Assembly (NCBI GenBank): GCA_003223555.1
Contig: QHVM01000086.1
Span: 68,596 to 107,674 of the forward strand
Length of the DNA: 39,079 nt
Origin: Acidobacteriota bacterium
Lineage (GTDB): Bacteria; Acidobacteriota; Vicinamibacteria; Fen-336
Direction: 5' to 3'
The first letter of the stretch is position 1. Every line of letters begins with the position of its first letter. A program made the translations under genes and the position numbers. Positions 1 through 39,079 of this stretch are shown piece after piece. The notes under the pieces are model-generated. The model saw nothing but the letters and a program-made list of their open reading frames with translations, was not told the origin of the DNA and searched no databases.

Positions 1-3000
1 CTTGGCCAGCTCCCGGGTGCACGCTTCTCCCGCGGAGACGATCACGCGGAGGTCCGGGTAGGGCGCTTCCGGCAGGGCGGCCAGCGTGGAGGGGGGCAGC
101 GTGACGTGGGTGATGCGCTTGTCGATGAGCGTGGACGCGAGTCCCTCCCCGGCCCGGGAGGTCTCCTCCGTGGACAGCACGAGCCGGGCGCCGCTGCCCA
201 GCGACATCGCGATCTCCCAGGCCGAAGCGTCGAAGGAGAGCGAGGCGAACTGGAGCACCGCGCTCTCCGGCCCCAGGTCGAAGACCTGCTGCTGGACGGC
301 GGCGATGTTCGCCAGCCCGCGGTGCTCCAGCATCGCGCCCTTGGGCCGGCCCGTGGACCCGGAAGTGTAGATGACGTAGGCGAGGGAGCCGGGGGCCGGA
401 GGCGCGAGCGCCGGCGGATCGCCGCGGCTCGGGATCTCCTGGTCGAGCCAGACGGTGCGCCCGGCAAAGGCCGGCCGGGCCTCGACCGCGCGCACCGAGA
501 GCAGGAACGCCGCCTGGGAGTCCTCGAGCATGTGGTCGATCCGCGCCCGGGGATACTCGGGGTCGACCGGGACGTACGCGCCGCCCGCCTCCCACACGGC
601 GAGCACCGCCACGACGAGGTCGACCGACCTCGGGAGCGAGATGGCCACCCGCGTCTCCGGGCCCACGCCGAGCCCGGCCAGGTGGCGCGCCAGCCGGCTC
701 GCGCGCCGGCCCAGCTCGCCGTAGCTGAGCCTGACGTCGCCGCACTCGAGCGCGGTCGCGTCCGGATCACGCGCGACGTGGGCGTCGAACATCTCGATCA
801 CCGAGCGGGCGGCCTCCGGCGCGGCCGGACCGGCGGACCAACGGGCGAGCTGCGCGGCTTCGTCCTTGTCGACCACGGCCAGCTCGGGCAGGCGGCGATC
901 CGGGTGGTCGACCGCGTCGCGGAGAAGGACCGGGAGGTGCCGGGCCATCCGCTCGATGCGATCCCGGTCGAACAGCTCCGCGCTGTACTCGAGGAGCGCG
1001 ACCAGTCCGTCGGCGGTCTCCTGCATCGAGAGCGTGAGGTCGAACTTGGCGGTGACGCTGTCGAGCTCGAGCAGCTCCACGCTCAGGCCGTCGAGGGCGG
1101 GCGGGGAGAAGGGCGCGTTCTGGAGGACGAACATTGCCTGCACCAGCGGCTGGCGGTTGAGGCTGCGCTCGGGTCCGAGCGCCTCCACCAGCTTCTCGAA
1201 CGGCACGTCCTGCTCGGTATAGGCGTCGAGCGTCGTCCGCCGGACGCGCCCGAGCAGCTCGAGGAAGCTGGGATCGCCGGCCAGGTCCAGCCGGAGCGCA
1301 AGGGTGTTGACGAAGAGACCGATCAGCGGCTCGGTGGCGGCGCGGTTCCGGTTGGCCACCGCGGATCCCAGCACCAGGTCCTTCTGGCCGGAGAGGCGCG
1401 AGAGGTATGCCGAGAAGCCGGCCAGCAGCGTCATGTAGAGCGTGACGCCCTCGCGGCGGCTGAGCTCCTTGAGGCGCGCGGTCAGCCCCCGATCGACGGC
1501 GAACCGCACGAGGCCGCCCTTGAAGGAGGGCGCGGCCGGGCGAGGCCGATCGGCCGGCAGATCGAGCGAGGCCGGGGCGCCGGCCAGGCGGTCGGCGCAG
1601 GCGCGGATGGGCGCGGCGAGCGCGCCCTCCGCCAGGAGCTGCCGCTGCCAGATCGCGAAGTCCGCGTACTGGATCGGGAGCGCGGGCAGCACCGGCTCGC
1701 GCTGCGAGCGCAGCGCGTTGTAGCTGGCCGCGAGCTCGCGGGCGAAAACCCCCACGGACCAGCCGTCGGAGACGATGTGGTGCAGCGTCACCACCAGCAC
1801 GTGGTCGCCGTCCGCGATGCGGAGGAGGCGCGTGCGAAGGAGGGGGCCGCGAGCGAGGTCGAAGGGGCGGGAGACCTCCAGGCCCGCCTGCCGCTGGATC
1901 AGCTTCAGCAGATCCTCGTCGGTCGCCGCCGCCGGATGCACGAGGTCCTCGGGGGGCGGGAGGTCGATCGGCAGGTCCTCGGCGATCGACTGGACCGGCT
2001 GGTCTCCGCCGCTCGGAAAGCTGGTGCGCAGGGCCTCGTGGCGCCGGACGACGAGGTCCACGCTCTTGCGGAGCGCGTCCTGGTGGAGCGGGCCGCGCAG
2101 CCGGAGGACGAGCGGGATCACGTAGATCGGGGCGCGCGTCTCCTCGATGCGATCGAGGATCCACATCCTCTCCTGGGCCGAGGAGAGCGGGAGCGGGTCC
2201 TTCCGCTCCATGGGCGCCGTCAGGTCGCGGACGGCGGCCCCGGAGTGGGCGCGGAGCTGCTGCACCGCGGCGCCGAGCGCCCCCACCGTCGGGGCGTCGA
2301 AGAACGTGCGGAGGGGGAGATCGACGCCGAACACCGCGCGGATCCTCGACACCACCTGGGTGGCCAGGAGCGAGTGCCCGCCGAGGTCGAAGAAGCTCTC
2401 GTGAACGCCGACCCGCTCCGCGCCGAGCAGCTCGGCGAAGATGCTGGCCAGGATCTCCTCCTCGCCGGTCCGGGGATCCACGTAGGCGACGTCCATGTCG
2501 TGGGGAGCGGCGGGGATCGGGAGCGCGCGCCGGTCCACCTTGCCGTTGGCGGTCAGGGGGACCTTGTCGACGACCATGATGCTCGCCGGCACCATGTAGT
2601 CGGGGAGGCGCTCCTGCGCCCGCCGGCGGAGGTCGCTCTCCATCCGGCGCTCGAGCCGGCCGCGGAGCGGATCGTTCGCCCGCCGGTGCGAACGGCGCTC
2701 CGGCATCGCGCCGAAGAGCGCGACCGGCCCCGCCGGGAGGGCGGGAGCCGGCGGCCGGGGGCCCGCGCCGGGCGCCTGCGGCCGGGTGAAGACCGCGTCG
2801 AAGGAGCCGTCCGCGCCGCCGCGCGACCAATCGATCGCCACCTCGAGCGACAGCGCCTCCCCGAGCTGGTGGAGGGCCTCGGGATCGAGCCCGGGCTCCG
2901 GGTCGCTGACCGGGGACGAGCCGTCCCGATCGAGCACCCGCTTGCGGAGCGTCTCGAGGAAGCCGACCTGCGCCACGTCCTGATCGTGCAGCAGCGCCGC

Positions 3001-6000
3001 GGCCTCGATCGCGGCCTGGACGCGCGCGTTCCGGATGCCGCGGAGCCCGATGCGGCGGGCGCCTTCCGGGCCGAGACGAGCCCGCAGCTCGAGGAGGCTG
3101 AGGGTCCCGGGGCCCCATACCACGTCGGGCGCCGGCTGCGGCGGCGCGTCGAGGTGGAGGAGCACGTCGTAGCGGAAGCGGGTCAGCTCGTTCTTCGAGG
3201 CGCCCCGCTTCGGACGGACCTCGACGTGGGTGAGCCGCGGGATGCGCTGCCGCAGGGACCAGAAGAAGTCCGGATCGAGGACCAGCTCCTCCTCGCCGGC
3301 CATGCGGCGGGCGACGCGCTCCTTGAGCGCCCGGGGCTCGATCGTGCCCGAGCTCTGGGCGAGCAGGATCGAGGCATGGAACGCCTCCAGGAGCCGCAGG
3401 TTACGGATGTCGCCGACGAACATGAACCCGCCCGGGCTCACCCGCGCGGCGGCGGACGCCAGCACCCGGGCCAGGTACTCCGCGCTCGGGAAGTACTGGG
3501 CCACCGAGTTCAAGATCACCGCGTCGAAGCGCTGCCCGTCGAAGGGCATGGCGTCGAGCTGGTCCGCGGCGGCATGGAAGAGCCTCGCGTGGGCGAGTCC
3601 CGGGGTCCGTGAGGCGACCTTCCGGACCATGTCGACGACGACGCCCGAGACGTCCGTCCCCCAGTAGGCGGTCGTGGAGGGCGCGATGCGGGTGAGGAGC
3701 AGGCCGGTGCCGCATCCGATCTCGAGCACGCGCGACGGCGCCCGCTCGAGGACCTGCCGCACCGTGTGGTCGACCCACTCCTTCATCGCCTCCGCGCTCA
3801 GCGGAGCGCCGCTGTAGCTGCTGTTCCAGCCCGCGATGTTGAAGGCCGGGTCGGTCTCGGGCGCGTCCGCCGACTGCGCGTAGAGCTGGTCGTAGAGGTC
3901 CGTCCACTCCCCGATGTGCGTCTCGCCGATCCCCCCGCTCCCGCCGCCCGCCGCGCAGGAGAGGACCAGGTCCGACGCGCCTTCCTTGGGCACGACGTAG
4001 GCGACGATCCGCTTGTCGTCCTCGCTCCGCTCGTAGGTCGTCACGTAGGCTTCGGCCACCGCGGGGTGCTCCGCGATGAGCGCCTGGATCTCGCCCAGCT
4101 CGATGCGGAAGCCCCGGATCTTCACCTGGTCGTCGATGCGGCCGAGGTAGCTGTAGCCGCCGTCCGGCAGGCGGATCGCCAGGTCGCCGGAGCGATAGAG
4201 CCTCCGCCCGGGGGCGGCCGGATCGGGGATGAAGCGCTGGGCGGTCAGCTCGGGGCGCTTCAGGTAGCCCCTCGCGACGCCGGCCCCCCCGACGTACATC
4301 TCGCCCGGGACCCCGACCGGGACCGGCTGCCCGTGCTCGTCGAGCAGGCGCAGCTCGAGGTCCGGGATCGGGCGGCCGATCGGGCTCGCCGACGACGTCA
4401 GGTCCGCCTCGGTCACCCGGTGATAGGTGACGTGCACGGTCGTCTCGGTGATGCCGTACATGTTGACCAGGCGGGTGTCCGCGTCCGGATAGCGCTCGAA
4501 CCACGGGCGGACGGTCGCCGCGTCGAGCGCTTCGCCGCCGAAGATGATCCACCGGAGGCTCCGTCCGCCGGCCCCGTCCGCGATGGGGGGCGCGCGGAGG
4601 AGCGCGCGGAAGGCGGAGGGCGTCTGGTTCAGGACCGTCACCCGTTCGCGCGCGATCAGGTCGCCGAACGCGTCGGGCGACCGCGTCATCCAGTGGGGGA
4701 CCACGACCAGGCGTCCGCCGTAGAACAGCGGACCCCACAGCTCCCAGACCGAGAAGTCGAACGCCGCGGAGTGGAACAGCGTCCAGACGTCGCTCGGCCC
4801 GAAGTCGTAGAGGGGAGCCTCGGTGGTGGTGAACAGGCGCGTGGCGTTGTGGTGGGTGACGATCACGCCCTTCGGGCGCCCGGTGGAGCCGGACGTGTAG
4901 ATCACGTACGCGGCGTTGGCGGGCCCGAGGTCGGGGGCGGGGTTCGGCCCGCGCTCGGTTTCCTGCCACCGGAGCGCGTCCACGTAGATCGTGGGCACCA
5001 CGTCGGTGGGCAGCTCGCCCTTGCGCCGGGTCTCGGTCACCAGCGCGGAGACCTCGGCGTCCTCCAGGATGAGGGCCAGCCGCTCGCGGGGGGTCGCCGG
5101 GTCGAGCGGGACGTACGCTCCCCCCGCCTTGAGCACGCCCAGGATCGCGATCACCAGCTCCGCGCTGCGCTCGACGCAGACCCCCACCAGCGACTCGGGT
5201 CCGACCCCCCGGCTCCGCAGCTCGTGGCCGACGACGTTCGCGCGGGCGTTCAGCTCGGCGTAGCTCAGGTGCGCCTCGCCGAAGGTCAGCGCGACCGCGT
5301 CCGGGCTGCGCTCGACCTGCTTCTCGAACCAGGCGGTGATCGTGGTCCCGGCCTCCGCCGGCCCGGCCGTGGTCGGCGCGCGCACCTCCACCGGCTCCGC
5401 GAGGGCGAGGCCGGCGACCCTTTCGTCGGGCGCGCGCACCATCTCGGTGAGGAGCTTCTCGAGGTAGCCTCGCCACCGCCGCACCGTGGCGTCGTCGAAG
5501 AGATCGCGGTTGAATCGCAACGCGCCGGCGAAGGCGCCGCGCGCTTCCCACATCTCGAGCGTGAGATCGAACTGGCCTTCCTGGTCCTTGAGGGGGTAGG
5601 GCTCCAGCTCGACGTGGCCCCAGCGGATGCGGGCGTCCTCGTCGGGGGTGGCCCACAGGTCCATGGCCCCCCCGCCCTCGCGGGAGGACTGGAAGGTCAT
5701 GGAGGCCTGGAAGACCGGCGACAGTCCGGGGCGGCGGGGGACCTCGAGCCGCTCGACGAGGGATGCGAACGGAAAGTCCTGGTGCGAGAGCGCCTCGAAG
5801 ACCGTCTCGCGCATCCGCGCGACGAGGGTCCGCGTGGAGGGTGCCCCGGAGAGGTCCGCGCGCAGGGCGACGGGGTTCGCGAAGTAGCCCACCACGTCGT
5901 GCATTGCGGCGCCCGAGCGCCCGGTGGTGGGCGAGCCGATCAGGAGGTCGTCCTGCCTCGCGAGACGCCCGAGGAGCGCGGCGTACGCCGAGAGGAGCAC

Positions 6001-6840
6001 CACGAACGGCGTGGCTTGCTCGGCCTGGGCGAGGGCCTTGACGGCGCCCGTCAGCCCGGCATCGAGCTTGACGGGGACGGCTCCGCTCCGGTTCTCGGCC
6101 AGCGCCGAACGGCTTCGATCGGCGGGCAGGGAGAGCAGCGGCAACTCGCCCGAGAGCTTCCTCTGCCAGTAGTCCCAGTGCGCTCGCCCCGCCGGGCTCA
6201 CCAGCAGCTCGTTCTGCCGCGCGACGAAATCGGGGTAGCTGCCGGTGACCGGCGGCAGCGACGGTGCCGCCCCCTTCGACAGCGCCATGTAGAGCTGGCT
6301 CAGCTCCCGCTGGAGGATCCCCGCCGACCACCCGTCGTAGACGATGTGATGGGCCGTGATCAGCAGGACGTGGTCGTCCAGCCCCGCGGTGAAAAGGTCG
6401 CCCCGGAGCAGCGGACCGCGCTCGAGTGAGAACGGCCGGCGGTAGGCGCGGACCACCGCGGCGTGGAGCTGTTCCTCGCTCCAGCCCTTCGCGTCGGCGT
6501 GGGCGAAGTGCGGCTCCAGGGCGGGATGGACCGTCTGGAGGAGCTGCCCGTCGGCGGTGGTGGAGAACGTGGTCCGCAGGCTCGGGTGGCGGGCGGCGAC
6601 CATCTCGAACGCCCGCTTGAGCGCCCCGGCGTCGACCTCGGAGCGGATGCGGAGAGCGAACGGGGTGTTGTACGCGGCCCCCTCGGGATCCTGCTGGTGG
6701 AGCAGCCAGAGCGCCTTCTGCCCCGAGGTGAGAGGGAAGATGCGGGGTGCACCCTGGCCGGACCTGGCGAGGAGCTCGGCGAGCAGCCGGCGCTTCTCGT
6801 CGGGCGAGAGGCCGGCCAGGTCGGTGGGGAGAGAGGTCAG
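1..6840 (-). CDS. Non-ribosomal peptide synthetase, C-A-NMT-PCP-C-A..., partial (C-terminus off the left edge)
   Basis: Visible 2280 codons, open to the window edge. Domains: short N-terminal linker (1-30); condensation domain with HHIVYDG at 164-170; adenylation domain with TSGSTGRPKG at 649-658; an N-methyltransferase inserted after A8, with SAM motif VLEIGCGTG at 1038-1046; A10 with NGK (Lys1434); carrier domain with LGGHSLL (Ser1490); second condensation domain with HHIVSDG at 1687-1693; second adenylation domain with TSGSTG at 2159, cut after core A4. The first specificity code, read by eye against GrsA, is D695 F696 W699 N738 I766 G768 M794 V802 H803 K1434, the known threonine code, so N-methyl-threonine is the likely unit. 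The second reads D-A-W-T-V-A as far as visible, Phe-like. The first ATG is Met80, inside the C domain, and no ATG, GTG or TTG occurs in frame before it for over 200 nt. I place the start at CTG 6840-6838, overlapping the PKS stop as CTGA. No thioesterase is visible. Confidence 0.95.
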   Translation of the reverse strand, partial: MTSLPTDLAGLSPDEKRRLLAELLARSGQGAPRIFPLTSGQKALWLLHQQDPEGAAYNTPFALRIRSEVDAGALKRAFEMVAARHPSLRTTFSTTADGQLLQTVHPALEPHFAHADAKGWSEEQLHAAVVRAYRRPFSLERGPLLRGDLFTAGLDDHVLLITAHHIVYDGWSAGILQRELSQLYMALSKGAAPSLPPVTGSYPDFVARQNELLVSPAGRAHWDYWQRKLSGELPLLSLPADRSRSALAENRSGAVPVKLDAGLTGAVKALAQAEQATPFVVLLSAYAALLGRLARQDDLLIGSPTTGRSGAAMHDVVGYFANPVALRADLSGAPSTRTLVARMRETVFEALSHQDFPFASLVERLEVPRRPGLSPVFQASMTFQSSREGGGAMDLWATPDEDARIRWGHVELEPYPLKDQEGQFDLTLEMWEARGAFAGALRFNRDLFDDATVRRWRGYLEKLLTEMVRAPDERVAGLALAEPVEVRAPTTAGPAEAGTTITAWFEKQVERSPDAVALTFGEAHLSYAELNARANVVGHELRSRGVGPESLVGVCVERSAELVIAILGVLKAGGAYVPLDPATPRERLALILEDAEVSALVTETRRKGELPTDVVPTIYVDALRWQETERGPNPAPDLGPANAAYVIYTSGSTGRPKGVIVTHHNATRLFTTTEAPLYDFGPSDVWTLFHSAAFDFSVWELWGPLFYGGRLVVVPHWMTRSPDAFGDLIARERVTVLNQTPSAFRALLRAPPIADGAGGRSLRWIIFGGEALDAATVRPWFERYPDADTRLVNMYGITETTVHVTYHRVTEADLTSSASPIGRPIPDLELRLLDEHGQPVPVGVPGEMYVGGAGVARGYLKRPELTAQRFIPDPAAPGRRLYRSGDLAIRLPDGGYSYLGRIDDQVKIRGFRIELGEIQALIAEHPAVAEAYVTTYERSEDDKRIVAYVVPKEGASDLVLSCAAGGGSGGIGETHIGEWTDLYDQLYAQSADAPETDPAFNIAGWNSSYSGAPLSAEAMKEWVDHTVRQVLERAPSRVLEIGCGTGLLLTRIAPSTTAYWGTDVSGVVVDMVRKVASRTPGLAHARLFHAAADQLDAMPFDGQRFDAVILNSVAQYFPSAEYLARVLASAAARVSPGGFMFVGDIRNLRLLEAFHASILLAQSSGTIEPRALKERVARRMAGEEELVLDPDFFWSLRQRIPRLTHVEVRPKRGASKNELTRFRYDVLLHLDAPPQPAPDVVWGPGTLSLLELRARLGPEGARRIGLRGIRNARVQAAIEAAALLHDQDVAQVGFLETLRKRVLDRDGSSPVSDPEPGLDPEALHQLGEALSLEVAIDWSRGGADGSFDAVFTRPQAPGAGPRPPAPALPAGPVALFGAMPERRSHRRANDPLRGRLERRMESDLRRRAQERLPDYMVPASIMVVDKVPLTANGKVDRRALPIPAAPHDMDVAYVDPRTGEEEILASIFAELLGAERVGVHESFFDLGGHSLLATQVVSRIRAVFGVDLPLRTFFDAPTVGALGAAVQQLRAHSGAAVRDLTAPMERKDPLPLSSAQERMWILDRIEETRAPIYVIPLVLRLRGPLHQDALRKSVDLVVRRHEALRTSFPSGGDQPVQSIAEDLPIDLPPPEDLVHPAAATDEDLLKLIQRQAGLEVSRPFDLARGPLLRTRLLRIADGDHVLVVTLHHIVSDGWSVGVFARELAASYNALRSQREPVLPALPIQYADFAIWQRQLLAEGALAAPIRACADRLAGAPASLDLPADRPRPAAPSFKGGLVRFAVDRGLTARLKELSRREGVTLYMTLLAGFSAYLSRLSGQKDLVLGSAVANRNRAATEPLIGLFVNTLALRLDLAGDPSFLELLGRVRRTTLDAYTEQDVPFEKLVEALGPERSLNRQPLVQAMFVLQNAPFSPPALDGLSVELLELDSVTAKFDLTLSMQETADGLVALLEYSAELFDRDRIERMARHLPVLLRDAVDHPDRRLPELAVVDKDEAAQLARWSAGPAAPEAARSVIEMFDAHVARDPDATALECGDVRLSYGELGRRASRLARHLAGLGVGPETRVAISLPRSVDLVVAVLAVWEAGGAYVPVDPEYPRARIDHMLEDSQAAFLLSVRAVEARPAFAGRTVWLDQEIPSRGDPPALAPPAPGSLAYVIYTSGSTGRPKGAMLEHRGLANIAAVQQQVFDLGPESAVLQFASLSFDASAWEIAMSLGSGARLVLSTEETSRAGEGLASTLIDKRITHVTLPPSTLAALPEAPYPDLRVIVSAGEACTRELAK

Positions 6841-9800
6841 GGCGCCGCCTCCTTCGGCGCCTTCTCGGCCTCGAGCATGGCGCGGAGGATCGAGTCCACC
6901 TCGCTCTCGGACAGGTTGCTCACCTGCCGCTCGATCTGGGCCTTGGCGGTGTCGGCCGCCGGCGCCGGGGCCGCCGCGGCCCCGCCCTCGAGCCTCGTCG
7001 ACAAGCTCAGCGCAACCTGGACCAGGCTTCCCGCGCGGAGGAGGTCCAGGGCCGGGATCTCGACCCCGAGCGCCTCGCGGATGGTGCCCTGGACCTGCAT
7101 CGACAGGAGCGAGTCCACGCCGAGCGCGGACAGCGATTTCTCGGGATCCACGCGCTCGAGCGGGAGCTGGAGGATGTGGGCCAGGCGCTCCGAGAGGAAG
7201 CGGGCGATCTCGCCCTGCCTGGCCTCGGGGGCGAGGCTCGACAAGTGATGGCGGAGCTGCTCCGCCTCGCTCCTGGCCGCGCCCGCGTCGTCGCCGACGA
7301 GGTGGGCGGTCCGGGGAGACCGGCCGAGGTGAGGCGCCGCCCGCCCGAGCGTGGGCCAGGCGACGTCCATGATCCCGATCTCATGCGTCCGGACCCGGAG
7401 CACCCGCCCGAGCGCCGCCAGCGCGGAGGCGGGCGGCATCGCCCGGAGGCCGAGCGACTCGAGATAGGCGCGCACCGACTGGTCCCCCGCCATCCCGATC
7501 TCTCCGAGCACACCCCAGTGGATGCTCGTTCCGGCCAGCCCGAGGGCGGCGCGGTGCTCCGCGAGCGCGTCGAGGAACGCGTTGGCGGCGACGTAGTTGC
7601 CCTGCCGCGGGTTTCCGATCAGCGCCGAGACCGAGGAGAAGAGGACGAAGAAGTCGAGCGGCCGGTCCCTGGTGAGGACGTGGAGGACCCACGCGCCGCC
7701 CGCCTTGGGGGCCATGACCCGCCGGATCCGGTCGAGGTCGAGATCGGCCAGCGGCGCGTCCTCGAGCACCGCCGCGGTGTGGAACACGCCCCGGAGGGGA
7801 GCATGCTCGCGGTCGATCCGCGCGAGCACGGCGCCCATGTCGTCCTCGTTGCTGACGTCCGCCGCCACCGCGATGACGCGCGCACCCGCCGCTTCCAGCT
7901 CCCCGACCAGCTCCCTGGCTTCCGGGGTGGAGGCGCCCTTCCGTCCGGTGAGAACCAGGTGCCGCGCGCCCTCCGCGACCATCCAGCGGGCGAGGGCGAG
8001 GCCGAAGCCGCCGAAGCCGCCGGTGACGAGATACGTCGCGTTCGCGTCGAACAGGCGCTCGTCCGCCGCCGGCGCGAGCGAAGCCGGCTCGCTGCCCGCG
8101 AAGGCGAGCGTGAGGCGGGCGATGCCGTCCTGCCGCGCGCGCTCGGAAAGCCAGCGCAGCCCGTCGGTCGCGCGAGCGGCCGGGAGACCGTCCGCGGGCA
8201 GCTCGGGGAGGCGCTCGAAGCGCTCCAGGACGGCCTGGAGCCGCGCGACCGCCTCCTGGGGACGCTGCTGCAGCAGGGCCGCGACGTCGACCCGCGAGCA
8301 GGATGCGCCCCGCGACCAGGCGGCGGCGAAGAGGCCCTCCACGGGCGCCAGCGGGCCGGCGTCGACGAAGCGGCCGAACGGCCCGAGGACGCCGGCGATG
8401 GTGGGCTCCGGATCGAGCGACGCGTTCACCAGCACGTCGACGCCGCCCCCGCCGGCCCACTCCATGATCTCCTCGGCCAGGGCGGGAGACCGCCGGTCGA
8501 ACGCGCGGATGCCGTCGGGCGCCGCGTCGACCGCCGGATCGAGGACGGCCGCGACCTGCGCGCCGGCCGCGCGTCCCACCTCGATCGTGGCCAGGCCGAT
8601 CCCGCCGGCATTCCCGAGCACCAGGAGCCGCTCCGAGCCGAGGATCCGGCCGTGCGCGTGGAGCGCGCACTCGGCGGCCAGGAACGGGAGCAAGCGACCG
8701 TGGGACGCCCCGGCCATCACGAGGTCGCGTCCGAGGCGAAGGATCACATGGGTGCCGATCGCCACCGGCGCTCGTCCGAGCAGCGCGTGCACGGGCTGGC
8801 CGGCTGCGTATCCCGCGACGTCCTCGCCGAGCGAGGCGATCACGCCCCCCAGCTCGACCGGCCAGGGTGCGGCGGTGGAGCGCCGGCCTCGAGTCGCGGT
8901 CCCGCGGGTCAGCGTGGCGCGGTCGACCTCGACCTCGATCTCGCCGCGTCCGGGCGGACGTCGCGACGCGCGCCGGGGCCGCCGCTCGGAGCCGTCGAGG
9001 GCAACCTCGAAGTACCGGCGGGCCTCCTTCGTCGCCGCCGCGGCGGAGGCCGCTTCGGACTGCTCCTCCCACGCCGGGATCGGCTTGGCGCGCAGGCGGC
9101 GGACGAGCCTGCGCTGGCCGCGGAGCGCGACCTCGTCCTCGGCGCTGCCGGAGAGCAGCTCGCGCGCGAGGCGCTCGACGGTCGCCGCCTCGGAGGGGGA
9201 CGCGTCCCGGGGCAGGTCGATGGTGCGCGTCCGGAGATGGGGCAGCTCGGCGGGCACCACCCGCGCCAGGCCGATCAGCGGCGACGCGGACAGCGATGAC
9301 ACCGTGTCGCCCGGGACGGCGCGCTCGGCGTCGCGGGTCACGACGTAGATCGAAGCGTCTCCACCTGGCGCCATGGCCGTGACCACGCGCAGGAGCGCGT
9401 GGGTGTCGTCCGAGCCGACGCGGTCGCTCGAGCCCGCCTCCCGCAGCCCGAAGAGGTACGCGACGCTCGCGAACCGCGAGCGGTCGAGCGCGGCGAACAG
9501 GCGGGCGGCGTCGTCGGCGCTGCCGGGCCGGACCCGGAAGCTCGTCTTCGACTCCTGGACGAACGAGTCGCCGCGGGTCACCTGGGCCAGGTGCTGCACG
9601 CCCGAACGCTGGAGCGCACGGGCCAGCTCGGCCCCGATCCCGCCCTCGTCGGCGAACAGCACCCAGCCGCCGGGCGTCGTGGCCGGACCTGGAGGCGCCT
9701 CGTCGGGCGGCGCGTCCTCGAACACATGCTCGTAGGTCCAGTCGTAGAAGGCCGGCCTCGGGGACGTCTCCTCGTGATCGGCGAGCGCGGCGCACTCGAC

Positions 9801-12800
9801 GCCGGTGAGCCGGGCGACCACCCGGCCGCCGGTGTCGATGAGCGCGATCTCGCCCTCCACCGCGTTATCCATGCGCTTCCGGATCTGGGCATGGCAGAAG
9901 AGCGCCTCGCGAGGATCGAGCTGCCCCGAGAACCGCACGCTCCGGCAGCCCATCGGGAGGTAGAGCCGCTGGTCGTTCTCGGGGAGGAGCGCCACCAGCG
10001 CCTGCAGGCAGGGATCCAGCCAGACCGGATCCAGGCTGAGGCTGCCGTCGGCGGCGACTCGCGCCGCCTCGGACTCCGGCAGCGTGATCCCGGCCAACAG
10101 CTCGCTGTCACCCCGCAGCAGCCAGCGGACGCCGCGGAGCCGCGGGCCGTAGTCGAGGCCGCGGTCGCGGAGCATCGCGTACAGCGTTTCGGTGTCGAAC
10201 CAGGTCGCCGCGCGCGCGTCGAGATCACCGAGCCGGACGTACTCCTCGGGCGGCGCGAGCAGGCTCCGGCGGATGCGGGCGGTGGCGTGCCGGGTCCAGG
10301 AGGTGCGGGCGTCGCGCGGACGGCTGTAGATCGCCACCGTCTGGGTGGCCTCGTCGTAGGTGGTGCGGACGACCGGCTCGTCGCTGCCCGAGACCACGAG
10401 CGCGTTCTCGAAGCGGACATCCTCGAGCATATGCGGCTCGGCGAGGTCGAGCGCGCGCCGCACCGCGAGGGCCATCTCGATGTACGTGACGCCGGGCACG
10501 ACCAGCGAGCCGCGGACCCGGTGATCCTGGAGGCAGGGCAGGAACTGCGCGTTGAGCCCGCGCTCCCAGGTCGGCATGGGGGCCGAGATCTTCGGCCCGA
10601 GCAGGGTGTGCTCGTTCGGGCCCCGGCGGTCGGTGAGCGCCTCCTCGGACTCCTGCCAGTGCTTCTCGCGCTGCCAGGGATAGCTGGGGAGCGGCGTGAA
10701 GCGGCAGCCCTCGGGATAGAGACGCGGCCAGGCGATGCGGACGCCGGCGACGTACAGCTCGGCCAGGGCCTTGGCGAAGGTCTTTCGCTCGGGCTCCTGC
10801 CGCTTGAGCGAGAAGACGGTGCGGGCCTCGACGCGCGCCTCCGCGCAGCACTCCGTGATCGAGGCCGAAAGGACCGGGTGGGGGCCGAGCTCGAGGAAGA
10901 GGCGGTGCCCGTCCTTCAGGAGCTGGCCGACCGCCTTCGCGAACAGGGTGGGCTCGCGGATGTTGTCGCACCAGTACTCGGCGTCATACGACACGCCCTC
11001 GACGCGCCCGCCCAGAACCGTGGAGTACGTGGGGAGGTTCCCCGCCGACGGCCGGAGCGAGGCCAGACACCGGCGCAACTCCGGCTTGAGGGCGTCCATG
11101 GCCGGGCTGTGATAGGGCACCTCGACCTTCAGGACGCGGTTGAAGGTGCCGCGCGCCTCCAGCTCGGCCGCGATCGCCTCGATCGCCGGCGCTGTGCCGG
11201 ACAGGGTCAGCGCGGTCGGTCCGTTGATGGCGGCGATCGAAACGGAGTCCTCCCGCCCGCGGATCACCGCGCGGGCGCCCTCCTCCGACAGGCCCACCGC
11301 CAGCATCTTGCCGAGTCCCGCCGCCTTGGCCTGGATCCGGCTCCGCTCGTAGATCGCGAGCACGGCCTGCTCGAGGTCGAAGCGCCCCGCGGCGAAGGCC
11401 GCCGCCACCTCTCCGGCGCTGTGGCCGATCACCGCCGCCGGCTCGATGCCCGCGCGCCGCCACAGCTCGAGCAGGCCGAGCTGGACGAACATGTTCGCGG
11501 GCTGGGCGATGTCGGTGCGCGCCATGCGGGAGGACTTCTCGTCGGGGACGAGCATCTGGGCGAGGAGCGACCAGCCGGCGAGGTGCTGGAAGGCGGCGTC
11601 GCAGCGATCGAGCGTGGAGCGGAAGAGCGCGTCCTGCTCGTACAGCTCGCGGCCCATGGCCCACCACTGGGGCCCCATCCCGGTGAACACGAAGACCGGG
11701 CGCGGCGCGGGGCCCTGGAGGGTCCGGCCGGACGCGCCGCCTTCCGCGGGATTCCGGGCGGCGAACGACGCCAGCCTTGCCGCGAGGTCGGCGGCGTCCT
11801 CGGTGGCCACGAGGGCGAGCCGGTGCTCGTGATGGCTGCGCCGGGTGGCCGCGGAGAAGCAGACGTCCGCGAGCGGCGCCCGGTTCGGCGCGCCGAGGAG
11901 GTCGGCGTAGGACTGCGCGAGCGCGCGGAGGGCTTCGGGGCTCCGGGCCGAGACTGGGAGGAGCGCCGGCTCGGTCAGCTCCGGCGTACCCGGGCGGGGT
12001 GCGGCCGGCGGGGCCTGCTCGATGAGGCAGTGGGCGTTGGTGCCGCCGTAGCCGAACGAGTTGACGCCCATCCGGAGAGGCTCGTCCCTCCTGGGCGTGA
12101 GTGCTTCGACCTTCCGGGGAATGCGCAGCCCGAGAGAGTCGAACGGGATGCGCGGGTTGGCCTGCTGCAGGTTGGCTTGCGGGGGAAGCTGCCGGTGCTG
12201 GAGGCACAGGCTGGCCTTGATGAGCCCGGCCACGCCGGCGGCCGCCTCGAGGTGACCGATGTTGGCCTTGAGCGAGCCGACCCAGGGGCCGGGGCCGTCG
12301 CGCCGCTTCGACACGTTGCCGAGCCCGCTCATCTCCGCGGGGTCTCCGACCGCGGTCCCCGTCCCGTGGGCCTCGAACGCGTGGATCTCCGCCGGGTCCA
12401 CCGAAGCGCTGGCACACACGCGGCGGATCAGGGCTTCCTGGGCTTGCGAGCTGGGCGCCGTCATGGACTCGGTCCGTCCGTCCTGGTTGACGCCGGTGCC
12501 GCGGATGAGCGCGTAGATGCGGTCCTGGTCGCGCCGCGCATCGGCGAGCCGCTTCAACACCACGAGGGCCGCGCCTTCACCGCGTCCGTAGCCGTCGGCG
12601 CGCGCGTCGAATCCCTTCGAGTAGCCGTCGGCGGACAGGAACTTGCCCTTGCTCATCGCGACGAAGATCTCGGGCCGGAACATGACGTTCACGCCGCCCG
12701 CCAGGGCGAGCGAGGTCTCGCCGCTCCATAGGTCCTGGCAGGCGAGGTGGACCGCCACCAGCGAGGACGAGCATGCGGTGTCGAGCGAGATGCTGGGACC

Positions 12801-13340
12801 GCGGAAGTCGAGCATGAAGGACAGCCGGTTGGAGAGCACCGTCATCGTGGCGCCGACCGCGGTGTGGGGGCCGATCAGGTCGCGGTTCATCGGCCCCATG
12901 TGCGTGAGCATGCTGTCGAGCATGAACCCGCCGACGTACACGCCGGTCGGGCTGCCGGCAAGGTCGTCCGGAGGAAGGCCGGCGTCCTCCAGGCCCTCCC
13001 AGGCCACCTCGGCCAGGAGTCGCTGCTGCGGATCGAGCACCGCGGCCTCCCGCGGCGAGATGCCGAAGAACGCCGCGTCGAAGGCGTCGATCGCCTCCTC
13101 GAGGAACCCGGCGGCGCGGACGTACGTCTTGCCCGGCTTGCTCGGGTCCGGATCGTAGTAGCGGCGGTGGTCCCAGCGGTCGCGCGGGACCTCGACGATC
13201 GCGCAGCGTCCCTGGGTGAGGAAGTCCCAGAGGCGGCGCGGCGAGCTGGCGCCGCCTGGGAAGCGGCAGCCGATGCCGATGACTGCGATGGGGTCGCGCA
13301 AGGTGCCGGGCAAGACGCCCTCAGAGTGGCTGGTGCTCAT
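6837..13340 (-). CDS. Type I polyketide synthase, one module: KS-AT-DH-ER-KR-ACP
   Basis: 2167 aa. KS at about 17-440 with DTACSSSL (Cys190), His325 in EAHGTGT and His363 in NIGHLE, so it is an active-type condensing KS. AT at about 545-835 with GHSAGE (Ser641); the specificity position reads VPYH (741-744), neither HAFH nor YASH. DH at about 910-1190 with His940 in the DHRVRGSLVVPG stretch and Asp1109 in WLDPCLQ. A KR structural half follows at about 1220-1400. ER at about 1440-1740 has a shortened front and a nucleotide motif GNAGGIG (1576-1582). KR at about 1765-1950 has TGGFGGFG, Ser1903, Tyr1916 and Asn1920, and LED at 1859-1861 (B-type-like). ACP has GVDSL (Ser2077). There is no loading module and no thioesterase. 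The ATG has GAGG 6 nt upstream. The chain should pass to the NRPS condensation domain encoded immediately downstream. Confidence 0.97.
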   Translation of the reverse strand: MSTSHSEGVLPGTLRDPIAVIGIGCRFPGGASSPRRLWDFLTQGRCAIVEVPRDRWDHRRYYDPDPSKPGKTYVRAAGFLEEAIDAFDAAFFGISPREAAVLDPQQRLLAEVAWEGLEDAGLPPDDLAGSPTGVYVGGFMLDSMLTHMGPMNRDLIGPHTAVGATMTVLSNRLSFMLDFRGPSISLDTACSSSLVAVHLACQDLWSGETSLALAGGVNVMFRPEIFVAMSKGKFLSADGYSKGFDARADGYGRGEGAALVVLKRLADARRDQDRIYALIRGTGVNQDGRTESMTAPSSQAQEALIRRVCASASVDPAEIHAFEAHGTGTAVGDPAEMSGLGNVSKRRDGPGPWVGSLKANIGHLEAAAGVAGLIKASLCLQHRQLPPQANLQQANPRIPFDSLGLRIPRKVEALTPRRDEPLRMGVNSFGYGGTNAHCLIEQAPPAAPRPGTPELTEPALLPVSARSPEALRALAQSYADLLGAPNRAPLADVCFSAATRRSHHEHRLALVATEDAADLAARLASFAARNPAEGGASGRTLQGPAPRPVFVFTGMGPQWWAMGRELYEQDALFRSTLDRCDAAFQHLAGWSLLAQMLVPDEKSSRMARTDIAQPANMFVQLGLLELWRRAGIEPAAVIGHSAGEVAAAFAAGRFDLEQAVLAIYERSRIQAKAAGLGKMLAVGLSEEGARAVIRGREDSVSIAAINGPTALTLSGTAPAIEAIAAELEARGTFNRVLKVEVPYHSPAMDALKPELRRCLASLRPSAGNLPTYSTVLGGRVEGVSYDAEYWCDNIREPTLFAKAVGQLLKDGHRLFLELGPHPVLSASITECCAEARVEARTVFSLKRQEPERKTFAKALAELYVAGVRIAWPRLYPEGCRFTPLPSYPWQREKHWQESEEALTDRRGPNEHTLLGPKISAPMPTWERGLNAQFLPCLQDHRVRGSLVVPGVTYIEMALAVRRALDLAEPHMLEDVRFENALVVSGSDEPVVRTTYDEATQTVAIYSRPRDARTSWTRHATARIRRSLLAPPEEYVRLGDLDARAATWFDTETLYAMLRDRGLDYGPRLRGVRWLLRGDSELLAGITLPESEAARVAADGSLSLDPVWLDPCLQALVALLPENDQRLYLPMGCRSVRFSGQLDPREALFCHAQIRKRMDNAVEGEIALIDTGGRVVARLTGVECAALADHEETSPRPAFYDWTYEHVFEDAPPDEAPPGPATTPGGWVLFADEGGIGAELARALQRSGVQHLAQVTRGDSFVQESKTSFRVRPGSADDAARLFAALDRSRFASVAYLFGLREAGSSDRVGSDDTHALLRVVTAMAPGGDASIYVVTRDAERAVPGDTVSSLSASPLIGLARVVPAELPHLRTRTIDLPRDASPSEAATVERLARELLSGSAEDEVALRGQRRLVRRLRAKPIPAWEEQSEAASAAAATKEARRYFEVALDGSERRPRRASRRPPGRGEIEVEVDRATLTRGTATRGRRSTAAPWPVELGGVIASLGEDVAGYAAGQPVHALLGRAPVAIGTHVILRLGRDLVMAGASHGRLLPFLAAECALHAHGRILGSERLLVLGNAGGIGLATIEVGRAAGAQVAAVLDPAVDAAPDGIRAFDRRSPALAEEIMEWAGGGGVDVLVNASLDPEPTIAGVLGPFGRFVDAGPLAPVEGLFAAAWSRGASCSRVDVAALLQQRPQEAVARLQAVLERFERLPELPADGLPAARATDGLRWLSERARQDGIARLTLAFAGSEPASLAPAADERLFDANATYLVTGGFGGFGLALARWMVAEGARHLVLTGRKGASTPEARELVGELEAAGARVIAVAADVSNEDDMGAVLARIDREHAPLRGVFHTAAVLEDAPLADLDLDRIRRVMAPKAGGAWVLHVLTRDRPLDFFVLFSSVSALIGNPRQGNYVAANAFLDALAEHRAALGLAGTSIHWGVLGEIGMAGDQSVRAYLESLGLRAMPPASALAALGRVLRVRTHEIGIMDVAWPTLGRAAPHLGRSPRTAHLVGDDAGAARSEAEQLRHHLSSLAPEARQGEIARFLSERLAHILQLPLERVDPEKSLSALGVDSLLSMQVQGTIREALGVEIPALDLLRAGSLVQVALSLSTRLEGGAAAAPAPAADTAKAQIERQVSNLSESEVDSILRAMLEAEKAPKEAAP
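6848..6854 (-). promoter_or_regulatory. Shine-Dalgarno AAGGAGG deciding the CTG start of the NRPS
   Basis: On the minus strand AAGGAGG is followed by a 7-nt spacer and then CTG, whose last two bases open the PKS stop codon TGA. The site lies inside the last codons of the PKS. Other genes here use ATGA or GTGA overlaps (yjjX-like/tdk, the Lol-like operon, pilT/recX), so CTGA fits the same layout with a rarer start codon. Confidence 0.6.
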
Positions 13341-13488
13341 ACGGTGCCTCGCCAGCTTTTGTTCGAGCCCCCCGCGCGTCCACTCCTGACGTGAGTGTCG
13401 GCCGTCACAGGCGGCTCAAGGACCGCCGGGTCCGACACGAACCCGCCGGACCGTCCTCGGCGCCGCCTTGTCTCCGGTTGAAGGGCAC

Positions 13489-13518
13489 ACACTACCCCCT
13501 TCGCGGGGAGAGCGTCAA
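13489..13518 (-). promoter_or_regulatory. Candidate sigma70-type promoter of the PKS-NRPS operon
   Basis: In the 213-nt gap upstream of the PKS, the minus strand reads TTGACG (13518-13513) and, 18 nt on, TAGTGT (13494-13489). The spacer holds a small inverted repeat, CCCC-GCGAA-GGGG. The rest of the gap (13341-13553) shows no gene. The -35 is good and the -10 only fair, so this is a candidate; transcription from further upstream through 13554-14927 is also possible. Confidence 0.35.
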
Positions 13519-13553
13519 GACAGGTCAGCCGGCAGACAGGTCCGCCGCTCAGC

Positions 13554-14927
13554 TCAGGGGGAGGCCAGCTCCGTCTCGATCGAGAAGACTCCCTCCAGCG
13601 TCGTCAGGACGAGGCGCAGGCGCCCGGCGTCGCCGTGGACCGCGAAGGCCCCGTCCTCGGTGAAGCCCAGCTCGCTGAAGCTCCGGTCTCCGGTCGCGGA
13701 CTCCGGCTGCCGCGCCATCGCAGCCGCGTCACGCACGTCGCAGATCGTCCGTGCGGTCCTGCGCTCGAGCACGGCCCCATCCAGCGTGCCGGCCGTCTTG
13801 CCGTCGCGCCACAGCAGCAAGCGCACGCGGCCATGCTCCCCCGCGCCGCGCACCACGATCTGGTAGGCGCCAGGCGAGAGCGCGTCCCCGGCGGCGGTCC
13901 GGGCCGGGCGATCCAGGGCGAGACGCTCGAGCAGCTCGCCGTGAAGGATCGCCTCGGTGGGGGAGCTCGATTCGGCCTGCGGGCCGGGCTGTCCCAGCTC
14001 GGTTCCGATCGAGAAGCCTCCGGCGCGCACGCCGGTCAGTCCTCGCGTCTTCGTCCAGGTGCCGGACGGGCCGATGTCATCGGGCCGTACGCACAGGGTC
14101 TGCTCTTCCCCGCCCTCCATGTGCACCACGTCGGGCGACTTGTTGGCCAGGCGCAACGGCAGGGCCTCCCGCAGCGCCTCGACGCCAGTGACCGTGATCG
14201 TGACGGTCGTGTGCTGGCCGGACAGCAGGTTCGTGGTGGGGGCGGAGAGGCGCACGCCCACGTTGCGGTAGGTGCCGCGGGCGACCACCTGGCCCCGCTC
14301 GCTGACCTCCATCGGGGCCGGCCCCACCTCCTCCTGCGGGCCGCGCACGACGAGCTGGCGCGGGGACTCCGCCATGGGTTGAGCCGGCTTCCCCCCGATC
14401 TTCACGCTCGAGTCGGAAAGGTCGCCGTCGAAGGCGCCGGTGATGCGCACCGGCCCACCGCTCTGGCCGAGCGCCGGCAGCCGGTAGCTCGGCGGCGGAA
14501 GGGCGGCCGCGCCGAGCGGAGCGTTCACTTCGCCGGCCGGCCGTCCCCGAGGGTCGAAGAGCACGACGGCGAGCCGGGGGGCGCCCGCGGGCACGGTGAA
14601 CGTCCGCACGGGCTGACTCGCCGGCGCCCGCTGTCCGTCCAGCTCCACCAGGTAGCTGTTCAGCTCCCGGCGCTGTCGGGCCTGGTCGCGCTCGCCGGCC
14701 GCCGCCGGCACCGGGTTCACCGTCGCGCTGGCCGTGTCGCCGGGCAGGAGGTCATCTGGCAGGTTGACGTAGATGCTTCCGGCGGGCATGCGGAAGGTAG
14801 CGATGTGGACCCCCGGCACCGATTCAAGGGATCCTGCACCCGGGTCCGCGGGGGCGACGGCGGTCCCTCCGGCGAGCAGCGTCGCCATTCCCATCGCGAG
14901 TGATGGGCTTCTCCGATCGACGCGCAT
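13554..14927 (-). CDS. Secreted protein of unknown function with TIG-like Ig-fold segments
   Basis: 457 aa. The N-terminus MRVDRRSPSLAMGMATLLAG has basic residues followed by a hydrophobic stretch and a small-residue cleavage region near 25-30, so export is likely. No catalytic motif is apparent. Segments near 155-210 (pattern G-F-D-G-D-L ... V-K-I-G-G-K-P-A ... Q-L-V-V) look like an IPT/TIG immunoglobulin-like fold, and a second beta-rich part (about 225-330) contains a VTVTGVEAL-type strand series. It precedes the PKS in the same orientation with a 213-nt gap, so a link to the biosynthetic locus is possible but not shown. The ATG at 14927 has only a weak AGGA upstream. Confidence 0.75.
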   Translation of the reverse strand: MRVDRRSPSLAMGMATLLAGGTAVAPADPGAGSLESVPGVHIATFRMPAGSIYVNLPDDLLPGDTASATVNPVPAAAGERDQARQRRELNSYLVELDGQRAPASQPVRTFTVPAGAPRLAVVLFDPRGRPAGEVNAPLGAAALPPPSYRLPALGQSGGPVRITGAFDGDLSDSSVKIGGKPAQPMAESPRQLVVRGPQEEVGPAPMEVSERGQVVARGTYRNVGVRLSAPTTNLLSGQHTTVTITVTGVEALREALPLRLANKSPDVVHMEGGEEQTLCVRPDDIGPSGTWTKTRGLTGVRAGGFSIGTELGQPGPQAESSSPTEAILHGELLERLALDRPARTAAGDALSPGAYQIVVRGAGEHGRVRLLLWRDGKTAGTLDGAVLERRTARTICDVRDAAAMARQPESATGDRSFSELGFTEDGAFAVHGDAGRLRLVLTTLEGVFSIETELASP

Positions 14928-14962
14928 CCGGCGGGCATCCTACTTCAGAAAGAGTCCTTCAC

Positions 14963-15003
14963 CCGTCCACGTCACGCCAAGCGCGCGGCGCGCTTGTGGA
15001 CGG
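14963..15003. repeat. Nested inverted repeat in the divergent intergenic region, possible operator
   Basis: Between the secreted-protein gene (minus) and the propeller gene (plus) an inner perfect palindrome has arms AAGCGCGC/GCGCGCTT around one G (14979-14995). Outer arms CCGTCCAC (14963-14970) and GTGGACGG (14996-15003) are exact reverse complements. The flanking genes diverge, so this is not a terminator. It overlaps TTGTGG (14994-14999), a possible -35 for the plus-strand gene. Confidence 0.5.
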
Positions 15004-15028
15004 TGGGCGGTCATGCCAGCATTCCCCC

Positions 15029-16034
15029 ATGACATCGAACATCTTCTTCCTGTTCCTGCCCGCCTCGATGCTCTTCGGCGCCTCCGCCGGGCCGGCGGTT
15101 GCGTATGACGATCCGGTCGCGAGCAAGAGCGCGGCCTACTCGGTGCGGTCGCTGCCGCTGCCCGGTGCCGGCGACGACGGCATCTCGATGGACTACGTCG
15201 CGTTCGACCCCCACACCGGCTTCGTGTGGGTCCCCGCCGGCAACACCGGTGCGGTCGACGTGGTGGACACCGCCAGCGGCAAGGTGACCCAGCTCTCCGG
15301 CTTCCCGACCGCGGAGGTGGAGGCGCGGGGCCGCAAGCGCGTCGTCGGCCCCAGCTCCGTGACCATTGGCGACGGGGTCGTCTTCGTCGGCAACCGGGGC
15401 GATTCGTCGGTCTGCGCGGTGGACGCCCGCTCGCTCAAGAAGGGGACGTGCGGACGTCTCGACTCGATGCCCGACGGCATCGCCTACGTCGCGGCGACGA
15501 AGGAGGTCTGGGTCACGACGCCCCGCGACCGGTCGGTCCGTGTCCTCGACGCGGCCACCCTGGCCCAGAAGGCCAGGCTCGCCCTCGACGGCCAGCCGGA
15601 AGGTTTCGCGGTCGACGCCCGGCGGTCACGGTTCTACACGAACCTCGAGGACAAGGACCGCACGCTGGCCATCGACCTGGCGAGCCGGCGGACGGTCGCG
15701 ACCTGGAACCCATCGTGCGGGGAGCTGCGACGCGCGCGCGGAGGTGCTCGACGCCGGACACGGCGGTGCGGTGCTGTCCTCGGTGGACACCGGCGACGGC
15801 GTCGACGACATCGCCTACGCGCCCTCGACCCGCCAGCTCTACGTCGGCGCGGCCCGGGCCGCCCGGCTCACCGTCGCCCGGGTCGACGACGCCGGCAAGC
15901 TGACCGTGGCGGCCCAGGTGCCGACCCGGGAGGGGGCTCGCAACGGGGTCGTGGCGAGCGATGGCACGGTGTACCTGGCGCATTCCGGGGCCGTGAAGCT
16001 GAACGAGCTGGTCGTGGTGGCGCCCCGGAAGTGA
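15029..16034 (+). pseudogene. YncE/NHL-type beta-propeller secreted protein, internally deleted and frameshifted
   Basis: The ATG at 15029 opens a signal peptide (MTSNIFFLFLPASMLFGASA, cleavage after AVA) and propeller-blade repeats of the YncE/SMP-30-like kind: G-F-V-W-V-P, V-D-V-V-D, V-F-V-G-N-R-G-D and so on. Coding sense is good up to the N-P-S-C-G-E residues near 15721. It then resumes in another frame from about 15735 (C-D-A-R-A-E-V-L-D-A-G) to the TAG at 16034. By blade periodicity about 20 residues seem to be missing at the junction, as well as the frame change. Both halves otherwise look intact, so the lesion is either recent or an assembly or sequencing error. The rhomboid gene follows after 18 nt. 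Confidence 0.7.
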
Positions 16035-16052
16035 TCTCCCGCGGCGAGACGC

Positions 16053-16757
16053 ATGTTCCCCTACAAGGACGAGAACCCGTCGGTCCTGATCCCCGTCGTG
16101 ACGATCGCCATCGTGGCGGTCAACGTCGCGTGCTGGATCTTCGTCCAGGGCCTCGGGAACGAGCCCGCGCTCTCGACCTCCGTATGCGAGCTGGGCCTCA
16201 TCCCGGCCGAGTTCCTCCACCGCCTGCCGGCCGGATACGCGGTCCAGGTCAGCCCGGCCGCCGCATGCGTCATCGGGGACTCGGCGTCGTGGTACTCGCC
16301 CCTCACCGCCATGTTCCTGCACGGCGGCTGGTTCCACCTCTTGAGCAACATGTGGTTCCTGATCGTGTTCGGGGACAACGTGGAGGACGCGATGGGCCAC
16401 GCGCGCTATGCGGTCTTCTACGTCCTCACGGGCCTCGCGGCGGCCGCCGTGCAGATGATGGCGAGCCCGGGATCGCCGGTGCCCATGGTGGGGGCCTCGG
16501 GTGCGATCAGCGGCGTGATGGGCGCGTACGTGATCCTCTACCCGCTGGTACGGGTCCACACGCTCGTCTTCCTGGGCATCTTGATCACGCGGGTGGCGCT
16601 GCCCGCCTACCTGATGCTCGGCTACTGGTTCTTGATCCAGCTCCTGGGCGGGCTGCCGGCGGTGGGGGGCGGGGCGGCGAGCGGGGTCGCGTTCTGGGCC
16701 CACGTCGGCGGGTTCGTGGCGGGCGGGCTGCTCATCCCGTTCTTCAGTCTGGCCTGA
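16053..16757 (+). CDS. Rhomboid family intramembrane serine protease
   Basis: 234 aa, an integral membrane protein that cuts transmembrane substrates within the bilayer. The N-terminus MFPYKDENPS followed by a hydrophobic helix is typical of the bacterial group. The L1-loop stretch HGGWFHLLSNMWFL (90-103) contains His90 and Asn99. The catalytic Ser149 lies in GASGAISG and the catalytic His217 in FWAHVGGFVAGG. About six membrane segments are visible (12-32, 95-108, 120-136, 150-165, 170-198, 208-232). It lies 18 nt after the broken propeller gene and converges on the DUF4388 gene with a 19-nt gap. The substrate is unknown. Confidence 0.93.
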   Translation: MFPYKDENPSVLIPVVTIAIVAVNVACWIFVQGLGNEPALSTSVCELGLIPAEFLHRLPAGYAVQVSPAAACVIGDSASWYSPLTAMFLHGGWFHLLSNMWFLIVFGDNVEDAMGHARYAVFYVLTGLAAAAVQMMASPGSPVPMVGASGAISGVMGAYVILYPLVRVHTLVFLGILITRVALPAYLMLGYWFLIQLLGGLPAVGGGAASGVAFWAHVGGFVAGGLLIPFFSLA

Positions 16758-16776
16758 AGCGCCCGGCGGACACCCG

Positions 16777-18723
16777 CTACGCGTCCGGGGCCGGCGGCCC
16801 GCCGTCGACGCGCCGGAGGATGCCGATCACGCGGAACGCCCACAGCGTCCGGCAGACCTCGAAGTCGCCGAGCTTCGACGCCTGGCAGATGCTGGCGACG
16901 TCGCGCTCGCCCCCGAGGTCGCCGACGATCAGGAGCTTCTCCGGGGTGAGGGTCATCTCCTTGAGCCGCTCCTGGTAGTCGTCGGCGCGGATGTAGTGGG
17001 CCCGCGGACCTCCGACCCCCCGCTCGATCCGTCCCCACGCCTGGATCCGGCCGATCCCCTCCATGATGATGTCCGCCGTGCTGAGCTTCAGCGTGATGCT
17101 CTCGGCGTCGCGGCTCGGGCCCTCCTTCAACTGGTAGAAACCCTCGGTCCACTGGAAGACGCTGTAGATCACCTCGCGGGTGTGATCGACGACGACCTTC
17201 ACCAGCTCCTTGGGCTCCAGCGCCCCCTGCTCGACCAGGATGGTGCCGAGCCGCTTGCCCTTCCGGATCGCCTTGCTCGCCTCGTAGTACTGCTGGAGGG
17301 TGATCCGCTCGCGGCGCAGGAGCAGCTCGCCCAGACGCTCGTCCTTGTTCGTGGAGGAGGCGAAGACCAGGCGCCCGCCGTTGACCTGGACGGTCGTGTC
17401 GATGCGTCCCCGATGCAGGTCCACCGTGCCCGTCCAGCGCTGCACCGAGAGGGCGTGGATGAGGTCCGGGAAGTCGTACTCGGCCAGGCTGCCCGTGGAA
17501 GGCAGCTCTTCGGCGGCGACCGACGGCGCCGGGGCCGTCCCCGCGGGCGCGGCGCCGGCCGCCGGGGACGCAGGCCTGGCCGGTGGGGCGACGGCCGGGA
17601 AGGCCGCTGGCGGACCGGGGGCGGGCGGCTCGACCGGCGGCGGTCCGGCAGGCAGGGGCGCGGCGTCGGGGACGTTCAAGGCCGGTGAGTCGCTGAGCAG
17701 CGTCGAGAGGTCCGGCACGCCTATCGGACCTCGCTTCTTCGGCTTCGGGCGTGGCGGCGCCGGGGGTTCCGGCGGCAGCCGCGGCATGTCGGCAAAGACG
17801 GGCACGAAAGCCGGGGCGGGATTCTCGGCAGGAGGATGCGGCGGCGCCGGCGGCTCCGGAAGCGCCTCCGATGCGGGCTGAGGCGGCGCCTCGGGAGCGC
17901 CCTCCAGGGAAGCGGAGTGGCGGGGGACTTCATACGGCGCGGCCAGCTCCCAGTGCTCCTCCGCCGCGACGAGCGGAATGGGTGGCAGCTCCTCGGGCGA
18001 TACGCTCCGCCCCGGCTGGCGACTGTCCTCCTCGGCGGCCTCCGCCGGCTGGGGTGCGCTGGCGGCGAAGGCCACCGGCGCCGCAGCCGAGACCTCGGAC
18101 GGCCGTTCGGCCGACGTGCCCTCCGGGTCCGCCAGGCGCGTCTGGCACTCCTCCAGGAACCGGCGGGCCAGCAGGTTGTCCGGCGCGCCTTGCAGCACCG
18201 CCTCGAACTCGGTCCGGGCCGCGCCGAGGTCGCCGCTGTCGAGCAGCGCGCGCCCGAGCGTCATGCGCGCCGAGGGATACAGGGGATGCTTCTGCAGGCC
18301 GTCACGGCAGATGCGGATCGACTCTTCGAGCTCGCCCTCCTTGCGCAGCTCTTCGGCGAGCTGCGCGAAGAGACGCGAAGCGGGATCCTTCTCGAGCCGC
18401 CGGCGAAGGTCTTCGATCCGGGGATTGACGGCCGGCGCCGCCGGCGCGCCCGGGGCGTCCGCCGCCACCGATCGCGCGCTCAGCATCGGTGGCCGCTCCA
18501 TGATGAGCGTGGCTCGGGGCGACTTGCCGGGGGGCAGCGGCGGCGGCAGTTGCTCGGCGATCTCCGGGATGCGGTCGGCCGACATCCACTCCCGGAGGCC
18601 CTGGTGCCAGACGAGGGCGGTCTGCGGGAGCTGGCCGCCCAGAAGAAGGCCCACGAGCTGCTCGAAGTCCACTGGACCGAGCCGCTTGTCGTCCTTGACG
18701 TAGAACCACAGCGTCCCCGCCAT
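16777..18723 (-). CDS. GYF_2 - TPR - DUF4388 (PATAN) domain protein
   Basis: 648 aa. An N-terminal GYF_2-like domain (about 1-55, W-F-Y-V-K-D-D-K-R-L-G-P-V-D ... W-H-Q-G-L-R-E-W) is followed by a TPR-like helical region (about 95-190). A long Pro/Ala-rich linker (190-425) leads to a DUF4388 domain (about 430-530: L-I-H-A-L-S-V-Q-R-W-T-G-T-V-D-L). A further helical C-terminal part contains R-L-G-T-I-L-V-E-Q-G, a motif shared with type IV pilus/GspE N-terminal-like modules. Proteins of this build are common in Myxococcota, Rokubacteria and relatives and are thought to act in signalling or gliding/pilus control; the function here is inferred only. GGAGGG lies 5 nt before the ATG. It diverges from the acylphosphatase gene. 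Confidence 0.85.
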   Translation of the reverse strand: MAGTLWFYVKDDKRLGPVDFEQLVGLLLGGQLPQTALVWHQGLREWMSADRIPEIAEQLPPPLPPGKSPRATLIMERPPMLSARSVAADAPGAPAAPAVNPRIEDLRRRLEKDPASRLFAQLAEELRKEGELEESIRICRDGLQKHPLYPSARMTLGRALLDSGDLGAARTEFEAVLQGAPDNLLARRFLEECQTRLADPEGTSAERPSEVSAAAPVAFAASAPQPAEAAEEDSRQPGRSVSPEELPPIPLVAAEEHWELAAPYEVPRHSASLEGAPEAPPQPASEALPEPPAPPHPPAENPAPAFVPVFADMPRLPPEPPAPPRPKPKKRGPIGVPDLSTLLSDSPALNVPDAAPLPAGPPPVEPPAPGPPAAFPAVAPPARPASPAAGAAPAGTAPAPSVAAEELPSTGSLAEYDFPDLIHALSVQRWTGTVDLHRGRIDTTVQVNGGRLVFASSTNKDERLGELLLRRERITLQQYYEASKAIRKGKRLGTILVEQGALEPKELVKVVVDHTREVIYSVFQWTEGFYQLKEGPSRDAESITLKLSTADIIMEGIGRIQAWGRIERGVGGPRAHYIRADDYQERLKEMTLTPEKLLIVGDLGGERDVASICQASKLGDFEVCRTLWAFRVIGILRRVDGGPPAPDA

Positions 18724-18798
18724 GCCGACCCTCCATCGAGGCCGGGGGAAAGATGCCGGGGCGAGGGTAGCACGGGAGGCCCTCCCGAAGAAGCGCCG

Positions 18799-18827
18799 TT
18801 GCCGGAGGCCCTTGAACGAGTTAGGCT
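18799..18827 (+). promoter_or_regulatory. Candidate promoter giving a leaderless acylphosphatase mRNA
   Basis: TTGCCG (18799-18804), a 17-nt spacer and TAGGCT (18822-18827) precede the GTG start by 8 nt. The expected transcription start would fall at or just before the GTG. No convincing Shine-Dalgarno sequence is present, which agrees with a leaderless message. The -10 matches only three consensus positions, so this is tentative. Confidence 0.3.
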
Positions 18828-18835
18828 CGACATCG

Positions 18836-19102
18836 GTGGCCGCCTACCGCTATCTCGTGGCCGGTCGCGTCCAGGGGGTCGGCTATCGTTATTTCGTTCT
18901 CCGGGAGGCGGAGGCGCTCGGCATCGCGGGGTTCGCTCGTAACCTGTCCGACGGGCGGGTGGAGGTCCTGGCCGAAGGCGCGGACGAGGCCCTCGGCCGC
19001 TTCGAGTCGCGGCTGCGCGAGGGCCCGGCCTTCGCCTCGGTCACCGGCGTCGAGCGCATCGAAGCCCCGACCCGCGGCGGGGCCGGCTTCCACATCCGGT
19101 AG
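18836..19102 (+). CDS. acyP: Acylphosphatase
   Basis: 88 aa from the GTG at 18836, the family's usual length of about 90. It hydrolyses carboxyl-phosphate bonds of acyl phosphates in the cytosol. The signature GRVQGVGYRYFV carries the phosphate-binding loop and the catalytic Arg; the catalytic Asn is in ARNLSDGRVEV. The frame is open to an ATG at 18722, but that would add 38 Arg-rich residues not found in the family and would overlap the start of the divergent gene, so I chose the GTG. apt begins 8 nt after its stop, and the two are probably co-transcribed. Confidence 0.92.
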   Translation: MAAYRYLVAGRVQGVGYRYFVLREAEALGIAGFARNLSDGRVEVLAEGADEALGRFESRLREGPAFASVTGVERIEAPTRGGAGFHIR

Positions 19103-19110
19103 GAGATCGA

Positions 19111-19641
19111 ATGGACCATGACGCGCGGGTCCAGGCGCTGAAGAGCGACATCCGCGACATCCCGGACTTCCCGAAGAAGGGGATCGTGTTCAAGGACATC
19201 ACGACCCTGCTCAAGGATCCCCGTCTCTTCCGCGAGGCGATGGACCTCTTCACCGACCTGTGCCAGCGCGCGCGGCCGCAGAAGATCGTGGCCATCGAGA
19301 GCCGGGGATTCATACTCGGCTCCGTGCTCGCCGATCGTCTCGGCGCCGGCTTCGTCCCCGTTCGCAAGAAAGGCAAGCTGCCCGGGGGCAAGATCGCCCA
19401 CACGTACGACCTGGAGTACGGCACCGACTGTCTGGAGATCCACGACGACGCGCTGCAAGCGGGCGAGCGCGCGCTGGTGGTCGACGACCTCATCGCCACC
19501 GGCGGCACCGCGCGCGCCACGGGCCAGCTCGCCAGGCAGCTCGGGGCGGAGGTCGCCGGCTACGCGTTCCTGGTCGAGCTGAGCTTCCTCAATGGCCGCG
19601 ACAAGCTGGACGGACACGTGCTGAGCCTCATCCGGTACTGA
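19111..19641 (+). CDS. apt: Adenine phosphoribosyltransferase
   Basis: 176 aa, standard length. It converts adenine and PRPP to AMP and pyrophosphate in purine salvage. The N-terminus has the family stretch I-R-D-I-P-D-F-P-K-K-G-I-V-F-K-D-I-T-T-L-L. ESRGFILG marks the substrate loop. The PRPP-binding motif is VVDDLIATGGTA near 122-134. It follows acyP by 8 nt. No strong Shine-Dalgarno is seen beyond AGGAGAT about 8 nt upstream of the ATG, which is acceptable. tRNA-Arg lies 71 nt downstream. Confidence 0.97.
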   Translation: MDHDARVQALKSDIRDIPDFPKKGIVFKDITTLLKDPRLFREAMDLFTDLCQRARPQKIVAIESRGFILGSVLADRLGAGFVPVRKKGKLPGGKIAHTYDLEYGTDCLEIHDDALQAGERALVVDDLIATGGTARATGQLARQLGAEVAGYAFLVELSFLNGRDKLDGHVLSLIRY

Positions 19642-19712
19642 GCAGGCCGACGGCAGCGGGGGGATGTGGTAACCTCGTCACTGCCCGACGCGAGTCCGGC
19701 ACGCCTTGTCTT

Positions 19713-19789
19713 GCGCCCGTAGCTCAGCAGGATAGAGCAGCGGTTTCCTAAACCGCAGGCCGCCCGTTCGAGTCGGGCCGGGCGCACCA
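19713..19789 (+). tRNA. tRNA-Arg (anticodon CCT)
   Basis: 77 nt including an encoded CCA. The acceptor arms GCGCCCG and CGGGCGC pair fully. The D arm is GCTC...GAGC, the anticodon stem GCGGT/ACCGC encloses TTCCTAA, and the T stem GCCCG/CGGGC encloses TTCGAGT. The discriminator base is A. The anticodon CCT reads the rare AGG arginine codon. Confidence 0.97.
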
Positions 19790-19852
19790 GCGCGGGGTCT
19801 TGTCGCAATCGCGAGCGCGCGTTCCGCAGCGGAGGATTTCCTTTGACGCCGA

Positions 19853-19871
19853 GGCGGGATTCATTCCCGCC
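19853..19871. repeat. REP-like palindrome, copy 1
   Basis: GGCGGGA-TTCAT-TCCCGCC, a 7-bp stem with a 5-nt loop, lies in the 129-nt gap between the tRNA and the YfgM-like gene. Its core is the exact reverse complement of the palindrome at 22454-22472. The rest of the gap shows no gene. Confidence 0.6.
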
Positions 19872-19918
19872 GAGGCGCTTGATGATTTGATATCCGGAGC
19901 GAGGACGCGCATCGAATC

Positions 19919-20665
19919 ATGAAAAGGGAGCTTAGAAGACAGATCAAGCAGGACGAGCTGGTCACGACTTTCCAGCAAGCGTCCCGCTGGACCACGACCC
20001 ACGAATCACAGGTGAAGGTCACGGCGGCCGTGGTGGCGGTCGTCGCGGTGGCCACGTTCGGGCTGACGAGCTACCGGAACCATCGGCGCGGCGAGGCCGA
20101 GGCCGCCTTCTCGGCCGCCCTGGACACCTTCCATTCCCCGGTGTCGACGGAGCTGCCCGAGGGCTTCGAACCGCCTCCGGGGCCCGTGTTCGCCACGGCG
20201 GCCGAGAAGTACCGCAAGGCGGCGGGGGAGTTCGACGAGGTGGCCCGGAAGTTCGGCTCGCTCGAGGCCGGCCGGCGTTCCCGCTACTACGCGGCCCTGT
20301 GTCGCGTCGAGCTCGGCGAGCACGACACGGCCGAGAAGTCGCTGAGCGCGATCGCGGCCGAGCGCGGGGACGCCCTCGAGTCGTCGCTGGCCCGCCTGGC
20401 CCTGGCCGACCTCCACCGCCGCCGCGGCCAGGTGGACAAGGCGGTGGAGGACTACCGGCGCCTGAGCGACGACTCCTCCTTCGTCCTGCCCCGCGATCAC
20501 GTGCTGCTCGAGCTGGCGGCCACCCTCGAGGAAGCGAAGCGGCTCGCCGAGGCGGGCGCCGCCTACCGGCGGCTGGTCGAGGAGTTCCCGAGCAGCGTCT
20601 ACGCGCCGGAAGCGCGGCAGCGGGCCGACCACCTCAAGGACGCCGCCGCTCCGGCCCAGGGGTGA
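19919..20665 (+). CDS. YfgM-like membrane-anchored TPR protein
   Basis: 248 aa. A basic N-terminus (MKRELRRQIKQDELVTTFQQ) precedes one transmembrane segment (about 33-55, V-T-A-A-V-V-A-V-V-A-V-A-T-F-G-L-T) and then a periplasmic TPR region with A-A-E-K-Y-R-K-A-A-G-E-F and Y-Y-A-A-L-C-R-V-E-L-G-E-H-D-T-A-type repeats. This is the TPR_21/YfgM layout. In Escherichia coli YfgM assists envelope protein folding next to the SecYEG translocon; a similar role here is inference. sppA starts 4 nt after its stop, which suggests an envelope-quality-control pair. Upstream sequence has GGAG 19 nt before the ATG, too far for a normal ribosome site, so the exact start is less certain. Confidence 0.8.
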   Translation: MKRELRRQIKQDELVTTFQQASRWTTTHESQVKVTAAVVAVVAVATFGLTSYRNHRRGEAEAAFSAALDTFHSPVSTELPEGFEPPPGPVFATAAEKYRKAAGEFDEVARKFGSLEAGRRSRYYAALCRVELGEHDTAEKSLSAIAAERGDALESSLARLALADLHRRRGQVDKAVEDYRRLSDDSSFVLPRDHVLLELAATLEEAKRLAEAGAAYRRLVEEFPSSVYAPEARQRADHLKDAAAPAQG

Positions 20666-20669
20666 TCGC

Positions 20670-22379
20670 ATGAGACGGCGGACGGCGTGGGTCCTGGTGG
20701 CGGGAGTGGCGGCAGTGGCGATCGGGGCCGCGGCGGTGGGCGGCCTGGCCCTCGTCCTGCGCGGCCGGGGGGCCGGCTGGAGCTCGAACAACTACCTCTA
20801 TCTCAGCCTGGAAGGGGAGATACCGGACGAGCCGCCTGCCTCGGACATCGGCAGCATCTTCGAGCGCCAGCCTCCGTCGTTGCGGACGCTGGTGGAGAGC
20901 GTGGACCACGCCGCCGCCGACCCGCGCGTATCGGCGATCGTGATGAAGGTGAGCGTGCTGCCCGAGGCGGGCTGGGCCACCATGCAGGAGCTGCGCGACG
21001 CGCTCTCGCGCTTCCGTCGCTCGGGGAAGCCGGCCTACGCGCACCTGGAGTTCTGCGGCAACAAGGAGTACTACCTCGCCAGCGCCTGCGACAAGATCTA
21101 CGCGCTCCCGAGCGCCCTCGTCGAGGTCACCGGGCTGCGCTCCGAAGTCTCCTTCTTCAAGGGCACGCTCGACAAGATCGGCGTCCAGGCCCAGTTCGAG
21201 GGCGTGGGCAAATACAAGAACGCCCCCAACCAGTTCACCGAGCGCGGCTTCACCGGGCCCCACCGCGAGCAGATGGAGGCGCTCCTCGACAGCCTCTACG
21301 GCCAGTACGTCGCGGCCATCGCCAAGGGCCGACGCCGCACTCCCGAGCAGGTCCAGGCCATCATCGACGGCGGGCCCTACGACGGTCCCTCCGCCCTCCA
21401 GGCCGGCCTGGTGGACGAGCTTCTGTACGAAGACCAGCTCGAGGCGCGGCTGAAGAACGCGAACCGGCTGTCACCCGGCCGCTACGCCAAGGCGAGCCGC
21501 GGCTTCGGCTTCGACGGCCGGCCCAAGATCGCCCTCGTCTACGTGGCGGGCGAGATCATCCCCGGCCGGAGCCAGAACAGCCCGCTCGGGGGAGGCTTCG
21601 CCGGGTCCGACACGGTGGCGGAAGCGCTGAAGGAGGCGCGCCAGGACGGCGCCATCCGGGCCATCGTGCTGCGCGTCGACAGCCCGGGCGGCTCGGGCAC
21701 GGCCTCCGAGGTGATCTGGCGCGAGGTGGCGCTGGCGCGGCAGAAGAAGCCGGTCGTCGTGTCCATGGGCGACACCGCCGCCTCCGGCGGCTACTACGTC
21801 GCGATGGGCAGCGACGCCATCGTGGCCGAGCCGGGCACGATCACGGGATCGATCGGCGTCTTCGGGGGCAAGTTCAGCCTTCACGGCCTCTACGACAAGC
21901 TCGGGATCAGCAAGGAGATCCTCACCCGCGGGCGCAACGCCACCGTGTTCTCCGAGTACCAGCCGTGGAGCGACGAGGAGCGGGCCCGCATCCGCGAGCT
22001 GATGGTGTCCTTCTACAAGGACTTCGTGACCCGGGCCGCCCAGGGCCGCCGCAAGCGGTACGAGGATGTCGACGCGATCGCCCAGGGGCGCGTGTGGACG
22101 GGCGTCGAGGCCCAGCGCAACGGCCTGGTCGATCGCCTGGGCGGTTTCGACCTGGCCCTCGACCTGGCCAAGGAGCGGGCCAAGATCGGCAAGGGCGAGG
22201 ACGTGCGGGTGGTGGTGCTACCCGAGCGCAAGAGCCTGATCGAGCAGCTCCTGGAGCGCCAGGATGACGGAGCGCAGACGGCCCTGCCCGCCGACGTCCG
22301 CGCGCTGTTGCGCTGGGCGCTGATGCTCGGCGACGGCCAGCCGCTGGCCCGCCTGCCCTTCGACCTCAGGATCTTCTAG
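20670..22379 (+). CDS. sppA: Signal peptide peptidase SppA, long (67K-type) form
   Basis: 569 aa, the two-domain length of the E. coli-type enzyme. A single N-terminal membrane anchor (about 6-30) leads into two tandem S49 domains. The catalytic lysine sits in the first half (GKYKNAP, Lys183 by alignment with the E. coli lysine). The nucleophile Ser372 lies in DTAASGGYY in the second half, followed by GTITGSIGV. The enzyme degrades leftover signal peptides in the inner membrane. The ATG has AGGGG 8 nt upstream and follows the YfgM-like gene by 4 nt. It converges with the broken peptidase gene across a 283-nt gap. Confidence 0.96.
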   Translation: MRRRTAWVLVAGVAAVAIGAAAVGGLALVLRGRGAGWSSNNYLYLSLEGEIPDEPPASDIGSIFERQPPSLRTLVESVDHAAADPRVSAIVMKVSVLPEAGWATMQELRDALSRFRRSGKPAYAHLEFCGNKEYYLASACDKIYALPSALVEVTGLRSEVSFFKGTLDKIGVQAQFEGVGKYKNAPNQFTERGFTGPHREQMEALLDSLYGQYVAAIAKGRRRTPEQVQAIIDGGPYDGPSALQAGLVDELLYEDQLEARLKNANRLSPGRYAKASRGFGFDGRPKIALVYVAGEIIPGRSQNSPLGGGFAGSDTVAEALKEARQDGAIRAIVLRVDSPGGSGTASEVIWREVALARQKKPVVVSMGDTAASGGYYVAMGSDAIVAEPGTITGSIGVFGGKFSLHGLYDKLGISKEILTRGRNATVFSEYQPWSDEERARIRELMVSFYKDFVTRAAQGRRKRYEDVDAIAQGRVWTGVEAQRNGLVDRLGGFDLALDLAKERAKIGKGEDVRVVVLPERKSLIEQLLERQDDGAQTALPADVRALLRWALMLGDGQPLARLPFDLRIF

Positions 22380-22409
22380 CCCATTTCCTGGCAGACAGCC
22401 GTCGTCTTG

Positions 22410-22431
22410 GCGCGGGGTGTCCACTCCGCGC
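22410..22431. repeat. REP-like palindrome variant (GCGCGG...CCGCGC)
   Basis: Arms GCGCGG and CCGCGC enclose a 10-nt loop ending in CCACT. The right half resembles the CACTCCGCGC half of the palindrome at 30410-30428. It lies in the convergent gap after sppA. Confidence 0.45.
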
Positions 22432-22453
22432 GCTCCGTCCTGATCTTCCGCGT

Positions 22454-22472
22454 CGCGGGAATGAATCCCGCG
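22454..22472. repeat. REP-like palindrome, copy 2
   Basis: CGCGGGA-ATGAA-TCCCGCG, 7-bp stem and 5-nt loop. The 17-nt core is the reverse complement of the copy at 19853-19871. It lies in the gap between sppA and the broken peptidase gene. Confidence 0.6.
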
Positions 22473-22508
22473 TCGCTCATCCTGCGGGGCCGCTTCGCGT
22501 CCCCGGGG

Positions 22509-22530
22509 CGCGCCGTCTGACGACGGCGCG
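22509..22530. terminator. Strong hairpin between convergent genes, possible bidirectional terminator
   Basis: Perfect 9-bp arms CGCGCCGTC and GACGGCGCG enclose TGAC. It stands between sppA (plus) and the peptidase pseudogene (minus). There is no T-run on either side, so intrinsic termination is plausible but not certain. Confidence 0.35.
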
Positions 22531-22601
22531 GTCGATATCGGGTCCATCAACGAGTCGCGCGCTACGGGACACGCGCGCTCTGTTGTTCTTGTCTTTTGCT
22601 T

Positions 22602-22647
22602 CTCTGCGTCCTCTCCGTTCGTTCTCTGCGTCCTCTCCGTTGAGAGG
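22602..22647 (-). repeat. 46-nt dispersed repeat, copy A
   Basis: Two tandem units each beginning CTCTGCGTCCTCTCCGTT (plus-strand reading). A copy with two mismatches lies at 37789-37834. Both copies sit just after the stop codon of a minus-strand gene, here 15 nt beyond. Confidence 0.8.
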
Positions 22648-22662
22648 CAACGCTGCGCAGGG

Positions 22663-24163
22663 CTAGCTTCCGTGCTGTTGGTGGAGGCGCTGGAACCAGG
22701 CCTGCGCGGTGGCCTTGTGATCCTGGCCGTAGACCTGGCGGAAGGCCTCGTCGACGCTGCCGGTCTCGCCCATCGCCCGCACCAGGTCGTTCATCCCGCC
22801 CATGCCCCGGATGGCGATGAGGTATTCCACGAAGGAGAGGGAGTAGAGGTAGAACCCGCCGACGCCGCCGGCGCGGCCGTCGGCGAGGAGGGTGAGCTGT
22901 TGCGGGGTGAGCACGGTTGTCACTCGCTGGCCTTCCATGTACTGCGCCAGCCCCTCCTGGATGTCTCGGGGAGCGAGGCCGCGCGTACGGTCGGCGACGA
23001 AGGCGTGGGTCAGCTCGTGGATGAGGGTCCGGTCCATGTCCGGGGTAAGGCTCTGGGTGAGGCCCTGGATCGGGACGCGGATCCGGCCGTCGAGGCTGTC
23101 GTAGACGCCGCCCGACCAGGCGGGCGCCCCGCTGGACCTGGGGCTGGTGGTCGAGCGTGGAGGCCAGCGTGGCGTAGTGCCGCTCGAGCGCGCGAAGGAT
23201 CTCGCGGCCCACGTCGTCGTGCGCCTCCCCGTCGTACCGGACGTGGAAGTGGGACAGGTGCTGCTCGGTCATTCCCCGCTCGTCGGCCATGCCCTTGGAG
23301 ACGCGGTCGAGGAGGGCCTGGGAGGTCGGATCCGGCTGGATCTCGACCGCGGTCCGCAGCGCATCGGCGGCTTCGGTGTTCCGGTCCTGGCGGACGAGCG
23401 CGTAGCCCAGCCCCTGCCACGCCTCGGCATTGCGGGGCTCGCGGGCGATGGCGGAGCGGGCCGCCGTCTCGGCGCCGACCCAATCGCCCGCCTCCAGGAG
23501 GGTGGCCATGAGCGCCAGGCACGGCCGGGCCGCCTCGGTCTGCACCGTTGTCGCGCGCTGGAGGTGGATCGCCGCTTCGGTGAACCGCCGCTTGCGGCGC
23601 TCTCCATCGGCGGTGGCGAGCAACGTCGCCTCGAGGAGGTTGCGGATCTCCGCCGGGTGGCGGGCGTAGAGCTGCTCGGCGGTCGCCACGTCGGCGGCCC
23701 CGACCGCCGGGAGGCGGTGGACCAGCGCCTCGGCCTGATGGCGGTCCTCTTCGGCCATCCCCTGCACCTCGACCCGCACCGTCTCCGAGGTGGGCGCGAG
23801 CGCGGCGGCCAGCGTCGGCGGCGCGGGCAGGGCGTCGGCTTGCGGGCCGGGTCCGGCGCGGGTGGCGCGGGTGCCGGTGGCCCGAACAGGTGCCGGCCGA
23901 GCGGGCGAGCGCATGTTCCGCCACGCGGCGATGCTGCACACCAGCAGCACTGCCGGAACCAGCACGTTCGACCAGCGGAAGCTGGACGCCTCGTCCGCCG
24001 CGTCGATCGCGCCGGGCGCCTCGGCGGCCGGACTGGCGCGCGTCTTCATCTTGGCGAAGATCACGCCGCAGCGCGGGCAGGCGGCGGGTCCCGGGTCGGG
24101 CTGGCCGCAGCGCGGACAGGCGGCGGTGTCGAGGGCCGGCGGGCTGGAGCTCGTCGTCGTCAT
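22663..24163 (-). pseudogene. Zinc-ribbon / TPR / HExxH (peptidase MA-like) protein, frameshifted
   Basis: From the ATG at 24163: a zinc ribbon with two CPRCG knuckles (near 16 and 29), a transmembrane segment (about 68-81), an Ala/Pro-rich linker, and a TPR region (about 190-300). Sense is lost after L-D-H-Q-P near 23140. Good coding resumes in another frame from about 23130 (S-G-A-P-A-W-S-G-G-V-Y-D-S-L-D-G-R-I-R-V-P) to the TAG at 22663 and includes HELTH and E-G-L-A-Q-Y-M-E, the zinc-binding and glutamate motifs of the gluzincin-like peptidase MA family. About 18-20 residues of the family's lead-in strand appear to be missing at the junction. It is either a recent lesion or an assembly error. 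It diverges from the GHMP kinase gene. Confidence 0.75.
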
Positions 24164-24179
24164 CGTCCTCGAGCGATGA

Positions 24180-24208
24180 TGGTAACAGCCGGGACGCTCG
24201 CATAGAAT
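24180..24208 (+). promoter_or_regulatory. Candidate promoter giving a leaderless GHMP kinase mRNA
   Basis: TGGTAA (24180-24185), a 17-nt spacer and TAGAAT (24203-24208, five of six consensus) lie 8 nt before the GTG start. No Shine-Dalgarno is seen; the 8 nt are C-rich. The same 8-nt distance is found at acyP. Confidence 0.4.
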
Positions 24209-24216
24209 CCGCCCCC

Positions 24217-25212
24217 GTGAGCCCGATCACAGTCGAAGCCACCGCGCCCACGCGCGTCGATCTCGCGGGGGGGACGCTCGACATCTGGCCCCTCTACCTC
24301 TTCCATCCGGGCGCGGTGACGGTGAACGTCGCCATCGACCGGCGGGCGTGGTGCCGCGTGGAGACGGGCATCGAAGGGGTGCGCCTCGAGTCCAGGGACA
24401 CGCTGGCCAAGGCGGAAGGACGCAACGTGTCGGAGGTCCTGGGCTCGGGCGGCCTCTCGCTGGCCGCCTACATCCTTCGCGCGCTGGGGATAGAGAGCGG
24501 CCTGAAGGTCGTGACGCATTCGCGGGTGCCGGCCGGCTCGGGCCTGGGTGGCTCTTCCGCCCTCGCGGTGGCGGTGGTGGCCGCGGCGGCGCGCGCGGTG
24601 GGCCGCGAGCTGGACGCCGACCGGATGTGGCCGGTGGTGCGCGACGCCGAAGCCCAGAACATGGGTGTGCCGGCGGGCATGCAGGACCACCTGGCCGCGA
24701 TCCACGGCGGCGTGCTGGGCATCCACCTGGAGCCGGGCGCGGTGCGGGCGGAGCGGCTGGCCACCGATCCCGCCCGGGTGGAGGAGTGCCTGCTGCTCGT
24801 CGATGCGGGCGTCACCCGGTTCTCGGGCATCAACAACTGGGAGGTCTTCAAGGGGCAGATCGACGGGGACGAGCGCGTGCGCCGCTCTCTCGCCGAGATC
24901 GCCGCCGCGGCGCGGGCGCTGAGGGACGCCCTCGTCGCCCACGAGTACGATGCGGTCACGCCGCTCATGGCCGCGGAGTGGGAGGCGCGCAAGCGACTGG
25001 CTCCCGGCGTGACCAGCCCCGAGATCGACCGCATCGCCGCCGCCGCCCAGGCCTCGGGCGGGGCGGCCAAGGTCTGCGGCGCGGGCGGGGGCGGCATGGT
25101 GGCGGTGTGGGCGCCGCCCGGCCGCCGCGACGGGGTCGAAGCGGCGGTGAGAGCCGCCGGCTTCCGGCCGGTGGCGTTCCGGCTGGACCTGAGGGGCCTC
25201 GAGATCGAGTGA
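24217..25212 (+). CDS. GHMP-family sugar kinase
   Basis: 331 aa from the GTG at 24217. Motif 1 is A-P-T-R-V-D-L-A-G-G-T-L-D near 8-20, the ATP-binding GHMP motif 2 is PAGSGLGGSSALAVAV near 105-120, and motif 3 is KVCGAGGGGMVAVW near 285-298. The start pattern (R-V-D-L-A-G-G-T-D/L) is that of the heptose-7-phosphate/fucose-type kinases (COG2605-like) rather than homoserine or mevalonate kinase. The substrate cannot be decided from the sequence, and no other heptose or nucleotide-sugar gene is nearby. The frame is open upstream, but only this start gives the family N-terminus and does not run into the divergent peptidase gene. Confidence 0.9.
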   Translation: MSPITVEATAPTRVDLAGGTLDIWPLYLFHPGAVTVNVAIDRRAWCRVETGIEGVRLESRDTLAKAEGRNVSEVLGSGGLSLAAYILRALGIESGLKVVTHSRVPAGSGLGGSSALAVAVVAAAARAVGRELDADRMWPVVRDAEAQNMGVPAGMQDHLAAIHGGVLGIHLEPGAVRAERLATDPARVEECLLLVDAGVTRFSGINNWEVFKGQIDGDERVRRSLAEIAAAARALRDALVAHEYDAVTPLMAAEWEARKRLAPGVTSPEIDRIAAAAQASGGAAKVCGAGGGGMVAVWAPPGRRDGVEAAVRAAGFRPVAFRLDLRGLEIE

Positions 25213-25214
25213 GC

Positions 25215-25247
25215 TATAATACGAGGTTCGATGTGAGGGAAAACCTC
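25215..25247 (+). promoter_or_regulatory. -10 element and leader of efp
   Basis: A perfect TATAAT (25215-25220) begins 2 nt after the kinase stop. No matching -35 is evident. The expected leader of about 43 nt can form GAGGTT/AACCTC (25223-25228 with 25242-25247) or the alternative GAGG-GAAAA-CCTC (25235-25247). Confidence 0.4.
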
Positions 25248-25270
25248 TCGGAACGGAGCGGACTAGGTCC

Positions 25271-25831
25271 ATGATCCAGGCCACCCAGATGAAGCGCGGC
25301 ATGTGCATCAAGCACGACAACGACCTCTACCGGGTCGTCTCCACCCAGCACATCACGCCCGGAAACTGGCGGGGAATGGTGCAAGCGAAGATCCGGCACC
25401 TGAGGACCGGCGCCATCATGGAGCACCGGTTCCGGTCGGAGGATCGGGTGGAGCGCGCGATCCTCGACGAGACCGAGATGGAGTTCCTCTACCAGGACGG
25501 CGACATGTACCACTTCATGAACAACGAGACGTTCGAGCAGATCGCGCTGTCGGACGAGGTGCTCGGGGACGCCGTTCCCTACCTGATCCCGAACATCAAG
25601 CTCAAGATCGAGATGTACGAGGGCCGCCCGGTCGGCATCGAGCTGCCGCTGACGGTGGAGATGAGGGTCGTCGAGACCGAGCCGGCCATCAAGGGGGCGT
25701 CGGTCTCGAACGTGGGCAAGCCGGCCAAGATGGAGACCGGTCTCGTGGTGCAGGTGCCGGCCTTCATCTCCGAGGGCGAGCGGATCAGGATCGACACCGC
25801 CAGCGGCGCCTACGTCGAGCGGGTCAAGTAG
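25271..25831 (+). CDS. efp: Translation elongation factor P
   Basis: 186 aa, standard three-domain length, ending in G-A-Y-V-E-R-V-K. EF-P rescues ribosomes stalled at polyproline. The domain I loop reads T-P-G-N-W-R-G-M-V-Q (29-38), so the residue after Pro-Gly, normally the modified Lys34 (or Arg), is Asn32 here; Arg34 lies two positions further on. No epmA/epmB or earP gene is in the window. Domain III has the signature P-A-F-I-S-E-G-E-R-I-R-I-D-T. It has its own -10 element upstream and is followed by the DUF84 gene after 28 nt. The ATG has only AGG/GGAG-like sequences at imperfect distance. Confidence 0.97.
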   Translation: MIQATQMKRGMCIKHDNDLYRVVSTQHITPGNWRGMVQAKIRHLRTGAIMEHRFRSEDRVERAILDETEMEFLYQDGDMYHFMNNETFEQIALSDEVLGDAVPYLIPNIKLKIEMYEGRPVGIELPLTVEMRVVETEPAIKGASVSNVGKPAKMETGLVVQVPAFISEGERIRIDTASGAYVERVK

Positions 25832-25859
25832 AGACTCGCGCTCCCACGACCCCCTGCGC

Positions 25860-26426
25860 ATGCTTTTCGTCGTGGGTAGCACCCGGGCGCCCAAGGTCGA
25901 GGCCGTGCGCCGGGCACTGGCCGCGGTCGCCCCCGGCGCCCCGGGCTGGCATCCAGCCGAGGTGGTCCCGCTCGACGTGGGAGCGCTCGGCCCGGCGATG
26001 CCGCTGACGCTGGAGGCGCTGCTCGAGGGGGCGCGGGTGAGGGCCGAGCGGGCCCTGGACGAGGTCCGGGCGGCGGGCCGGCGGGCGGATCTGGGGATCG
26101 GCCTGGAGGGAGGGATCGACGTGCGGGGTGACGGTGCGGGCCGGCGCGGGTACCTGATGTCGTGGGCCTATGCCACCGACGGCCAGCGCGGTGCGCACGG
26201 CTGCGGCGGGGCGATCGAGGTGCCGCCGCGCCTGCTGGCCGACGTGGTCGACCACGGCGTCGAGCTGGGCGTTGCCATCGACGCGTTCGCTTCCGAGACG
26301 GACGTGCGGAGCCGGCAGGGGGCGTGGGGCGTCTTGACCCGCGGGCTGCTGGACCGCACGCGCTCGTTCGAGCTGGCCCTGCTCGGGGCCCTCGCCCCGT
26401 TCTACAACCCGGGGTCCTATCGATGA
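25860..26426 (+). CDS. DUF84 family inosine/xanthosine triphosphatase (YjjX-like)
   Basis: 188 aa. Family features: [17 protein letters not shown] at the N-terminus (substrate-binding N/K region), [10 protein letters not shown] in the middle (catalytic Glu), [11 protein letters not shown] and the C-terminal A-L-A-P-F-Y-N-P. E. coli YjjX removes non-canonical purine triphosphates (ITP, XTP) from the nucleotide pool; the same role is inferred. Its TGA overlaps the tdk start (ATGA), so the two are translationally coupled, which suits a nucleotide-metabolism pair. Confidence 0.88.
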
Positions 26427-27001
26427 GCCAGTCGCTGCGCACCGGGGCCGGCTGGGTGGAGGTCATCACCGGCAGCATGTTCAGCGGCAAGAGCGAGGAG
26501 CTCATCCGCCGCATCCGCCGGGCGCAGATCGCTCGGCAGAAGGTCCAGATCTTCAAGCCGCGGGTCGACGACCGCTACGTGGCCGACCACATCGTCAGCC
26601 ACTCCGAGATGAAGATGCCGTCGCAGGTCGTCCGCTCGGCGCGGGAGATTCTGGACCTCGTCGAGCCGGTCACGGAGGTGGTCGGCATCGACGAAGGGCA
26701 GTTCTTCGACCTCTCGCTCGTGGAGGTCGTCAACACGCTTGCCGACCGCGGCGTCCGGGTGATCGTGGCCGGCCTCGACCAGGACTACCTCGGCCGGCCC
26801 TTCGAGCCGATGCCGCAGCTATTGGCGGTGGCCGAGTACGTCGACAAGACGCTGGCCATCTGCATGCAGTGCGGTGCGCCCGCCAACCGGAGCCAGCGGC
26901 TCGTCGCCGCGACCGGCCGGGTCGTGGTCGGCGGCTCCGAGCAGTACGAGGCGCGGTGCCGCCGCTGCTTCCGTCCGGGCGTCGAGCGTTCCGAAGGGTA
27001 A
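26423..27001 (+). CDS. tdk: Thymidine kinase
   Basis: 192 aa, the type II cytosolic enzyme that phosphorylates thymidine with ATP in the salvage pathway. The P-loop is GSMFSGKS (17-24). DEGQFFD carries the Walker B Asp and catalytic Glu. The lasso/zinc region has C-M-Q-C-G and, near the end, C-R-R-C-F, giving the usual four zinc cysteines. The ATG at 26423 overlaps the preceding stop as ATGA; the longer open frame upstream is only read-through of the neighbouring gene. Confidence 0.97.
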
Positions 27002-27122
27002 CAAACCGAGAGGCGCCGAGAGTCAGGGTGGCCGTGTGCCTGGCTGCATATCATGCCTTTCATCAGTGACTTACGGGTTGCATCGCCATCGCGGCACAGC
27101 GCTTGCTCGTTTTTCAGGCGCC

Positions 27123-27551
27123 ATGAGCGTCTCGAAGGTGCCGATGGTGCGGTGCCGGCTCGACGGGCCGGAAGGGGCTGTCGAGTCGCTGCGCTACATC
27201 CCCCTGGCCGAGTTCGAGCTGTGGCGATACCTGATGGAGACGCGCCACGGCCGGCAGGTCGTGGTGGAGGAAGTGTCGGTCTGGGTCGCCGAGGAGTCCG
27301 GCACCTGGAATTCCGGCTTCGCGGACGAAGAGCTGCAGCCGGTCGTCCGCCTCCGCCTGGAGCGGCCGAGCCCGTACGGCGTGCCGATCCCGATGGAGCG
27401 GTACTACCCGGCCGAGACCTACCCGCAGGCGCAGGAAGCCCTGCTGAGCCACTTCGAGGAAGAGCCCTGCCGCGTGCTGGGCGCGACCCCCGGCTATTTC
27501 GTGCCGGCCGGCGCGGTAGGACGCCGGAAGCAAGCCGCCCGTTTCGCGTAG
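27123..27551 (+). CDS. Unrecognised 142-aa protein next to rtcA
   Basis: 142 aa. I do not recognise the family. It begins M-S-V-S-K-V-P-M-V-R-C-R-L-D-G-P and contains Y-I-P-L-A-E-F-E-L-W-R-Y-L-M-E, an acidic middle, an E-R-Y-Y-P-A-E-T-Y-P stretch and a basic tail (G-R-R-K-Q-A-A-R-F-A). There is no signal peptide, membrane segment or clear catalytic motif, so it is probably cytosolic. Amino-acid composition and codon use look like a real gene. It starts 121 nt after tdk and ends in a palindrome that runs up to the rtcA start. CAGG lies 5 nt before the ATG. A role in RNA metabolism can be guessed only from its neighbour. Confidence 0.72.
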   Translation: MSVSKVPMVRCRLDGPEGAVESLRYIPLAEFELWRYLMETRHGRQVVVEEVSVWVAEESGTWNSGFADEELQPVVRLRLERPSPYGVPIPMERYYPAETYPQAQEALLSHFEEEPCRVLGATPGYFVPAGAVGRRKQAARFA

Positions 27552-27576
27552 CGGCCGGCCCGTCCGGGCCGGCCGC
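27551..27576. repeat. 26-bp perfect palindrome between the unknown gene and rtcA
   Basis: Arms GCGGCCGGCCCG and CGGGCCGGCCGC flank a 2-nt centre. The left arm starts on the last base of the upstream stop codon and the right arm ends 3 nt before the rtcA GTG. It could be a transcription attenuator, a structure hiding the rtcA ribosome site, or a protein-binding site. Confidence 0.6.
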
Positions 27577-27579
27577 GGC

Positions 27580-28638
27580 GTGCCGCCCGTGATCTCCATC
27601 GACGGGTCGCAAGGGGAGGGCGGCGGCCAGATCATACGCACCGCCCTCGCGTTTTCGGCAGCCACCGCGCAGCCGTTCCACATCACGCGGATCAGGGCCG
27701 GGCGCCTCCGCCCCGGTCTGCAGCCGCAGCACCTCGCCGCCGTGCGCGCGGCCGCGCTCGTCTGCGGGGCGAAGGTAGGCGGGGCCTTCGACGGCTCTCC
27801 CGACGTGCGGTTCGAGCCCGGACCGGTGCAGGCCGGGGACTTCCGCTTCGAGATTGCGACTGCGGGCGCCACCACGCTGGTGCTCCAGACCGTGATCGCA
27901 CCGTTGGCCACGGCATCCGGTCCGAGCCGGATCGACGTCACCGGCGGCACCCATGTGCCCCTCAGTCCTTCGTTCCACTACCTCGCGCGACACTGGGCGG
28001 GAGTCGTCGAGCGGCTGGGCCTGCGGGCGCGCGTGGAGCTGGTCCGGGCCGGCTTCTACCCGCCCGGAGGAGGCGAGCTGAGGGCGGAGGTACAGCCCTG
28101 GAAGCGGCCGGCGCACCTCGACCTGGTGGAGCGGGGAAAGCTCGTTGCGATCCGCGGAACGGCCGGCGCGGCGCGACTGCCGGGGGTGGCGGACCGCCTT
28201 CGTCGCGCGGCGCAGGAGCGGCTGTGGGAGTCGCGCCGGCTCGAGTCGAGCTGGGAGGTGGTCGAGGTGCCGGCGCCGTCCAAGGGATGCTTCGTGCTCC
28301 TGGAGGCGGTCTTCGAGCAGGGCCGCGCCGCCTTCGGCCTTCTCGGCGAGCGGCGGGTGAGGGCCGAGGTGCTCGGCGACCGGGCCGCGCGCCACGTCCT
28401 CAAGTTCCTCGACACCGACGAGGGCGCGGTCGATCCTCACCTGGCCGACCAGCTCGTCCTGCCGCTTGCTCTGGCCGGGGGCGGGGGAAGGATCACCACG
28501 CCGGAGGTGACCGGTCATCTGCAGACGGTGGCCGAGGTAGTCTCGCAGTTCGGCGTCCCCGCCCGCACCTGGGGCCGTCGCGGAGGGCCGGGCGGCGTCG
28601 AGGTGAGCGCGGTTGACCGTCCGCAGACCGGCAGATAG
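27580..28638 (+). CDS. rtcA: RNA 3'-terminal phosphate cyclase
   Basis: 352 aa, normal length. It uses ATP to turn an RNA 3'-phosphate into a 2',3'-cyclic phosphate through an enzyme-AMP intermediate. Signatures: I-D-G-S-Q-G-E-G-G-G-Q at 7-17, the H-V-P-L-S-P-S-F-H-Y region near 125-134, and L-A-L-A-G-G-G near 296-302. The nucleophilic His is His313 in T-G-H-L-Q-T (equivalent to E. coli His309). The start may be the GTG at 27580 or the GTG at 27589; neither has a clear Shine-Dalgarno because the palindrome occupies that position. No rtcB or RtcR regulator is in the window. Confidence 0.95.
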   Translation: MPPVISIDGSQGEGGGQIIRTALAFSAATAQPFHITRIRAGRLRPGLQPQHLAAVRAAALVCGAKVGGAFDGSPDVRFEPGPVQAGDFRFEIATAGATTLVLQTVIAPLATASGPSRIDVTGGTHVPLSPSFHYLARHWAGVVERLGLRARVELVRAGFYPPGGGELRAEVQPWKRPAHLDLVERGKLVAIRGTAGAARLPGVADRLRRAAQERLWESRRLESSWEVVEVPAPSKGCFVLLEAVFEQGRAAFGLLGERRVRAEVLGDRAARHVLKFLDTDEGAVDPHLADQLVLPLALAGGGGRITTPEVTGHLQTVAEVVSQFGVPARTWGRRGGPGGVEVSAVDRPQTGR

Positions 28639-28672
28639 CATAGCCCTTGGCGAGTCGGAGGAGGAGGATGCG

Positions 28673-29416
28673 ATGCGAGGCCACGCCGCGGCGCTCCTTC
28701 TCGCCGCCCTCGCGGTCGTCGCCTGCGTCGCGCCGCCGAAGACGATCACCGCAGTTCCCGCCCGGCCGTTGCGGGCGGCGACCCCCGACGAGGTCCTGTC
28801 CGCCTATGAGGCCTATGCGCACGACAGCCGGACGCTCAGCGCCTCGGGGGACCTCGAGGTGCGCGATCTCCGGGCCGGCCGGGCCAGGAAGCTCGGCGTC
28901 CGCCTGGTGGCGAGCCGAGGCGGCAAGCTCTATCTCAAGGGCTCGATAGCGGTCGTGACGGCGCTCGAGGTAGTGGCCGACGGCGAGCGCTTCTGGTTCC
29001 AGGTCCCGTCCCGCAAGACGGTGTGGACGGGCAAGTCGGGGGCCGGCCACCGGGCCGAGGGCGACAACGCGCCCTATTACGCCCTGCGTCCGTCGGACGT
29101 CAACTCCGCCCTGCTGCCGGAGCCGCTGCTGCCGGGCGCCCGCGACGCGGTGGTCTTCGAGGCCGACCCCGAGAGCTTCTCGATCGCCCTGGCCCCCCAG
29201 GGGGGACGCGAGGTCGGCGGCGAGGTGATCTCGGAGGCGCGGCTCGGAGGCTGGCAGGCCGGCGCTCCCCGCCGGATCCAGATCGACCGGCCGGCCGAGG
29301 GATACGAGGCCGTGCTCGACCTCGACGAGGTCGAACGGAACGTGCCGGTGCCGGAGCAGGCCTTCGTCCCCCGCACCCCGCGCGACTACAAGGTCGAAGA
29401 AATCAGCGAGCCATGA
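28673..29416 (+). CDS. Outer-membrane lipoprotein with LolA/LolB-like (DUF4292-type) fold
   Basis: 247 aa. The signal peptide [18 protein letters not shown] ends in a lipobox with Cys18. The mature part is beta-rich, with [21 protein letters not shown] and [16 protein letters not shown] runs like DUF4292/LolB half-barrels that hold lipid. I chose the ATG at 28673 because GGAGGAGGAGG lies just upstream and the signal peptide starts there. Its stop overlaps the ATPase start (ATGA). It is the first gene of a coupled five-gene set. Confidence 0.85.
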
Positions 29417-30126
29417 CCGATCCCATCCTCAAGACGGAGGACCTGAGGATGGTCTACCACGTCGGCACCGTGGAGGTCTTCGCGCTGCGCGGGGTGGACA
29501 TCCAGATCCAGACGGGCGAGTTCGTGGCCATCGTCGGCCCGTCGGGCTGCGGCAAGTCCACGCTCCTGCACCTGCTGGGCGGCCTCGCCCGGCCGACCTA
29601 CGGGCGGATCTTCGTCGACGGGGTGGAGATCTCCGCCGCCGCCGACGCCGACCGCACTCGCATCCGCCGGGAGAGGATCGGGTTCGTCTTCCAGCGCTTC
29701 AACCTCCTGCCCACGCTGACCGTGAAGGGCAACCTCGAGATCGCCTGCCAGATCCAGGGCAACGGCCGGCCCTCGAGCGAGCGGGTGGCCGCGGTGCTCG
29801 ACACGGTGGGCCTCTCCCACAAGGCGATCATGAAGCCGCTCGACCTGTCGGCGGGCGAGCAGCAGCGCGTCGCCATCGCCCGCGCCCTCATCAACGCGCC
29901 GGCGATCGTGCTCGCCGACGAGCCCACCGGCAACCTGGACTCGGTCAACAGCACGATGATCCTGAACCTGTTCCGCGAGCTGAACCAGCGGACCGGCCAG
30001 ACCATCATGATGATCACCCACAACCCCGAGGCGGCGGCGGTGGGTCACCGGATCATCGAGATGCGGGACGGCCGGGTGGTCAGCCACGGCATCGTGCCCC
30101 ACCTGGTGACAGGAGCGGGGACGTGA
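29413..30126 (+). CDS. ABC transporter ATPase, LolD/MacB type
   Basis: 237 aa. Walker [10 protein letters not shown] (42-50), Q-loop F-Q-R-F-N-L-L-P, signature [16 protein letters not shown] (LSAG in place of the usual LSGG), Walker [13 protein letters not shown] and H-loop I-T-H-N. The [17 protein letters not shown] opening is typical of LolD/MacB ATPases, which drive lipoprotein release or mechanotransmission. No LolC/E, FtsX or MacB permease lies beside it; the next gene codes for only a 67-aa single-span protein (GTGA overlap). It must use a permease encoded elsewhere or work unusually. Confidence 0.93.
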
Positions 30127-30326
30127 GCGGCCCCGCCGTGCGCGAGCGCGGCGCCCGTGCCGCCGAGCCCGACCGGGCGCCCGACCTCTCGTCACGCGCG
30201 CGCCTGCTGCTCTGGGACTACGCTCGCGGCTCGATCCCCTACGACCTGCTCTGCCTGGCCCTCGTGCTCCTGCTCCTGGCGGTCCCCCCCGGCTGCTGGG
30301 CCGATCCGATGATCGGCCATCCATGA
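30123..30326 (+). CDS. Small single-span membrane protein
   Basis: 67 aa. A basic, Arg-rich cytosolic N-terminus (1-36) precedes [11 protein letters not shown] and one hydrophobic helix (about 42-56, [13 protein letters not shown]), then [10 protein letters not shown] do not recognise a named family. It starts with a GTG overlapping the ATPase stop and ends in an ATGA overlap with the LolA-like gene. This position and coupling make it very likely to be a real, translated part of the operon, perhaps tethering the ATPase or carrier to the membrane (inference). Confidence 0.75.
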
Positions 30327-31012
30327 GCGTGTCCGCCCTGGCGGTAATGCTGGCCATTGCCGGTGGGGGGTCTGGGGGGGGCCGAGGGACCCCCCAGCTT
30401 GAAGAGCGAGCGCGGATTCACTCCGCGCGAGCGGAAGACTCGGTCCTGCGGTCGCTGGAGAAGGCCGGGCAGGTCCTCAAGACCATGAGGGCCGACTTCG
30501 TGGAGACCAAGGTGCTCGTGCTCCTGAACGAGAAGTCGGAGACCCGGGGGGACGTGATGCTCCAGGTGCCCGGCCGGCTCAGGTGGAACTACACCTCGCC
30601 CCAGCCGAGCGCCATGGTCATCAAGGACGGGGCCTTCGCCCGCTACATCCCCCGGAGCAAGCAGGTCTTCCGGGGGGCGGCCAGGGGAGAGGCGGACCTG
30701 CTGGTCGGCTTCGGCCCCGGGGCCGCGGGCCTGGGAAGGAAGTACGAGGTCACGCTGGTGGGGAAGGAGACGGTGGGGGAGGGGACGGCCTGGATCCTGG
30801 ACCTGAAGCCGCGGTCGGGCGAAACCTCGGGCCTCTTCTCCGCCATCCGCCTGTGGGTGGACGAGGCGCGCTCGATCCCGGTCCAGACCCGCCTGACCGA
30901 GCCCACGGGCGACCACACCACCATCCGCTTCGAGAAGGTCGTGATCAACGGCGGTCTGCCCGCGGGGGCCTTCGACCTGAAGCTCCCCCGCGACGTGGTG
31001 GAGGTCAAGTGA
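30323..31012 (+). CDS. LolA-like periplasmic outer-membrane lipoprotein carrier
   Basis: 229 aa. The mature part (from about residue 36) follows the LolA pattern: L-K-T-M-R-A-D-F-V-E-T-K, G-R-L-R-W-N-Y-T-S-P, V-I-K-D-G-A-F-A-R-Y-I-P, then strands ending F-D-L-K-L-P. LolA carries lipoproteins from the inner to the outer membrane. The N-terminus is odd: a hydrophobic run [13 protein letters not shown] without basic residues, then a 20-residue Gly/Arg-rich insert coded by two palindromes (30364-30428), then an ARA-ED cleavage-like site. ATGA overlap with the small protein; the stop overlaps the next GTG. Confidence 0.85.
   Translation: MSVSALAVMLAIAGGGSGGGRGTPQLEERARIHSARAEDSVLRSLEKAGQVLKTMRADFVETKVLVLLNEKSETRGDVMLQVPGRLRWNYTSPQPSAMVIKDGAFARYIPRSKQVFRGAARGEADLLVGFGPGAAGLGRKYEVTLVGKETVGEGTAWILDLKPRSGETSGLFSAIRLWVDEARSIPVQTRLTEPTGDHTTIRFEKVVINGGLPAGAFDLKLPRDVVEVK
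30364..30428. repeat. Composite palindromic element inside the LolA-like gene
   Basis: Two hairpins in a row: arms TGGGGGGTC (30364-30372) and GACCCCCCA (30388-30396), then GCGCGGA-TTCAC-TCCGCGC (30410-30428). The second belongs to the REP-like family seen at 19853 and 22410-22472. The element stays in frame with the carrier gene. Confidence 0.6.
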
Positions 31013-32265
31013 AGACGCGCATTGCCGCCGTCCTGCTCGGCGCGCTCCTGCTGGCGGGAACGGTCCGCGCCCAGGAGCCGCCTCCCGTCGACGCCAGCGA
31101 CATCATCAACACGCTGCTCGGAGGGTTGCTCGGGTTCAAGGACATGACCGGGCCCGAGCTGCAGACCGAGGTGGCCGAGGTCGGCGGGATCCCGTTCCGG
31201 GCCGACGTGCCGCTCCAGTACCTGACCCACGCCGAGCTGGCCCGCTACCTCAAGGATGTCCTCGACGACGAGTACCCCGAGGCCCAGGCGCGGGCCGACC
31301 AGCGCACGCTGGTGGCCTTCGGCCTGCTGGCTCCCGGCACCGACCTGCGCGCGGTGCGGGCCCGTCTGCTCGAGGAGAACGTGGCCGGCTTCTACGACGA
31401 GCGGCCGGGCAAGAAGCGGCTCTACGCGGTGAGCGAGGACCGGCGCCTGACCCCCACCAACCAGCTCATCCTCTCCCACGAGCTGCGCCACGCGCTGCAG
31501 GACCAGTACGCGAACGTCCGCGCTGCGCTGCCCGAGAGCGTGGGCGACTTCGACGACCGCCGGATCGCCTTCCTGAGCCTGCTCGAGGGCGACGCGACGC
31601 TCGTCATGGAGCGCTTCCTGCTCCGCCGCCTGCCGGGCGTCGAGGAGAAGGACCTGTCCGGCCTGTCGCTGCCCGTCCCCGCGGTGCCGGGCGCCCCCCC
31701 GGTACTGGCCGACCAGCTCGTGCTGCCCTACATCGTGGGCCGCGACTTCGCCCGCGCGGTCTGGCAGCGCGGGGGCTGGGACGCGATGAAGGCGGCCTGG
31801 TCGCGGCCTCCGGCGTCGACCGAGCAGGTCCTCCACCCGGAGAAATATTTCGCGGGCGAAGCGCCGCAGCGGGTCGACATCGCCTATCAGCCGCCGGGGG
31901 GGAAGCTGTTGAACGAGGGCGTGCTCGGCGAGATGCTGGTCCGGACGCTTCTTGGCGAGGGCTCCGACGCCGCCGCCGCGGGCTGGGGAGGGGACCGGTT
32001 CCGCGTGTGGGACGTCGGAGGCAAGAGCCTTCTCGCGTGGCGCTCGGCCTGGGACAGCCCGGCCGACCTGCAGGAGTTCCGCCAGGCGCTCTCGGCTCGC
32101 CTCGCCGCCGAGCGCACCGCGGCCGGGGAGAGGGGGCCGTTCCGCATCTTCTCCGCGCCGCCGTGGCGCTTCGCGGCCGGCGAGGTGGGGGGGACCGTCG
32201 TGCTCGTCTCCTCCGACGACGACCGGGCCTTCGACGCCGCGCTGGCCGCACTCGCGCGGCCTTGA
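31009..32265 (+). CDS. Secreted HExxH metallopeptidase-like protein
   Basis: 418 aa from a GTG overlapping the LolA stop (GTGA). The signal peptide V-K-T-R-I-A-A-V-L-L-G-A-L-L-L-A-G-T-V-R-A is cleaved before QEPPP. The zinc motif is HELRH (157-161) within S-H-E-L-R-H-A-L-Q-D-Q, and Glu193 in L-L-E-G-D-A-T-L-V is the likely third ligand, a layout common in bacterial HELxHALQDQ proteins of unassigned function. The rest is helical with a W-R-S-A-W-D-S-P-A-D-L-Q-E-F-like C-terminal part. As the last gene of the operon it may act on envelope proteins or lipoproteins (inference). Confidence 0.85.
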   Translation: MKTRIAAVLLGALLLAGTVRAQEPPPVDASDIINTLLGGLLGFKDMTGPELQTEVAEVGGIPFRADVPLQYLTHAELARYLKDVLDDEYPEAQARADQRTLVAFGLLAPGTDLRAVRARLLEENVAGFYDERPGKKRLYAVSEDRRLTPTNQLILSHELRHALQDQYANVRAALPESVGDFDDRRIAFLSLLEGDATLVMERFLLRRLPGVEEKDLSGLSLPVPAVPGAPPVLADQLVLPYIVGRDFARAVWQRGGWDAMKAAWSRPPASTEQVLHPEKYFAGEAPQRVDIAYQPPGGKLLNEGVLGEMLVRTLLGEGSDAAAAGWGGDRFRVWDVGGKSLLAWRSAWDSPADLQEFRQALSARLAAERTAAGERGPFRIFSAPPWRFAAGEVGGTVVLVSSDDDRAFDAALAALARP

Positions 32266-32290
32266 CAGCCACGGGGACGGCCCGGATAAT
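32262..32290 (+). promoter_or_regulatory. Near-consensus sigma70 promoter upstream of the DUF4870-like gene
   Basis: TTGACA (32262-32267, perfect), exactly 17 nt, then GATAAT (32285-32290, five of six). The -35 box contains the TGA stop of the metallopeptidase-like gene. This is the strongest promoter seen in the window and separates the downstream gene from the operon. Confidence 0.75.
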
Positions 32291-32322
32291 CGCGCGCGAC
32301 TCAACGAAGGACGCGGCTCTTC

Positions 32323-32340
32323 GGCGCTCACCTGAGCGCC
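32323..32340 (+). promoter_or_regulatory. Leader hairpin just before the Shine-Dalgarno of the DUF4870-like gene
   Basis: GGCGCTC-ACCT-GAGCGCC, a 7-bp stem, ends 3 nt before AGGAGG (32344-32349), which lies 4 nt before the ATG. It could stabilise the mRNA or set ribosome access. Confidence 0.45.
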
Positions 32341-32353
32341 GCTAGGAGGTACG

Positions 32354-32743
32354 ATGGCCACGCCCGTGACGCCGCCGCCCCCGCCGGGATCCACCAACCT
32401 CGGCATGGCCCCCAACGTCGGTGCGCTGCTGTGCTACGTCCCCTGCTGCATCGGGCTCATCTTTTCCGTCATCGTCGCCATCGTGGAGAAGCAGAGCCGT
32501 TTCCTGCGCTTCCATGCCTTCCAGAGCCTGCTCTTCCACGCCGGGATCATCATCCTCTGGGTCGGCCTCACGATCCTGAGCTTCATCCTCGGTGCCATCC
32601 ACCTCGGGCTGCTCATGATCCCCCTCCAGCTCCTGGTCGGGCTGGCCGTGCTCGGCCTGCACATCCTGCTCATGATCAAGGCCTACAACAACGAGCAGTA
32701 CGAGCTGCCGACCCTCGGCCAGATGGCGAAGGGCTGGGTGTAG
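32354..32743 (+). CDS. DUF4870/Tic20-like small membrane protein
   Basis: 129 aa. A Pro-rich start is followed by an M-A-P-N-V-G-A-L-L-C-Y-V helix (about 18-42), the family-typical K-Q-S-R-F-L-R-F-H-A-F-Q-S-L-L-F-H loop (51-67) and two more hydrophobic helices (about 66-85 and 88-108), then K-A-Y-N-N-E-Q-Y-E-L-P. The H-A-x-Q-S-L and K-A-x-x-G/N-x-x-Y-x-L-P elements are the DUF4870 hallmarks. The function is unknown. It has its own strong promoter and AGGAGG site and converges with the TPR-AIM24 gene across 10 nt. Confidence 0.88.
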   Translation: MATPVTPPPPPGSTNLGMAPNVGALLCYVPCCIGLIFSVIVAIVEKQSRFLRFHAFQSLLFHAGIIILWVGLTILSFILGAIHLGLLMIPLQLLVGLAVLGLHILLMIKAYNNEQYELPTLGQMAKGWV

Positions 32744-32753
32744 CGGCCGCCGG

Positions 32754-34076
32754 TCAGGCCAGGGCCTGCTCGACGAGCAGGCGGCCGGTCCCTTCGAGGC
32801 GCAGGACGGAGCCGGGGACGGCGCCGGGGAGCATCACCTCGTAGAGGCTGCGGTCCTCGACGAGCTGGGGCGTGAGATCTCCGCTCCAGGTGATGATCGA
32901 CGTCGAGGGGACCGAGACCGGCAGGTCCGGGCGCACGGCCAACGGCAGGGGCTTGCCGGTCACCGACAGGGCGACCATCCCCCGCCCCTCCAGCGCCAGG
33001 AACTCCAGCCCGCCGTCGCCCACCGCGACGTAGCGCGGGCTCAACTGCTCCTCGCAGGCCAGCAGGTGCGAAGGCTCGACGTGGATCAGCTCGTTCTCGA
33101 CCTGCATGAACGTGATCTCCCGGTCCTTGTCGGTGAGGATGATCTTGCCGGTGCCGGAGATGATCACGAGGGCGGGGCTGCGGCCCGGCCGCTTGTCCTT
33201 CACCCAGAAGGTCAGGTTGCCGCCGTAGGAGTAGATCGTCCCCTGCTTGATGAAGACCTTGCCCGAGAACTCCACCTCCATCAGGTTGTTCTCCAGGGCG
33301 CGGAAGGGCGGGCGGGGAGCGGGAGGCAGTGTCCGGGCGGTGGGCGATTCCCCGGCGGGCGGCACGGGAGCGGCCGCCGCCGTCCCCGGGGGCAGCTTGA
33401 AGCGGGCGGTGTCGGTGCGCACGGGGCGGGGAGCGCCCTCCGCCAGGAGGCCGTCGCTCACCGGCTGCAGGGGGCGGCCGGGGGACGACAGGGACTCCTC
33501 GGCGCGGCGGCGCAGCGCCTCGCGCACGTCGCGGGCGTTGAACTCCGCGGTGTCGTCCGTGGCGCTGTGGCTGCTGGCCAGGAGGCTTCTCGAGCGGCCC
33601 GGCGAGGCGGCCGCGATCTTGTCCTCGACCCTGCGCACCATCAGGTTCGCCCCCGCCTGCCGGTACTGGTAGATGGCGTCCTGGTAGCGGTGGAGGCGCT
33701 CGTAGATCGATCCCAGGTAGAAGTTGATCTTCGGGTTGTCCCGGGTCAGCTCCAGCGCCTTCACGAAGGCCGACTCGGCCTCCTCCAGGCGGTTCAGCTT
33801 GAAGTAGATGAGACCCAGGTTGTAGAAGAGCGTGTGGGCGTCGGGGCTGTCCGCGCTGAGCTTGCGGTAGACCTCCTCGGCCTTCTCCAGCTTGTCCTGG
33901 CGGAAGTAGACGAGGCCGAGGAGGTTCAGGACCCGCTGGTCGCGGGGCCGGAGCAGGTACGCCTCCTCCAGCTCGCGCTCGGCCTCCTCGAAGCGCCGCT
34001 CGTCGTAGAAAGACTTGCCCTTGTTGAAGTGCGTGAGGAAGAGCCCCTGGTCGAACGGGGCCCGGGGCGAGCTCAT
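32754..34076 (-). CDS. TPR - AIM24 family protein
   Basis: 440 aa. Residues 1-160 form four or so TPR units (K-G-K-S-F-Y-D-E-R-R-F-E-E-A-E-R-E-L-E-E-A-Y, L-F-Y-N-L-G-L-I-Y-F-K-L-N-R-L-E-E-A-E). A Pro/Ala linker (160-260) leads to an AIM24-type beta-helix domain (about 265-430: V-F-I-K-Q-G-T-I-Y-S-Y-G-G, I-I-S-G-T-G-K-I-I-L, Y-V-A-V-G-D). The role of bacterial AIM24 proteins is unsettled. It lacks a signal peptide. The start (ATG 34076) follows the lytic transglycosylase stop by 11 nt with a weak ribosome site, so it is the last gene of the pilT-recX-alaS-slt row. Confidence 0.85.
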   Translation of the reverse strand: MSSPRAPFDQGLFLTHFNKGKSFYDERRFEEAERELEEAYLLRPRDQRVLNLLGLVYFRQDKLEKAEEVYRKLSADSPDAHTLFYNLGLIYFKLNRLEEAESAFVKALELTRDNPKINFYLGSIYERLHRYQDAIYQYRQAGANLMVRRVEDKIAAASPGRSRSLLASSHSATDDTAEFNARDVREALRRRAEESLSSPGRPLQPVSDGLLAEGAPRPVRTDTARFKLPPGTAAAAPVPPAGESPTARTLPPAPRPPFRALENNLMEVEFSGKVFIKQGTIYSYGGNLTFWVKDKRPGRSPALVIISGTGKIILTDKDREITFMQVENELIHVEPSHLLACEEQLSPRYVAVGDGGLEFLALEGRGMVALSVTGKPLPLAVRPDLPVSVPSTSIITWSGDLTPQLVEDRSLYEVMLPGAVPGSVLRLEGTGRLLVEQALA

Positions 34077-34087
34077 GCGCGGCTATC

Positions 34088-35035
34088 TTAGTCCAGGGCG
34101 CGGATCATCGTATAGACGATACCCTCCGAGGGCGGCGTCTGGCCGACGTGGACGACGCCGCTCGCGTCGGTCCACTTGTAGAAGACGCGGGGTCGCGCGG
34201 GAGTGACCCGGGCCGGACGCGGCGGGGGGGCGGCCGGGCGCGAGGAGCTGGCGCCGGCGCGGATGCTGGCCACTGCGGCGTCGAGCCCGCCGGGAGTGGG
34301 GGTGAAGAACGAGGCCGCCTGCACCGGCGGCATCAGCGCCGCCGTGAAGCCGGACAAGAGCGACTGGATCTTCTGGACGTAGCCGCGGGTCTCCCGGAAG
34401 GGCGGCACGCCCTTGTAGCGCACCACGGCGTTTTCCCCGGCGTTGTAGGCCGCGCTGGCCAGGGCCACGTCTCCCTGGAACATGTCGAGCAACTGCCTCA
34501 GGTAGCGCACCCCGCCGAATATGTTCTGGCGGGGGTCGAAGGCGTTCGAGACCCCCAGCCGGCGGGCGGTGTCGGGCATGAGCTGCATGAGGCCCTGGGC
34601 CCCCTTGGAGGACCGCGCGAGGGGATCGAACTCCGACTCGACCTGGATCACCGCCCGCACCAGCTCGGTGCTCACGCCGTGGAGCGCCGCCGCCGCCTCG
34701 ATGTGCTGGTTGAACTCGCCATTGTAGTTGGGGTTGAGGCGGAAGGCCGCGGAATGGATGAGGGTGCCCTTGCCGATGTACGTGAGACGGAAGTCGGCCG
34801 CGTCGGGGACGTTGGTGGCTTCGACGACGCCGTTGGCGTTCCGGCGGGTGTAGATCTGGGCCTCGACCGGATCGGAGGCCGCCCCGAGCGTCATCGCCGC
34901 CATGAGCGCGCCGGTGCCGGCCAGGCCGAGGGCCTGTCGGCGATCGCCCCGGCGCCGATCCGGAACGCCTCGGGGCACGCGCCGCCGCTCGCCCTGGCGC
35001 CGCTCGGCCGCCCGCCGTTCCATGCCGGACCACAT
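34088..35035 (-). CDS. Lytic transglycosylase (SLT) flanked by DUF4124-like segments
   Basis: 315 aa. It cleaves peptidoglycan between MurNAc and GlcNAc. The SLT domain (about 108-225) has the catalytic Glu133 in Q-V-E-S-E-F-D-P, then K-G-A-Q-G-L-M-Q-L-M-P-D-T-A and A-Y-N-A-G-E-N-A-V. DUF4124-like strands occur on both sides: I-Y-T-R-R-N-A-N-G-V-V near 61 and V-F-Y-K-W-T-D-A-S-G-V-V near 285. The first 34 residues are an Arg/Glu-rich run (E-R-R-x-x-E-R-R, P-D-R-R-R-G-D-R-R) just before a hydrophobic helix, leaving a Tat-like D-R-R-Q-A-L-G. The ATG has GGAGG 5 nt upstream. It sits 31 nt after alaS. Confidence 0.92.
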   Translation of the reverse strand: MWSGMERRAAERRQGERRRVPRGVPDRRRGDRRQALGLAGTGALMAAMTLGAASDPVEAQIYTRRNANGVVEATNVPDAADFRLTYIGKGTLIHSAAFRLNPNYNGEFNQHIEAAAALHGVSTELVRAVIQVESEFDPLARSSKGAQGLMQLMPDTARRLGVSNAFDPRQNIFGGVRYLRQLLDMFQGDVALASAAYNAGENAVVRYKGVPPFRETRGYVQKIQSLLSGFTAALMPPVQAASFFTPTPGGLDAAVASIRAGASSSRPAAPPPRPARVTPARPRVFYKWTDASGVVHVGQTPPSEGIVYTMIRALD

Positions 35036-35066
35036 GGTACCCTCCCGGCCCGACGTACGCCAGCCG

Positions 35067-37772
<2,706 letters not shown>

Positions 37773-37788
37773 AACCCCTCCTCTTTAC

Positions 37789-37834
37789 CTCTGCGTCCTC
37801 TCCGTTCGTTCTCTGCGTCCTCTGCGTTGAAAGG
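37789..37834 (-). repeat. 46-nt dispersed repeat, copy B
   Basis: Matches 22602-22647 over 46 nt with two mismatches; the first 35 nt are identical. It abuts the recX stop codon directly and ends 16 nt before the alaS GTG, overlapping neither but close to the alaS ribosome site. Confidence 0.8.
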
Positions 37835-38350
37835 CTATTCGTCCGGCTCCGGCAGGTCCTCCAGCCCCTCCCGCCAGCGCGGCCACAAAGCGGCCAGCCG
37901 CTCCCGGACCATCCCCGCAGGAAAGCCCCGCCGGAGCAGGAAGGCCCAGAGCTTGCGGATCCGCCGGAGCGGCTCGTCGCGCGGGTGCAGGCGCCAGTAG
38001 CGGCGGGCCAGGCTCTCGAGAGCGTCCGCTTCGGAGACGTCCCGGAGGGCCTCGGCCATGCCCTTGACGATTATCGCTCGAGACACGCCCCGGGCCCTAA
38101 GCGCCTGGGAGACGCGGTGGCGGCCCAGGCCGTGGTGGGCCACCCGGCTGCGGGCAAAGCGCTCGGCGAAGCCGGCGTCGTCGAGGTACTTCTCGGAGCG
38201 GAGCCGGTCGAGGGTGGCGTCGACGACCCGCGCGGGAAAGCCGTCGCGGACGAGCCCGAGGCGCAGCTCGGCCTCGGAGTGCTCGCGACGGGCCAGCCGG
38301 CGCAGGGCGCGCTGGCGGGCGAGGGTGGGGGAGCCGTCCTTCCCGCTCAC
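37835..38350 (-). CDS. recX: Regulatory protein RecX
   Basis: 171 aa from the GTG at 38350, which overlaps the pilT stop (GTGA). RecX binds RecA filaments and limits recombination. Three-helix repeats are visible: A-L-R-R-L-A-R-R-E-H-S-E-A-E-L-R, D-R-L-R-S-E-K-Y-L-D-D-A-G-F-A-E-R-F-A-R-S-R (the typical Y-L-D-D-x-x-F-A motif), G-R-H-R-V-S-Q-A-L-R-A-R-G-V-S and K-L-W-A-F-L-L-R-R-G-F. recX next to alaS is a common bacterial order; recA is not in the window. The open frame extends upstream to 39022 inside pilT, but that part is antiphase read-through. Confidence 0.93.
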   Translation of the reverse strand: MSGKDGSPTLARQRALRRLARREHSEAELRLGLVRDGFPARVVDATLDRLRSEKYLDDAGFAERFARSRVAHHGLGRHRVSQALRARGVSRAIIVKGMAEALRDVSEADALESLARRYWRLHPRDEPLRRIRKLWAFLLRRGFPAGMVRERLAALWPRWREGLEDLPEPDE

Positions 38351-39079
38351 TCCATCTCGAAGGACTGCATCGTCTTCTCCATCTCCTCGGCGGCCAGGTC
38401 GGAGGTGGACTGGATGCCCTGGATCTTCAGCTTGAACTCGTCGGGATTGCTGGCCCGGCGCAGCGCCTCGTCGTAGGTGATGAGCTCCTTCTTGTAGAGC
38501 TGGAAGATCGACTGGTCGAACGTCTGCATCCCGTACTGGCTGACGCCGGCGGCGATGGCCTCGTGGATGAGCTTGGTCTTGTCCTTGTTGATGATGCAGT
38601 CGCGGATGAACGGGGTGGCGATCATCACCTCCACCGCGGGCACGCGCCCGTGCCCGTCGGCCCGGGGCACCAGGCGCATGGAGATGACGGCCTTGAGCAC
38701 GCCCGAGAGCTGCAGGCGGATCTGCTTCTGCTGGTGGGGCGGGAAGACCGAGATGATGCGGTTGATGGTCTCGGTGGCGTCCAGGGTGTGCAGCGTCGAG
38801 AGCACCAGGTGGCCGGTCTCGGCGGCGGTGATGGCGGTCTCGATCGTCTCGTAGTCGCGCATCTCGCCGACCAGGATCACGTCGGGGTCCTGGCGCAGCG
38901 CGCTCCGCAGCGCGGAGGCGAAGCTGCGGGTGTCCACCTCGACCTCGCGCTGGTTGACGATGGATTTCTTGTCGCGGTGGAGGAACTCGATGGGGTCCTC
39001 GATCGTGATCACGTGCTCGCACCGCTGGGAGTTGATGTAGTCGATCATCGCCGCCAGGGTGGTGGACTTGCCCGAGCCG
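38347..39079 (-). CDS. pilT: Type IV pilus retraction ATPase PilT/PilU, partial (N-terminus off the right edge)
   Basis: 244 codons visible. The edge cuts in the Walker A (G-S-G-K-S-T-T-L-A-A-M at the start). Then I-T-I-E-D-P-I-E-F (Asp box), R-Q-D-P-D-V-I-L-V-G-E-M-R-D (Walker B), T-G-H-L-V-L-S-T-L-H-T (His box) and the R-L-V-P-R-A-D-G region. The C-terminus G-M-Q-T-F-D-Q-S-I-F-Q-L-Y-K-K-E-L-I-T-Y-D-E-A-L-type text is closer to PilU-like members than to classic PilT. It powers pilus retraction at the inner membrane. No other pilus gene is visible. Confidence 0.93.
   Translation of the reverse strand, partial: GSGKSTTLAAMIDYINSQRCEHVITIEDPIEFLHRDKKSIVNQREVEVDTRSFASALRSALRQDPDVILVGEMRDYETIETAITAAETGHLVLSTLHTLDATETINRIISVFPPHQQKQIRLQLSGVLKAVISMRLVPRADGHGRVPAVEVMIATPFIRDCIINKDKTKLIHEAIAAGVSQYGMQTFDQSIFQLYKKELITYDEALRRASNPDEFKLKIQGIQSTSDLAAEEMEKTMQSFEME

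Follow-up and report, generated by a model that had tools for sequence, protein, structure and literature searches.

The window analysed here, a stretch of 39,079 nucleotides, corresponds to bases 68,596-107,674 of contig C146 (107,674 bp in total) of an Acidobacteriota assembly. Its minus strand carries a PKS gene resembling mchA of the myxochromide (mch) family, followed by an mchB-like NRPS gene (NRPS1) that the left edge cuts within the second A domain, leaving C-A-MT-T-C-A inside the window (Table 1). The original prediction was of a hybrid PKS-NRPS cluster, with the PKS handing over to the NRPS, that runs past this edge. Both points are borne out, as the domains are recovered by Pfam with their catalytic motifs intact, and C146, which extends 68.6 kb leftward from the window, holds the remaining cluster genes, namely the T-E end of NRPS1 and a second NRPS (NRPS2). 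In full, NRPS1 occupies C146:66280-75435 (minus strand), encodes about 3051 aa and has the order C-A-MT-T-C-A-T-E, its E domain (C146:66364-67671) being called from the motifs HHLVVDG, EGHGRE and RTVGWFT in the translation. NRPS2 (C146:49659-66245, 5528 aa) comprises five C-A-T modules and a thioesterase (PF00975).

Table 1. Genes, domains and pocket codes of the cluster. Positions are those of the window; modules 3 to 7 belong to NRPS2, to the left of it.
Feature	Position	Strand	Basis or remark
PKS gene, mchA-like, 2167 aa, KS-AT-DH-(degenerate ER)-KR-ACP	6837..13340	minus	Pfam; 71-75% full-length identity to 11 Myxococcia mch PKSs
KS domain, DTACSSS and HGTGT	12021..13295	minus	Pfam, motifs
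AT domain, GHSAG; VPYH specificity motif same as in Myxococcia mch PKSs	10737..11696	minus	Pfam, motifs
DH domain, HRVRGSLVVP and LDPCLQ intact	9768..10610	minus	Pfam, motifs
ER-like region, truncated and degenerate, presumed inactive	8241..8993	minus	No Pfam ER match; motif comparison
KR domain, Rossmann motif, S-Y-N, LED (B-type signature)	7506..8039	minus	Pfam, motifs
ACP, GVDSL	7011..7196	minus	Pfam, motifs
NRPS1 gene, mchB-like, window part	1..6840	minus	70-73% identity over residues 1/3-3049 to 11 Myxococcia genes directly after PKS
C domain 1, predicted to take the polyketide chain	5386..6741	minus	PF00668 at C146:73981-75336
A domain 1 (module 1), code DFWNIGMVHK, Thr	4042..5265	minus	TIGR01733, code; same code in 11/11 relatives
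Methyltransferase core inserted after A8 (N-methyltransferase position), SAM motif VLEIGCGTG	3403..3762	minus	PF08242/PF13649, motif
Module 1 carrier domain, GGHSL	2266..2451	minus	PF00550
C domain 2	847..2196	minus	PF00668 at C146:69442-70791
A domain 2 (module 2), window part, code DAWTVAGICK, Phe-like	1..765	minus	8/10 as in GrsA-Phe DAWTIAAICK; T and E domains follow left of window
Module 3, code DAWFLGNIVK, Leu			
Module 4, code DAWFHAAVCK, residue without assignment			
Module 5, code DVQFIAHVVK, Pro			
Module 6, code DAWTIAGICK, Phe-like			
Module 7, code DAWQCGLIDK, Gln			

The catalytic motifs of KS, AT, DH, KR and ACP are each intact in the PKS. The region between DH and KR resembles an ER yet lies beyond the reach of any Pfam ER model: its N-terminal catalytic stretch is missing and its nucleotide motif is altered. 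The identical pattern occurs in all 11 mch PKSs of Myxococcia that were compared in full, and the outgroup PKSs L033 and L038 retain the stretch that the mch PKSs lack. Because the ER is truncated and degenerate as in those relatives, reduction by this module most likely stops at double bonds, as judged from sequence. The single PKS module and the shared ER lesion are consistent with a predicted iterative action yielding a conjugated polyene. The gene immediately upstream of the PKS, likewise on the minus strand (window 13554-14927), encodes a probable secreted protein of 457 aa, for which neither a Pfam family above threshold nor a counterpart near the Myxococcia mch clusters was found. Beyond it, the frame of a beta-propeller (YncE-like) gene at 15030-16050 (plus strand) seems to shift near 15700, judged by eye from two frames, so that it is either a broken gene or an assembly error; the ORF at 15226-15903 within this region is without a Pfam match.

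The probable start of NRPS1 is a CTG at 6840 that overlaps the stop codon of the PKS (CTGA), where 11 of 11 Myxococcia relatives show ATGA. The ATG at 6603 picked by the ORF caller was rejected because the N-terminal sequence conserved in these relatives starts at about 6840. The CTGA at 6837-6840 reflects either an uncommon start codon or one wrongly assembled base. At the other end of the cluster, a gene for a DUF2269 membrane protein overlaps the end of NRPS2 by ATGA, an arrangement found here and in all 11 Myxococcia clusters; a seemingly conserved ORF on the plus strand (C146:48898-49872) was discarded as the antisense shadow of this gene. Beyond the DUF2269 gene lies one for an Sfp/AcpT-type PPTase (C146:48072-48821), with best matches of 48% in Sorangium and in a genome of the same family (G006); the surroundings of the Myxococcia mch clusters yielded no PPTase gene.

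Residues were called solely from the 10-residue pocket codes. The amino-acid names follow the known code tables, and pocket positions were located by the numbering of the GrsA-PheA sequence; PDB entry 1AMU is a strong sequence match. The first NRPS unit reads as N-methyl-Thr, as originally proposed, with a Thr code in its A domain and a methyltransferase following A8. The Phe-like reading of the second unit also holds on the extended contig; inside the window its code is partly visible, residues from 322 on lying outside. Support for calling Thr, Leu, Pro and Gln comes from mch clusters, which have identical or nearly identical codes at the corresponding positions. The two Phe-like A domains were also examined for gene conversion, which was rejected, as sliding identity showed no raised stretch over the pocket; each is closest to its own positional orthologue, so neither was copied onto the other.

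The relatives of this assembly line were sought in two ways. A PKS scan across 84,980 genomes, which used exact peptide patterns and is non-exhaustive in that it missed the clusters of four Myxococcia genomes (G509-G512), returned four Myxococcus-type records with 71-73% full-length identity to the PKS, one of them labelled Comamonas, and all others at 50% or below. The record so labelled (Comamonas sp. KCTC 72670, BNCN01000004.1) carries an mch cluster of the A type, and genome search places its genome of 9.0 Mb in the same class as Myxococcus; it is probably a mislabelled Myxococcus. A search of Myxococcia with the DH-ER part of the PKS, which is less universal than KS, found a close PKS in 13 of 147 genomes (60-68% identity on that part), and picked up several clusters that the scan had missed; 11 of the 13 clusters were examined in full. 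Against these 11, identity is 71-75% for the PKS and 70-73% for NRPS1, both over the full length, and 57-65% for the aligned part of NRPS2. Every C and A domain, the extra module excepted, is nearest to its positional counterpart in the mch clusters. The layout is likewise that of mch: one PKS lies upstream of two NRPS genes in identical order and strand, the first NRPS has the order C-A-MT-T-C-A-T-E with the Thr code first, and the second ends in a Gln module (DAWQCGLIDK) and thioesterase. The megasynthases are thus orthologous to those of mch clusters, the next-nearest PKSs in the genome scan reaching 50% identity at most.

The B-type myxochromide line of a Myxococcus sp. (mchA-C) is given in a review table as (C-A-MT-PCP)(C-A-PCP-E)(C-A-PCP)x4(C-A-PCP-TE), seven modules for the peptide Thr-Ala/Pro-Leu-Leu-Pro-Ala/Phe-Gln (PMC9581180, Table 2). 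Compared with this published layout, rather than with B-type sequence, the Acidobacteriota cluster is equal in module count and domain order, with an extra module, the fourth of its seven, between Leu and Pro, and its positions 1, 3, 5 and 7 carry the codes of Thr, Leu, Pro and Gln. It differs in the phylum of its host, in being Phe-like at positions 2 and 6, and in carrying DAWFHAAVCK at position 4, where the B-type has Leu. The codes at positions 2, 4 and 6 are unlike the Ala/Pro- and Leu-type codes of the mch clusters examined; the published B-type allows Phe at position 6. A-type clusters of Myxococcus (G022, G024, G534, G544 and G545) share the gene order and the downstream DUF2269 gene, with 71-73% identity in the PKS, about 70% in NRPS1 and about 65% in NRPS2, but have six modules rather than seven and carry DVWVIAAVIK and DVWV[TA]AAIIK at two variable positions. 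The nearest relatives in PKS (73-75%) and NRPS1 (73%) are the clusters of G509-G512, whose protein sizes suggest the S and D types; they differ in a four-module second NRPS, in other position 2 codes, and in a third-module A domain without the usual A3 motif.

The claim that the core matches no compound that could be named therefore does not stand, given the B-type domain order and the 70-75% identity of PKS and NRPS1 to mch genes of Myxococcia. By the standard set beforehand, a described cluster sharing both domain order and codes would tell against novelty: the domain order is found and four of seven codes are matched, while positions 2, 4 and 6 differ, and with this the claim of a new family falls. 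The cluster is, by its sequence, a relative of the myxochromide assembly line, and its predicted product is not a known myxochromide, because NRPS2 shares only 57-65% identity and the mch clusters examined lack three of its seven codes. What is new here is the phylum of the host, module 4, and the altered codes of the pockets at positions 2 and 6. A search of the open-access literature found no paper naming both Acidobacteriota and myxochromide.

The A domain of module 4 shares 62-64% identity with the A domains of Leu modules, and its C domain 66% with that of the Pro module, a pattern that duplication of an A-T-C block would be expected to leave. In the A-domain tree, the Leu A domains of the two lineages group to the exclusion of the module 4 domain (95/94), so that such a duplication would predate the split of the lineages. 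In AU tests of a recent duplication within this cluster, joining its Leu and module 4 A domains was only narrowly rejected (p 0.045), and the C domain of module 4 did not discriminate (p 0.38). We regard it as a tentative and rather doubtful possibility that the seven-module form is ancestral, with the A-T-C duplication preceding the split and the A, C and S types shortened by loss; the Acidobacteriota copy would then be an old aromatic-rich myxochromide line with no known cultured maker.

The host assembly measures 5.39 Mb, is 98% complete with a contamination estimate of 1%, and, at 151 contigs, is not the genome of a cultured type species, as had been anticipated. Since a search of the assembly found no 16S, the host was placed by rpoB. 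The identity of its rpoB fragment is 76-78% with Bryobacterales and Sulfopaludibacter as against about 59% with Myxococcus, and in the rpoB tree the assembly clusters with Acidobacteriota (group support 86/93, some values in the tree being moderate). To the right of the cluster, the region from the DUF4388 gene (16777-18723) to the end of the contig is syntenic with a genome of the same genus (G001) and with other family members. The synteny with same-genus contigs extends over more than 16 kb, mostly at 66-98% identity, and for the S49 peptidase encoded here identity is 83% within the genus and 40-44% with Myxococcus. To the left, all matches of the gene at C146:44941-46761 fall within Acidobacteriota, the best of them in its own family, and the Myxococcia searched gave none. 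Both flanks of the cluster are native to the host. The GC content and codon usage of the cluster are near host values, its codon usage distance being 0.26 to native host genes as against 0.47-0.89 to Myxococcia mch genes. A search for viral contigs found none, and plasmid carriage was rejected, the best plasmid matches being only about 30% identical. A further large NRPS cluster, comprising 11 condensation-type domains, occurs in a genome of the same family (G009:C13:74910-106607); by PKS search it is unrelated to the present one.

To our knowledge, all described myxochromide producers are myxobacteria. The mch cluster described here has a different host, as rpoB and both flanks are those of Acidobacteriota; this is a difference in distribution and not in a mechanistic feature. 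The cluster was absent from the other 192 genomes examined of the host class (1 of 193) and from 396 genomes sampled across the phylum, where the best match was 30-35% identical, which makes transfer between phyla the best explanation. Vertical descent would not give a PKS 72% identical to those of Myxococcia alongside an rpoB at 59%. Our preferred reading, at a probability of roughly 0.85, is that an Acidobacteriota chromosome acquired a complete myxochromide-type cluster horizontally, and that the cluster diverged in this host or in some intermediate not yet sampled. In the mch PKS tree, the Acidobacteriota PKS forms the sister branch to the 11 Myxococcia PKSs as a whole and is not nested among them (97/97). 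The sampled Myxococcia may therefore not be the donor, which would be an unsampled lineage; like the donor, the direction of transfer is an inference.

The same sister position would suit a reverse or older transfer, in which Acidobacteriota or a third lineage was the source and myxobacteria were the recipients. An unsampled myxobacterial donor fits it equally, however, and with the cluster in 13 of 147 Myxococcia genomes as against 1 of 193 in the host class we consider a transfer in this direction improbable. Still less probable is it that C146 is mis-binned or chimaeric and that the cluster came from a myxobacterium with no transfer at all. The assembly is fragmented, with its 151 contigs and estimated 1% contamination, and the near relatives of the cluster are all myxobacterial, with none in the rest of the class; against this, a chimaera would require two joins given the native flanks, the codon usage is closer to the host than to that of each of the 11 clusters from Myxococcia, and known clusters come no nearer than about 75%. 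That this is an unrelated PKS-NRPS family, like myxochromide only in common domain types, would suit the codes at positions 2 and 6 and of module 4, which occur in no mch cluster examined, but is refuted by the in-order, domain-by-domain orthology, the ER lesion in common and the full-length identity of 70-75% in PKS and NRPS1, and the downstream DUF2269 gene is shared as well.

The single PKS module would iterate with its KR and DH, lacking a working ER, to give a conjugated polyene acyl chain, which the first C domain would transfer onto N-methyl-threonine. Six further modules would then add D-(Phe-like), Leu, a residue without assignment, Pro, Phe-like and Gln, the residue at position 2 being epimerised by the E domain of NRPS1. 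The terminal thioesterase probably releases the chain by cyclisation, linking the carboxyl of Gln to the hydroxyl of Thr in the manner of the myxochromide family. The resulting product would be a cyclic depsiheptapeptide with a polyene tail, predicted as the polyenoyl heptapeptide N-Me-Thr/D-(Phe-like)/Leu/X/Pro/(Phe-like)/Gln, in which residues 2, 4 and 6 are putative.

If this reading is right, a myxobacterial lipopeptide assembly line of roughly 33 kb crossed a phylum boundary intact and was then retuned, and the cluster would offer a natural experiment in NRPS module gain and pocket change. The PPTase gene adjoining the cluster may have aided its function in the new host, and a specific new congener would be predicted from an Acidobacteriota lineage. 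Myxochromides had no reported antibacterial activity in the tests done (PMC9581180), and a second, unrelated host would be a useful comparison for their ecological role.
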